A stretch of DNA of 64,000 nt from Lophium mytilinum (Eukaryota > Ascomycota > Dothideomycetes > Mytilinidiales > Mytilinidiaceae). The notes under the pieces were generated by a model that ran no database searches, had not been told where the DNA came from, and saw only the letters and a list, made by a program, of their open reading frames with translations. Positions 1-64,000 of the stretch are shown here, one piece after another (position 1 is the stretch's first letter; each line of letters starts with the position of its first letter). The stretch lies in contig MU004191.1 in assembly GCA_010093605.1 (NCBI GenBank), positions 1,109,832-1,173,831 on the forward strand. The letters run 5' to 3'. The translations under genes were made by a program, and so were the position numbers.

Positions 1-2
1 CG

Positions 3-29
3 GATGTGTATGATTTGTAGAAGAGACAG
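3..29 (+). other. Nextera mosaic-end-like sequence at contig edge
   Basis: Bases 3-11 (GATGTGTAT) and 21-29 (AAGAGACAG) are the two halves of the 19-bp Tn5/Nextera mosaic end, lacking only its first base and separated here by 9 extra bases. Eighteen of 19 bases in order at the very first positions of the window suggest leftover library adaptor rather than genome. The match is seen directly; the artefact reading is inference. Confidence 0.5.
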
Positions 30-498
30 CAAGTCAACCTTGTAACAATCTGGCAAGAAGTGCCCACTTGCAGTCGAAGAGGAAGAAGGCGCAGCACGTT
101 GGACGAAGCACCACCTCAACGCTGTCATATCGATCGGCCTGGCTGTGTGCACGGGCGGTCTAGCCATTTGAAACTGCCATTGGGCGACTCCTGGCGTACC
201 GTAGCTTGATACGGCGTACTTTACATAACATTTAGAAATAAACCCTAGCACTTGCGACCTCGACGCGATTCTCTACGTGACAGCGCGCGGTGAATGTCTA
301 CCGCCTCCCGCATTCCAATATAAATCCGCTTCGTGTCCGCTGCTTGCTCTTTTTCACCCCACTGAAACACCGCAGCAGCTTTACTACTGCTCCTGTGGGT
401 TGCCGCATTCCCGAGAATCCTCCATCCAAGACAAGAAGCTCATCAATAATACTGTAGACGCTCTCACCACCCACTACCCCCAGCATCACTGGTGCACG
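30..498. other. 5' flank of NSP1
   Basis: No gene is recognised. An open frame without ATG runs into NSP1 from position 277, but the part before the ATG at 499 has no FG repeats and reads as leader. Confidence 0.5.
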
Positions 499-2910
499 AT
501 GGCGGACCAGAAACCCAACTTCAGCTTCGGTAACAATGCCGTAAACAACAATGCAAAGCCCGCGTTCGGCGGTGCGCCTGGCGGTGGTCTGTTTGGGGGA
601 GGCAACAATGCAAACGCCGGATCCGGCGCCTCGCCCTTCTCAATGGGAGGAAACAAACCTGCAGGCTCTCTATTTGGAGGAGCGGGCGCGCAAACTACTC
701 CTAACACTGGAGGAGGCAGCATCTTCGGCGCCACGCCAACATCTGGGTCAAATCAACAGAAGCCATTGTTTGGCGCAGTTACAAACAGTACACCAGGATC
801 GGGCGCGTCGACTCCAAGTCTATTTGGCAGTGCAAATACGGGAAATTCCAGCTCCGGGGGAGGCTTCAGTTTCCAGAAACCAGCAACTACAAGCGCGGGC
901 GGAGGAGGCTTGTTTGGCGGTGGAGCTACTACAGGTACACCAGCACAATCGCCTGCTGGGTTCGGATTTGGTAATTCTACAGGCAGCTCAGGCTTGAAGC
1001 CTCCGACGGCTTCAGCAGCCGCAGGCTCTACAACTCCCGCCCCGAACAAGCCCAGTCTCTTCGGTGCTCTTGGCTCCACCACACCCGCAGGACCACCCCC
1101 AGGCGGCAATAAGGGTGGCTTGTTTGGTGCTCAAGCAGCCCAGGCGACTCCAGGCGCACAGAACAACCCACCTAGTCTATTCGGTAGCAAACCTTCCGCA
1201 GCCTCGTCTGCATCGACACCGAGCCTGTTTGGCGCAGCCGGAGCAGGCACAACGACCCCGTCGAATCTTTTTGGTGGAGGAGCCAACAAGCCAGCTCAAC
1301 CATCTGGACTCTCGTCTGGATTTACGCTCGGTGGCAGCAAACCCGCTAGCCAAGCACCCTCAGGATTCGTTACTCCAGCTTCGGCTCCACAGACAACCCA
1401 GGGACAACAGCCAGGGACCACACCCCTAAACTTGTTCGGAGGCCAGACAGGCGGCGCACAAGGAACGCAACCGACTCCCAAAGGGCCTTTGTTCAACCTT
1501 GGCGGCGCTCCTACACCTGCATCATCAACTCCTGCCAGCACCCCGTCAACCTTCAGTCTCGGAGGCGCTACATCTCAGCCACCTGCCTCGCAACCTGCCA
1601 CAACAAGCGCCGCCGCTCCCTCCGGCGGCTCTTTTTTCCTGGGAGGCGCCAAGCCTGCGCCTACTACTACATCCGCGTCCCCAATGAGCAATATGTTTAA
1701 CAAGCCGTCTGGCTCTGGTGCGGGCGCCGCAAATACGAGCACTGGAGCAGCACCCAGCAACCTTTTCGGTGCCCTGGGCCAGGGTGGAAATGCTCCCACT
1801 AGCCAGGCAGCGGGTACATCTGCCCCAGCAGCTTCAGGCGCGACGACAGCAGCCCCCAGTAATCTCTTTGGTGGTCTAGGAGGCTCAGCTGCTCCAGCTA
1901 CTTCAGGCGCGGCAACGACAAGCGCCGCTGCTCCCAGCAATCTCTTTAGCACCCTAGGAGCCACTGGCGGAGCTACCACTTCGACCGCGCAACCCGCCGC
2001 AACAACGGCCACTGCTGGTGGCCTAGGCGCCTCCACCACAGGTGCTGCGCTCGGCAGCTCCATCTCTGGCCCGGTGCCCACTGGCCAGTCCCGGCTCAAG
2101 AACAAGTCCATGGACGAGATCATCACGCGATGGGCATCCGACCTCTCCAAGTACCAGAAGGAGTTCCAGACCCAAGCAGAGCGCGTGGCGGCATGGGACC
2201 AGACGATTATGGAGAACACCAACAAGGTACACACTCTTTTTTGGGCGACACACGCCGCCGACAGGGACGCGGGAGAGATCGAGCGGCAGTTGACGAACGT
2301 GGAGAGTGCGCAGGATGAGCTGGGAGGCTGGCTAGATAAGTTTGAGCGGGAGATTGATGAGATGATGGAAGGGCAGGTGCGAGGTGGAAAGAACGACTTG
2401 CAGGGACCAGACTCGGAGCGGGAGAACACGTACGTTACTTTCCATTTGTGGCTGCGGAGACTGGAAGATGTGCAGGCTAATGCGGATACAGGTACAAACT
2501 CGCTGAGAAGCTCTCGGACCGCCTCAACGAGCTCAATAAGGATCTCACTGAGATGATCGAGGAGGTCAACGGCGTCTCGCAGACGCTTAGCAAGACTAGC
2601 AAGCCTGACGATCCGGTAAGCTATCCCATTACACTAATTCCTTCTATCTATCATAGACTCTACTACACAGTATGTTAACATCAAATCGCAGCTTTCTGCC
2701 GTCGTCAAGGTCCTGAACTCCCATCTTGCCCAACTTCAAGTCATCGACACGGGAGCCACAGAGCTACAGGCCAAGATCGCGGATGCCCAGAAGGAGCAGC
2801 AGCGACTGGGCGGCGCGAGTGGCTGGTCTGGCCTCGGTTCGGACCCGGCGGAGGACTTCTATCGCAGCTTCCGGGGTGGACGGACGGAGAGGTTCGGAGG
2901 TGTTAGTTGA
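499..2910 (+). CDS. NSP1: FG-repeat nucleoporin NSP1
   Basis: Central-channel nucleoporin of the nuclear pore, part of the Nsp1-Nup57-Nup49 complex; its FG repeats bind transport receptors. Exons are 499-2429, 2492-2615 and 2692-2910, giving 757 aa. Residues 1 to about 520 are a low-complexity G/S/T/A/P region full of LFG, FGG and FGA repeats. After an Ala/Thr-rich linker, the last 220 residues form the conserved Nsp1 coiled-coil domain (start SRLKNKSMDEIITRWASDL). The protein ends in a DFYRSFRGG-containing tail. The ATG at 499 is chosen because the protein there begins MADQKPNFSFG, typical of the family. The acceptor of intron 2 is ambiguous: an upstream AG at 2670 would add seven in-frame residues. 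The 2691 acceptor fits the family better (TSKPDDP followed by LSAVVKVLN). Confidence 0.93.
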
Positions 2911-3889
2911 AGCGGTGCGTCTTTTGGCGGATGGCAAGCATTGAAGCGGATTGAAGGTCGATGGTTCTGTCTGATCTTGCATATCCCCGAGCTTGGACGG
3001 ACCGAACTTGGTGGCTCAGGATTGTACGATAGGTAGGTAGGCTGAGCCAGATCAAAAATTACGGGCGTGTAGGGGCTTCATTTATTGGTTACGGAAGAAG
3101 GATATCCTTCGTTCTACGATGCCTTCTCATAGACATCTGTACACTTCCTCGGCAATGCTTATGGTTCTTCATGGTACTTTCAGGCTTCAGGTTCGCGGCG
3201 ATCTTTAGCATTGTGAATGACTGGTGAACCCGCGAGTTTACCCTACGCCCGTGTTGACAGGGTGTGCGGTGATGAGAAGCGTGTATAATCGCCCCAGTTC
3301 TCTATTAACCAATCGAAGTCCTTCACATAGGAGGAAAGTGTGCGAATACCTGTTTGACGGATTGGGCACGTAGACTAGCGGTCGTCTTGTTACTTTATAG
3401 CAGCACGAAGATTACTCGAGTACCCAAGAGATCTGATAGCTAGGTCTGAACCCCGCGTCCACGGAATCCACATCAGGGCCAATGGATGATAGCAGACGAC
3501 ATCGAAGCATTTTGAGCTGTAGAAAATGAATGCACACCCTCACACCAAGCCACCTCAACTCGAACGAGCAATGATCATTCATAAGCCCCCAGAAACCCTC
3601 AAGCCCTCAAATCATATGCAAAAAAAGGAGTGACACGCAAGTCTCGCAGACATCGAATTAAACTCGCTGGAATTTTGTCAAGAGCTGTTGTGGAAAATAC
3701 AATATACAGTTGATGTGCTTTGCTCGATCGACTCATCAAACGACTACTACCAAAACCCCTAGCTTGTTCTCCCCGCATCATTCGACTGACTGGTCCGTTG
3801 CTGCTGTCTTTGTTTTGCACTGGCTAGCTAGCTGGATTTGCTTGTCATCGTCTGCTCACACACAATACAAGTCTACGCGTCTGAAGCGC
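2911..3889. other. Intergenic region between convergent NSP1 and INH1
   Basis: Convergent 3' ends. No ORF here resembles a known protein and no RNA gene was recognised. Confidence 0.5.
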
Positions 3890-4424
3890 TTACTTTTGCT
3901 CGCCCTGTCCGCCGGACTCCTTTGTCAGGTCCGCACTGTGGGAGGGAGTCAGTTTCGGGGTTTGTGCTTGTGGTTGTTGGGGGGTGGTTGCTGGGGAGCG
4001 TACATATGCTTGTCAAGCTCCTCGATGTGCTGCTTCTGGGCACGCAGCTTCTCGCGGATGGCCAAGAGCCTGTGTGCCGCCAACGTTAGCTGGGGTTATT
4101 CTGCGGGAGGGTGGAATTGCGGAGGGGAGGAGTCGGCGTACTTGGCCTTCTCTTCTTCGTGGATGTAGTATTCCTCGGCAGAGCGTTCGCGCCGGGTGAA
4201 GGCATCACTAGAGCAGGGAAGCAACTGTTAACTTTGAATGCAGTGGAAATGGAAGAGCTACGAGGGGATTGGGGCATTGAAAGGGAGGAGACGCACCCAG
4301 CACGGTCGCCGCCAGGGCGAGAGGCACCTGAACCAGTTTCGCCGGCCATGACCCGCGGGGTGGTGGAGAGCAGCCGGCGGGGCACGGCGATGCGAGCGGT
4401 CTTGATGAATTGTGTGCGGAGCAT
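3890..4424 (-). CDS. INH1: Mitochondrial F1F0-ATPase inhibitor (IF1 family)
   Basis: Small mitochondrial matrix protein that blocks reverse hydrolysis by F1-ATPase at low pH. The rebuilt exons are complement(3890-3935, 4004-4069, 4142-4207, 4297-4424), coding 101 aa. Residues 1 to about 30 are a basic, Ser/Arg-rich mitochondrial targeting sequence (MLRTQFIKTARIAVPRRLLS). Then follows the hallmark inhibitory stretch GDAFTRRERSAEEYYIHEEEKAKLLAIREKL, given here in parts: GDAFTRRERSAEEYY, then the Glu/Lys-rich coiled coil ending HIEELDKHIADLTK. All three introns are GT-AG and every junction restores the family sequence. Both inner exons are exactly 66 nt. No single open frame reveals this gene, so ORF-based annotation would miss it. 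The upstream neighbour, a 14-3-3 gene, diverges from it. Confidence 0.9.
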
Positions 4425-5869
4425 TGTGAGTGTTGGCTTTGTGATGGCGGCTGGGGGAGGTGGTGGGGGGGTCCAATTTGTAGATGAAGTTTGTCTGGTG
4501 ATGGACTGACACAATGATGTTGAAGAGCTCCTAGAGGTCCCGTCCCGGCTTGCCCCGTGCGGAGAAGTACACGTGATATGGTATATGGAGTCACCCCCGC
4601 TGCAAAGATTAGATGAAGCTGTCGACGTCGGGTGATGGCCGGCGAGGGTTCGCCATAGGGGCTGCAGTGGGGAGATGCGAGCCATGGATCTGGCGCTCAT
4701 CGTGGTGCCCGACATTGAAGCTTGTCGTTGTGAAATGTTCAGATGTATGCCAAAGCACGTCACCGCCAGGTTCAGATGGACAAATATAGAATACCACAAC
4801 AGACAGCGGCCGTATGTAGCTATCAATTCGATAGATGATTCAGTATGGATATTCCCAGCTTCTGATTGCCACGTCTCCATGCCTGCCCCTCGGGCACCGG
4901 GCGCTGCTTCTTGCGTCCAACTTGTGAGGCGGCAGTCAAGGAAGACCCGGGCTGGGAAAGGGCTACGAAGGCAGTGGAAGCCTCAGGCCCGCCGGAAGGG
5001 TGCATGTAGCGCAGACGCCTATCCTACTAGGACACTCAGCTGTGGCATTCACAGGGAATCGGGACGGAGACGGTGTTCTAGTGAAGAAGTGTCAGGGCAT
5101 CAAACGCGAAGCCTGGCCCGTCGTCCCTTCGCCGAGTCACCTGGCTGGCTGGGAGTGGCGGCTTGGCTGAAATCGAGGGCCGTCCACAGTGGGCCTTGGT
5201 TCCTTACCCACCACTCCCATTAACACTTCCACCATCAACACCGTTCAACACTCCCTCTCCACCAACCCTTCTCCCTCGTCCACGCCCGAGTCGCCTGCTG
5301 CCACACTGTAGCCCGTCTCTCCGACTGCGTCTTTGCACCATCACACTCCTGAACTGGATTCCCAAGGTAGGCCTGTGCCCTTTGCGATTGTGTCTTTCGT
5401 CATCCCCTCTCTGCACATACCCCCCAACAGCCTCAACGCCGCCCTGCGCCGCCAGCACCACAGAAGTCTGTTGGTGTCGCAGCCGCATTGCTCTGGCGGC
5501 ACATAGCAGTCTGCCATTGGCACTGCCTCGCAAATCCGCCCTCCGCCGTCGCTCCGCTTGTTTGGACGCCTCAGGACCGGCTTCTTGCACCCTCGCCCGG
5601 GCGCGCAGCCAGCAACGCCGCCCGCGCCGTCCCAGATCAGGCGCCGCCGCTCAAGTCTCTACCTGTTCTCTACCGATTCTGGGTCAATCGGAACAGTTAC
5701 GATCGAGTTCGCGGACATCTTGACGTGGACGCTCGATCTCCCCCTCATTCACCCAGCGAAGACTCTGGAGCGTCGGACCCGCACAAGGCGACTCCTTCAT
5801 TGAGCTTTCATTTGCGCCAACGCTTTGTATTTCTAGCAACCGCTGACCTCTTTAGATCACGTATTCACA
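4425..5869. other. Divergent intergenic region INH1 / 14-3-3
   Basis: Shared upstream region of two divergently transcribed genes. Pyrimidine-rich tracts (about 5220-5330) just before the 14-3-3 start look like fungal promoter and leader sequence. Open frames here (for example 4675-5223, 5163-5723) have no recognisable domain. Confidence 0.45.
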
Positions 5870-6888
<1,019 letters not shown>

Positions 6889-7597
6889 ACGATGTTCTGA
6901 AGATGGGGGGAAGTATCCGGTGGCGAACGTGATTGGTGCATGGTCGGTTGCATTTGGGTTTACAGGCAAAGACCAACTGTTCAACCGCAAGGAACGAAGC
7001 CTCGGATTGCTCGTGCTACTGCTGCTCTTCTGCACTCTACTACCAAAGCCTTTTTAGAGAGAATCCTCTTTTACTCGAATCCTGTTTTCTTGCTTCTTCT
7101 CCTGTCTCTTGCATCCGATCTCCTTTTTGAGCTTCAACCCAGACGGCTTTGAACAGCTTTAGGGGTTCGGTGTAGTCTGTTTCTGAGAACTGACTGGGAA
7201 GGAAAGGAGAAGGGCGATTATGGAAATGAAATGGAAAAATTCTATTTGAGAGCCTTCGGAGTATGGAATTTTTCTTGCTGATGTGATGAAGGTGCCTTGT
7301 TTGTTCCATGAGTTGGACTGATAGAATGTGAGTTGAGCATGATAATTGCATGCAAGCGGACGGAGGCTAACGATCGAATCTTAAAAGCCAGATCCCGTCC
7401 ATGGCTATATTGGGAAGGGTACCACCGGTACGATGGCAACCACGCAGCACCCCACAGTGAAAATATAAATCTGTCCGACAACCTTGAGTTTCACCAACTC
7501 ACGCCGAAATCAACAGCTCATCTCACAGACTTCGCAATAGCCACACAGGTGCGGACTCAAGGTTGATCAAGTAATGTCTTCTCCCTTTAGCTAAAAA
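6889..7597. other. Intergenic region after the 14-3-3 gene
   Basis: Probable 3' UTR of the 14-3-3 gene followed by the promoter of the next gene. Nothing recognisable is encoded. Confidence 0.5.
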
Positions 7598-8690
7598 ATG
7601 TCTCGCCTACTGAAGCTACCCCGCGAACTCCGCATCCTCATCATCAAATCCGTCATCACATCTTCCTCACCTCCTGTCAATGCGCTATGGCCTTGGGTGG
7701 TTGACAAAGTAAACGGATTCACCACAGCGCTGCATCCGCGTATACCTCGATACCTGATGCTATTGGTTGATCCACCCCAACGCTTTATTACCAGCTGTAG
7801 CGGCGTGCTGTAGTCGAGCTGGCAACTTCACAAGGAAACCCTGGAAGCGTTGGACAGGACTGGTCGCAATTTCTCCCTGGAAATCCAGTTCATGAATGAG
7901 CAGGTGTTCTGGCTAAGGTGGACAATGATCCCAGCGGTAGTATCCCAAGTCGATACTTTTACGACGACCATCCACCAGGTGAAGACTGAGGCTTGTCAAG
8001 GGGGATGGATGGGGTTTCCTTGCCGCGTCCCGGCTTCTTGCTTCTTCTCAACGCTAGATCACTTCTTGAAGTTCGGGCCTGTTCATCGTGGCCACATCGG
8101 TGAACAAAAGCGCAAACATAAGTGGCTGTTATGGAAGACGACAGACTTGCTTAGAGTTTCCCACAAAAGTCAACATCGTTCAGCCCGCTCAAGTCACCAT
8201 CAAAACCGCCGTATACGATATTCAAACCCCCAAGAATCTGCCAGAAGGAACAGTGATAGCGCCAGAAGCCTTTGGATGGGCCTTCCAACTTGGTCAGGTC
8301 CCGGAGAGCCACGATCCGAACAAGCGGTATCTGATACATCCGAAGGCTTTTGGTGATTACCTTTTTATGCATATAAATCAGTTTGTCCTTGATTTGGATT
8401 CCGTTGTGCGCGTGGCTTTTTGCACACCACCATCTTTGGACCCGTACGTGGCTTCGATGGGCGCAACGCTGTTCGAAAGTGTCGGAACTATCAAATTCAC
8501 CGTCGACGGCGAGCTGTACAGGGAGGTGGATCTTGCTGCAAAACTGGCGGCTCTACCACCGGATGGGCCGCCGAGGCTGTTCAGCGCTGGGAATTCACCT
8601 GGCTTTAAAGTATGGCGCGAGAAGACGTACAAGGGGAGAGAGGATGCAGGGCTAAAGGTGGTGAGACATGATGCCACACAAGAGGGTTGA
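7598..8690 (+). CDS. F-box-like family protein (three exons)
   Basis: No function can be named. The start MSRLLKLPRELRILIIKSVI resembles the degenerate F-box opening of a large expanded protein family in Dothideomycetes. The frame looks broken by TAG at 7811 and by a later frame change. Both are removed by plausible introns: 7766-7813 (48 nt, weak donor GTTGAT) and 8100-8154 (55 nt, GTGAAC...TTAG). The model 7598-7765, 7814-8099, 8155-8690 codes 329 aa and restores family-like segments: LLSSWQLHKETLEAL, FLKFGPVHRGHI, VTIKTAVYDIQTP. The rest is soluble, with no membrane segment. If the first intron is not spliced, this is a pseudogene with an in-frame stop. Orthology and role are unknown. Confidence 0.6.
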
Positions 8691-10620
8691 GGGCCTGCAG
8701 CATCAATGATCAAAGGATCTGACGCCACCTTGCCGATATAATACCAACGCACATCGAGGTTATGCGTAGCTCTCTACAGAGACACCGTCTCAACCTCCCA
8801 TACTCTATAACTCATAGCTGACATCCCCTTTTTTATCCCTGCTGCCTTACCCATCCGCCCCCCCTCAACCCCCACAACCTCAGATACTCGAAACATGAAC
8901 GGAAAGCTCCAATCACCACCTGTATTACAGGAAGAGTTCAGAATAGCCAATAGCTACCACAGATTTACCTTGCAGGCCAAAGATCCGGGATCCCCTTGTT
9001 CCTACAACTCTCCAATTTTCTTTTATATCGCTTTACGTCACCCTATCTAGTACCTTCCCATCTTGAAAAGCAGACAGAGTCCGACCATTACGAACCAAAG
9101 CGCTCCTTCATCAATGCTTGTCCCATCCCCCACGCTACCCATGTTCCAAAAGCATGATATATCCAGAGCCTGTCACAAAAATGTTAAAAAGTCTCGTCTA
9201 ATCGCACGGGCTAACTTCCGCGCATGCTACCCACCTCAACTTCCTTGAATTCTCCTGACCGCAAAGGCCTGATATAGAGTGCACGCCAACGCCATGCCAG
9301 AATTGACTCCAAATCGCACGTGATCAGCTCTCGTTCATGACTTTCACACTCCTCTGGTTTACATAGAGGCTAAAGCAGAATCTAGCATATTAAGCATCTA
9401 GCATGCAAGATGATTCCCAGTCAAGTCGTCTCATCGATATGAACCTAAACTGCACACTGGAGATGTCGCCCTACTTTCTGAGACCTGGCCTAGGGTGTTC
9501 TGGATTAGCACGCCAACATCCAGTTCAGTCGTTCAGTCCACATCGCACGGACTCCCGGCGTTATACCTAAAATTACTTACTTGAACTTTCGCCTGCGTTA
9601 GGGCGTCACGCAATTGACATCGCGGAAGCAAGTCAGGGGTCTTTCCAGATGCCCCAAGTAGGCGAAGTAACTCCCTCACTCCCCCTCTGTTACTTTCCAA
9701 CTACACGACGTCTCACTTATCTCTTCATGATTGAGACCTCCCCGGTTCCCTAATGCTGTCATCACCCATCACAAACACACGCAGCAGACAGATTATATTT
9801 GAATTTCTTTCCATTCATATGCTTAAGCTTTTGCCACGCCAACAGACCGAACCGCGCGATTCTTCGTTGCGTGAATATGGTGTCAGACACTCCCCCTCCC
9901 TCTCTTTCTCTCACACACAGATGCAAAGCAGCTTTGCCGCCGCATGCACAGCGAGTGATTCCGACACATGTCGCTCAAAAAAAGCCCCATGCACTTTGAA
10001 CCCAGTGACAACGCAAAGTAAGTAAAACCCAAAAATGCCCAAGTTCCGCAGCACCATGAAACACCGATGCCAATGAGCCCAAGCAACAAGAGATAGAAAA
10101 GGAACAGCGAGGAAAACCGAAAAACAAGGCTGCCGGCCTTGAAGACGCCGGTGCCCCAGTGGGAAAAACTGCTGGCCCGAATTAGGTAAGTGGGCGGTGA
10201 TGAAGTGAATAGGTAGAATGTAGCCGATATCTATGTGGTATTTTATGCCTCGGCCGAGGTGGGACCGTAGGTGATCTGCTACGTGAAAGTGAAAAAGTAG
10301 TATGGGAATAAAAGTTGGCGTGGAGAATAAAATGGTAATGGTGGTGTCGGTATTCGAAATGAAGGATGATGACGAGAAAGGTAAGTAAGTCGCGACCGTT
10401 ATGTGGCCAGGAAGACAGAAGGTCCACGGCGATGCAATAGGCAGAGTGGACCAATGAACGCCGTAACGCAAGGCCACCATGCACCGCTTCGTAAACGCTG
10501 TCAATTCATTGATGTTTTTGTTGCTTGGGTGTTCAGGATGATGGGGAGAGATCGTCCTAGGATAGTTGGTGTCGAGAGGTGAGCTTCAGGGGCGATATCC
10601 GAGGCGGCGAGGCCATGCAG
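8691..10620. other. Intergenic region without recognised genes
   Basis: About 1.9 kb. Scattered short frames, none with a recognisable motif. Pyrimidine-rich on the + strand near 8820-8880 and 9890-9920. Nothing further is supported. Confidence 0.5.
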
Positions 10621-11374
10621 TCATTTCGCACCAATGCGGCCTTTTCCTTTGCCTTTGCTTTTGGCAGCTCCGGTCGATGTGATCTTGCTTGTCTGCATGA
10701 GCTCTCCGATATATCTGGGCACGTGGTCAGTTTGGCAATCCTAAGGGTGAGACGGAAATGCAAGTCTTACGATTGTAGGAATTTATTGCCGCCTTCCAAC
10801 TTCTCGTGTTCAGACCGGACAACCTCGACACGGTCTACGATCTCGAGCAGGCTGGCTTGGAGAGCCTTGGCTTGTCTGAAGAGCGTTAGTGATGACTGTG
10901 CATGTTAGGGTCCGCGGTGGCGTTTCAGGCGTCAGGGGTCACAGTCTTTCCACAATGACGCAGATGCTCCGGCGACGCTTGCTGAGATGCGATGCCCGAG
11001 GCTACTGGGGATGGGAGTGATGAGAATGATGGAAATGGCGGTACTCACTCAATCAAGGCCTGTCGAGCCTCCTGGCCCATCTTCTCAATCTCCTCGCTAC
11101 TCCTTCGCGGGCTCATTGTCCGCGCATCACTCTCGTCGTACTCCTCCTCTTTAAGCTCGACGTGCGGGCTGTCGCGCGGTATTATGATGGTGCCACTGGA
11201 CTTTCTGCTGCCCAGCTTCGGCCGCTGTAGTTTCGACGAGTCTGACCGGGCGTCATTGTCCAGAGACGACGCGGTTGAAGATGACGAGCTCATGTCCTCG
11301 TCGGGGTTGTGGACGAGGTGGACGGCTGGCGAGGCCATAGGAGGGACAGCGGCCGAAATTTGTTCTTGGGCCAT
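10621..11374 (-). CDS. SLO1: Short coiled-coil protein (SCOC / Slo1, DUF2205 family)
   Basis: Small Golgi-associated coiled-coil protein; in animals SCOC binds Arl1-type GTPases and in yeast Slo1 is linked to Arl3. Exons are complement(10621-10714, 10771-10875, 11049-11374), 174 aa. The N-terminal 80 residues are Ser-rich and disordered (SSSSSTASS). The C-terminal 90 residues carry the conserved core, given in parts: ALQASLLEIVDRVEVV, EHEKLEGGNKFLQ, YIGELMQTSKIT, then a Lys/Gly-rich tail. The 174-nt first intron is long but both splice sites are consensus and the junctions restore EARQALIE|QAKALQ and FLQ|SYIGEL. The first ATG of the frame, at 11374, is used as start. Confidence 0.87.
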
Positions 11375-13780
11375 GGCTGGCTGGATATGTGGGAGTAACA
11401 CTAGTGGGAGGAGCTGCCGCGAGGGTTCCGGTGTGCACTCTCAATGAGGGCGCCGTTGTCTGCACGGGTTGTGTCGCAGTGCTACCAATGTCTAAGTCGG
11501 CCAGCGTTGTCGGTGGTCCTGTGCGTCTTGGTGACCGAGGCGGTGCAGCTTGGATGTGTGAGGTACTTCAGACTGCTGCGCGGGTCGTGGCCGTCGGGAG
11601 TCGAGGAGAGGCGTGTGGTCGGTGTGGTGAGAGGCGGCGTGGTGTTGAGGATGGACGCCAAGGTTGTGCCTGGTGGTGGTGTCTGTGGTGCAGCTGCAGG
11701 AAAGCAGAGCAGTCGAGGGTGTGGTATAGAGGGCGGGAGGGTAGTGGACGGGAGGCAGTTGGGAGGGGGCTAGCGATGGCGTAGTGGCGGCGCTACTGTG
11801 GGTGTGGACCCTGAAGAAGAAACACTGGGTTCGGAGGCTGGTTGTGCGTGCACAGCGTCAGAAGTCGGGGCAGGGAGTGCGAATTTGGGGGAGCACGCTG
11901 GGGTGATGACAGGCTCGGCGAGCGAGAGCGGGACCGGCGCCGGATGCAGTTGGAAGCAGCCGTTTCGGCGGTCAAAGGCGGCGGGGGCCTTGGGGGGCAC
12001 GAGGGTTGCAGCGGAGCTTTTGCCTGGCGAGCGCCTCCCGTTGGTGTCAGCGTTGCGGCGAGTGGCAGGCGAGTGGCAGGTTTTGTTCATGGGAAGATGA
12101 CGATCTCCAGCTGCTCCACCGCGCAAGAGCTCAGCGCACTGCTTGGCTTCAGGGCCCCATCTCTTCGGCACACGGAACCGCCCGTGCGTCCAGCGTCGTG
12201 CAGCCGTTGTGCGGTCAAGCTCGCAGAAGAGCCACGAACTTCGCGACTCTCTCGCGCTGCGCGGTTGGTGTTGAGGCTTTCCCGCATCCTCAGGCTGCAT
12301 CGGGCGCCGTTGAGGCGGAATCGGGCTTGTCTGGGCGTCGGGAAAAGCGTCAAGCCACCACCGACGAATGCTGGGCTTGAGAGGGGACTGGATCGGCGGG
12401 TGCCATGATGTAATGCCTGTGGTGCGACATCAAGGGCGCTGTCCCTGTGCGCAGACCGGGGCCCTCCGCGCATCACTGCCCCAAACATCCTCACATTCTG
12501 GTGCCAAGTCCCCTATTGCTGCCAGACGCAGGGCAAATTTCGGCAATCTCCCCACGATGCCGTCATCGAGTCGGCCGCCTTCCCCGTTGCTGCGCTCCAC
12601 TCTCACCCTACCAATTGCCTCACCGAATCTGACTCTCCACACTGTCTCTGTTGCGACTCTGTTCGCTGACCATCACCACTCCCCGCCCGCCCTGCAGCAG
12701 CTCAAAGGTCAGCTTCAAGCGCCCCCGAGGATAAATCCTGCGCCGCTGCCACTGCCCATTCGCATGCCTCCCATGCTGCTCTTTTGCAACCTCAACTTCG
12801 CTATCACCACACAGCCCCGCAGCCGTCTCAGCTCCCCCTCTAAGCCCTCTTCACTCACAGGCCGAACATGTTAGATCTTCATACATGAATGTACCTACGT
12901 CAGCGTCTGGGCAGAAAACAAGGCTGCTGTAAAGGACAGCACGACTCGCCGTGCCTTGTGCTCGCCGCCTTCTGCCGTCACCGCTGTGTCGGCTGGGGCC
13001 AAAAGAAGAGGCACCACTCAACACACCACCTGCGCTTTACGACGCAGCAGATCAGATCCCCGTCCATCCCAGTCGATCTTTACGCCTTCCAACCGGTCAC
13101 ACGGGACTCAAACGTCGTCGGAAGCATGGATGCTACGTTTGATCGCCGCCCAAAGCAAAGCAAACACCACCAGTCACGGGCCGCACGAGCGTCCTCTCTC
13201 TCTGATTGCTCTCCTGGGCATCCCATCCGCATCCCCGCTGCTCTAAAGGCAAGTCACCTACAGACTGTGGGGGTGTTTTCGAGCACGTATCTTCTTCGCT
13301 ATCACACGGCACTACCATTTGAATGCTTTTCCAAAAATAGGCATCTTGGTCATCACGATAGGAGGCACGAAGTAGGTGTGTATTCTGAGGCAATCAGGTC
13401 AAAAGAAGTGTCAGACTGTAGGTATGACCACGGTCAAGACAGGTTTTCGTTCGCTGTTGCTCGCCCAACTCTGTGTCATCTTTTCCCTTCTACTGGCACG
13501 GCCATGAAGCGGTCAGGCTCTGATACCCGACGATCTGTCCATATCTCTTCACTCCCCACCTCTGTCCTCGCGTGCATGCGCTGGTGTGGATTACTAGAGA
13601 GTCAGGATCGTGCAACCCGAATGAGGACTGGTCTTTGATGATCATCCGGAACGAAGCGGTTGAATCCGATGCCCCCTCACTGCCATCTGGCGGAGGTACC
13701 TCCGTCTAGGTATAGTTGGGGAACTAACAGATACGTGCAGGTACCCTCCCCAACGAATAAGGCGATAAGCTGCATACAAA
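11375..13780. other. Gene-poor region upstream of SLO1
   Basis: Contains several overlapping open frames on both strands (for example minus 11770-12300, plus 11842-12408, plus 12889-13638). They are Arg/Pro/Ser-rich, overlap one another and show no domain, so they look like chance frames in G+C-rich leader or promoter DNA. Confidence 0.45.
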
Positions 13781-13796
13781 GTCTTAGTAGGTACTT

Positions 13797-13900
13797 CAGT
13801 AGGTTAGTTTCAAGCTTAGAACAGGAGAACCCCCTTGCCCTATCAGATACTCCAGTAGGTTAGTCTCAAGCACAGAATAGGAGAATTCCTTTATCCAAGC
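13797..13900. repeat. Diverged 56-bp tandem repeat, two copies
   Basis: CAGTAGGTTAGT starts at 13797 and again at 13853. The copies continue as TTCAAGCTTAGAACAGGAGAA and CTCAAGCACAGAATAGGAGAA. Most differences are C/T and G/A transitions, which resembles the action of repeat-induced point mutation, but two copies are too few to prove it. Confidence 0.6.
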
Positions 13901-15770
13901 ACATTCGAGACTCACTCCAAAGAAAAATAGATAGACGCTGTGCACTTAACTATGCAGTCCTCAACTCAAATGTAAACTTGGCATCATAGGCCTCACCCCT
14001 ATGATCATCATCGCCAGTCGATACGTGCTATTTCACAAGTTTTTCAATCCGCACACATCTGAAAACGAGATCAACCTGATGCTAACTTACAGTTACTGGA
14101 CGGTGTTTCCTCTTACATTGCCGGACCACCACACCTCTCCTATATTGACGCCAAAGCCCAGCTGATAATGTCCCGCATAGCTAGGACCAACCATCTCAAT
14201 AAAGGCGTTGCCAGCCTTGGTGTACCACCAGACATTCTTTCAACCCCCGGACTCTCACTTCAGCTCAGCTGTAGAAAACGCAAGATCTTCAAATTTACAA
14301 CTCAATGTCTCTCTGCCACTTTACCCACGATCTCTCAAACACCGCCAGAATGCACAAGAAACGAGATTCATAACGCTCACCAAAGACCGTCCTGAGAACA
14401 AGACCTTGGTTTCATCAGCTTCGGGATGATGCGTACTGGAGGATCAGGTTCAGTCGCAAGCACGGGATAGAAGAGATTAGGGCGGTAGATGGAGAATGGG
14501 GAGTGGACAATGATCACAGCATCCGATATTATCGAGGCTCGAAATAGTGTTATTATGCGAAGCAGCCAGCTCTGCCTTTGGAACTCTTACCAACGCTCGA
14601 AAGTGAGGCTCAGCCCTAGAATCAACAACTAGAATATCAGATAATACAGCAGCTGAAAGCATCGAGGTTGGCCATTTATTGAAAACGGTGCTAGGTCACT
14701 CAAACCAGTATCGAAATGCTGAACGAACGGCTACGAAAGCAATCCATCATGACGCTATGTTTTCTCTATACCGGCTGAGTATTACTGGGACGAGATCTCC
14801 TTCTAGCCTGCACACAAGGTCCTACGACCCACACTTCGTCTCCGTCCTAGATGCCGGAGTCTTCACGGTCCTTCCTAGATCTCCACTAGAGACGACGACG
14901 TGGTGGACGATGAGGTCGATACGGCATCTAACTGTGTAAGTAAGGGGTCTAATAGCAGCTAGAATCTTCCAGCGTGTGGGTTTCATAGCTTCGAAGAGCC
15001 GGGACAACCTCTCTTTGCAGGGTTCCAGAGTGCGATTTCCCCTATACACGACTCGCACCACGAACGCAGCGGAAACCTCTGCCAACGATAACCCCAAAGA
15101 TGACGATGGATTCACCAGAGATGCGCACGTGCTTTCGTGCAGCAGCTCCGGGTCTTCAGACTACTTCACCTAACGCCTGAAGCTGACGCCCACTGCTGAC
15201 AGTCCTCGGATTTTTCGTAAGAAGTTTCCACATCACGGCCTCGACTCGGGAGACAGTGGGTGTCGACTTCGCGCCTCAGTAAAGTACCTTTGACATCTGC
15301 GCCTTCGGAGTACGATTCCACCAGACCTGCATGTTCGCAAACCGATGGGTTTCAGGATCTTACCCATGTCTTTATTCGGGTCGTTCTATCCATTTCAATG
15401 AGCTAGCAGTACGACTACCGCGGGACGGCTGGTGTCAGGGGCGCTTTCTGCGGGGTTTACGGCATGGAAGGGCCGATTTGTAGATAAGACCAGAGCACAG
15501 CAAGGGTAGAGGAAGAGCGCTCAGGAGGTACCGACTGATAGTGCGGCTGGGCCTTAACACCCTGCGCGCTTTCTTCTATGACTCAGATTATACTAGAAGA
15601 TGTAACCGATCATAACGCGTTCTAGGTTTCTGGATATTGGGCACGGAGTGAAGGTACTGGGGAAAGTGAGCCGGCTTCGTAGCTATTTGGTAGTAGTAGT
15701 ATTGGAAGAAGGCGTATTGGAATGGGCCGTTGCGGTCCTGGTTCTGGAAGCAGAGAGAACTTAGGGTTTG
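13901..15770. other. Gene desert left of the minisatellite
   Basis: No frame with recognisable protein sequence and no RNA gene were seen. Locally A+T-richer than the flanking housekeeping regions. Confidence 0.45.
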
Positions 15771-16050
15771 TTGGGAGTAATGGGAGTAATGGGAGTAATG
15801 GGAGTAATGGGAGTAATGGGAGTAATNNNNNNNNNNNNNNNNNNNNNNNNNNNNNNNNNNNNNNNNNNNNNNNNNNNNNNNGGAGTAATGGGAGTAATGG
15901 GAGTAATGGGAGTAATGGGAGTAATGGGAGTAATGGGAGTAATGGGAGTAATGGGAGTAATGGGAGTAAAAGCAGTAAATACAGTAATGGGAGTAATGGG
16001 AGTAAAAGCAGTAAATACAGTAAAGGGAGTAAAGGGAGTAATGGCAGATA
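15771..16050. repeat. 9-bp minisatellite (TGGGAGTAA)n with variant units
   Basis: Near-perfect units of TGGGAGTAA run from 15771 to about 15968, interrupted by unresolved bases. From 15968 the array degenerates to related units (AAGCAGTAA, ATACAGTAA, AAGGGAGTA); the block GGAGTAAAAGCAGTAAATACAGT occurs twice, so larger units have themselves duplicated. All frames stay open through it only because 9 is a multiple of 3; the apparent Ser-Asn-Gly or Leu-Pro proteins are not taken as genes. Confidence 0.95.
15827..15881. other. Assembly gap (55 N)
   Basis: A run of 55 N bases inside the 9-bp minisatellite. The true number of repeat units is unknown. Confidence 0.99.
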
Positions 16051-17040
16051 GAGTAACAGTAACATACTAAGGTTTCGAGGGGATGTAAGTTGAGGGTAGG
16101 CTTCCCTTACCTTTAAGAAAAGTAGCAATAATTTTGACTAAGAAGATGTGATTCCAGGAAGACCTGTAGGTGTGGAGGCTTGTATGGAAGCTCTACGGTA
16201 GGCTTGTTTTAAGTTTATTAGAAGAAGTAATAACTTGCTACGTATTTGTGCAGATCTTAGTGAAGCTCTATATGATTCATATAAAGGGTCCTTTCAGGTA
16301 CATGTACATGCTCTTCAGATATGTTTATGTGCGTTTCTTTTGGGTGAAGAATAACGTGAAGCCATGCTGAGAGGACTTCAGAAGGTGGCGCCGTGATGCG
16401 CGGAGGGGTCGTTCTAGTCGTGGACGATCACTATCATTGGGTCACGTAGCATTCAAGCTGGCTTCCACACCTCTAGTACAGCGAGTCTTGAGCAGGGCTT
16501 CAAGTTTAGTTGGAGCATCGCCAAAGAAGTGGCACTTTGGACTCTCGGTACACCACTCAGAGCAGTAATAGTACAGAGTCCGGAAATGACTGGGTTTATT
16601 ATCTTCATTCCGATTTCACGCTTTCTGCGAATTGGATCCAGATTGTGGTGAGAAACTCATATAAAGGCATGCGATCCGAAAGTTTCTCCTGGTGATGGTA
16701 AGAACACGCAAGGTAAATACACCATTGTGTAGGTCGGATATGGAAAGACATCGTTGCGGTTTGGCAGGGAGTTGACACCGTGAAGTCGACGAGAGTTTCT
16801 TCTACATTTCAACAAGAAATATGCTTAGGTTGAGAGATACATGAATACCAACCTTGACACCCCTTCTCAGAAGAAGAACTATACCCGTTGACACTTCAAT
16901 CCGTGAGTGAAATCAACGCACACGATATTTGACCGAAGGCTCTTCCCTCGGCTGGCTACGGCGGAAGCTCAATGGTGATGGCCAAGGTAAAAGGAGGCAT
17001 GAAGTAGGCAGAATGTGAAGCAAAGGAAATACATATATAC
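16051..17040. other. Non-coding region right of the minisatellite
   Basis: A+T-rich sequence with short frames only; nothing recognised. Confidence 0.45.
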
Positions 17041-17283
17041 CTAGTGCATAGGATGGATGACTGTAAAGTCTATGTCCTGAAAGCCGATGTCTTTCATCTG
17101 AAGCTGGAGCGCTGGAAATTTATCCTCAATTAGCACCATGACCTGAGCAAGAAGGTCCGTGTAACTAGTTACAAACAATCTAAACTTGGTATTCAAGCCA
17201 AAGTGGAAGAAGCGCTCCTCTCCATGCAATCCCATAGAGACTTGGATGCTAGTGATAGTTTTGTCGTAGTGTACGGAGAGTAA
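17041..17283 (-). other. Isolated coding-like frame, possible gene relic
   Basis: About 80 residues in one frame (core MGLHGEERFFHFGLNTKFRL, ending FTVIHPMH) with a normal protein-like mix of hydrophobic and charged residues, unlike the Arg/Ser/Pro-rich chance frames nearby. No family is recognised and no convincing upstream exon was found. It may be a remnant of a gene at the edge of the glycosyltransferase cluster, or chance. Confidence 0.3.
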
Positions 17284-17497
17284 ACTGGTTGCGGACGACC
17301 CCTGGAAGAACCTCGCCGCTATGACCCTCCAGGCTGGGGACCCTTGGACCCTTTCGGGAGCCCTGCAGCTGTTTGTGTGCAGGTGTTCGCGGCGTTAAGT
17401 TGCACCCAATCAGCGTCGTTCATATGTACGACAAGGGCGCTTAGTACGCCAGCGGCCAGCGTTTATGCACGCAGACTTGAAACGCTCTATTTAAATC

Positions 17498-17509
17498 TGC
17501 GGCACAGCA
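17498..17509 (+). promoter_or_regulatory. Cluster motif TGCGGCACAGCA, 65 bp before GT25-1
   Basis: Exact 12-mer shared with sites at 20516, 21514 (reverse) and 26002, followed here by CATGGCAG. Sixty-five bases separate it from the ATG at 17575. Probable binding site of a common regulator, or a short dispersed repeat. Confidence 0.6.
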
Positions 17510-17574
17510 CATGGCAGTCTCCGGGCGGTTTCTGTTCTCAGCGGCGGTACGGTAATGTCACTTCTTAACGATAT

Positions 17575-18878
17575 ATGATGGCCTGGCGCCTGGCACAGCG
17601 TCTGTTCCAGTTGAGTGGTGTGAGGATTATGTCGACGATGCATTCGAAAGGTGTACCTGAGGTGCGCCTTACTGCTAAACACATTCGCTATGGTTCATTT
17701 GCTCTTTTCATCGTCTTCGTCTGCAGTCTAGGCCTCTGGTCTGATTCTATTCTATTTCCACTACATAAACTCGCTCCTATTGCTGCCAGCCTCGAGCTCC
17801 CAGCCAACTCTACACTCGGCTTCGGCGCTTTACTCGCTGTCTCACCAGCAACCTCCCCACGCCGTCATGGTCTTATACAAGCGGCAAACGTCACGGACAT
17901 GCAGATCACTTTCCCTGAGTTGCCGATCTGGACGGATGAAGATGAGCAGAACTTCAGGGCTCCAACTGGTGTTGGAGAATCGAGTCTTACGAAAGGCATG
18001 GTGTTTGCGTGGCTGAGCCATCTACATGTGCTGAGATGGTAGGTGGTTTTCTCCTTGCCTGACCATAATCGCTCACAGTATTTAGGTTTTTGGAGTCTGG
18101 CCTAGAGACTGCTCTTATCATGGAAGATGATATGGACTGGGACATACATCTCCGGACCCTTCAGGTTCCCCGAGTCGCCGCGTCGATCCGTTCGCTATTT
18201 AATCAAACCAAGGATCCATCCCTTTACTACTACGGCGACCTCAATCGATGGGACATGATTTACCTTGGACATTTCGACCGCTGGAGCTGGCTAGGAACAG
18301 ATATTGGTGTTGGCGTCCTGGTCCCATCAAATCTCACAGACCACCCACACCGATTCATCCCAGATGACACCATGCCGCCGCGTTACGACATGCATCCAGA
18401 AATGGCATCTGTCCTTACAGCTCTGGACGTGCCCCCAAACACCCGGATCCTGCATCCCTCCAAGTTCCCCTTCGGTAGTTGGGCATATGCTGTCACCCGA
18501 GAATCCGCGGCTCGAATTCTCTCAGATGATGTGGCAAGCGCGGCAGCCCCAAAATGGGCATCAATGGACTCGCTGGACAATGCTTTGTCACGGGCTTGTG
18601 GGGGCGGAGCGCTGCGATGCTATACCGTCAACCCCGAAATCTTCCATCACCTAGAGGGTCCGAAGAACTCCCTGATCGACTACAATTATGATCGTACGGA
18701 GAAGTCCAAGGCTGTGATCAACCAAAGGCTTCGTACAGGGGAGACAGATCACATTCGGTGTGGATTCGCAAGTGGGCATTTTGAGTATGGTAATGATACG
18801 AAGTTCTTGAAGTACCTCCGAACGGAGGTGGGAAGGAAAGGAAGGTGTTTGAAGCCTGGTCGTGAAGCTCCTAAATGA
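17575..18878 (+). CDS. GT25-like glycosyltransferase, single-pass membrane protein (copy 1)
   Basis: Predicted Golgi/ER glycosyltransferase of the GT25 (LPS-type) family; donor and acceptor sugars are unknown. Exons are 17575-18038 and 18086-18878, 418 aa. A short cytosolic N-terminus is followed by one hydrophobic signal anchor (YGSFALFIVFVCSLGLW), then the lumenal domain: LPANSTLGFGALLAVSP, the WLSHLHVLRW helix, and the acidic metal-binding motif MEDDMDWD (E168-D170). YLGHFDRW, PFGSWAYAV and the late NPEIFHH follow, all shared with the paralogue at 26080. The intron splits the Trp codon of LRW|FL, exactly as in that paralogue. A second in-frame ATG at 17629 would still leave the anchor intact. 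First gene of a cluster of five secretory-pathway genes. Confidence 0.85.
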
Positions 18879-19350
18879 TGGAAGACGCACTTGTGTATTA
18901 TTAGTTATACTAGAGGATCAAGATAGATGCCTGGCGACCAAGGTTGCACATTTGAGAATTGTCTGCACCGCAAGCATTAGAGCTAAGAGAGATAGCTATG
19001 AAGCATCATAGTGAATTTGAAAAGAAAAATCGTTCAAAAGGTATCTCTGCGTGCATACATCCTTGCTCCCCCTTCTAATATGAGAGCATCAGTTATATCT
19101 ACATCCCAAGATTGAAACGCCAAACTCCCCACCGAGTGACTCGTTGGGACTATCTCGGAGCGTGAAGCGCTGCTTCGCCGCCTGAAGGGAATCCGAAGGA
19201 GGATTTCTGCGTACCGGTCGCGCTTCGATACTAGCTCGAGTAAGGTGCACAACAGAGTATCCACATGGCTCTCGTACTCACTCAGCTCGTACCTACGCGT
19301 GCTGGCACGACTTCAACTGGATTGAAGTCGTCAACGGGTTTGTGACAGCT
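18879..19350. other. Intergenic region between convergent GT25 copies 1 and 2
   Basis: Convergent 3' ends; no recognisable coding sequence. Confidence 0.5.
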
Positions 19351-20453
19351 TCACTCTTCTTTGGGGCCAGGTCTGGGACCCATACAGGTCACCAGTTGCT
19401 TGGACCGCGAAACGCTGTTGCATCTAGCGCTGTGCCAGATATTGTCCGTCATTTCCTTTTCGAGAACGTCTTTCTTATCTTCCGACGGTCCGTTAATAAG
19501 GCTGTCCTTCTCTCCGGCAATCTCGTGATGGTGAAAGAGCTCTGGGTTGACACTGATGCAGCGTAATTCTTGTCCCTTGCAACGAATGTGTAGCCAGATG
19601 TCGAAGCCTTCGGAGCCATGATCATCGCGCGCTAGGATTTTCTTTGCGCCCTCCGCAGTGATCGCGTATGCGTATGTACAAATGGGTCCGGCAGAGTAGT
19701 GTATCCAGCGGATGTGTTTCGGATCAGGCGACACAGCCCCCTCCCAAGAGTTGATGTACGGAGGTACTGTGGGATCCGCAAGAGTTATGGGCTTCGGGTC
19801 GTAGACAACGTTCTCGCCACAGTGGCCCAGCCACAGGACGTCCCATTCCGTCCCATATGGAGGCAGGTGGAATGTTGGCTGCCCAGGTTCTTGAGAAGGC
19901 TTCTTGTATCGCGTCAAGTTTCGTACCGCCTCCGCTATTATTGGCATCTCCATCCTGATCCCCACGTCCCAATCCGCGTCATCTTCCAGTATGAGGGACG
20001 TCGCGTGTGTTGCGGCTGTTTTTAGGGCGTTCAGATGGCCGAGCCAAGACAATGCGCCCCCCTTCGACATCTGGTGTTTGGCTATCATAGCACTTGTGTC
20101 TTTATCTGTCCACGCCGGCTGAACGGGAATCTGGATCTTGAGGCCAGTGTACGCAGCGGCTTTGAGTAAGCCATCTTTTCGCCATCGGTATCGTTGAGGA
20201 GCTTTTGGGGGCGCAACCGCGAGGAGCGCTGCAAACTTCGCCAGGTTAGGGTCAAGAATATATACTTCTGGGAAATGGAAGTACGCACTCCTAATGTCGC
20301 ATTGCCGGCGCCATAGTCCACGATTCTAGGAGTCCAGAAGCCATTCGGATGGAAGCGCTGTACCAAGAAAATCGCGTTGCACAACAACAGAGCAGCAATC
20401 AAGAACTTTGCGCGAAAAGGATTCAGATGAGGGAAAGATATCATGGTATACAT
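19351..20453 (-). CDS. GT25-like glycosyltransferase, single-pass membrane protein (copy 2, divergent)
   Basis: Predicted lumenal glycosyltransferase, sugar specificity unknown. Exons are complement(19351-20235, 20289-20453), 349 aa. The N-terminus carries a signal anchor (FLIAALLLCNAIFLV). Then come GNATLG|FAALLAVAP at the splice junction, the WLGHLNALK helix, the acidic motif ILEDDADWDV, VLWLGHCGE, TYAYAITAEGAKKIL and VNPELFHHH. It is clearly homologous to copies 1 and 3 but much more diverged: it lacks the intron at the W|F position and has one near the N-terminus instead, so it is the older branch. An upstream in-frame ATG exists at 20564; the start at 20453 is preferred because it puts the anchor near the N-terminus and the shared motif at 20516 outside the coding region. 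Confidence 0.83.
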
Positions 20454-20515
20454 GCGACGCAAAGACAAGAAATGGTACAAAGTGGCCTCATCGCGGGCCT
20501 CCACGATGACTTGAA

Positions 20516-20527
20516 TGCGGCACAGCA
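20516..20527 (+). promoter_or_regulatory. Cluster motif TGCGGCACAGCA, 62 bp before GT25-2
   Basis: Exact 12-mer on the plus strand, upstream of a minus-strand gene; 62 bases separate it from the ATG at 20453. The ends TGC...GCA are symmetric, so a dimeric factor could read it in either orientation. Confidence 0.6.
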
Positions 20528-21072
20528 GAGTAGGTAGTTTTTGAAGCTTGTAGCCTTCATCCATGCTGCGCGATGAGAAATTCAGCCCAGGGGCTCTCTA
20601 GCCGCTGCGTCCAGTCAATGCGCCGCCTGCCAGCCGGCCGCTCATGGATGTAACCGCTGCCGCTAACTTCAAACAAATACGGGCCGTCGCGCGGGGACCA
20701 CACCGAAACTCTCTCGCCATATTTCCGATCTGACTTTGTGGAGTGCTTCGCGCATAGAGATATCGGCTTGAGGCACACGAGACGCCTAGGTACGTTCGAC
20801 CGCTATGGACGCGGTGTTTCATGTTCTACCCTCAATAAATCCGATTCTCTGCAGCCGACTTGGCGACCTCCTGAGTCCATGGACCCCTTGTATCGACACC
20901 AGTTGCTGGCTTTCTGTAAGGAACTAGAGCGAGATAGTAGCCGCATGGTGTGATTCGATTAGCTCCGGCTACATCCTCGATGATCTTGGCCTCAGGAGAA
21001 AGCCAAGGAAGAAACCCGCTTACCCTCGCCTGGAAAGTCTGCCTCCCGGAATCCGGGCGCGTAGCTCGTCGC

Positions 21073-21084
21073 TGAGGCACAGCA
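21073..21084 (+). promoter_or_regulatory. Cluster motif variant TGAGGCACAGCA
   Basis: One mismatch to the 12-mer, in the divergent promoter; followed by CGGG as at 26002. The same variant recurs at 23873. Confidence 0.35.
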
Positions 21085-21513
21085 CGGGTTGTGGAAATCA
21101 AGATCAGGAGTGGACCCTCGCATTACCACTGAGAAAGCCGAACGGGACCTTCAAGCCTTGCAAAGCTACCCAGTGATCGTGTTGGGCAAGCCACGGAGAA
21201 CATCTCTGACCGTCAACCGTACAATGATCAGTGGGTTGGGAGTTCTAACGATACACGCCGTCCTTGTCTGGGATATGCTGGCTTTCTAGCCTATTGCTCT
21301 TTCTTGCATCAACATATCTCGATCGTTTAGACTGTCCCTGTACACGAACAGTGCCAGCTTCTTCACCCTTCAGCGGCTGTCGCGTTGGGCGCCTCCATGG
21401 ACTCTGTGATTGAGCTGCCCCTGTAGCAGAGCTCCGCAAATGCTATACCCATGGCTAATTTTATGCAGCGTGTGGCAAGTAAGTTTCAAAGTAGCCGCTG
21501 CGCCCTGGCCATC

Positions 21514-21525
21514 TGCTGTGCCGCA
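21514..21525 (-). promoter_or_regulatory. Cluster motif TGCGGCACAGCA before the pseudo-pepsin gene
   Basis: Exact 12-mer on the minus strand, 130 bases before the ATG at 21656. It is followed on its strand by GATGGCCAG, close to the CATGGCAG that follows the 17498 copy. Confidence 0.6.
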
Positions 21526-21655
21526 CTACCAAGCTCATGGCTACAATCATGGAAAGGTAGGCTGTACGACGGCGAGCGTCTCTCATGTGGGCCACTCTCT
21601 TCACTGCCTCGTTTTCTTCATTCATTGTGCCAAGTCTCTGTACTTCGCTCTTTTC

Positions 21656-23398
21656 ATGATGGCTGGTACCGGTGTCACCATCATGTTGCTTCTACTGTCT
21701 TTTTTGTTTAGCCTTCCAATCAATGCGCAGAATTCGAATTGCAGTTTTGCACCTGTCAACCTTCCCATACGACTGGTAGGGCTGCCAAATCAAGGCTTTA
21801 CGCGAGGAGCTTACCTTGCGATGGGAACTCCTCGACAGAACTTCAGTGCCTTACCTATGGCGTCAGTAATGTGGTCGACTTAGTCGAGGAAGAAGTGTGT
21901 ACTAACTTTTATCAGGGAAGTCAACAACACCTTCGTCTTTCACCATGACGACAAGTGCCAAAAGACCGAAGCGGCGTGCATGACGTATCGAGGCGGATTT
22001 TTCGAGCCCGAGAACTCCCCTACCTACGTGAACCAGAGTGCTCCCAATGCCAAACTTAATCCCAACTTCGCCAGCTCCGAAAAGCTCACAGACGGAGGAA
22101 CCCTCGCCCAGGACCAAATCACACTGCTCGATAACTTGACTATTCCGGACTTTCCATTTGGACTCGTCAATCAAAGTGTCAATACCGGAAGACTCTTCAA
22201 CTCCGTCTCCGCCGGGCTAGCATCTATCGGTCTCGGGAGAAATTCAACAATATTGTCTTCGCTCAAGAAAGCTGGTACTATTGGTTCGAGGAGCTATGGC
22301 TTTTGGTGGGGTCTTGACGGGGCAACAACACCAGCGCAGATGAACGGAAACTTGGTCCTTGGGGGCTATGATCAGGCCAAGATCAAGGACCTGTCGAAGA
22401 ACCACACAGACAGGCTCACCTCACCAGGAACCTGCTCACAAGGCATGCTCATTACCTTCACAGAAATCAAACTCAACTTCCCAAACGGCTCGGAACCGAA
22501 TCTCCTAGATCAGTTTATTGGGGGCTATAACCTCCAAGCATGTATCTGCCCTTCCTGTGCGACGGTAATGTCCATGCCTTTGGATCCTTACTTTTCTCGC
22601 TTCGTGGACTGGACAGAGTCCGTCCCTATCGATCGCTCTGTTGGAATCAACTTCTTCACAATGATGTATGCCGGTGGGACGGCATACCAGGGAGACCTCA
22701 CCTTTACAACGGACGCCGGTCTCTCCATTCGCGTTCCGAACAGTCAGCTAGTTCTCCCAGACCTCACCATTGCGGACGACGGAAGTATCGCCACCAATAC
22801 TAGTGTGCAAGACCTCATGATTTACAGTCTTCAAGACGTAAACAAAAATGATATGCCACGTATCGGCAAATATTTCTTCACGGCAGCTTACTTGCACGTC
22901 AATAACGACGCCAACACATTCACAATATGGGAAGCGAATCCGACCACAGATACCGATGTAGTAGCTGTCTTGGACGATGACTTGGCAAAAGAATGCAACG
23001 TCGTCCAGCCGAAGGCCACCCCTATAGAATCCTCTGGATCGGTCCCGAGTAGCACAAGTTCCTCGTCGCCCACTGGAAGTCCACCCGCCTCCAAATCGAA
23101 TAAGCTAGCAGCCGGTGCTATCGCTGGTATCGCCGTGGGATCGGTGGCAGTAGTAGGCCTAATTGCCGTGCTATTGTGGCGGGGCCACTCCAGACGGAAA
23201 CAAGAGAGGGCAGATGCAGCTGCGCAAGCCAATGCTGCTCTCAACATTTCACCTCCCTACCAACAAGCTGTGCAGACCCCTATGGTGGAGATGTTTGGAC
23301 ATGAACCACCAGAGGTGAAAGGGAGCGTGCTGCCACCTCAGGAGCTTTGGCCAGGCAGGCAAAAGTACGAACCGGACGTTCACGAGATGGCAGGATAA
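21656..23398 (+). CDS. Pepsin-fold (A1) pseudoprotease with C-terminal membrane anchor
   Basis: Type I membrane protein with a peptidase A1 fold that appears catalytically dead. Exons are 21656-21861 and 21916-23398, 562 aa. Residues 1-24 are a signal peptide (MMAGTGVTIMLLLLSFLFSL). The ectodomain shows A1 landmarks: YLAMGTPRQNF, SAGLASIGLGRNSTI, NGNLVLGGYD. Where active enzymes have the first DTGS, the sequence reads ALPMAEVNNTFVF. Where the second DTG/DSG would follow the ACI strand, it reads ACICPSCATVMSMP. Both catalytic aspartates are therefore missing. A Ser/Thr-rich stalk leads to a membrane segment at about 466-490 (AGAIAGIAVGSVAVVGLIAVLL) and a cytosolic tail of about 70 residues. 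Such inactive A1 proteins are known in fungi; a binding or sensor role is inference. Confidence 0.82.
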
Positions 23399-24225
23399 CA
23401 AGAATTGGATACGATTGATGTTGATCTACGGGAAGCATGGGCAGAGCCTTTTGCTGCATATCTTTGTTTCTTGAGCGATTGTATGATATTATTTGGATAC
23501 CCGTTATGTCTATAGATATAAAAGTAGAAGACGTGTTTAGATAGTCGCCTAATTGCCAATTCAAAACATTAATTTCGAGGAAATGTTCGCTCTCTATGAG
23601 CTAACTCGAGAGTGGCTGTTATGCTCCTGATGAACCACCCGGACTTGCAAAACCTGATGATAGTGAGTTCATAAGCTTCCGCGAAAGCGGTGTTAGACGC
23701 TAGATAAGCAACAAGATCAGGTAGCTTCAAGTCCAGCAAAAGCATTCAGTAGATCGCCAATAAAAGGGAGTGAAACGAGCACCTTCGTGTTGGCGTCCTG
23801 AAAAGGCCCTACACCGGTCCATAGGAAATTGTCTTCTCGTCCAAGGTTGCGGCGATGCCCCGTTGCCGCCCATGAGGCACAGCAGCAGCGGGTCCGAAAT
23901 GCTAAAATAGTTCTTCGTGCAGATTGGTTCTGAAACCAAAGTCTCGCCCCATGCACCTCTGATACGGAAAGTCCAGGATATGAGCTAGGTGTGAGCCCCT
24001 TACAATGAGCCCTATTAACACTGTTCTGGCACGAAAATCAGCAGTGGGACTCGTAGGAGGTCGATTTAAGATTCCTGTGCTACAATCGGCTAGCGCCAGT
24101 CCATGACGATCGTCCCGTGACCTTTAATATTACACGTATTTTCTCTACCTCGAACGCATAGATTCTTGAACTTCTTGATATGCCAAAGCGGTTCTATTGA
24201 CGCTGGACCTCTATCTATAATTCTG
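23399..24225. other. Intergenic region, convergent pseudo-pepsin and DUF3431 genes
   Basis: Short minus-strand frames at 23717-23956 and 24090-24386 have no recognised homology. A variant cluster motif (TGAGGCACAGCA) lies at 23873-23884 although no gene start is near it. Confidence 0.4.
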
Positions 24226-25334
24226 TCATTGAAACACTTCCTGGTTTCTACGTCGATCCGGATCCCCAATACGCTGGATGCTTGAAGATTCAGAGGGCGG
24301 TGCCTGGTATATACGCTGGAAGGTGAGATCATAATTAGTCGCCATTCCTGGAGAAGAATGGAGTGATGCAACTTACTTCTGCACATTTACCGAAAACCTC
24401 ACACGAGCACTCTTCAGCCGCGGGGCAGTAAACAGGCTCTCTACCGAATATGATATGCCACAGATATTCCATGATTCGGCCGCTGATGTCGTCAACGAGT
24501 TCTGTTTCTAGCAGCCATCGGCGGAAGTCCACATAATCATCCAATGGCCGTTTCAGAACCTGGTCTCTCGACACAGCAAACTGCGCACAGCACGGGGTTG
24601 CAATGACGCGAGGCGGCTCTGTACCGTCGAAGAAGCGCTGCCAGACTTCTAGCATATAGCCTTCTACTCCTAGCTCTCCCAGAGGAGGTTGTCGGAACAT
24701 CTGCATTTCGTCTGGGCAACCAGGGTTGTGGATGCATCGCAAATTCACGTACCCATTCTTCTGTACGTAATCGATCCTCAGCCTATCCAACATGTTCTTT
24801 GCCATATAGCCGGGGGCATCGTTATGCCAGGCCTGAGGCCAGCCACCGCGATGACTATGTATAAACGCCATGATTTTTGGAAGGTTGTGGTAATTATCGA
24901 TGATGAAGGTGAGGTAAGGCATGGCTTCCTTCCCTTTGTTGGCCGCCGTATGCAAGGTTGAGTTTGCGTCATCCACGGCGTAGATATAGCGTTCCCAACT
25001 AAATGGGTAAGCCTGAGTGCTCCCCTAAATCTACTGGTGTTGCTTACTCGGGCAGGTCCTCAGCGACCCAATCGATGTCTTCTCTTGCGAGCCTTCCCAT
25101 CACGATGGCCTTCTCAGCGGCGACTTTCGGCGCTGCTTTTGGACCTGAGTCCACACTTGTCGGGCGAGCTTTTTGGTCATCTTGATGTCCGTGGCCATCA
25201 CTGTGTACTTGTTCGACAGGTATTGGGGAAGGATTTTCGGGAACTCCGAGACACGTATTTGAGGAACGCCGAATTAAAGCGATGGCTATAATTAGTAAAA
25301 GTGCCACTGCAACCCGAGATGGTCTCACGAGCAT
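24226..25334 (-). CDS. DUF3431 type II membrane protein (glycosyltransferase-like)
   Basis: Member of the fungal DUF3431 family, of unproven activity but commonly regarded as glycosyltransferase-like. The model is complement(24226-24315, 24377-24998, 25048-25334), 332 aa. Residues 7-21 form a signal anchor (VAVALLLIIAIALI), followed by a flexible Pro/Lys stalk. The family core then reads WERYIYAVDDANSTL, MPYLTFIIDNYHNLPKIMAFIHSHRG (in parts), then GYVNLRC, PPRVIATPCCAQFAVSRDQV, EYLWHIIFG and YCPAAEECSCEVFG. The last intron (24316-24376) has strong signals (GTAAGT, CTAAT, CCAG); if it is retained the protein ends at 24335 with 13 other residues. It sits between two GT25 genes and shares their topology, which supports a joint lumenal glycosylation role. 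Confidence 0.78.
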
Positions 25335-25561
25335 AGTGCAATGGCCTACCGCGAGAAAGAAAACTGTAGGAATCTCATGAGAAAAAGTATAAAACTAAAG
25401 AGTTTCTGATGAACGATACGGCGGAGAAGGAAAATCAAGGAGGGGGGATTGCATGAAAGGACATGGGATGAGCCGAGACATTGATGCCGCGGGGATTGTT
25501 CAAATACCACGGTTATCCTAAGACTCTCGAAGGCGCAGGGTGATGCTAGAGAGCGGCGCAG

Positions 25562-25575
25562 TGCGGCACCAGATG
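25562..25575 (+). promoter_or_regulatory. Shortened cluster motif upstream of DUF3431 gene
   Basis: TGCGGCACCAGATG equals the 21514 copy with two bases (AG) missing from its middle. It lies 227 bases before the DUF3431 ATG at 25334. Confidence 0.35.
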
Positions 25576-26001
25576 CAGTGCAGCAAAAGCTCTCAGGAAC
25601 ATCGTTGCAAGTAGCGAATCAGAAGCACCCATTCTGCGCATAGGCGCCGACCGCATCAGCAAAAGCCACTCCCGGAGCGATCCGAGGGTTGGCGAGACTA
25701 AACACCTGTTCTCTGGATCTATTTTCTGCCTCGCGGCTCGATCCCCTTCCGCAAGTCGGCAGACCAACATAACTCCTGGAAATTCCCCACTACTTATGAG
25801 AGACGGGCGTCTGCAAGTCTATCTTCTCGTTTGGCGACCATGAGGAGTCTCCCAAGACGATGGATCATAGCCGCCGTCTGCTCTGTTCCTGTACCGGAAC
25901 TCCGGCCGGTGGATTGTGGCATGAACAGAAACGTTTCATGTTATCCAGAATAGTACTACGCGCTGTCTATTACCGGATGAGCCTGTTGGTCTCAAGGGTG
26001 T

Positions 26002-26013
26002 TGCGGCACAGCA
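26002..26013 (+). promoter_or_regulatory. Cluster motif TGCGGCACAGCA, 66 bp before GT25-3
   Basis: Exact 12-mer followed by CGGGG; 66 bases separate it from the ATG at 26080. A half-site CATGGCACAGC follows at 26035-26045. Confidence 0.6.
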
Positions 26014-26079
26014 CGGGGGGTATCAATACATGCACATGGCACAGCTTTTGAATTCATCATTTCCTCAATCACTCCCATC

Positions 26080-27338
26080 ATGTATCCTCCTTACGGAAGC
26101 AAAATGCAATTACGTCTCTCTTCTCCCTCGCGGGGATTTGCCGTTAAAAAACCTCGAAATCGTCGACCTATCATTTTATCTGCACTCGCTGTGGTTATAA
26201 TATTTCTTGTATGGTCTCATTCGTACCAAGTCGTACTCTCATTCCCCAACTTCTCTTCGGCGCCAACGACTTTGCCTTCACCTGCGAACTCCACACTCGG
26301 CTTTGGTGCTATCATCGCAGTATCACCACCAAATTCGAAACGACGACAGGGCCTCCTACAGGCAGCCAATGTAACAGAGCTCGACATAACCATCCCAGAG
26401 CTGCCAATCTGGACCGAGGAAGACGTAGAGCAGTTCCGAAGCCAGCAAGCCCCGACTGAAATGCGGTTCCCGATGATCGCAGCATGGATGAGCCATCTGC
26501 GAGTGCTTGAATGGTGCGCACAGCACTCTTCACCCTCAAACACCCAAAGCTCACTAACATCTACTCAAGGTTCCTCTCAACCGACCTAGAAACCGCAATG
26601 ATCCTCGAAGACGATATGGACTGGGACATGCGCGCGCGCAGCCTCCAAGTCCCGCGCGCAGCCACCGCCCTGCGCGCTCTCTTCAACGCCACGCCAGAAG
26701 AACCACACGGCTACTACCCGCACCACTCGCACTGGGACGTGCTGTATCTCGGCCACTTCGACCGCTGGGCCTGGTTCGGCCAGGAGTCCGGCGTCGGCGT
26801 GCAAGTGCCCTCCGATCTGAAGGACGCCCAGGTCTTCGCCGACGACACGCTCCCACCGCGCTACAACATGGTACCCAACGTCGCCTCCATCCTAACAGCG
26901 CTCGACGTCCCGCCTCATTCGCGTGTCGTGCATCCCTCACGACAGCCGTTCGGGACATGGGCGTACGCCGTCAACCGGCGCTCGGCGGCCAAGATTCTCT
27001 CCGATGAAGTCGGCAGCCCGCGGGCGCCGAAGTGGGTGTCGGATAGCTTTGATAATACGATGGTGAGGGCGTGTGAGAACGGGCTGCTGCGGTGCTGGAC
27101 TGTGTTTCCGGAGATCTTCCACCATCGTGAAGGGCTGCTGACGAGCATGATCAACCTCCCGAATGAGTTCAAGCCGACCAAGCTCGATGAAGAGCGGCGG
27201 AATCGGACTGGCGAAACGGATGGGATAGGGTGTGGATTTGTGAGTGGCGAGCTTGACTTTGGGGACGACGAGGAGAAGTTGGAGCGGCTTAAAGATGGTG
27301 CGAGGAGGGGAGTGTGTATGAAAGAAAGGAGATATTGA
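26080..27338 (+). CDS. GT25-like glycosyltransferase, single-pass membrane protein (copy 3)
   Basis: Close paralogue of the gene at 17575. Exons are 26080-26513 and 26570-27338, 400 aa. A Lys/Arg-rich cytosolic tail precedes the anchor (PIILSALAVVIIFLVW). The lumenal domain has PANSTLGFGAIIAVSPP, TIPELPIWTEEDVEQF, the WMSHLRVLEW helix, the acidic motif ILEDDMDWD (E158-D160), VLYLGHFDRWAWFG, PFGTWAYAVNR and FPEIFHHREG. The intron interrupts the Trp codon of LEW|FL at the same point and phase as in copy 1, so the two arose by duplication after that intron existed. Codon use is more G+C-biased in the second exon than in copy 1. Confidence 0.86.
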
Positions 27339-27971
27339 AAAAGGATGAGACGGAGACTTTCAAGTTCATGTAACAATATGCGATATAACCATCAGATACA
27401 TGATACCCAATTGGCCTCTTCAGACTTCAATCACATTAGCCACCATGAAGACAGAGTTTATCGTTTGACCAGTGGTATATTTTGCAGATAAGAAGACCCT
27501 TGAGCCATCTCTAACGTATGCAGTCGACTGAGAAAGAATTATGAAGTTGAAAGAGTTAGGAATCCACTTCAACCCGCGCTCGAAGATTAAGCAGAGAAGA
27601 TTCTCCCTCCGAGACGCCAATCGTAAATGCAGTGAACCCCAGCCCCCCTTAGTCCCAGCCAGACCAAGCCCAAGAACCTTCGTTTGTCGTGATATCATGT
27701 CATTGACCGATGAACCACATTACCCAAACGAGATGGATACTTACCAACTTACCATTGCGCATAATGTCGGTGTTTGCTGCTTTGCGCCAGCATTTCGTCG
27801 TTCCAAGTTCCGCTCCCACCATCTGCCCTTCTCCTGCGCAATTGCTGAGAGCACCTTGACATATCATTGCGCAAGACCAAAGCTGTCACACACTCCCCCA
27901 ACGCTCCTTCCAAACAATCTGCTCTGCTCGAACTCCCACGTACTCTCCTCCGCTACCAGGCCATCGAAAAT
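27339..27971. other. Intergenic region between GT25 copy 3 and CDC20
   Basis: Convergent 3' ends. The plus-strand frame 27541-27975 has no recognisable domain. Right border of the accessory cluster. Confidence 0.5.
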
Positions 27972-29777
27972 TTAACGAATCGTCATTTGCTTGACGACGC
28001 TCGCTTTGGCAGTGGCACTGCTCTCCCTTGATGCTCCCGCTGAGCCCGCCTTCTTCTCGAACAACTTCCAGAACTTGAGCGACTCGTCCGCAGCTGCAGT
28101 TGCCAGCATCTGTCCATCGGGGCTCAGGCAGCTGTGCAAAACACGGGATTCGTGGGCCGGGATCTCGACGTTCTTGACAAGGGTAGGGTAGCTCCAGATG
28201 CTAAGGCTGTTGTCCGGGAAGCCGGAGCTGCTGACAATCTCCTTGTAGCCGGTGCTCCACCTCAGGCTCGTGACTTGGGATCCAGTGTCGATGCTGTTGG
28301 TACGAGCACCAGTAGTGGAGTTCCAGAAATGAATATGACGGTCGTGGCTCCCACCGCCGGTGGCAAGGAGGTTGGATTGCCATGGGCACCATGCCAGGGC
28401 CTTGACGGCGGCACGGTGGTTTGTCTTGGTGAACTTCGGGGCCTGGAGGCTACGGGCATCCCAGATTGAGACAAGGTTGTCGTTGGCGCCAGTGGCCAAC
28501 TGTGCGCCATCAGCGCGCCATTCCAGACCGCAAACCTCGCCAGTGTGCGAGACGAGCTCGGCGACCTTGTGCTGAGCAATGCGCACGTCGTGGTTGTACA
28601 CAAGACCGGAGCGGGCACCGGTGGAGAGGATGTGCTTGTTCCATCCCATGACGCCAACGCGAGTCTCGTGGCCGAACATGCTTCGCAGCTTGGTGCCTTC
28701 CTCGACGTCCCAGATCTGGACTTCTCCCGTGCCAAGTCCGACACCGACGTAAGCACCATCACCGGACCACTTCACCGAAGAGACGTAGGTGTCGGTGGGG
28801 ACCTCAAGAAGTGATGAAACATTGCCAGACTCAGCAGACCAGATGTAGACTGAACGCTCGAGGCCAATGGCGACCTGGTTGCCAGAAGACCAGTCCAGGA
28901 GGTTGAGGTAGTAGTCGTCAACGAGACCTGGTGCATCGAGAACACGCTCTGGTGCCGAAGGAACACGACGACGGAACTGCGCTGAGAGACCTCCGGCTGG
29001 CTTGAGAGGTCGGTTGTATTGGGATCGGAGGTCAATGGGCTTCGATGATTCTGGAGCAGCAGGCTTGAACGCAAGTATGCGAGTGTTGAGTGACACACCA
29101 CATGCGGAGGCTAGGGATGACTGGTATGCAACTGCATTTGGCGAGGGCTTGGTGTAGATCTGGCCGTCATCCTCACCGTCATCCAGGCACAAGCCTTCGA
29201 GGGAAAGTGTGGCATCGTCTTCGGATCCTCGTCCGCCGAGGTCAAAGGCGCTCGCAGCGGTGGCGAGAACTGCCGAGCCGTCGCCTTTGCTTGACTTGGG
29301 TCGGTTCTCGAGGTCAAGCTTGCCACCAACGTTGCAGATGGCGTCGCTAGCAGTCCGATTGGGGATGAAACGGTCGGCGGCGTTGTACGTGATCCTAGAC
29401 TTCCCAACACGGGGGCGGATGGCACCGTCCTTGCGAGACTTCAAAGGTGTCTGCTTTGTCGATGCGGTATTGCCGGTGCCAGTCAATGTCCAGTCTGATA
29501 CACCAAGCTCGAGCCGCCGAGGGGACTGGTTGGACCGAGCAATGTTGGACTTTGGCGAGTCACGGACCGAGGTCTTGGAGACTGAGCGGCCGGCAAGGCG
29601 TGACATGAAGTTGTTGGTGCCATGGATGGACTCTTGCTGTGCTCCGGGCACATCGGAGAGCTGGCGAGTTGGCGTACGGGGAGAGGGTGTCAGTGGCATC
29701 CGACCGCCGGCGGTACGGAGGTTGAAGGCACTCTTGTGAGTGTTCCGCACTGGCGTGCAGACTGCTGGGCTGGCCAT
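27972..29777 (-). CDS. CDC20: APC/C activator Cdc20 (Fizzy / Slp1)
   Basis: WD40 coactivator that loads substrates onto the anaphase-promoting complex and is the target of the spindle checkpoint. Single exon, 601 aa. Residues 1-130 are disordered. The C-box DRFIPNR is at 135-141, and a Mad2-interaction-like segment (RILAFKPAAP) precedes the propeller. Seven WD repeats follow from about 290 (LNLLDWSSGNQVAIGL, YVGVGLGTGEVQIWD, LATGANDNLVSIWD, LLATGGGSHDRHIHFW). The protein ends in the Ile-Arg tail (QMTIR) that docks on the APC/C. The start at 29777 gives MASPAVCTPVRNTHKSAF, normal for fungal Cdc20. A TATATATA stretch lies about 50 bases upstream of it. Cdc20 is favoured over Cdh1 by the Mad2-interaction-like segment. 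Confidence 0.95.
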   Translation of the reverse strand: MASPAVCTPVRNTHKSAFNLRTAGGRMPLTPSPRTPTRQLSDVPGAQQESIHGTNNFMSRLAGRSVSKTSVRDSPKSNIARSNQSPRRLELGVSDWTLTGTGNTASTKQTPLKSRKDGAIRPRVGKSRITYNAADRFIPNRTASDAICNVGGKLDLENRPKSSKGDGSAVLATAASAFDLGGRGSEDDATLSLEGLCLDDGEDDGQIYTKPSPNAVAYQSSLASACGVSLNTRILAFKPAAPESSKPIDLRSQYNRPLKPAGGLSAQFRRRVPSAPERVLDAPGLVDDYYLNLLDWSSGNQVAIGLERSVYIWSAESGNVSSLLEVPTDTYVSSVKWSGDGAYVGVGLGTGEVQIWDVEEGTKLRSMFGHETRVGVMGWNKHILSTGARSGLVYNHDVRIAQHKVAELVSHTGEVCGLEWRADGAQLATGANDNLVSIWDARSLQAPKFTKTNHRAAVKALAWCPWQSNLLATGGGSHDRHIHFWNSTTGARTNSIDTGSQVTSLRWSTGYKEIVSSSGFPDNSLSIWSYPTLVKNVEIPAHESRVLHSCLSPDGQMLATAAADESLKFWKLFEKKAGSAGASRESSATAKASVVKQMTIR

Positions 29778-30412
29778 TGCTGCTCCACTCCTACTAGCGG
29801 TGTATTAGCCAAGGCCCGGAGTATATATATGGTTGGGACATACAGTATGTTTTTTGGTTCTGCTGCTGGGTTTGGGTATTATTAGTATTATACAATGGTG
29901 TAACTGATGCAAAGAAGAACTTTGTACAGAGTAGTGATTGGGTTGAGTGCAATTGAAGGGGTGTGTGGTAGAGGGTGAGGAAGGCGGATGGTGGGAAGCA
30001 AGAGCTTGCAGAGGTGCCAGCGGCCTTTTGTAGCTTCTGTTTACGCCTGTCGTCGCTGTGGTGATGGAAATTGCGGCCCGTGCACGAAAGTCACCTCCAC
30101 TTCCCAGCTTTCTCAGGGCTGTGCGTTGCGCCACCGGGATGCCGAGCCAGGTGTGTTCGAGCCGGCAGCCGAGACGCCAAGCCCCGCTCCGCTCACGCTC
30201 ACGTCGGCGCCAACGTCGCAGGTGCTGGGGGCGGTGAATCTTCAGCCGCTCCTTCAATTCGTAGCCTCACTGCCCGCCTTGCCCGCCCCGTTTGCCCTCC
30301 AGACGTAACCTGCAGGCCATTTCACCTCCGCTGCGTGCCTCACTCAGTCTCACGGCCCTTGATGGCCCTCGCTCGCTGCTCTGAACAACTTTATCTAGTC
30401 TGAAGTCACTCA
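29778..30412. other. Divergent promoter region CDC20 / kelch-BTB gene
   Basis: TATATATA at about 29822-29829 is a candidate TATA element for CDC20. No gene seen. Confidence 0.45.
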
Positions 30413-32731
30413 ATGGCCCATCAGGTCTACCAGCCTTCCACCCTCTTTGCAGACACTACTATTTCCTCGACCTCCTCCGCCGCCCCCGTCTCGACGCCCG
30501 CGTCGTCCTCTAACAACACCACCTTCCTGATGTCCGCCAGCCCGATGCGCACCCGGAAGGCTGCCACCGACAGCTACCGCCCCAAGATCATCTCCACCAT
30601 CGGTGCCAAGCCTGCCTGTCTCGTCAATGCCTCCGTCACCTACGTGGGGAACGACCAGATATATGCCTTTGGTGGATTTGATCAGTACACCGATGAAGGT
30701 GTGTGCTTCATGTCTTAAGAAACTGGGCTATTGTGGACTAACACATGCAGTGTACAACCATGTGCTCAGATTAAATCTTGCTTCAAAGCAGTGGAATCTC
30801 GTTGATAATTATGGGGACATCCCTGGGGTCCGGATGGGTGAGTGCTACTAGTTTCACACTCTCGCCTCTAATCACCTAACTCAAGAGCAGGCCACACGGC
30901 AAACCTCTGGCAGGGAGATAAGTTGCTCGTATACGGCGGAGAAAACGAACATCGCGCCTATCTCTCTGACGTTATCATATTCGACCTCAAGACTGCCCAC
31001 TGGACCCAACCCGAGCTCAATGGACCTGCCCCTAGGGGCCGAGCTCGACATTCCGCCGTCATCCACGATGAGAAGCTCTATATCTGCGGTGGTATGACTG
31101 GGCACGAGAGCTATGTCCTTGACGACATATGCTATCTCGACTTGAAAACCTGGACCTGGTCACGCACCTGGAGATTCGTGCCACGTTACGACCACACGAG
31201 CTGGATCTGGAATGGCCGCATCTGGATATTCGGAGGTCTTGGCGAGGATATGGAGCGGATGAGCGAGATCTGGTGGCTGGATATACGCGGTAGCCCCGCC
31301 TTTGAAGCCCCCATGACATATGGATCGGGAGAACGCCACTTGACGGCATCTAGATATCAGAGAGGGTATCCCTTCACCAACAGCAATCCTCCCCAGACTG
31401 GTACAACCGGATACGTTGCGAACTCCAGCAGTGTGCAGAGCAATCCCAGCCAGCTCTCCGCTAATCGGAACCCTCCTGTAGCTCCAGGCTCAATATCCTC
31501 CCTGAAGTTCCATTCTAGTCCGAATCTGCCAACCCAGGCTTTGGGAACACATTTTCATGTCTATTCTTCAGGATGTCTGCTGGACTTCGTTACACCAGCA
31601 AGCATCATCTCGTCTTTCGAAACGAGTCTCTCCGCTCTGGATTTGGACACGCTACAGTGGCAGAAACTGGCTGATGGCAAGGATCTGTTCAATCCCGGAT
31701 ATCGTTGGCATTACTGCGCTATGAACGAGGACGGCACGCAGGCCTGGCTACTTGGTTGCCCGAATGAGCCAACCAACAACGCTGGCGATGCGACTGGAGA
31801 GTATCTGAGCGACGTTCTACCAATTGACCTCCGTAAATTAGGTCTCCTGGGCAATTCTTTGACGAACGAGTCTCGATCGAAGACCAAGATCCCATCATCG
31901 GACGCCAACATTTCCTCTTATCTCTCCGGAATCGGCGCCGATCTCGCCAAGACGTTCGACCAGCGGCCTGAAGACGGAAGCGGTGCTGATTTCTCCATTA
32001 CTGCAGACCGCGACGACGATTATGACGTAGTGGACGACTCCTCTATGACCGAGAGTGGTGTATCGGGAGCCTCCATCAACACTTCGCCCCCGATCCACGT
32101 TCACAAGCTTATTCTACAAGCACGATGGCCCCACTTCGCGCGTCTGTTGTCTGCACAGATGCTGGAATATCACACCAAGAAAATGCACATTCCAGAACCG
32201 TACTCGGCCGTTCGCTCTTTTCTGTACTATCTGTACACAGATAGCATCGCTAACTACCCACCCCATGGTCCTTCGCTTTCCGATGTTGCTGGCATGCTGG
32301 TCATGGCCAACATCTATGACATGCCCCGTTTACGCCTCCTGTGCGTGAACCGCTTGTGGAAAGAACTCGACGTTGAACATGCAGCCATCATTTGGGAACG
32401 TGCTGGTACAGCCAACGAGGAGTGGCTCAAACGACGTGCCGGTGCTTTCTGCATGCTACATTGGGGACGAGTCGTGCGGACCGCAGGATTCAAGAGCTTA
32501 AGCCGTGGGAGCATTATTGAAATCTGCGAAGAGGTCGATATTGAGGGCAGAGTCGTCGGTGGAGACGAGCTCGAAATATTCGGCGGTCTTGGAGGCGGTC
32601 GTTTCGGCGTTGGAGGCTCTGGAAGAGACGGCAGAAAGAGAAGCATCGGCAGTGCGGGAGTCTTAGGAGGTGGCGAAGACGATGGAGAGGGCGATGGTGA
32701 AGATGAAGACGAAGGAATGGAGCTGAACTAG
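30413..32731 (+). CDS. Kelch-repeat and BTB domain protein (Ral2-like)
   Basis: Exons are 30413-30698, 30751-30837 and 30891-32731, 737 aa. A Ser/Thr-rich leader is followed by a kelch propeller: VGNDQIYAFGGFDQYT, KLLVYGGENEHRAYLSDVIIFD, KLYICGGMTGHESYVLDDICYLD (in parts) and RIWIFGGLGEDMERMSEIWWLD. A long Ser/Pro insert separates these from the last blades. A BTB domain lies at about 540-640 (VHKLILQARWPHFARLL, VRSFLYYLYTDSI). The tail is Gly- and acid-rich. The layout resembles fission yeast Ral2, needed for Ras1 activation, and fungal kelch-BTB proteins. A scaffold or ubiquitin-ligase adaptor role is inference. The intron junctions restore DEVYNHVLRLN and RMGHTANLW. Confidence 0.88.
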
Positions 32732-33252
32732 CGTTTGTCAGTATGAATGGAGGAAACCGGTACTGATCTCACGGCAACGCGAGATTTCCTATTTGGAGGA
32801 ACTCTCGTCGGGACGACTGTTATGATTGTTGATTGATTAAGCGTTGGCGTCCAGTGTTTATGAAAATGGCTCCTCTTTTCCTTCTATATCGGGGTTGAAT
32901 TTGCGGTCAAACGGGCATCTTCTGGGAGTATCGGCATGCGGGTATCAGGCTTACATTTAACGAGTCGATCTCGTCACCAACGAAACGTATGGGAGAATGA
33001 CAAACCAAGGTAGCTTGATAGATACAACATGGTAATAACGTCATGAAACTGATGAATACACACACATCGGCAATCTCATGTGCTTCGGTCTATAACCCCT
33101 GAAAGTGAGGGGACTTTAAAACCCCGCGCTCGTCATCGGACAATTGACACCGAAGCTCTCGAACTTTTATACCCCCACTCCCCCGCCAGGCACTCAATCA
33201 ACAACAACACTACTCTAACCCTTCTTTCCATCTCAAACCTCAATCACTCACC
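32732..33252. other. Intergenic region before the omega-amidase gene
   Basis: A CT-rich, ACA-rich leader directly precedes the ATG at 33253, typical of a well-expressed fungal gene. No further feature. Confidence 0.45.
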
Positions 33253-34155
33253 ATGGCGAAACTCCTTAAGCAGCCCCTCAAGCTCGCGCTCATCCAATTA
33301 GCCTCGACCGCCGACAAAACGCACAACCTCGCGCACGCCCGTACCAAAGTCCTCGAAGCCGCGCGCGCCGGCGCGCGCGTCGTCGTCCTCCCCGAATGCT
33401 TCAACTCGCCCTACGGCACGAAATACTTCGCGCAGTACTCGGAAACGCTGCTGCCCTCGCCGCCATCGGAGAAGCAATCCCCGTCCTTCCACGCGCTGAG
33501 CGCCATGGCGAAGGAAGGCGGCGTGTACCTGGTCGGCGGCAGCATCCCCGAGCGCGGGCCGGCCAGCGACAACGACGGCAAGAGTCTCTACAACACCAGC
33601 CTGACTTTCTCGCCCAAGGGGGAGCTGCTGGCGACGCATCGGAAGGTGCATCTCTTCGATATCGATATCCCGGGCAAGATCAAGTTTAAGGAGAGCGAGG
33701 TGCTGAGCCCCGGCAACAAGATCACGATTGTTGACTTGCCGGAGTACGGGAAGATTGCGATTGCGATTTGCTATGATATTCGCTTCCCGGAGCTGGCGAC
33801 GATTGCGGCGCGCAAGGGTGCGTTTTTGTTGCTGTACCCTGGGGCGTTTAATCTGACGACGGGCGCGCTGCATTGGGAGTTGTTGGCGAGGGCACGGGCG
33901 ACGGATAATCAGGTGTATGTGGGGTTGTGCAGCCCGGCGAGGGATATGGAGGCGGAGTATAATGCGTGGGGGCATAGTATGGTGGTGGATCCGAATGCGG
34001 CGGTGCTGGAGCAGTTGGATGAGAAGGAGGGGACTGTGTATGCGGAACTGAAGGGGGAGAGGGTGGAAGAGGTGAGGAGTGGGATTCCGTTGAGAGATCA
34101 GAGGCGGTTTGATGTTTATCCGGATGTTAGTGAAGGTGGGAAGTTCGAGGAGTAG
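33253..34155 (+). CDS. NIT3: Omega-amidase, nitrilase superfamily (NIT2/NIT3 type)
   Basis: Hydrolyses alpha-ketoglutaramate and alpha-ketosuccinamate to the keto acids plus ammonia, in glutamine and asparagine transamination salvage. Intronless, 300 aa, the normal length. The catalytic triad is visible: E48 in LPECFNSPYG, K131 in HRKVHLFDIDIPG and C173 in AICYDIRFPEL. FKESEVLSPGN and ARARATDNQVYVGLCSPA are further family marks. The start is supported by the CT-rich leader ending in ACC ATG G. G+C content is high, with GC-only third positions in the first half, suggesting strong expression. NIT1 (deaminated glutathione amidase) is the alternative; the FNSPY and DIDIPGKI segments favour NIT2/NIT3. 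Confidence 0.93.
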   Translation: MAKLLKQPLKLALIQLASTADKTHNLAHARTKVLEAARAGARVVVLPECFNSPYGTKYFAQYSETLLPSPPSEKQSPSFHALSAMAKEGGVYLVGGSIPERGPASDNDGKSLYNTSLTFSPKGELLATHRKVHLFDIDIPGKIKFKESEVLSPGNKITIVDLPEYGKIAIAICYDIRFPELATIAARKGAFLLLYPGAFNLTTGALHWELLARARATDNQVYVGLCSPARDMEAEYNAWGHSMVVDPNAAVLEQLDEKEGTVYAELKGERVEEVRSGIPLRDQRRFDVYPDVSEGGKFEE

Positions 34156-34351
34156 GGGAGGTGGCATCAGCTTCGAGCGTTGCCACTAGGAGTCAAAAGA
34201 AGGGACAATGGCATGAATTAGGCTAAGGTGGTCGAGATCACACACCTATGGCATTCGTTGTATGTATATATTCGTTCTAAACATCTCATGAGCATCACGC
34301 GCTCTACCGTTTCCTATGCAACTAGACTTCATCCTCCATAATCTAGTATCT

Positions 34352-34639
34352 CTATAGTTTACTCCCTCTCACACTCTGCGCATGTGTCTTGTCCTCCTCC
34401 CGTATGTCCCTGGCCCCGTCTTTCCCCTCACTGCCAACCGTTCCACCATCTTGCGAAGTGCGATCAGGCACAGGATCTGAGTCGCCAGACTCGACTTTTA
34501 AGCTCCCTGGGTCACCAAGAGAGGTGCGGTTTGCGTCTGAGTCTGGGTTTGCTTTTGCATTCTCGATGGCCTCTTGTGTCTTTGGGTTTGATAGCGTACC
34601 GCGAACGGTTTTGGAGTGTGGTTGGTCGTTTGAGGGCAT
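34352..34639 (-). CDS. Small hydrophilic protein of unknown function
   Basis: 95 aa, single exon, very polar: MPSNDQPHSKTVRGTLSNPK start, then ENAKANPDSDANRTSLGDPG. No signal peptide, membrane segment or cysteine. Asp/Ser/Lys-rich composition suggests a disordered protein. The residue pattern (GTLSNPKTQEAIENAK) looks conserved and coding rather than random, and small proteins of this look occur in related fungi, but I cannot name a function. Confidence 0.6.
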   Translation of the reverse strand: MPSNDQPHSKTVRGTLSNPKTQEAIENAKANPDSDANRTSLGDPGSLKVESGDSDPVPDRTSQDGGTVGSEGKDGARDIREEDKTHAQSVRGSKL

Positions 34640-35146
34640 AGTTGGGTAGTGAAGAGAAATAGTTATGTCTCTGTGGAGGGGGACGTCCGCGAGGTAAATT
34701 GGAGAGGATTTGAGATGTTTGGGTATTGCCGGGCAATCTAGATTCGTTTATTCCTGGAGAGGATGGGAGAAGATGGAGCGAAGATGCGTGTGTATAATGG
34801 GGAGTATGTCAGTTACGAGTAGTCATTATGTGCATTATGTACATTGTCTGAAAGCATCATAGACTAGCGACTGATAGGCCGGCACACAACGCTTAACTAT
34901 ATTCAGTGGAGTGACGTCTTTCATTGTGTTTGATCACGTGACTGGGATGCTACAGCGGCTAACGAATGAGAAGGGATGCTATAAGCTAAGCGGTCGAATA
35001 TCAATAGCCTAAGCCTGGAAGTCGCAATTTCTACTAGTAACTCCTTATTTCGCCCTCGTGCTGTTATTTTCCAGGTGTACAGAACTCCACGCTGTTACTC
35101 GCTAGTCAAGTATCAGTAAAGTACTAGATAGCCACCCACAACAGAT
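34640..35146. other. Upstream region of the small protein gene
   Basis: Contains a TCACGTGA E-box palindrome within 34934-34941 (Cbf1-type site in fungi). Nothing else recognised. Confidence 0.4.
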
Positions 35147-37342
35147 TTAACCCCTTAGAACCTTTTCCTCACGGTCTCCAGTATCTTCAACATCAGTGAT
35201 ACCCTCCCCAACGCCTCCAAGCGCCACCTCTTGCTTCTCACCCCCGCCTAGCCCTATTTCTTCTGTACTCTGTTCGTTTCTCCTCTGCTCCCTCCACTTC
35301 TCGAACTCTTCCTTCTCCGTCCTCACATGCATCCAAATCTCCTCTCCCACCTCTCCACCCCCCTTCCCCATCTTCCTCTTCCCTTTCCTCATAAGCTTCG
35401 CCCCCAGCCTCGTCCGAAACTCATGCGGAATCTTCAAACGCGCCGCAATCCACTTATCGTTCGGCCGTCTCTCCTCCGGCAACTCATCCGTCACCTCCGT
35501 CCTTAGCAGTCCCTCATCCAGCATACATCTTTCCAGAATCGCCTTTCCGCCCCCTTGCTCACCCATCACCGCTTTCAAGAACTCCAAGCTCGCGCTGATG
35601 TTGAGATCGAGCGCGCGCTTCGGGTTCGCCGTCGCTTTGAGCAGAAACGAGCAGGTGGCTGGGTAGAGGATGGAGAAGTCGGACTGCGAGACATGGACGG
35701 TGCCGCGCACGGTCGTCAGCCAGGCCGGGGAGCCATGGTCGCGGGCTTCCTTGATGAGGGAAGAGACGGCGGAGAAGTTGGAGGGCCAGTACACGAAGGC
35801 TTCGCTGTTGATGCCGAGGAGAGGGGTGTGGATGCGGTGCCGTTGGTTGTCCTCGGGAGGGTGGATAGCGGCGCTGAAAACGGTTTTATTAGAGATAGCT
35901 GAAGGGGGGAAATGGGGATAGCATACCCCCATATATCGTAGATGATGCCTTGCTCTACGTGCTTGAATCTGTCCGCGTGGCGGAGCACTTCGATGGTTGT
36001 GGCGGCGCCGAAGGAGTGTCCGGCTACGGTGCAGCGTTCGGTGTGGAAGCGGTGTTTCCATGCGTCCCAGTTGACTCCTTCTAGACCTCGAGAACTAGAG
36101 CCAACGTAGCCTTTTCGGCGGAGGTTCTTGCGGGCGACCTCTTCGCCCTCGCCGTTGCAGATTTGGCACAGGATGCGGTATGCTTCCTCGAGTTCAGCAA
36201 GACGAAGTTCAATCTGCGCGTCGCGGAGTTCTTTATCGGGCCCCTTCTCATTCAGAGGGGAGGTGTCCCATCTGTTGCCTATGAGGTGTTAGCCTAGTAT
36301 TTCAAATCGGGTCCGGAGTAGATGCGCTGTGCTGGCTATACCCTTAGGGAAGACATAATCCTGGGCATAGTTAGTGGCAGTATATATGCCGGGGAGTATA
36401 TGAAGAACTTACGATTTGATCGTAACCTTTCTTTTTCTGCTTCTCGCAATGGTCAATGTTCTCATTCTGCACCAAGTCATCGAGACTCCCCTTTCCCTCT
36501 TTTGCATGATTCACGAAAGTCCTCGGGCCCGATCCATCTCGGTGCTCTACAGCGCATACTACAAATCCGTAACTTGCGAACTGTACACTGTCAGACGCAC
36601 GAAAGCAATCATGAAGAGGAACTTGTTGTACTTCACCACACAAACTCGAATACATCGTTCTCGTCCCTCCCAGCCCATGACTAAAAAACATAAGCGGAAA
36701 CGTGGGCTCATCCTCCTTGCCCTCCGGAGCTGGACCCTCTCTATTCTTCACCTTCCCAGGCCCATGTCTGCTGCGAAAGTTCTCAGGCGGCGGCCAGTGC
36801 GTCGCAGGTCTCGAGTTCCTGAACGCGGGTATCTTCGTAAACATAGTGGTAGCACCAAAAAACGGCACGGCGATATCTCCCAAACCTGCGAACTTGCCGT
36901 AGCCTTGTGCGGTCCTGATTCGAGGTCGTGGTAGCCAGGTTTGCCGCGACCACTTGCGGTTGCCGGAGGGGTCCTTACCGGCGCCAGATCCGAAGGCGGA
37001 GGGATAGTAGATGGTCATTAGAACGGTTTCCAGCCTCAGGATGTGGTGGCCGTGGCGTTTGATGTGGGAGAAGGTTTGGGGTTTCTGTGCCGGGATCTCG
37101 AGTTCCATGATACCGACCTAGATACGTTAGTTTCGCTTCCGCATCTCTCACGTACTGATATAGAGTAAGAAACATACACTATACGGCCCTGAATACTTCG
37201 GTAAGCTGCTTTGGAGAAATCCGGCCTTATCGCGGAAGCTCTGCGGTGGGCGACTCTTCGGCTTTTTTGCATTTGGGATGCTGCTGGGCCGATGTTGAGA
37301 CTCATGGCTCTTTTTCCCAGTGATTCGATCAGGAATTGACAT
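35147..37342 (-). CDS. Platelet-activating factor acetylhydrolase-like phospholipase A2
   Basis: Alpha/beta hydrolase of the PAF-AH isoform II family, which removes short or oxidised sn-2 acyl chains from phospholipids. Six exons: complement(35147-35873, 35927-36278, 36342-36360, 36413-36580, 36632-37117, 37178-37342), 638 aa. Visible marks: LPKYSGPYSVGIMELEIP at the first junction, the oxyanion segment FPLMFFSHGLGGTRTMYSSL (in parts), FASYGFVVCAVEHRDGSGPRT, and the nucleophile elbow AGHSFGAATT with its Ser. A long charged C-terminal extension follows. Exon 4 is only 19 nt. Intron 2 is 51 nt, a multiple of 3 without a stop, so retention would insert 17 residues just before FASYGF. No signal peptide, so it is probably cytosolic or ER-associated. 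Confidence 0.88.
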
Positions 37343-37933
37343 TATGAATATGGCATATACAGGTCGCAACGGTTGATGTGAAAGGAAAGAAATATCTTAG
37401 AATGAATCAACTTTTGCAGCAGATATGCTGTTCTTCTAATAATGCGAGAACGACATCACGATGAATTTTAGTGGACTAAAAAGTCTTAGATGTGATAGCT
37501 GGACAGTTGAGCACGAGATGTAGAGTCAACGGGAAACGGAACGCAAATTGTACTTCTCCGTAATGATCCAAAGGCGAATTATACATCCCGGATGCGCGAG
37601 GAAGAATAGCACATCTACTAAACTTAGCGTGATGTTGAGTAAATGCTCGACGTCATTTGGTCAGAGCTTTTGCACGTGCGTCCGGATCTGGACCCAACAA
37701 AATTCCGGAGATGTTGAGACTAGGTAAACAAACTTCACATAGCTATCGCCAGCATCGAAATCACATCACCATAGGCTCTGGAATCAAGAGTTAGAACATA
37801 GTACTTTGCATACGTAACGAATGGTATATAGGTATCATAACAGCAAATCATCAAAGCATCTCGCAGCCATATATTCTTAGAAGATCAACGTAGGCGCGGC
37901 TCATCTGATCGAACAACAGCAGTTGAGGTATCT
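37343..37933. other. Intergenic region between the PAF-AH-like and urea transporter genes
   Basis: Upstream of one minus-strand gene and downstream of the next. A+T-rich; no coding sequence recognised. Confidence 0.45.
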
Positions 37934-40319
37934 CTACTGCTTGCCCGGTAGTTCGGCAACTTTCTCAGTCGGCGTTCCAGGGCCAGAATCTTCAACCAAA
38001 GCAGCCTCGCCATGGACAACATTCTTTCCAAACTTCTTCTTGCCGGTAATATCCAAGAAGATGCTCTTGAACGTGTGCGAGCTGGTCTTGCGGCCCTCCC
38101 ATAGCGGGTACAGACCGACACAGAAGGCGGAGCAGAACATCCAGAGGATGCCAACAACGACCCAGCCGGTGAAGAATTTTTTAGAGAACACGTAGCCGCT
38201 GCCGTACATAGGCATGGGCCAGAGGACGAGGAGGGCAATCGTCATGAACACCGTCATGTAGCGGGCGATCTTGGAAGCCCTGAGTAGTTTGGTTTGCTCT
38301 GCCTCTTCTTCGATGACTGAGTTGCTGCGTTCTCCGGGAAGCTGCTCCAAGTCAACGTTCGCCTCGGCTGCCAGATCGTGGTCATCGCCCTTGCGAATGG
38401 CCTTCATTGAGAGCCAATCGTAATGCTGGAGGCCACCAGCAGCGAAAGTGAGAACGGGGACGAAGATCAGGGGCGAAAGAAGCGCGACAACGTTGCCAGC
38501 CAGCATGGGGTTATTGGCTCCGGTAGTGGCAACATTGAGTTGACCACCCTGCTTCTTCGCGGTCACCAACCACGCAATGAGTGCGCAGGCGAATCCAAGA
38601 ATGGGAGAAAAGGTGGCGGCCGCCCAGTTTTGACCACTCCACATGAGGGTAAGCGTGGCTGGAAGCACAGCAGAAGAGATTATGACACCCATCAACAGGT
38701 ACAGGTATCCCATGGAGATTCCAATATAGTGCAATGCGGTAGACCAAGCAGCCATGGCGATAGCAAAGCCAATGACCATGCTGTGGGACATGTAAATGAG
38801 CTGCTTGCCAGTCGCCTTGGGGTTGATGTAGGTCTGGTAGAAATCGTAGGTCCAGATGGAAGAGACAGCGATAAGCTCGGCAGACATGGCAGATGTGACG
38901 GCCATGAAAACGAGAAGCAGAGTGGCCACAGCACCTCCTTTGCCCATCATGGCGACAGCGGCCGTGGGAAGGACCAATCCAGCTGAGACATCGGCATCGA
39001 GCATACGGCCAGGATAGGGGAAGTTCGGGTGACCTTCAAGAGCAAGTGCAGCAAGTCCCATGGTAGTGGCCGCGAGCCAGGGAATCGCGAACCAAGACAA
39101 GCCGCCCATGATGTAACCTGGAAGGGCATCAACTGGGCTGGCTGCAATGGCCTTGTTGTAGTACCCGTTGTCACAGAAGACGGTTCCGAAGTTGCCAACA
39201 ATGTTGATGACGAAGAAAATGGCTCCTTCTTTCGAGCGCATGGTCATGTAGCTGCCATCTTTGTTTCCTGGGACTGGGTGAGCCTTGGCCGCCGCGACCA
39301 CAAGGTCGTAGACTTTGCTAGGGCTGCCCAATTGATCATTGGTTGCGTAGGCCGTGAACGCAAAAGTCAGGAGAATGACAATAATAACCACGGTGTGAGC
39401 ATAATCAGTAAGGAAGGTTGCCTTGATTCCACCAAACATGGTGTACAAAACGACACCAACAGGAAGGAGGAAGCAGGCTGCCGCGGTGGGCACTCCGGTA
39501 AGCTGCAAACTGTTAATATTGAAACCGGATTACAATGAAACCATTCTGATCTTACCGAAGTCACAACGGCAGAGCCACCGGTGAGTAACATGGAGGTGAC
39601 CAGGATGTTGGTGAAAATGCCGAAGACCATGAAGACAATGTGAGTGATGCCGCCATAACGTGCTCGAATGACCTCGAGGAATGTATGGGCGTTGGGAGCT
39701 CGGCGCTTGAGCTCAATTGCGATGGTGGCGAACAGAATGATTTGTACTGTGGCACCCGAAGCGTACCAAAAAGGACCAGAAACACCATAGCGATACGCAA
39801 CACCAGAGGATTGTAGCAGCGTTGCAGCCCATGTCCAGGATGACACAACAGCGGAAGCAACCAGACCGGACTTGACAGTCCTGCCTGCCGTGCTGAACAT
39901 CTCCGAGGTCTGGAGTTCATTGTTGTACCTATGTGATGTCAGTAGCGGTTCGGTAGATGCTAAACGACATGGGACCAAAGGTCGACGTGGGGGTTTTGAC
40001 CACGACCACAACCCCAACACTTTCAAGGTGTGAAGCTCGAATCCAACAATGTAAAGTGGCTGCAAGCTCAGTCGAGGCTGAGGGCAACTGATCGATGTAG
40101 ATTGAGATTGTAGCTGCTGTATACAGCCACGCGCAGCTTTTGTGAGAAGATATCACGTACCTCTTGAGCACAAAAGTGGTAACAATCATACCGAAGCTAC
40201 TCAACGTCAGCGGGAAGTCAAGTTGAGAAAGCTCAAGGAGGAACACACGCAAAGGCAAAGCCCAAGCCGACAACGACGCCGTAGCCGGCGCCCTGTCCGA
40301 GCGGGGGTTGGAACGACAT
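37934..40319 (-). CDS. DUR3: Urea/polyamine transporter Dur3 (SSS family)
   Basis: Plasma-membrane, ion-coupled, high-affinity urea importer. Exons are complement(37934-39502, 39556-39928, 40161-40196, 40249-40319), 682 aa, the family length. It begins [20 protein letters not shown]. Next come [41 protein letters not shown] (in parts), the Dur3 hallmark. The sodium:solute symporter core [20 protein letters not shown] follows, then [16 protein letters not shown] and [15 protein letters not shown]. About 15 hydrophobic segments are visible. The C-terminal tail is Lys-rich and cytosolic. Exon 2 is only 36 nt and intron 2 is 232 nt. Upstream GATA elements suggest control by AreA-type nitrogen regulators (inference). 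Confidence 0.95.
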
Positions 40320-43259
40320 AGCTGCGATAGTCTGATGAAGCTGTGGGATGAGGGTTGCAGCTGTTAGGAAGTACTCCGCACACAGGATTCGAAATGGTGC
40401 AGCAGGCTTGAATATAAATATGAGCGCTGAGCAATGGGTTCCCCGGGCTAGAGCGCCGCTAGTAGAGAAAATTGCAGAGGTGTGTCTGTGATGGAGCTAT
40501 GATACTCAAGGAGCTTTAATCGGCAGAGCGGGCGTATAGGCGGCTGGGCCTCCCGTGGCGTGGAGCTTTCAGCCATGGGTGCTGGCGACTGCATCCGCGG
40601 ATTCTGGTTGCGTGAAACAAGCTACACGTAAATCGGCTGATAAGGGGACTGGACGGGGATACTTGGCGGGGACGGTTGATAAGGCGCAAAGAGTGACTAA
40701 ACAGAAAACCTCACGCTGTAGGCCAATGAACGTAGGCACCAGTCACGAGACACTGCACCACAAACACGATCGCCGCGCTGCAACGGTCGAATGGGGCTGC
40801 GCTGGGGCTGCGCTGGGGCCGCTGCTTCGGAAAATCTGGAGAAGATTGAAGCCTTCGGCGCGCTGCGAGGTGCACCACGGCCAGTGCCCGGCCCGTGACA
40901 GCCCTGCGATTGCGGGTCCAGCCCTAGTCGACCCGCATGTGAGGGCGGGAATGCCAGCATGGCGTGGGCATTTTCAGCTTGCTTTTGCTGCTTCTTCTGA
41001 AGCGACGCGCGACGAGGTTGGAGGAAAGGATGCAGTCCCATCAAGCTCTGGCGTGGCCGTAAGAAAAAGGCCCCAGTGCCTCGCTTGGGATGGTCGCAAG
41101 CGTCGTGATTGGCCCCGTGTGCAGCTTATCGTGTCTTGCCGGCAAGCCACTCGGTTGCGGCATCAAACGCAGTCCACCTCCAGCCCTGTGGGGGATCTTT
41201 TCGCGATATTTTTTGCTGCTGCTATTTGCTCGTCCGAGACTGCAGAGGTAGCGCCAGCCCGCTCTGGACTGGCCACCTGCTGCCCTGCATCCTTCTTCAA
41301 CAACCTCACTCCGCTGGCGATCCAACTCATCTCGTCGACGCCTCTTGGTGCGGGGCGATTGCTGCCCGCGGATGCTTGGGTTATCCTAGCATTCCAGCAA
41401 GCTGAGGGCCCAGAGCCACAAATCTTATCTGAATCTCAACACAGCTCGCAGATGACTGGCTGGACGATGGATCGGCAATCTCATCGCAGAAGCAGAAGCA
41501 ACTGGAGGCTGGCTGGTGGACTCGGCCTGGGACCCCGCTGGTAGACTTTGCTGGGTAGCGTGCCCAAGTGCCTGTACCTCAGCGAGGGCCTGTACCGTAG
41601 CGTAGGGCTGGCAGAGACTGCTCCGATATCGTTCGTTGTATCGAGAAGAATTTGGACAGTCTGAAAAACTTTTCACTCACATCGTCGAAGCAATGCAAGC
41701 ATTGACGTCCCCACCCCCACAGCTCCAACCTGTAGCGCCCGGGCAGACGTGGGCGTCGGCGGCCTCGTCTTGCCTCCCCATTCGGCGCGTATTTGCAACC
41801 AAGACGATGCAGGTCATTGATGTGGGGGGCCATGTTCGTCAAACATTTCTCAAAAAAGACGCACATGCGCACCGTTCGATTACTGGTCGTATTGGCGTAT
41901 GCAGCTTGAGCCCTCGAACGCCCTGTGAAGAGCCACAAGGTTTGGGGGGAAATGGTGGAGCGGAAGCTTTGTGCTCGGGCCCTCGAAGTTTGAAATGCTC
42001 GTCTCTGATTCGTCAGAATGCTCCAGCTAGTCGCTCCCTTCCGATGCTTCGTCAGTTGGGACCGGCCGACGCCGCAAAATGCACGCAGGTTGAAGTCTCA
42101 CAGCGCCCGCAGAGTGGAGCCGAGATTAAGGGAGCGGGAGATGGTCGTCTTTGTGTCCGTTCGATTGGCTATTCAGCATTGCACGGCTTCGAGAAATCCC
42201 TCGGCCAAACAAACTTCGACTTCATGTCATTAACAAAGTCATCATAGCGCAACCTCACCGCTCCGCTTCTGCGAATAACTTGGATGAAACCCCCCATGTT
42301 CACACTCAAATTCCAAAAAGAAAGATTCGCCGCCATTTCTGTCGCTACGTCCCTTTGGAGGTCGCGAACCCCAACCTCATCAACTTGTACCTCATCAACT
42401 TGTACGTCTCTGACAAAATAAACGACCCGTCAGACTAATCCTCAGAGTTACTGTGACACCTAGTCTACCATCGTCCCATTCACACACCTCGCAATATTCG
42501 ATTTGCCAGTCCTCGAAACTAACATTCAACCTCATACTAAGAAACAACAGAGATTACATCCAAACTCGATCCCGCTCAACTTGAAAACACCAAGAAAGCG
42601 CCAGAAAGCTCCTCCAAATTACCACGATTAAATCCACCTCCCAGCAGTCCACCCTGCTAAAACACTCAAAGGAACAAAAACCGCGACACCAGCCTCGCGT
42701 GACAAGTCCTACCTACACCAAGCACCTACTCCCCTACTCCAAGCACCTCCTCGATCTCCAGCGCACTACCACCCTCCCTCTCTACCACACTAGCCCCAGC
42801 CCCTCCAAACACACTCCCTATCCTGTAGTCCAAAACACTTAAAAAGCAGGAATCGAGAGCGAGGCTGCAAGTGCTTACGTTAAAATTATACCGTTTAGGA
42901 AATGCGAGCGAGGGTGGCTGACGGGGTGCGCCGGGAATCCTCAGATGATGCTAACAGCACAGACAATCGCGTGCTGCCCACCCGCGCGAATAAAGAACAA
43001 CCGCATTCCTTAAAACCCCCTTGCCTTTCTCGCTCTTCTGTTTTTCTGCATCGGCTGGCATCGGTTTCGTCTTGTCGCGGAAACGCTCGCGGCAAGCCCT
43101 AATGTTATTTTCGGAGCTAAGCGCTTAGCACAAATAGGTGAGTATATCACCACAAGCAACAACAACGCACTCTTGACGAATAGAGTCTAACTCTTGTATT
43201 ACAGAGCCCGCTAATATGGATTTTGACTGCCCTCCCAACACATGCCAGGTTTTGGATAT
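40320..43259. other. Long intergenic region between DUR3 and the nucleoside transporter
   Basis: 2.9 kb. The open frame 40555-41544 lacks an ATG start, is Arg/Ser/Ala-rich and has no domain, so it is not called. 42,400-42,900 is strikingly C+A-rich on the + strand. No RNA gene recognised. Confidence 0.45.
40639..40682 (+). promoter_or_regulatory. Paired GATAA sites upstream of DUR3
   Basis: GATAA at 40639-40643 and 40678-40682, 39 bp apart, with a further GATAG at 40326-40330 just before the ATG. AreA-type nitrogen GATA factors bind paired HGATAR sites and are known to control urea uptake genes. Short motifs, so modest weight. Confidence 0.35.
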
Positions 43260-45347
43260 CTATGTCATCGTCTCATTCTTAGGAACACTGGTAAACGCAG
43301 CCTGGTCCGTAACAAGCAGCCCAGCAATGCTAGCACTCGACAAAGTCGATATAACACCGGATATCAAAGCGCTCACAGCGAGCCGCGACACATCACCACT
43401 CCTGCCTGGTGAAATCTGGGAGAGCACACCGATCTGCGTGCCGAGCGAGCCGATGTTGCCGAATCCGCACACAGCGTAGGTGGCGATGAGGCGAGAGCGC
43501 GAGGAAAGCGCGGCGTAGGCGACGTCGTTCTGCAGGCTGTTGAAGGCGACGAACTCGTTGGCGATGACCTTGATGCCGATCAGGCGGCCGACGAGGAGCA
43601 GTTCCTTCTTGCTGTCGCCGACACCAAGCAACCATGCAATCGGGAAGCAAACGTAGCCAAGGATGAGCTCCAGAGTAAGATCGTACTCGCCGTCGAGGTT
43701 GATGTAGCGACCCCACCAGGTGAGGAGGCCGTCGACGAGATGGAGGAGGGCAATGATACAGAGCAGAGTGGCGACGATCATGCCGCCAATCTTCAATCCC
43801 AACCAGGCGCCGTTGGCGAATGCGTGCAGAGCGTTGGCAGCACGGTGTTCGTCGTCATCCGGAATAACGACACGGCCGGCGGTGAGAGTTTCTTCCTCTT
43901 CCGGATACCTGAGCTTGCTGATGGCAAGGGATGCGGGAATACTCATCACGCAAGACGAGATGAGAGCCTGAGGATTGATTCCGAGACCACTGAGACCGGA
44001 TTAGTAACCGAATCATCGACTTCCAACTTCAGGAGACTTACATATATGCTACTAGTACACTACCGGCGATGGTGGCAAAGCCAGAGGTCATGACCTGGTG
44101 CAGCTCGGCCTGGGTAAGATGGGCAACGAACGGCTTGATGAGCATAGCGGATTCTCCTTGTCCAATGAAAGGAGAGGCAGACGCGACAACGGCCTCAGCA
44201 CCAGACACACGCATGCTCCAGAAGAAGAAGACGGCGAACTTGCCAATGAACCATTGGAGCACTCCCCAGTAGTACAGCAGCTGGACGAAGGACACGAAGA
44301 AGATGATGGCCGGAACCACACCAGTAAAGAACCAGCCTAGTTTCGGGACCGTGTCGTCCGTCAAGAAAACCACACCATCTTCGGCGAAACCGAGGAGCTC
44401 GCGAGCCAAAGTGGAAATGAACGTGAAGATGTCGTATCCGGCCTGGGTTCGCAGGACAAACAGAGCAATAATGAATTGCACGAGCATACCAACGATAACG
44501 GTGTGCCACACAATCTTGCTCCGATTCCTGGAAGTAATATAGAAGCCGAAGATGAAAACGAGGAGACCGAACAAGCTGATAGCTCGATTGGCACGGGTGT
44601 TGTCCGCGGACTCTTTGCTAGCGAACGAGCCGACAATGATTACAGCAATGGTTCCGGCGGCGCCAGCGGGTACTCTCGCATTCTCCGGGATGAAGGAGAC
44701 AAGTCGGACCATGGTGTTGTTCCACACGAAGTGCATTGGCTTTGTCACAATGGTGATGGGCACATAGAAGAAGATCAGTCGCAACATGATGGCTCCCCAC
44801 AGCAGGAATGGGATGATCCAGTTCTTGTCGTCTCGATGGCAGATCAAGCTTGCAATCCACCAGCTGCGCCGACATTAGCCTGGACCACACAATGCAATAC
44901 AAGAGGAGTTCTATAGGCCACTTACCCGGTGAACAACATGGCTAGGAACACATGGAAGACGATCTTAAATTGCGAGTAGAACTTCGCGAACCGGTGGTTT
45001 TGGGGGTCCTCGGTCACACGGGGGCTCAAGCTGTTCTTGTCCTCGACATCCTCGACATTGCCCGCTTCGATGTCCTTCTCCTTCCCCGGCGCGACAAAGT
45101 GCTTCTCCGGCGCGGCATGGTTGCGACGACGCAGATAATCGTCATTGCGGTCTACATCAGGCACCGTCTGTGGCTCGTCGGTGGTGCCCTTGGAGTAGAC
45201 GATCTCGTCGGTGCGGCCCTTCTCTGCAAACGCTGAGTGGTGCAGGTGCTTGTGCTGATGCTCGTGGGACACGTCCAGGGCCGGGTCGGGGTTGGACACC
45301 ACGCCCACCTGGGGCGAGGCATTGTGCTTGTGCTCTCCGGCGTCCAT
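43260..45347 (-). CDS. Concentrative nucleoside transporter (CNT / SLC28 family)
   Basis: Plasma-membrane nucleoside:cation symporter for purine or pyrimidine salvage. Exons are complement(43260-43989, 44042-44863, 44926-45347), 657 aa. Residues 1-120 are a hydrophilic His/Asp/Glu-rich cytosolic tail with repeated His (HEHQHKHLHH). Then the CNT core follows: TVPKLGWFFTGVVPAIIFF, the signature SGAEAVVASASPFIGQGESAML (in parts), LHQVMTSGFATIAGSVLVAY, and the second signature NEFVAFNSLQN with ATYAVCGFGNIGSLGTQIG. About 12 membrane segments are visible. The two splice junctions restore LFTGWWIASL and VAYIGLGINPQAL. CNT proteins are patchy in fungi; yeast lacks one and Candida has one. Confidence 0.93.
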
Positions 45348-47431
45348 GGTATGGGCCTGTGGTGGAGCTGTGGTGGAGCTGGAGGTGGCAGCGGAATTGA
45401 AGAAGCTGTGCGCGGAGAGGAGCTGGCGTGTGGGCCAGTTTAATAGCCGGTCGTGTGCCCCCCCTCTCGGCGGGTCAGTTCACGACACCACGGTTGCGAT
45501 CCTTCGAGGGCTGCAGTGGGCTCGGCTTGATGTAACCTTGGCAACTGCCGCATAAGGCTACTTAGGTGCTGTCGCGCATGGATGCTTGGAGGCCGTCGGT
45601 CATCTCCGCCGAGCAGTGGACCAGCAATCGACACAGCGCGCGACCTTGGAGCACCGCGCCCAGGATCTAGCATCGCTGCACGCTGACCGGAGCAGCAGGA
45701 CGGCCAGCGGTGGCTGCAACGAGCGGCGGAGAGAGTGGCCTCGGCGTGTCTGGCGATGATAAGGTTGTGTTATCACTTGGCTGAGGGCCATGATCGTCGA
45801 GCGCCTCCAACAAGCGCCCAATCAGCAGCGTGTCATCGCGCCTTGGCCTGATAAACGAACGGATATTATGGAGTGGCGCCGGAAGAGGCTCCCTCTTGAG
45901 CGTTGAATGCGGCCCGGGTGGCGTTCTGGAAGGCTGCGAGGAAGGCCAACCGTGCCGAAGAGATCGCTGCACGCCCCACATCAGCTTCCCCAGGCGCTGA
46001 AACCGCTATCCGCCTCCCTCTTCGGGCAGTATATGCCGCGCCAACCTGCTGCTCCAAGACATCGTGGACCAGGTCGCTGGTTTAGGGCATCGTATTATCG
46101 TGATATTGATGAGCGGAGCGCGCCTATTACTCTACTTCTGTCCTCGCTCAGCTTGTCACTGGCCTGTTGCTTGTGATATCGCGACGGTATCAACGAGACA
46201 GCTATTGAGATAGCAAGAGCAGCTGCCTATGGTCAGCAATGAGAGCTAACTAGACCCCGGATATCTCGAGAGGCATACCCATCGACCACTGTTCCCAAGA
46301 ACCGAATACCTGGCCACCGACACGCGAGCTGCACGCTTCAGTACCGTCGGGTTGTTGTTCTATCTAATTGGCCCCACCAACACACTGTTGGACGCCTTAA
46401 CTAAATGCTGACCTCTACCTACATAGGGCACCCCCAGAAGGAACTGTCCCTCTACTGCCAGCACTCTCTAGACTGCACGCGAGTTCCGCTGCGCAGTCTT
46501 TCCCGTCGAAAGAAAAACCTCGTTATCTTCACTGAATCGTAAACGAAAAGGGCTGCTCTCGCCTGTCGTATTGAGTCGATCCACCAATATCTTGTTGCAA
46601 TGGCGGCATCGTGAGCGCCTGGGCAGACATCAATATGCTTGGCGTAGTGCCGCCACTATCTGCGCGGGTTGCTCGAATCCGGGCCCGAGTTGTGTGAAAT
46701 ATGATAATCTGCCAACGCACGCATGTATGTATCCGATGGGTTTGTACACAATCGCCCTTGGTGTTCGGTTTGTAATGCGACGTTGAAGCGGACATCGAGT
46801 AGCAATGGTAGAAGTTAGCTGGGGAGTGGAACTAGGCAAGTCTAAGGTGCAATTTTTTTCAACGTCAACCGCCTCACTAGAGAAGCGCTTTGTTCTGGGT
46901 TTGTTTCCATGTTATTGTGATGGAGATCGAGAATCCGAATCGTAGTACGGGGCTAGTACCATCCAGTCAAACAAGGCCCTACAAAACGGGTATCAAAGTC
47001 CATACACCACCTGAGTCTCATGTGACCAGTGAATTAAAACTTAGTCTAAGCTATTCGAGTTCTCCCCGACCTCTAACATGGTAGTGCCCAGGCAGTGAAC
47101 GAGTCACTTGACTAGAGAGTTGCAAAGTCTGTCAACGTATCTTTGTTCTCATGTTGATCTAAAGATATACGGACAAATCAAAGAAATTCCCTTTCCGAAG
47201 AAATGCCATGTTCGCGATTTCCTCCCTTCGCGAACTCATTATCGTATATCCATCAAGGATGACCGTACTTGTATGGTATCCCGCTAGGCAGCATTTGAAC
47301 AATAAATCCTACAACCGTATGCAAATGCATCCATTGTGTCCATGTGCCTGAATTTCTAGTAGTTTAATGCGCCAGGAAAGCCACTCTCGTTCCCTTTGTA
47401 TGCGCTGAACTGTAGAGGGTCTTGAGCTCCC
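45348..47431. other. Intergenic region between nucleoside transporter and BTB gene
   Basis: No frame with a recognisable domain. ORFs at 45600-45981 and 45903-46176 are short, overlapping and Arg/Ser/Pro-rich, and are taken as chance. Confidence 0.45.
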
Positions 47432-48511
47432 TTATATGGATAGTGCCATGACAGAGCTGATAATATCGTTATGGTTTGTCTTCAGAGCCGTGACTGCCTT
47501 CGCCCTTGAGACACTAGTCTGTTGCATGATCAATCCAATGTTCTTAGCTTTAAGGCCAGTTTTGTTGACCAATTCGATGTCTTTACCTTTTAAGCCAGTT
47601 TTGCTGGCGGCTTCTGGAGTGCGACTTCCGGATAGTGATCTGCTATCGGGAGTATGAATTGTCGACGTTCGACTGCTCCGCGATCTTGGACGAATAATCT
47701 TTCGGATTGCAAGCTGAGTTTCAGTCGCCGGTTTAGGTAGGTCGGGATAGTAGTAAGAATCCTTATTAATGAAACGATCATCCCTGTCGATGTATGGACC
47801 ATTAAACTCAGGTGGATATTCAACTCTGGAGTTGGAATTTTCACCGATATCCTTCTTTGTTGTAGCAGGCTGGTCTTGCTCCTTTTTCCGCATCCGTGGC
47901 TCCGTGCTCACAAGATATTGTTTCAAGCTTACCTCGAAAGGTGCTTTGTCGTTCAGGTAATAGTTCCGAACTCGCTTCATCTGCACTAGCGCAAAGTCTT
48001 CGATGAATTCCGAATGAAACTGCGAAAGTTGGGACTCAAATACCTCAACGCTAATTCCCCACGCACAGATTTCCACCACCAGGCGCCTGATCGCAGAGCC
48101 CTGCATGCTGCGTTCGTAGAGATTTTCCACTAGGTCTGGAGCTATATTTCCAACTCGACCCTGAGCGAACTTCTCCGCCATCTTCGAGACAACCGCATTG
48201 CATAGCGCCGGCACTTCATACTTGTCGGCGAGGATCCATAAATAGATTGCCTCGGACCAGGAGGGGAGCGTTGTGCTCTGGAAGACGCGGCCAGTGTACA
48301 GCCAGGCCAGGAACTCAGCGAAGGCGTCTGGGTCATCGTCCGGGAGCGGGATCATTCGGGTAGAGGCCTCGACGAAGCGGCCGTTCAGCGCGTTGTCGAA
48401 AAAGGCGGAATTCGCGCATAGGAGCTCAATATGCGCATCGAAGGGGACAGCGTCCGCGCCAACACTGAGATTGCAGATGCCTCCTGTGAGTATGCTGCCA
48501 GAAATGAGCAT
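47432..48511 (-). CDS. BTB/POZ protein with C-terminal alpha-NAC-type UBA domain
   Basis: Single exon, 359 aa. The BTB domain spans about 12-115 ([34 protein letters not shown]) in the style of the many BTB-only proteins of Dothideomycetes. A BACK-like helical part and a Lys/Arg/Ser-rich linker follow. The last 43 residues match the UBA domain that ends alpha-NAC (Egd2): [18 protein letters not shown], then [18 protein letters not shown], down to the terminal MALSI. Just before it, [13 protein letters not shown] repeats the start of the UBA ([13 protein letters not shown]), a 39-bp tandem duplication. A role as a Cul3 adaptor or a ribosome/ubiquitin binder is speculation. The N-terminus (ATG at 48511) is the only ATG that keeps the BTB strand complete. 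Confidence 0.8.
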
Positions 48512-49941
48512 TTAGTCATTGATGGAGGCTGGGGTGCTTGTACGCGCGAGTTAGGGGTGTCATGGTGATATGGCTTCATCTATGAGTTATTAGTTTTCGT
48601 GATGAGGGAATGAGGGTCATAAAACGTACTGTTTGTATCATCCCCAGCTCAAGAACTAAAACTAGTGCGCTATTCTTAGGGGTGCGTTAAAACGTATTGT
48701 CCGTTTAATTTTTAGCTCACGAAACACTAGCCTCGTTACTACTTTTCTTCTGTGCCTATGAATACTCGTTAGCTACCTCTTATAGCCCGTCACAGCTATA
48801 AGCATTTGCGAGGCTGGGACTTTGCTGTTAGCATAGCGAGAAAAGGCTCCGTAAACCAGCGTTGAAAACGTCGATTTTCCGAGGGGTGTTTCCCCGACAC
48901 CCGCATTTGTGTGTAGATTTACCTCCAGTTCTACACGTAGACGTAAGAGCTTTCTATCATAGAAAAAAAATCAGAGCGTGCACGATATTGGAGGCGATAA
49001 CACGTCGTAAAGGACATAATAATATAAGAATTTGTAGCATATTATCATGAGAATTCATGTTCAGGTTGTGCACGACATCGGCGGCGCTCCGATGTCGTCA
49101 AGGATATAACATCACGAGGAATTATACTGTAAATTCATATAAAGCCATGTTCAGGTCGTTCACAACATTAGAGGCAGTCATATATTATTACGAGGAACTA
49201 TACTATAAATTCATGTGAGCCTATGTCTTAGCTGTGTTTTGATTATTTGCAACAACAATGGTACTATTCCAGGTGAGCGAGTCTACTCTCAGTTCCCCCT
49301 TTAGCACTTCACGAGTACCAGAACCTAACTTTTGTCACCACGGTATGGCACATTGAGTAGCTTAAAGACGCAATACCTCATGAATAAGACGAATAGTACG
49401 TAGTTGCGTTTCGCAGCTGCGAAATCTGGAGTCTATGGTTGCGTTGTATTAAACCCTGCAATAGATGCTTCTCGGATTTTATCGCGGTGGAAAGTTTTGT
49501 GCCTGCAGGGACTAAGGCTAGGAGAGTTTTATTGCCATAGCGGAGGTACGAATCTTAATGCTGGGATAAAGTAGTCCAGATGGCAAGAGAACAAATCAGA
49601 GTAGACTCAACGTTTGTGAAGAGGCTGGCTGAAGGCGCCGCTCGACTATATGAAGCTGAAGAAAGAGACTCTTTGATGAGGAACGAACGATAAAAGACGT
49701 AAGACTGACTAGCAGAAGCCTTGTGTAAGAGTGATGATTAATTTAGTATGAGACAGCTCCACCATATCTCAAGTCCTGCTGAGCGAAGTCTGCCTGTACC
49801 TGATCAGAAGTACCAGCTGCCTGAAAAGAGGGTTGATGACAAGTCCAGCCCATATCCCTTTAGCCTGAACGCCTTGCGCAGACTCCCTGAAACTGTGGTA
49901 TAGTTGTGCGCCAATATACATGCGAGAATGAGCAGGATCGA
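48512..49941. other. A+T-rich intergenic region with diverged repeats
   Basis: No gene recognised. Holds the triple 89-90 bp repeat described separately; sequence from 48,600 to 49,750 is A+T-richer than its flanks. Confidence 0.5.
48979..49240 (+). repeat. Three diverged tandem copies of an 89-90 bp unit
   Basis: Unit starts at 48979 (GTGCACGATATTGGAGGCG), 49068 (GTGCACGACATCGGCGGCG) and 49158 (GTTCACAACATTAGAGGCA). Shared features follow in each: AGGA.ATA, GA.GAA.T.T, AAATTCAT or GAATTCAT and CATGTTCAGGT. Most differences are C/T and G/A, consistent with repeat-induced point mutation or simple ageing. Confidence 0.65.
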
Positions 49942-51348
49942 TTACAGGAACACCTTCTTCGCCTCCCGAGGATGGCTTTCCGCAGGGCAGTATGGACACT
50001 TGAACCTTGCTCCTTTGCTCAGTTTGTCTAAAGACTCCTTTGCGATCACATGACCGCATGGCATCATCATGGGCGGGTTTTGGTCAGTCGCTTGCTCTTT
50101 CGAGACAGGGCAGACGAAAATGGAATGGAAGTGGTATGCTGGTGGTAGTGGTATTTCAACCTTGGTATCTAGTGTTAGCAAAATGACAAACTGAATAATG
50201 AGCTAAGGCTTACTGGGAGTTCATTTTGGGTTGTCCACTCAGTGCGCTTGTCTTTCATGATCTTTTGCAATTTCAAAAGAGTGGGTAACGCGATGGCCCC
50301 AGCGGTTGCAGCAATATACAGTGGTGAATCCGCTGAGAGCCCCAAGAGTGAACAGAACTCCCGCGTGAATGAAGTTGCCACCTCTTCCCATGCAGAGTCG
50401 TTGTAGAAGATCCGGCGATATGGTGACTCGGACATATTGTAGGCAAAGGGCATTGCTGCAGCCAGCTCCGATACCTCTTTCCCGTATCGATGCTGGAAAG
50501 GTCCAAAGTCGCTTCTTGCATACTGCATCGCTCTGAGGACCCCAAGTATAGGGTCCGCGGGTGGTCCTTGTATATCGCCACCCTTGAACAAGCACACAAA
50601 TTGCAGCCGGCATAGCTCAAACTCCAAATTGCTGCCTCGGTTTTCAAGCTCGATACTACGCTCCCTCGCCCACGCTATTGCTGGAGCAAGATTCTTCTGT
50701 TGCTTGAGCTCATGTAGTATGTGGTACATCTCTGCAAATTGCTGCTGCAATTTTTGCGAATTGAACGTTCCATTTGCGAGGTCCTTCTCCCAGGCTTCCT
50801 GCATATACGGATCTGGTGTTCCTGGCGTGGGCTCGGGATGTGGTGGGTGTGCATTTGCCTCTTCGATGAAGGTTGCAGCAACGGAGAACTGGCCCTCACG
50901 GAGTAAGTGCATGGCGATTGCTCGATTCACCAGGGACGGATGGGATGATAGCGCATCATTCTCGGCGGTTGGAAGGGGTTTGTCTTTGAACATCTGGAGC
51001 ACGCAGCGTCAGCGTTGGCGGGGACATGAGGCCTAGGAGCGTGTACGTTTGTCACAGCCTTCTGGTAGTTGTTGAGACCCTGGTGTACGGGCTTCAGGTC
51101 TCGGTTGACCCTGTCGAAAGATTGCTGGACGGAGTTCTGGAGCTTCGCCAGCGTAACGGGAGCAGCACTCGTTTCTAAGGTTCATCTAAGCTTGCGTTCA
51201 CCACAGCGCTCTGGAAGGGAAATATACCGGCCGCAATAGCCTGGCGTGCATGAAGCAGCAGGTCGATGGTCTTCTGGACATCGTCGATAGTCTTCCCCAG
51301 GTTGTTCTCCTTCTGGAGCTGCTCTACTTCTTGCTGAAGGGCTTCCAT
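49942..51348 (-). CDS. RMD5: GID/CTLH ubiquitin ligase subunit Rmd5 (Gid2)
   Basis: RING-type subunit of the GID E3 ligase that degrades gluconeogenic enzymes (fructose-1,6-bisphosphatase and others) when glucose returns. Exons are complement(49942-50160, 50214-50993, 51047-51174, 51228-51348), 415 aa. The N-terminus is a coiled coil ([20 protein letters not shown]). A LisH-like helix follows ([20 protein letters not shown]), then CTLH ([26 protein letters not shown], in parts), the strongly conserved [20 protein letters not shown], and the degenerate [38 protein letters not shown]. As in other Gid2 proteins the RING lacks part of the usual zinc ligands. All four junctions close in frame. Confidence 0.94.
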
Positions 51349-51869
51349 GGAGGCGGTGGAGGAAGTCTGGGGACTAAGTCGGCGTAGCAAACGGGTGAGG
51401 CGAGTTCACGGTGTATTTTCAGATAGATAATAGGGCTCTGGTCGGCGGGCAGTCACAGGCGGCGTGTCCATGGCAGAGCAGGCAGGGTTCGACGCGGCGG
51501 CGGTGGTGTTGAGAGAGCTGCGGGTGATCTGCTCATGGCCGCCGTGACGTGGGGCTCGAAGCTCGAGCCGGCTTAACTGCTCCTGTCTGAACTATCTTGA
51601 CTATGGACTGCATGCTTCACCAACAACCCAACAAGCGCACGCCTGGGCTGGCTACATTCGATCCATCTGACTAGTTATGCCCTCTTTGTCTCCAGCGCAT
51701 TCACAATCTCATCCTTCACCGCGCCCGGCTTCGTCGTCTGCAGAGCTGGGCACCCCGTGCTCTCTGCACGCCGACCGCGACAACTACAAGATGCTCCCTG
51801 CCTCATGACCCGACTTGACCACTCTACCTAAGCCGGGAGCTGTACAAATTTCGAGAGTCTACCACCGCT
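51349..51869. other. Divergent promoter region RMD5 / STB6
   Basis: Shared upstream region of two divergent genes; no other feature seen. Confidence 0.45.
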
Positions 51870-54618
51870 ATGTCTGACCATTCTCGGCAGCCCGCGCCGG
51901 ACAGGCTTTCATCGACGAGCCTCCCGCCAATCCAAACAGCTATTCCAGACTCGAGTTCCGGTGGAAAGCCAACAGCCCAGAATGGAGATGCTACTCCTCT
52001 CAGTCGTGCATCCTTGGATAGCACCACGAGGAAGTCGCCAATCCAGGGCAGCCATCAGCGTTTCGTCTTCACCGACCCTGTGGCCTTTCGGTACAAACCC
52101 ATTAGCAGTTACATGCCCCGTCGCACAGCTGACCAGTTCTAGCTATCTCGAAGAAGACCCGTCTACCCAAGTCCTAGCTCGCCGACAGACGCTGGAGGGT
52201 TACGAAATCTACTTGGTAGAGCAATGGGCTTGCTCCCGTACCCACCCGACATTCATAGTCACCACCTATACCGGAGACCCTGCACACAAAGTCGTCACCA
52301 ATGTGTTGAGCATCCCAACAGACGAAAGTACATGGTCCCCTCAACTCAGGGTCTACTTCAAGGCCCTGAATCAATACCACGCGCGGAGAAGGGAAACGAA
52401 ACAGGGAACACTGATGATCACAAACATGAGCAGCTTCCCTTCGTCCTTGACCGTCATAGCAGTGCCTGACGGGGACCCAAAGGCACATCGCGAGCTCTTC
52501 TTTGTGAATGAGAACCTTAAGAGGCTAAACTGTTCCGGACGACTGGGAATCAAACTCGCGGAACCAAGCAACGCAGCCAAGGCTAAGTTCCATCAGCTCT
52601 ACCGGACAAGCGACAAGATTCCTTTGTATGGGGCCGTGATCGAACTTGTCAAACTGTGTCAAGTTGCCCTGGTTCTCTTCGGGAAGCTTGAGCCCGAATA
52701 CGCCGACGGTCTACTCTGCGATGTTACAGAGAAAGCCATCAATGACTGGTGGGTGGAATTTGGAACGGAATTCTTTAACATTGAGCCTCAGGATGGTATC
52801 CTTGGGCCCACTACTGTAGCTGCCTTGTTAGGGATGCTAATGGGCGCACGGAATCGATTAAGCGCCTTCAACGCGCCCGTCTCTAAGGACGTCTTTGATA
52901 TCGATTCGACGAAGCGCGGCATCGCACACTTCCAAAAGTCTCAACGAATGCAACGAACAAGACGTCTGGACCGCCAGACAATGGAGGTCCTACGACGAGC
53001 AACCGCGAAAGCAGCTAGTGGAGAGGGGTGGAGCGTACCAAAAGCAGTGAAATCGACAGTGGCAGAGCTTAGTGGAAAAGGGGGAGAAATGATGATGGGA
53101 ATGGTTGGTCGCGACAAAGCTGGAATTGCAGAGGTTGAGACTGTGGATCTCGAAAGATTTGTCGAGCTTGTCCATGGAGAGCGAGCGAAATGGCTGTGGT
53201 ATGGCAAATTGCGAAAGTCTACCACGAACGACATGTTTAGTCGACTACCAGAGGAAGAAAGTATGATATTCCAGAAGGATGACCAAGGTGGCTATGCTTG
53301 GTCGAGACAGAGAAGAGAGTCTATGATGGACAATCAACCCGTACGACGACGCGATACGGAAGGAGATCGGCCCACAGACGCGCATTCCACGTTTGATGGT
53401 TTTGAGAGGGATCCGTTCTCCAAACGAGCGGTTCTGAAGAAGGCTACTGGGAAGATTGATGCTCGAAGCGGATTTGGTCGAATCAAAGAAGCTGTCGGAC
53501 GGCGAAGTCATCAGCCAAAGTCGTCGAAAGACGAGAATGGAAATATGGCAGCGCCACAAACTAGACCCAGCGATAGCTCTGCTTCCCAACGATTAAGTAG
53601 GATTGTATCGGAAGATTCACCGATCCTTAGAAAAACGGATTCTAGAGACTCTACGTACGATCCTGAAAGCGTGCCAACTTCGACTATATCACTTCGGGGC
53701 AATAATTTCTTTCGTACGGAGCTGGGACCGGCAATTGCAAAGACATTAACAGAAACGCCTCAGGAGACACAGGATGCTTTCATAAGAGACCATGGATTAG
53801 CCAATGGCGAGGATCAGATTGAAGGTGATATTGCGCGAAAGGACGACACGGACAACGAAACGAAACCTCCTACGGCTAACACATCTATCGCGGGCTCGGT
53901 ATATAGAGGAGTCGACCTTACCAACCTCTTTCCACCAGGTGACGCAAGCCAGGATTGTGGGCAGCTGCTGCGCAAGACCCAGAGCTTTGAAGACCTTTCT
54001 CGGTATCACGCTGAGTCACGAAACGACGCCTGGTGGCCTCGTCATTTGTCTTTTAGCATGACTGAGGAGAGTATCCTCACTTGGAAGCCAATTGCGAGCG
54101 AACGCAAGGAAGATCCAGATCTAAAAGCGCCCCCTAAAGTCGAGATGAAGAAACAACTGGCCCTCGCTGAAGATGCGAAGCGTATGCGTGAGCGGTTGAC
54201 CTTGCTGGACAACCTTGAAGGTTCTTGGGTAGAGGAGCGTATTGGCAGTATCCAAGAATTGAGCACTCAAGCAGACCTCGATACTCAAGAACTCGAGACT
54301 CTGTTCTATCCACGCCAAGACGAGTACCAAGCTCTCCGAGAAGACGCACATGAGATCATGACAACGGAGCGGTTAAGACTGCAAGATGCCGCCAAAGACA
54401 TGGAAGTTCTTGGCGCGAAACTCGAATATGAGATCAACGGCTTGAGAAGTAGAGTCGATGACGCAGATGACGCCTTAGCCGAGTACGAGAGACAGGTCAA
54501 GACGGTTGAAGATAAAGTCAAGGAACTGGAGGATTTCAGAAGAGAGAAGGAGAACTGGGTTCATTGGATGTTTCGCATCATGACAGGCATCGGAAGACCG
54601 CCTGAGCCTTCGTCGTAA
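51870..54618 (+). CDS. STB6: Stb6-like protein (Sin3-binding Stb6/Stb2 family)
   Basis: Exons are 51870-52090 and 52143-54618, 898 aa. The junction restores FTDPVAFRYLEEDPSTQVL, the start of the conserved STB6 N-terminal domain. That domain continues with GYEIYLVEQWACSRTHPTF, LRVYFKALNQYHARR, VNENLKRLNCSGRLG, KIPLYGAVIELVKLCQVAL, DVTEKAINDWWVEFG and DGILGPTTVAALLGMLMGARNRL (in parts), then VFDIDSTKRGIAHFQKSQ. The middle third is polar and disordered; the last 150 residues form a coiled coil rich in Glu/Lys/Arg. Yeast Stb6 was found as a Sin3 interactor, but direct evidence for a chromatin role is thin. No signal peptide or membrane segment. Upstream ATGs in other frames give no conserved sequence. 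Confidence 0.9.
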
Positions 54619-55906
54619 AGTACATGTATGAGAGATGATATGATATGTAAGACTGTAAGATTCATCGGCCTGAACGAGGAACCGATTGTAACTGCTAGGT
54701 AGTGTGCTTATGATTCATTGTTCTTTTCCAACTCTTCTTCCTGTGCCTGTTGTGCATGTTTCAAAATCAACCAGTTGTGCTTACTTCATCTACTCTACCT
54801 AGGAGAGGGACAGCATGCAGCATTACCCGACGAGCTAGTGTCTTCCCAGGAACGCCCAGCCAAGAGAAACCCAGGGCCTTCTTTCGAGACACGTCAAGCA
54901 CGCTAGAACTCTTCGAGCCTTCAAGGTGTGTTAGTCCGGCACAGCCGGATAATTCTAAGACATTACATTCACCAAATGGAGTTCAAGGCGATTTATCGAA
55001 GTGGATTTCCGAAGCCTCTTATACAAGCAGCGCTAGGAGGCCTATAATGAAGTAGGGTAGCTAGAAGGTGGTTCCTCAGTCTGAGCCTTTGAATGTCCAT
55101 GGACCTGATGATATCACAGTGGGCGGAACGCCCTGTCACAATCGTCCGAGGCTCACGACAAAAACGATAAAGCCCAGGAAATTCACCCCACAGTACCGAC
55201 CTACGTGTGGTCGAGGGTGGCTCAGATGCTTGGACGCTTCATGCTCCCAGGTATATCCCTCTACATAAACATCACGTGATCCGCGATTCACCAACCATCA
55301 GGATCCACCTCCAGCCTTGTCAAACAGCTAGACCGCAATTCTTTATTCGACACCATGGCTTTCCTTGCGCACATTCGAGACACGTCTACATCAGCACGGC
55401 CTCACTTTGTCGCATGTACAACTTTTCGAGATAAAGCTCCGAGGAGGGATTGCTTCAGCTTCTGCATCAGCCACTGTCCAATCTGCGAACGTGGCCTTGC
55501 ATGACGGACACCGGGGTACCTCCATGTTATCCATTCGTATTTTCTACTATCAATGCATTTACCATCAGTCCTTCGACGTCATTTTCTGATATCCGTCTGA
55601 CTGCGATCGCGAAGATCCTGGTAACCATGCTGCGATCATGCGAATCGACAGGCAGCGTAGTCGTTATAGCCTTGGACGAAGCACATCTAGGTGGAAGAAA
55701 GGAGTTGGCTCTGGCTTTGAGCCTGCCACCGTCATATCTCCTTAGTCTGCAACTCTTATCCATAAGATCTACTAATCGTAATTCTGCTCTTGTACTTTCA
55801 ATACTCACACTCAACCTGCTATTAAACTCCCTCACAAACTCTTACCCCTAGCGCAATCTTCCAGGCGCTGCGTTGGGATTCTTCACGTGCTTTGATCTTC
55901 CTATAC
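54619..55906. other. Intergenic region between STB6 and the aquaporin gene
   Basis: Includes a TCACGTGA palindrome at about 55273-55280 (E-box). No gene recognised. Confidence 0.45.
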
Positions 55907-57494
55907 ATGGCGCAGGAGTCCCCACCATCAGCCCTTCCGGCCTTCTATGCAGAGAGAGCGTCTGGTGCCGTCCTAAAACAGCCGTCCGGTGAAAGCCACG
56001 ATGCCTTACTCACTTCCCCAACTCATGCCCTCAGTTCGCCCAGCCACCCCCAGCGCGATGACCGCATGCATCGTGATAACGCCTTATCACCAATCGAGGG
56101 CTCCGACGTAGGAGGAGAGATCCCAACTAGGACGAGTTCTCAAAGAGGTCCAGCCGAAATACAGCGATGGGGGGGCTACTCTGACGGCGGTCGACGAAGT
56201 GACGACTATGGATACAGGGGATACTACCCAGACCGCCGGCGAACAACGGACGGGCCCTATTACCCAGACCATTGGACGCCGCCCCGAGAGCCATACCCAG
56301 ATTACTTCGAAGAGGAAAGAAGACCTCCTCCAAGGGCGTACCGCAGAGGCGCGGGTCACTCCAGACCGCCACCTACCCACAGGAACTATCGCAGCGAGCG
56401 ATATACCGAAGGGCCTCCCTCTGGAGGTCCCAAGGTTCACTACGAGTCTGACTATGGTAGTGAAGATGAGTACCCACCACAGCGGCCGACCTTGTCGAAC
56501 ATGGCCGCGACTCTGGCCAAAGGTGGAAACGGAGGCCGACCGCCCTCCGCAGAGGCGATTTTGCGCATTCCGTGGACTGCGTGGATGAACTCCCGCTTGA
56601 AGAATCGTAAGCACTCTCCAATGCTGAAGTATACAGCCGCTAATAAAGCCCAGACTTCGTTGCTTTCATCGGCGAATTCGTTGGCACCACTATGTTTCTC
56701 TTCTTCGCTTTCGCAGGGACCCAAGTCGCCAACATCGGATCCGGAAACGGCGCTGGGAACACCACTACCGGAGGCGATACCGGGTTCAACGTGCAGGTAC
56801 TGCTTTACATCTCGGTGGTGTTCGGCTTCAGTCTGATGGTCAACGTGTGGGTCTTCTTCCGCATCAGCGGTGGACTCTTCAATCCTGCCGTCTCACTTGC
56901 GATGTTGATGACAAAGGCGATGTCGATGACTCGATGCACCATACTGGTGGTCGCGCAGCTTGCAGGCAGCATCTTTGCATCGTATCTTGTCAGCGTTATG
57001 TTTCCGACGCCCTTGAACGTTCGTACAACGCTCTCCACGGACACATCGATTGCGCGAGGCATTTTCATCGAGGCGGTGCTGACAGCCGAGCTTGTTTTTA
57101 CTATCTTTATGCTTGCGAAGGAGAAGCATAGGGCAACCTTCATCGCGCCCGTCGGAATCGGACTCGCGCTTTTCGTCGCAGAGTTGGTCGGAGTCTTTTA
57201 TACTGGTGGTTCTTTGAATCCAGCGAGAAGTTTTGGCCCTTGCGTTGTGACTGGCATATTCGACAAAGAGCACTGGATATATTGTGAGTTCTGGACAACT
57301 TCTCTGGTAATATGCTTGAACTGACTCAGGGGTTTCTAGGGGTGGGTCCAGGCATTGGTGCTGTGATAGCAGTCGCCTTCTATAAGGTCATTAAGGTTCT
57401 TGAGTACGAGATGGCGAATCCTGGGCAAGACGATGATGGCGGGGAGGACTTGGAGGCTGCGATGGCCCATAGCACGAAGGAAAGGGCGAGATGA
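55907..57494 (+). CDS. Aquaporin with long hydrophilic N-terminal extension
   Basis: Major intrinsic protein channel for water or small solutes. Exons are 55907-56606, 56654-57283 and 57340-57494, 494 aa. Residues 1 to about 230 are disordered and rich in Arg, Tyr, Pro, Asp (YGYRGYYPDRRRT, RPPPRAYRRG). The six-helix channel begins at about 235: HFVAFIGEFVGTTMFLFFAFAGTQ (in parts). The first pore motif NPAVSLAML and the second NPARSFGP are both intact. The second junction restores HWIYWVGPGIGAVIAVAFYK. The short acidic tail ends TKERAR. Long N-terminal extensions occur in fungal aquaporins and glycerol facilitators; residues here (no GLxxxNPARD) favour a water-type aquaporin over an aquaglyceroporin. 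Confidence 0.92.
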
Positions 57495-58318
57495 AGTGAA
57501 TCTACATGATGCTCTTAGAAATGACCTCAGGCCTACGACACCGGTACGAATCTCGTTCACTGGAGGCACAGTTCAGCCATAAGACTTCTTAAAGCGTAAA
57601 GACCAGCGTAGCGGAAGTCAAACAACCTTTTGGGTCGGCTACCTGATAACCGAGCTACTCTAGACGGTGGTGTTGGCATGGAAAGCCGAACTTAAGTACT
57701 AATTTACCTTTATGTCCAGACTTACGGCCTAGTACTATGTTTGGTATCGGAAACATGAGTATGTGTACGGACCTACGAGATTATTTCAATACCTTAGATA
57801 CCTTAGATACACAAACCACTCTTCCTGTAGATGAAGTACCGATTCCTATGAAACAAACTGCGCAAAGAATATCTTTCTGTAGACTCGTCTGAGGTGCAGT
57901 GGACACGAAGGCCTACACGGATCATACTTAGAGTGGTTATGTAATCCACCGTTATCAGCATTGTTGATATGGCATTGCAGTGAAGAGGACAAGAGTGCGA
58001 CTATAAGATGACATCCAGGAGAAAGAATCGCGTGCCTCAAGAATGCTGCATTAAGATAGAATCCTGACTTGCAGTAGTCGTAAAGCAATGCTGCATCTCT
58101 GCTTGGAGGAGCAGTGCAATATAGTACAAAGAAAGCAACCAACCAGAATATAATACATCCCATCGATCGAGATGGTACCAGAGCTCTCCTAGAGCCTCTG
58201 CCTTATGCCAGACCAACGGATAGCTCGCCCACCAACCCATTTATCGCTAATTCGCTCACTAACACCCGCTTACACGCTTGACAACACCGCCTGCCAAATG
58301 AAAGCGCAATGCTCATCT
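57495..58318. other. Intergenic region, convergent aquaporin and SSP120
   Basis: A+T-rich 3' flanks; the short direct repeat ACCTTAGATACCTTAGATAC lies near 57790. No gene. Confidence 0.45.
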
Positions 58319-58997
58319 TCACGTCCTCCTAAACTTCGCCGGGATATTCGCCTCCACAATACCAGCCTTCTCCTTCGCCTCCCACTCATCCCTCTCATCC
58401 TCCTCCCGATCATGTTTCGCAAAATGCGCAATATCCTCGGGATGTATCAAATCCTCCTCCTTCGCATCATCCCCGTGGTATTTTTCGAAGTGGTGAATCT
58501 CATACTCGTACTCATCATCTCCATGATGCCCTGGGCCCATTCCGAAATCCGGCAGCACTGAGCCCTTGGCGTAGGCGATTGTGAATTCCGCGAAGGAGAT
58601 GCCGCCGGATTTGTCCGTGTCGTAGAGGTCCATGACAGTTTTCACGACAAAGGCTTTGCGGTCTTCGGAGATGGATGCGGTGGATTCGTCCATGAGCCCG
58701 TAGATGCGGCGGACGTCGTCGGGGGACCAGTTGCCCGTGGAATCGAAGTCGTGCAGGGTGAAGAAGACGCCGGCGTCGAAGGCGGAGATGTGGTGCTCCT
58801 CTGCGGAAAGTCAATTGGTACCTTCAGCGAAGCGCGTAGCCTCGGGGTAGCCTACCGGCCATGTGTCTCGTTGCCCAGTCTGCGTCAGCTGGGATTGGGA
58901 TTTGTTCATGGCCGCCGTGGGCGAGTGCTCCGGGCAGTAAGGTTGCTGGTAGAAGGAGAAGCGCGGAAACACGCTGCAGGCATGGTCGCATGATCAT
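58319..58997 (-). CDS. SSP120: Secreted EF-hand calcium-binding protein (Ssp120-like)
   Basis: Soluble secretory-pathway Ca-binding protein related to yeast Ssp120 and animal nucleobindin/MCFD2 types, probably acting with cargo receptors in ER-Golgi traffic. Exons are complement(58319-58800, 58856-58997), 207 aa. The N-terminus is a signal peptide (CLQRVSALLLLPATLLPGALAHGG). Two EF-hands are visible: DFDSTGNWSPDDVRRIYG and DLYDTDKSGGISFAEFTIAY, both with the D-x-D/N-x-S/T-G pattern. A His/Glu/Asp-rich tail follows (HHGDDEYEYEIHHFEKYHGD), ending in KFRRT. The junction restores HMAEEHHISAFDAGVFF. ATG at 58997 or 58991 are both possible; either keeps the signal peptide. Confidence 0.87.
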
Positions 58998-59716
58998 CGT
59001 GGAAACAGAATTCGCTGAAAGAGTGCTGACGTTTGAGAAGGGACTGCTAAAAAGGCAATTGACGAAAGGAGTGTTGACGCAAACAATCTGTCGTTGCACG
59101 TTTGAAGCGCCCCTATCAATCTTATCTCCGAGCACGTGATGCTTGGCAAGAATAGAAAGAGAGGCTTGCGTCTTATATTCTGAAAATTTAGATGAGATGA
59201 GGGTTGAAGAATATTGAAAATCCACTTCTGGCGAACTGATCGCAGGTGATGCCTTCAAGAACTTGCTTGGATTCTTGAAATCCCCAGAACGAGCTAGGTA
59301 CCTCCTGCAAGGGAAACCGAAACAATTGAGTGAATTTCTGTAACTTGCAAAAGAGTGACGTCAGATGAATTGAGTGATGTTTTCATATTTTTAGTGAACA
59401 CCTGGAGAAAATATATGCAGAAGGACAGCAGCCAACTGAGGCCTCGCCATATCGTTCATTGAATTCGGTCCCTTGGTACTCTTGAAGGAATAATTTCATA
59501 AGTGCAACTGTCTAGTAGAGCCGCTAGCTACCATCCCATAAGCCTGATCCTCCGAAGAAGTATAGGCCTAATCAGCAGTCGTCCCCAGAGCCCCGCTAGC
59601 TCTTCTCACTGCCCTCATGTAATGCCCCATTCCTCCGTGATGTGTATTTTGAACAGCACGACAGCATCGCCATCCCATTTCCCAGTCATTAGGTGGAAAT
59701 CGCACGTAGACTCTAT
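58998..59716. other. Upstream region of SSP120
   Basis: Contains CACGTGA at about 59134-59140. No coding sequence recognised. Confidence 0.45.
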
Positions 59717-60678
59717 CTACAAGTCGCCGTCCTCTTCGTCAGGCAGGGGCATCTCAGCCGCATCCTGCATCTCTTTTTGATACTGCTCGAGAACAGCCTG
59801 GTCCACCTGGACCTCCGGGGGCGCAAGGGCGGGGGCAGCGACGAATTCCTAGTCGTTTTGTTAGTGTGTGTCTTTCCTATAGTGAGCAGGCTGTTTTACC
59901 AAGGTCTGGTTGCCGACAAGCTTCCTCGCAAGCCACAAGAACGGCTTCTCGAAGTTGTAGTTGGATTTGGCGGATATGTCGTAGTACTGGAGGTTCTTCT
60001 TGCGATGGAAGGTGATGGTCTTTGCCTTGACTTTGCGCTCCTTCACGTCGACCTTGTTGCCACAGAGCACGATTGGGATGTTCTCGCAGACACGAACGAG
60101 ATCACCTGTGGGGTAGTTAGTAGACATTTCTCTGCAATCGGAGCTACGATCGGAGCGTACGGTGCCAGTTGGGAACGTTCTTGTATGTGATACGCGACGT
60201 CACATCGAACATGATGATGCCACATTGGCCGTTGATGTAGTAGCCATCACGGAGACCGCCGAACTTCTCTTGTCCGGCCGTGTCCCAAACGTCGAACTGG
60301 ATCGCGCCCAAGTTCTGCAGCTAGTTAGAATGGCCAAAAAATCGTCGCCGTATTGCGGGGAGGGGGTCCCATACTGTGGTGAATCCAAGAGGATGGACCT
60401 CCACACCCAGAGTCGCGATGTACTTTTTCTCGAACTCTCCGGTGATGTGACGCTTCACGAAAGTTGTCTAAAGATTGAAACCCTCGTTAGCCATGCGTAG
60501 TTGGGTAGCGAGGGCGACAGCAGCACGGCTGCTATGGTACCCCGCGGAGAGGCTGGGAGAAGTCTGTCCGTGACGCCAGAGTGGATAAGGAGCATCTTAC
60601 CTTGCCGGTGCCACCATCTCCGACGAGCACGAGCTTGAAGGTGGGTGGGGCTTGCGCGGCAGCGCTGGCTTCAGCCAT
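59717..60678 (-). CDS. GSP1: Ran GTPase (Gsp1 / Spi1)
   Basis: Small nuclear GTPase that drives nucleocytoplasmic transport and spindle assembly. Five exons: complement(59717-59848, 59900-60105, 60161-60314, 60375-60467, 60601-60678), 220 aa. Every GTP-binding motif is present: P-loop GDGGTGKT (20-27), switch [17 protein letters not shown], switch [25 protein letters not shown], and [20 protein letters not shown] (in parts), which is specific to Ran. The acidic C-terminus ([10 protein letters not shown]) lacks a CAAX box, as expected for Ran. No long open frame shows this gene because each exon is short; the rebuilt protein matches the family without gaps. Functionally linked to the NSP1 nucleoporin at the other end of the window, though not by position. 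Confidence 0.97.
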
Positions 60679-61175
60679 GGTCGCGAAGTGTTGCGGGGTG
60701 GAGGGAGTCAATTGGGGGGTTGCGACAGAGACTGTGCAGTCTGAGCGTTAGTGGGTTCATAGTAGATAAGAGGCAAGAGGTGGAAACACGGTGGGGCGAC
60801 AAACCTTTGCGTGAAAGAGTAGTGTAGTGCTGGGGTGCAGTGGTGAGAGTGTTTGGGTCGTGGGGGCAAAGATGCAGGCGGGTTGAATTTGTTGTGAGGT
60901 GTTGGCGGTCAAAGCGGTCAGTCCGCCGCTAATGTAAGCAAGCACAGCAGTCACGTGACTATAACATTCTACCAGGCGACAGCAAGGCAGCCAGGCAGAA
61001 GCAGCAGGCAGATTGGTTGGAAATCATTGTCTTGCCTATCCTATTTGGCAAAAGCGCCGTGACGCCGGGATATCATGCTATTTTGTTTCAGTCCGTTTCG
61101 CCCGAAATGAGTGCTCCAGTCCATGCATGCCACGATCAACCCGAAAACCTTTCGTCTCGAATCTTCCACTGGAAA
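60679..61175. other. Intergenic region between NAS2 and GSP1
   Basis: Upstream of GSP1 and downstream of NAS2. An E-box palindrome TCACGTGA lies at 60951-60958. Confidence 0.45.
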
Positions 61176-62110
61176 CTATACTGGCAACAAATGACACCCT
61201 AGCATTCCTCGGCCACCCCAATTCTTTCGCGGTGTCAGGTTCATCTGGACTTCTTGGGCCCGGCCGCCGGATGTGCTGGCTCGAAGTGCCTTCACGATAA
61301 TGGGCAACTAAAGCATGGTCAGCAACTTCATATTACCAACCATCGATTCATAGAGAAAGCTAGTCTCAAGCGATGGGGTAGGTCTGGGACTAAGAGAAGA
61401 GATATCGAGCCGCTGGCGGACAACTCACCCCTTCATTTTGGGAGACAACCTCCGCCACCTTGCTGAGCTTATCATGATTGGTCCAGTCTACGGTGCCAAA
61501 CTTCACGATGCTGTCTCCAGCTTGCAGACCCGCAGACTCTGCTGGACTACCAGGAACCACGCTGTTGACCTTGGCAAATGGAGCCTCGAGCGTTCCAGCT
61601 CCTGAACTGCCTGCTAATGGGTCTAGGGTGCTGGTTGACGAAGCCGTTCCGTTTTGTGCTGCCTCCGCCATCGCTGCGTGGTGAGCATGTAGGCCCTTTT
61701 CAATGCGACCCATGAGGCCCTTGTAGTCGTTCTTCAGCCGTATTATCCGTGCTCTTGTTGTGCGAACTGTGTCTCAAGTCAGGGCCTGTATCACAGTATT
61801 TCGAGGTGGTATGTACTCTGCGCTACATCGATGTCGGCTCTTGGGAATCCATCAAAAGTCGTGAGGCCCGTGTTCATGTTGACACCGTGCTGTACAAACG
61901 AATGTTAGCTAGTAGTGAATAAGATTAGATCATAAGCCTCACAGAGTCAAGGACAGAACCCAAAGCAGAGAGCTCTGCTTCGAGCCGATCTTTCTCGCGA
62001 ATGAGTTCCATCAACGAGAGCTTGTCTTTCGAGACCCCGTTTGAATAGCCGGAGGACGTTGGCCCTGAGGACACCGTCGGCGCATGTATGTCGTCCATTC
62101 GTAATCCCAT
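61176..62110 (-). CDS. NAS2: 26S proteasome assembly chaperone Nas2 (p27 / PSMD9)
   Basis: PDZ-domain chaperone that binds the Rpt5 C-terminus during assembly of the proteasome base. Exons are complement(61176-61307, 61429-61766, 61817-61889, 61943-62110), 236 aa. The N-terminal helix bundle reads LMELIREKDRLEAELSALGSVLDSHGVNMNTGLTTFDGFPRADIDVAQIRTTRARIIRLKNDYKGLM, shown here by its parts LIREKDRLEAEL, GFPRADIDVAQIRTTRA and RLKNDYKGLM. The PDZ domain follows: FAKVNSVVPGSPAESAGLQA, GDSIVKFGTVDW, LPIIVKALR. Intron 3 (121 nt) is the longest. Start is taken at MGLRMDDIHAPT; an ATG 25 codons upstream is also open but gives non-conserved sequence. Confidence 0.92.
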
Positions 62111-62743
62111 GGATTCGGAGACTAAGAGCTCTTGTAAGGTTGAGTTGGTGGAGAAGATGGCGCGAAGATCAATGAACGTGAGCATGTGGGGTATTCCCGA
62201 AGATTACCCGCTCGAGTTAACTCCACTACCTCCACCTGCTCCTCTCCTTTCTTTCCATCTCAAAACTCCGTTCTTGATGTGATCCTTCATCTGATCCGAG
62301 AAACCAAACAACCTTTTCATTGACCCCTGATGATAGGCAATGCATGACCAGAACGGATCGCGCCACAAAGCCCTTCTAGTCTCACCAGGTTGAGCGCAAT
62401 CATTAGTTTGCTATGCAAATTACATATGTAGACACCGCGAAACAAGCTCCTGTAGTACATAACAGGGCCATGGTAGCAATGCAAACCTTTCCTCCGAAGC
62501 CGGCATGTCGTCCCTTCCCTCAGTCCTGCAAGTCCGCGTCACGTCAAGTGCAATTTGGTCCATCTGTTCTTTCTCAGAATACCACGTTTTCTCTTTCTGT
62601 ACACGTGCAACCAGACATTCGTCCCAATCCACCTTCTTCCGTCCTGCCTTCAGTTCCGGCTTCATTTTGGTCAAAGAATATTTATCTTTCCAATCGACAA
62701 GCCCATGCTTCGCCCATGAGCTCGCCTGGGCCTCTCTTTCGCC
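62111..62743. other. Divergent promoter region NAS2 / RhoGEF
   Basis: No gene. Open frames on both strands here lack recognisable domains. Confidence 0.45.
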
Positions 62744-64000
62744 ATGGCATATGTCCTCTCCCTCCGTCCTCAGAGTCCACTGAAACGTTCTTTCAGTGAA
62801 ACACCCTACCTGAGGTCTTACTCGACTTTGCAAGAAGACACGCAGCTTGCAGCGTTCCCGCAACTTTCATCTCGGATTTCAGTCGGCTCTTTGAAGTCTT
62901 TCGTATCTGTCCAGGCCAGTCCAAGGCCTCACAGCAATGAAAATACACCACCCAAACGCAAGAGCAGATTCAATGCTACCAAGGCTGCGCCTACGGAACT
63001 CAGTCTGTCCTACAACATTCGACAGCCGGACGTGGTGGCTGAGCTCCATCGGTCGTCGTCCTCGACTTACATAGGATCACCCGAATTCTCATTGGATCAA
63101 GGAAATACGTTGGATTGCGACCTCGATAGCCTTAAAAAAGAAAACGACTCTGTTCGACACGATGAAAACAGCCCAGGCCTTGTCGACTCCAGATCAGAAT
63201 CAGACATTTGCTCCTTTTATGATGCGCTCCTGATCCCACTACCCGACAGCCGATCATCCGATAGCACCGAATCTTACGAGACTGTCGAGGAGCCTGCGCA
63301 GATCGTCATTGAGATTAGTCCACCGCCTTTCATGAGATGGATAAGCACACTAAGGAAGAAGCATGCCGTGAAAGGCACCACATATCGGTCGGACTGGAGG
63401 TCTTCTGGTGATGATGATACTGGTGACGACCTCGACTCGGCATTATGGCTTATGCCTCACATCATTGAATCACCTCGAAAGGATTCTGGATCAGTGTCTT
63501 CGTCCCTAGGATTTGTAACAGCGATCAAGTCTGCCTCAATAACTTTGGCAAGCGTCAGTATAGCTACTTGCTCACATGGAGGGCTTCACAAGATCAAGTC
63601 AAGGGGAACCAGAAGTAGCGGACTCTCGGAAGCTAGGAACTCGATAGACAGCAGTTCTGCCGCCCTTGGACCAATCATGGATGAAGGAACATGGTTCCGT
63701 TCGGTACAGCGTCGAAAGATCCTTGAAGAGTTGATCGCATCCGAGGAGGGCTACATTGGGGATATTAAGATTCTTGTCAATGTAAGCAAGCTCATTCTGC
63801 TCTGATCGACATTAACGAGTTATCTTAGGAATACTTCATGATTCTGGCAGCAGTACCAGGCCTCCCTGCACATATCAGAATGGCAATACAGCAAAACGTG
63901 ACACAAATATTGCAATTGCATGAGGATATACTCGGCGAACTTCACAAGGTGATTCCACATGCGGAGTATACGCACACTGCACGCCATGCATCCTACCCAG
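62744..64000 (+). CDS. Rho guanine nucleotide exchange factor (DH domain), 5' part
   Basis: Dbl-homology exchange factor for a Rho/Cdc42 GTPase, cut by the right edge. Exons so far are 62744-63781 and 63829 to beyond 64000; 403 codons are visible. Residues 1-320 are disordered, Ser-rich, with basic-Pro patches (SPLKRSFSE, TPPKRKSRF). The DH domain opens with VQRRKILEELIASEEGYIGDIKILVN|EYFMIL, the conserved CR1 region, then LQLHEDILGELHKVIP (CR2). The splice junction lies in CR1, between LVN and EYF. The domain order after DH (PH or other) cannot be seen. The start at 62744 is the first ATG of the frame. Confidence 0.85.

Follow-up and report, generated by a model that had tools for sequence, protein, structure and literature searches.

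Do five neighbouring genes of three unrelated families, lying between nt 17498 and 27338 of the window (the whole 64 kb stretch of DNA that was analysed), form a functional unit, or do they merely stand side by side? The first-pass annotation placed here three GT25-like genes, a DUF3431 gene and an inactive pepsin (A1) gene, and all five are present at those positions. Their ATGs were checked and are predicted at 17578 (or 17575), 20453 (minus strand), 21656, 25334 (minus strand) and 26080, with one predicted intron per gene:

17578–18878, plus strand, G1: GT25-like type II membrane protein, 417 aa (exons 17578–18038 and 18086–18878; further in-frame ATG at 17575)
19351–20453, minus strand, G2: diverged GT25-like type II membrane protein, 349 aa (exons 20453–20289 and 20235–19351)
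21656–23398, plus strand, G3: homologue of pepsin lacking D-[ST]-G motifs, 562 aa (exons 21656–21861 and 21916–23398)
24335–25334, minus strand, G4: DUF3431 type II membrane protein, 316 aa (exons 25334–25048 and 24998–24335)
26080–27338, plus strand, G5: GT25-like type II membrane protein, 400 aa, local duplicate of G1 (exons 26080–26513 and 26570–27338)

The surroundings are largely as annotated. CDC20 lies beside the five genes (27972–29804, minus strand), and the opposite flank is poor in ORFs: a 9 bp minisatellite was found at 15772–16044 (55 Ns within), and, this aside, there is no stop-to-stop ORF longer than 117 aa at about 13.7–17.5 kb. The proposal that the genes make up an accessory island is unsupported by composition, because the GC content of 17498–27338 (52.0%) matches that of the window (52.7%), and a compositional island was dropped for the same reason. 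A small secreted gene hidden in the intergenic gaps was likewise rejected, as these contain no ATG-ORF of more than 80 aa.

All five products had been described as secretory-pathway membrane proteins, and hydropathy agrees, giving an N-terminal anchor in each of G1, G2, G4 and G5, and in G3 a signal peptide, an S/T/P-rich stalk and a C-terminal TM segment (residues 464–493). The family assignments held for DUF3431 and for the inactive pepsin homologue, both by Pfam, while the GT25 identity of the other three is reduced to a remote relation. The PF01755 cut-off of 24 bits was not reached by any of them (G5, 17.1 bits; G1 and G2, no match); three of the six GT25-like family members matched PF01755 at E ≤ 1, the best (E 0.0052) falling below the cut-off, and NCBIfam gave no match for the GT25-like proteins. 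A six-row profile of the family had five matches in the PDB. These were entries of procollagen galactosyltransferase 1 (COLGALT1, GT25 domain), with E values of 6.4e-5 to 1.1e-4, apart from a sole non-COLGALT1 match at E 0.65. The similarity is centred on the EDD motif and covers mainly positions 37–154 of the 387 in the profile; EDD.DW is invariant in all six aligned rows and aligns with the EDD of COLGALT1. In GT25 enzymes this acidic motif lies at the donor/metal site. Unlike COLGALT1, the fungal GT25-like proteins are short type II proteins under the PF01755 cut-off. A remote relationship to GT25 is supported by the profile match, and sugar-transfer activity may be supposed from it. The conserved EDDxDW has the appearance of a metal-site motif. 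Structure models were of very low confidence (pLDDT 31 for exon 2 of G2 alone, 37 when exon-2 rows from G1 and G5 were included), and a scan of the viral contig collection (viral_contigs) returned no GT25-like relatives.

G4 carries the full DUF3431 domain, as do the DUF3431 proteins of Aspergillus (Pfam PF11913: E 3.7e-87; 292.1 bits, cut-off 25; profile positions 1–219 of 219). No relative of this domain was found in the PDB (one chance match at 0.74), and scans of viral_contigs and of the prokaryote contig collection genome_contigs found none. In A. nidulans, the putative glucan synthase gene celA has a DUF3431 gene as its neighbour, and the DUF3431 product is predicted to combine a TM region with a sizeable outer portion (PMC5519750). 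That locus may differ from ours: the passages describing it mention no GT25-like or pepsin-like neighbour (PMC5519750).

The annotation of G3 as an inactive A1 protein is borne out. Its likeness to the pepsin family (e.g., the Candida secreted aspartic proteases) lies in a Pfam Asp match over residues 54–226 (E 1.8e-7; 31.4 bits against a cut-off of 19.9) and a weak phmmer match to 1j71 (0.011). The catalytic D-[ST]-G tripeptide is absent from all 562 residues, and the DTG of 1j71 stands opposite Met-Ala-Glu in G3.

A link between the five genes is found in their promoters. The window contains exactly five copies of the 8-mer TGCGGCAC (2.5 expected), one upstream of each cluster gene, and in four of the five promoters the 8-mer is part of an identical 12-mer, TGCGGCACAGCA, 62–130 bp before the ATG:

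17498–17509, plus strand: TGCGGCACAGCA upstream of G1, 68 bp before the ATG
20516–20527, plus strand: TGCGGCACAGCA upstream of G2, 62 bp before the ATG
21073–21084, plus strand: one-mismatch copy TGAGGCACAGCA, between G2 and G3
21514–21525, minus strand: TGCGGCACAGCA upstream of G3, 130 bp before the ATG
23873–23884, plus strand: TGAGGCACAGCA with one mismatch, in the gap separating the 3′ ends of G3 and G4, outside the five promoters
25562–25569, plus strand: TGCGGCAC 8-mer only, upstream of G4, 227 bp before the ATG
26002–26013, plus strand: TGCGGCACAGCA upstream of G5, 66 bp before the ATG

The probability that five random positions would land one each in five 300 bp promoters is 2.7e-10 (TGCGGCAC), and no 10-mer was found in at least four promoters in any of 1000 shuffles, both promoter tests having been done after the motif had been spotted by eye. 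When two mismatches were allowed, the window showed no excess of the 12-mer (9 matches, a number reached by 30 of 100 shuffles). With one rare word standing ahead of all five genes, their joint activation through a common promoter element is probable, and co-regulation has good support. Neither the element nor its use outside the cluster had been described in the first-pass annotation. Among the matches listed in a literature search with a 10-base piece of TGCGGCACAGCA, no title concerned a fungal promoter.

G1 and G5 arose by local duplication (support 99/97), which would fit a neighbourhood without common function, in which a GT25-like duplication came to lie beside unrelated genes and the words arose by chance or by duplication. 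Once the element is masked, however, the five promoters do not align, those of the G1/G5 duplicates included, and the idea that these two share the motif merely by duplication was rejected on that ground. Moreover, the element stands before genes of three unrelated families and is over-represented across the genome, making such a fortuitous grouping quite unlikely.

In the 43 Mb genome there are 55 exact copies of TGCGGCACAGCA, compared to about 9 (9.25) per one-mismatch variant and to 5.6–12 expected from Markov models; the one-mismatch variant TGAGGCACAGCA has 17 copies. The flanks of 36 copies are near random, apart from a purine directly after the 12-mer, and an origin from a repeat or mobile element was rejected on this basis. 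The copies avoid ORFs of at least 100 aa but not those of at least 60 aa (24/30 versus 70%).

Fifty-one of the exact copies lie outside the cluster; the element is not specific to the five genes and is used elsewhere in the genome. Among the ORFs that begin no more than about 300 bp from a copy are those for DUF7730 proteins (three sites; no literature was found for this domain), SesA followed by DUF7779-TPR, ankyrin proteins (two), T5orf172, a terpene synthase and a pair of Cys-rich proteins related to each other, these targets having been named post hoc with starts taken from ORFs. Such variety, together with the number of outside copies, favours co-regulation without a common pathway, the element marking a broad regulon of accessory, surface or non-self genes of which the cluster is simply the densest spot. 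Against this, four exact and two near copies are packed into about 9 kb, far above genome density (P 8e-10 for four exact copies in 10 kb), and both of the motif-bearing places with GT25-like genes have a membrane surface-type protein as partner. This reading is possible but somewhat doubtful. A hydrophobic-start ORF within 300 bp was seen for 7/30 outside copies, compared to 6.1% of positions at the same loci and 13.2% of random window positions (P 0.09 against the latter rate), and with a stricter cut of 2.2 for 2/30 versus 3.3%; these counts weaken a genome-wide reading.

The second motif-bearing place is on contig C10, where a GT25-like gene and a membrane-protein gene diverge, with two exact copies of TGCGGCACAGCA in the space between them. 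On contig C2, the only strong paralogue of pseudo-pepsin G3 has a DUF3431 paralogue as neighbour at 1.6 kb. Counting against the module, even the 8-mer TGCGGCAC is absent from the C2 pair and from three other GT25-related loci (C1, C3 and C7) in the 3.2–8 kb read at each, and none of nine other DUF3431 places is within 19 kb of an exact TGCGGCACAGCA copy, as judged by comparing the lists by hand. The common rare word, its genome-wide excess, the motif-bearing C10 pair and the C2 linkage together argue that the five genes belong together, as first annotated, and that the cluster probably works as a jointly regulated module for surface-protein modification within a broader regulon. The module's purpose is perhaps the decoration of cell-surface proteins, with a glycan as the presumed product; the role of binding partner first suggested for the pseudo-pepsin is likewise hypothetical.

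For this probable module, the following mechanism can be proposed. A putative transcription factor would bind TGCGGCACAGCA before the genes and turn the cluster on together, and the products, judging from hydropathy, would enter the secretory pathway. In the ER/Golgi lumen, the three GT25-like type II proteins, with their EDDxDW motif, and the DUF3431 type II protein may transfer or modify sugars (a function for DUF3431 being conjectural), acting on type I surface proteins expressed alongside them; pseudo-pepsin G3 would be the example within the cluster. The same factor may also drive the C10 pair and further genes. Taken as a whole, this account seems to us about evenly balanced between right and wrong.

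Fungal metabolite clusters typically combine tight grouping of genes with a shared promoter element, one word being common to neighbours from unrelated families, and the present locus has both features. It could accordingly yield a modified peptide for secretion or some other metabolite, the membrane enzymes then carrying out tailoring reactions. Unlike such clusters, its five genes include no backbone enzyme (PKS, NRPS, terpene or peptide precursor), transporter or regulator, the first two by a Pfam scan of these five, in agreement with the annotation that this is not a usual metabolite cluster. The gaps contain no ATG-ORF of more than 80 aa, and, again unlike those clusters, its word recurs at 51 places outside. 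A metabolite product is highly improbable.

SesA and HET genes serve non-self recognition. An unlikely but wider-reaching idea is that TGCGGCACAGCA is a candidate regulator site joining a surface-coat module (in which GT25-like and DUF3431 enzymes would modify surface proteins of pseudo-pepsin type) with accessory sensing genes (SesA/TPR NLR-like, ankyrin, DUF7730 and secreted Cys-rich), which would place cell-surface identity and non-self recognition under one control.

Next to nothing is known of what GT25-like and DUF3431 proteins do in fungi: in the literature searched, DUF3431 is named in three papers, none of which mentions it together with glycosyltransferase family 25, and that family appears in a fungal context in three. 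A common exact promoter element makes such neighbouring genes, which have no assigned function, a testable module, in which the 12-mer offers a handle on the regulator and further targets. Pseudo-pepsin G3 is a candidate acceptor; ten N-glycosylation sequons lie ahead of its TM segment.

Each of the five genes in the cluster beside CDC20 has a one-intron model, in a genome of 43.18 Mb assembled in 24 contigs. By hydropathy, N-terminal anchors are present in G1, G2, G4 and G5, and a signal peptide plus TM segment in G3; G4 carries a DUF3431 domain over its full length. The first-pass annotation had taken all five for secretory-pathway membrane proteins, and gene content and topology agree with this.

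GT25-like genes of the cluster and ORFs beyond CDC20
17578-18878, plus strand: G1, GT25-like, N-terminal anchor by hydropathy
20453-19351, minus strand: G2, diverged GT25-like, N-terminal anchor by hydropathy
26080-27338, plus strand: G5, GT25-like, N-terminal anchor by hydropathy
30872-32731, plus strand: Kelch/BTB ORF, beyond CDC20
33148-34155, plus strand: carbon-nitrogen hydrolase ORF, beyond CDC20

A repeated word before the genes was spotted by eye during reading, and the tests were made afterwards. The 12-mer TGCGGCACAGCA occurs exactly four times in the 64 kb (17498, 20516, 21514 on the minus strand, and 26002) and is common to four of the five promoters (300 bp each), its ends lying 62 to 130 bp upstream of the ATG in either orientation. 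None of 1000 dinucleotide shuffles gave any 10-mer in at least four promoters. Apart from these and two one-mismatch copies (TGAGGCACAGCA, below), the window holds no further copies with up to one mismatch and, with two mismatches allowed, no excess; the Kelch/BTB and carbon-nitrogen hydrolase ORFs (30872-34155) have no motif copy. The first eight bases, TGCGGCAC, are found exactly five times in the window (2.5 expected), one ahead of each gene, that of G4 being 227 bp upstream of the ATG. The sequence TGAGGCACAGCA occurs 17 times in the genome, two of them in the window (21073 and 23873). With the motif masked, all ten promoter pairs, including the G1/G5 duplicates, score under the 95% shuffle level, which suggests that the element alone has been retained between the promoters.

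G1 and G5 are 52% identical, share an intron behind a conserved Trp, and group together in a tree of six proteins (support 99/97); G2 (36% identity) is a diverged relative with a different intron. Seven GT25-related places were found in the genome: G1, G2, G5, C1:1273 kb, C7:1836 kb, C10:1147 kb and a weak one at C3:862 kb, which alone is above the Pfam cut-off. EDD.DW is invariant across an alignment of six of the seven. Their profile matches procollagen galactosyltransferase 1 entries (6.4e-5 to 1.1e-4; sole other match 0.65), in line with the earlier reading of three GT25-like enzymes, but the Pfam GT25 model stays below cut-off for all six. G1, G2, G5 and the aligned relatives are therefore termed GT25-like here, not GT25.

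By its Pfam Asp match (1.8e-7), G3 is a homologue of pepsin. MAE stands opposite the DTG of 1j71, and no D-[ST]-G occurs in the protein; its earlier description as an inactive A1 protein fits this motif loss. The only strong G3 paralogue in the genome (119 and 90 bits; next 26.5) is on C2, and the three minus-strand frames across it also contain no D-[ST]-G. It lies divergent to a DUF3431 gene, 1.6 kb apart, which has the top identity (54%) and top summed score (175.5 + 101.2 bits) among nine other DUF3431 places. The chance of such linkage is about 0.2% by hand estimate.

Related divergent gene pairs
L037:2625-6623 (G000:C2): paralogues of the pseudo-pepsin and of the DUF3431 gene, no motif copy
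L038:1-2850 (G000:C10:1144500-1147349): GT25-like gene and partner, with 12-mers

On C10, two exact 12-mers lie between the genes, one 98 bp from the start of the GT25-like gene and the other 179 bp from that of its partner. The partner has a signal peptide, an S/T-rich stretch and one TM segment (by eye), and no Pfam family above cut-off. Even TGCGGCAC is missing from the C2 pair and from the GT25-related places at C1, C3 and C7.

Genome-wide, TGCGGCACAGCA is over-represented, mostly outside long ORFs: there are 55 exact copies, against five of the reversed control and about 9 per one-mismatch variant (388 sites with up to one mismatch, leaving 333 across 36 variants, or 9.25 each). Markov models trained on the window and on loci read elsewhere in the genome give an expectation of 5.6 to 12. 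We know of no regulator for this sequence. Outside the window there are 51 copies, of which 32 were read (30 in L002-L030, two in L038). Only 2 of the 30 lie under an ATG-ORF of at least 200 aa, compared with a rate of 32.7% for control positions drawn from those loci (P 0.0008); for ATG-ORFs of at least 60 aa there is no difference (24/30 versus 70%). The ATG of an ORF of at least 150 aa is within 300 bp of 9/30 copies versus 15.6% (P 0.03). Hydrophobic-start ORFs lie within 300 bp of 7/30, versus 6.1% in the same loci and, not significantly, 13.2% in the window (P 0.09). Judged from these ORF positions, the 12-mer acts like a non-coding, promoter-type element, and there is no more than a suggestion of a link to secretory genes beyond the cluster.

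ORFs whose start is at most about 300 bp from a copy elsewhere (compiled after the fact)
L002, L003, L025 (three sites): DUF7730 ORFs
L011:4615-7575: SesA ORF, then DUF7779-TPR ORF (NLR-like), exact 12-mer 141 bp ahead of the SesA ORF's ATG
L020, L030: ankyrin ORFs
L027: T5orf172 ORF
L008: terpene synthase ORF
L009, L029: two related Cys-rich ORFs, unlinked (36% over 78 aa)

This list is a lead to targets outside the cluster. The Cys-rich ORFs match no Pfam family, and many other scanned ORFs near copies gave no family. DUF7730 stretches number 99 in the genome; eleven form a dense group at G000:C1:369-388 kb (L002, L003), with an exact 12-mer just 5′ of two genes. At L020:2931-7396, the ankyrin gene with the 12-mer upstream is divergent to a HET-domain gene (Pfam HET 6.2e-25).

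In the mechanism we propose, one factor would bind the element before the cluster genes, which would be co-expressed; within the ER/Golgi, the GT25-like and DUF3431 proteins would modify glycans, with pseudo-pepsin-type proteins serving as acceptors. The literature is thin; one report describes a salt-induced DUF3431 gene of A. glaucus (PMC4212599).

Also in the window, a 9-bp minisatellite of TGGGAGTAA units occupies 15772-16044, with a 55-N run at 15827-15881.
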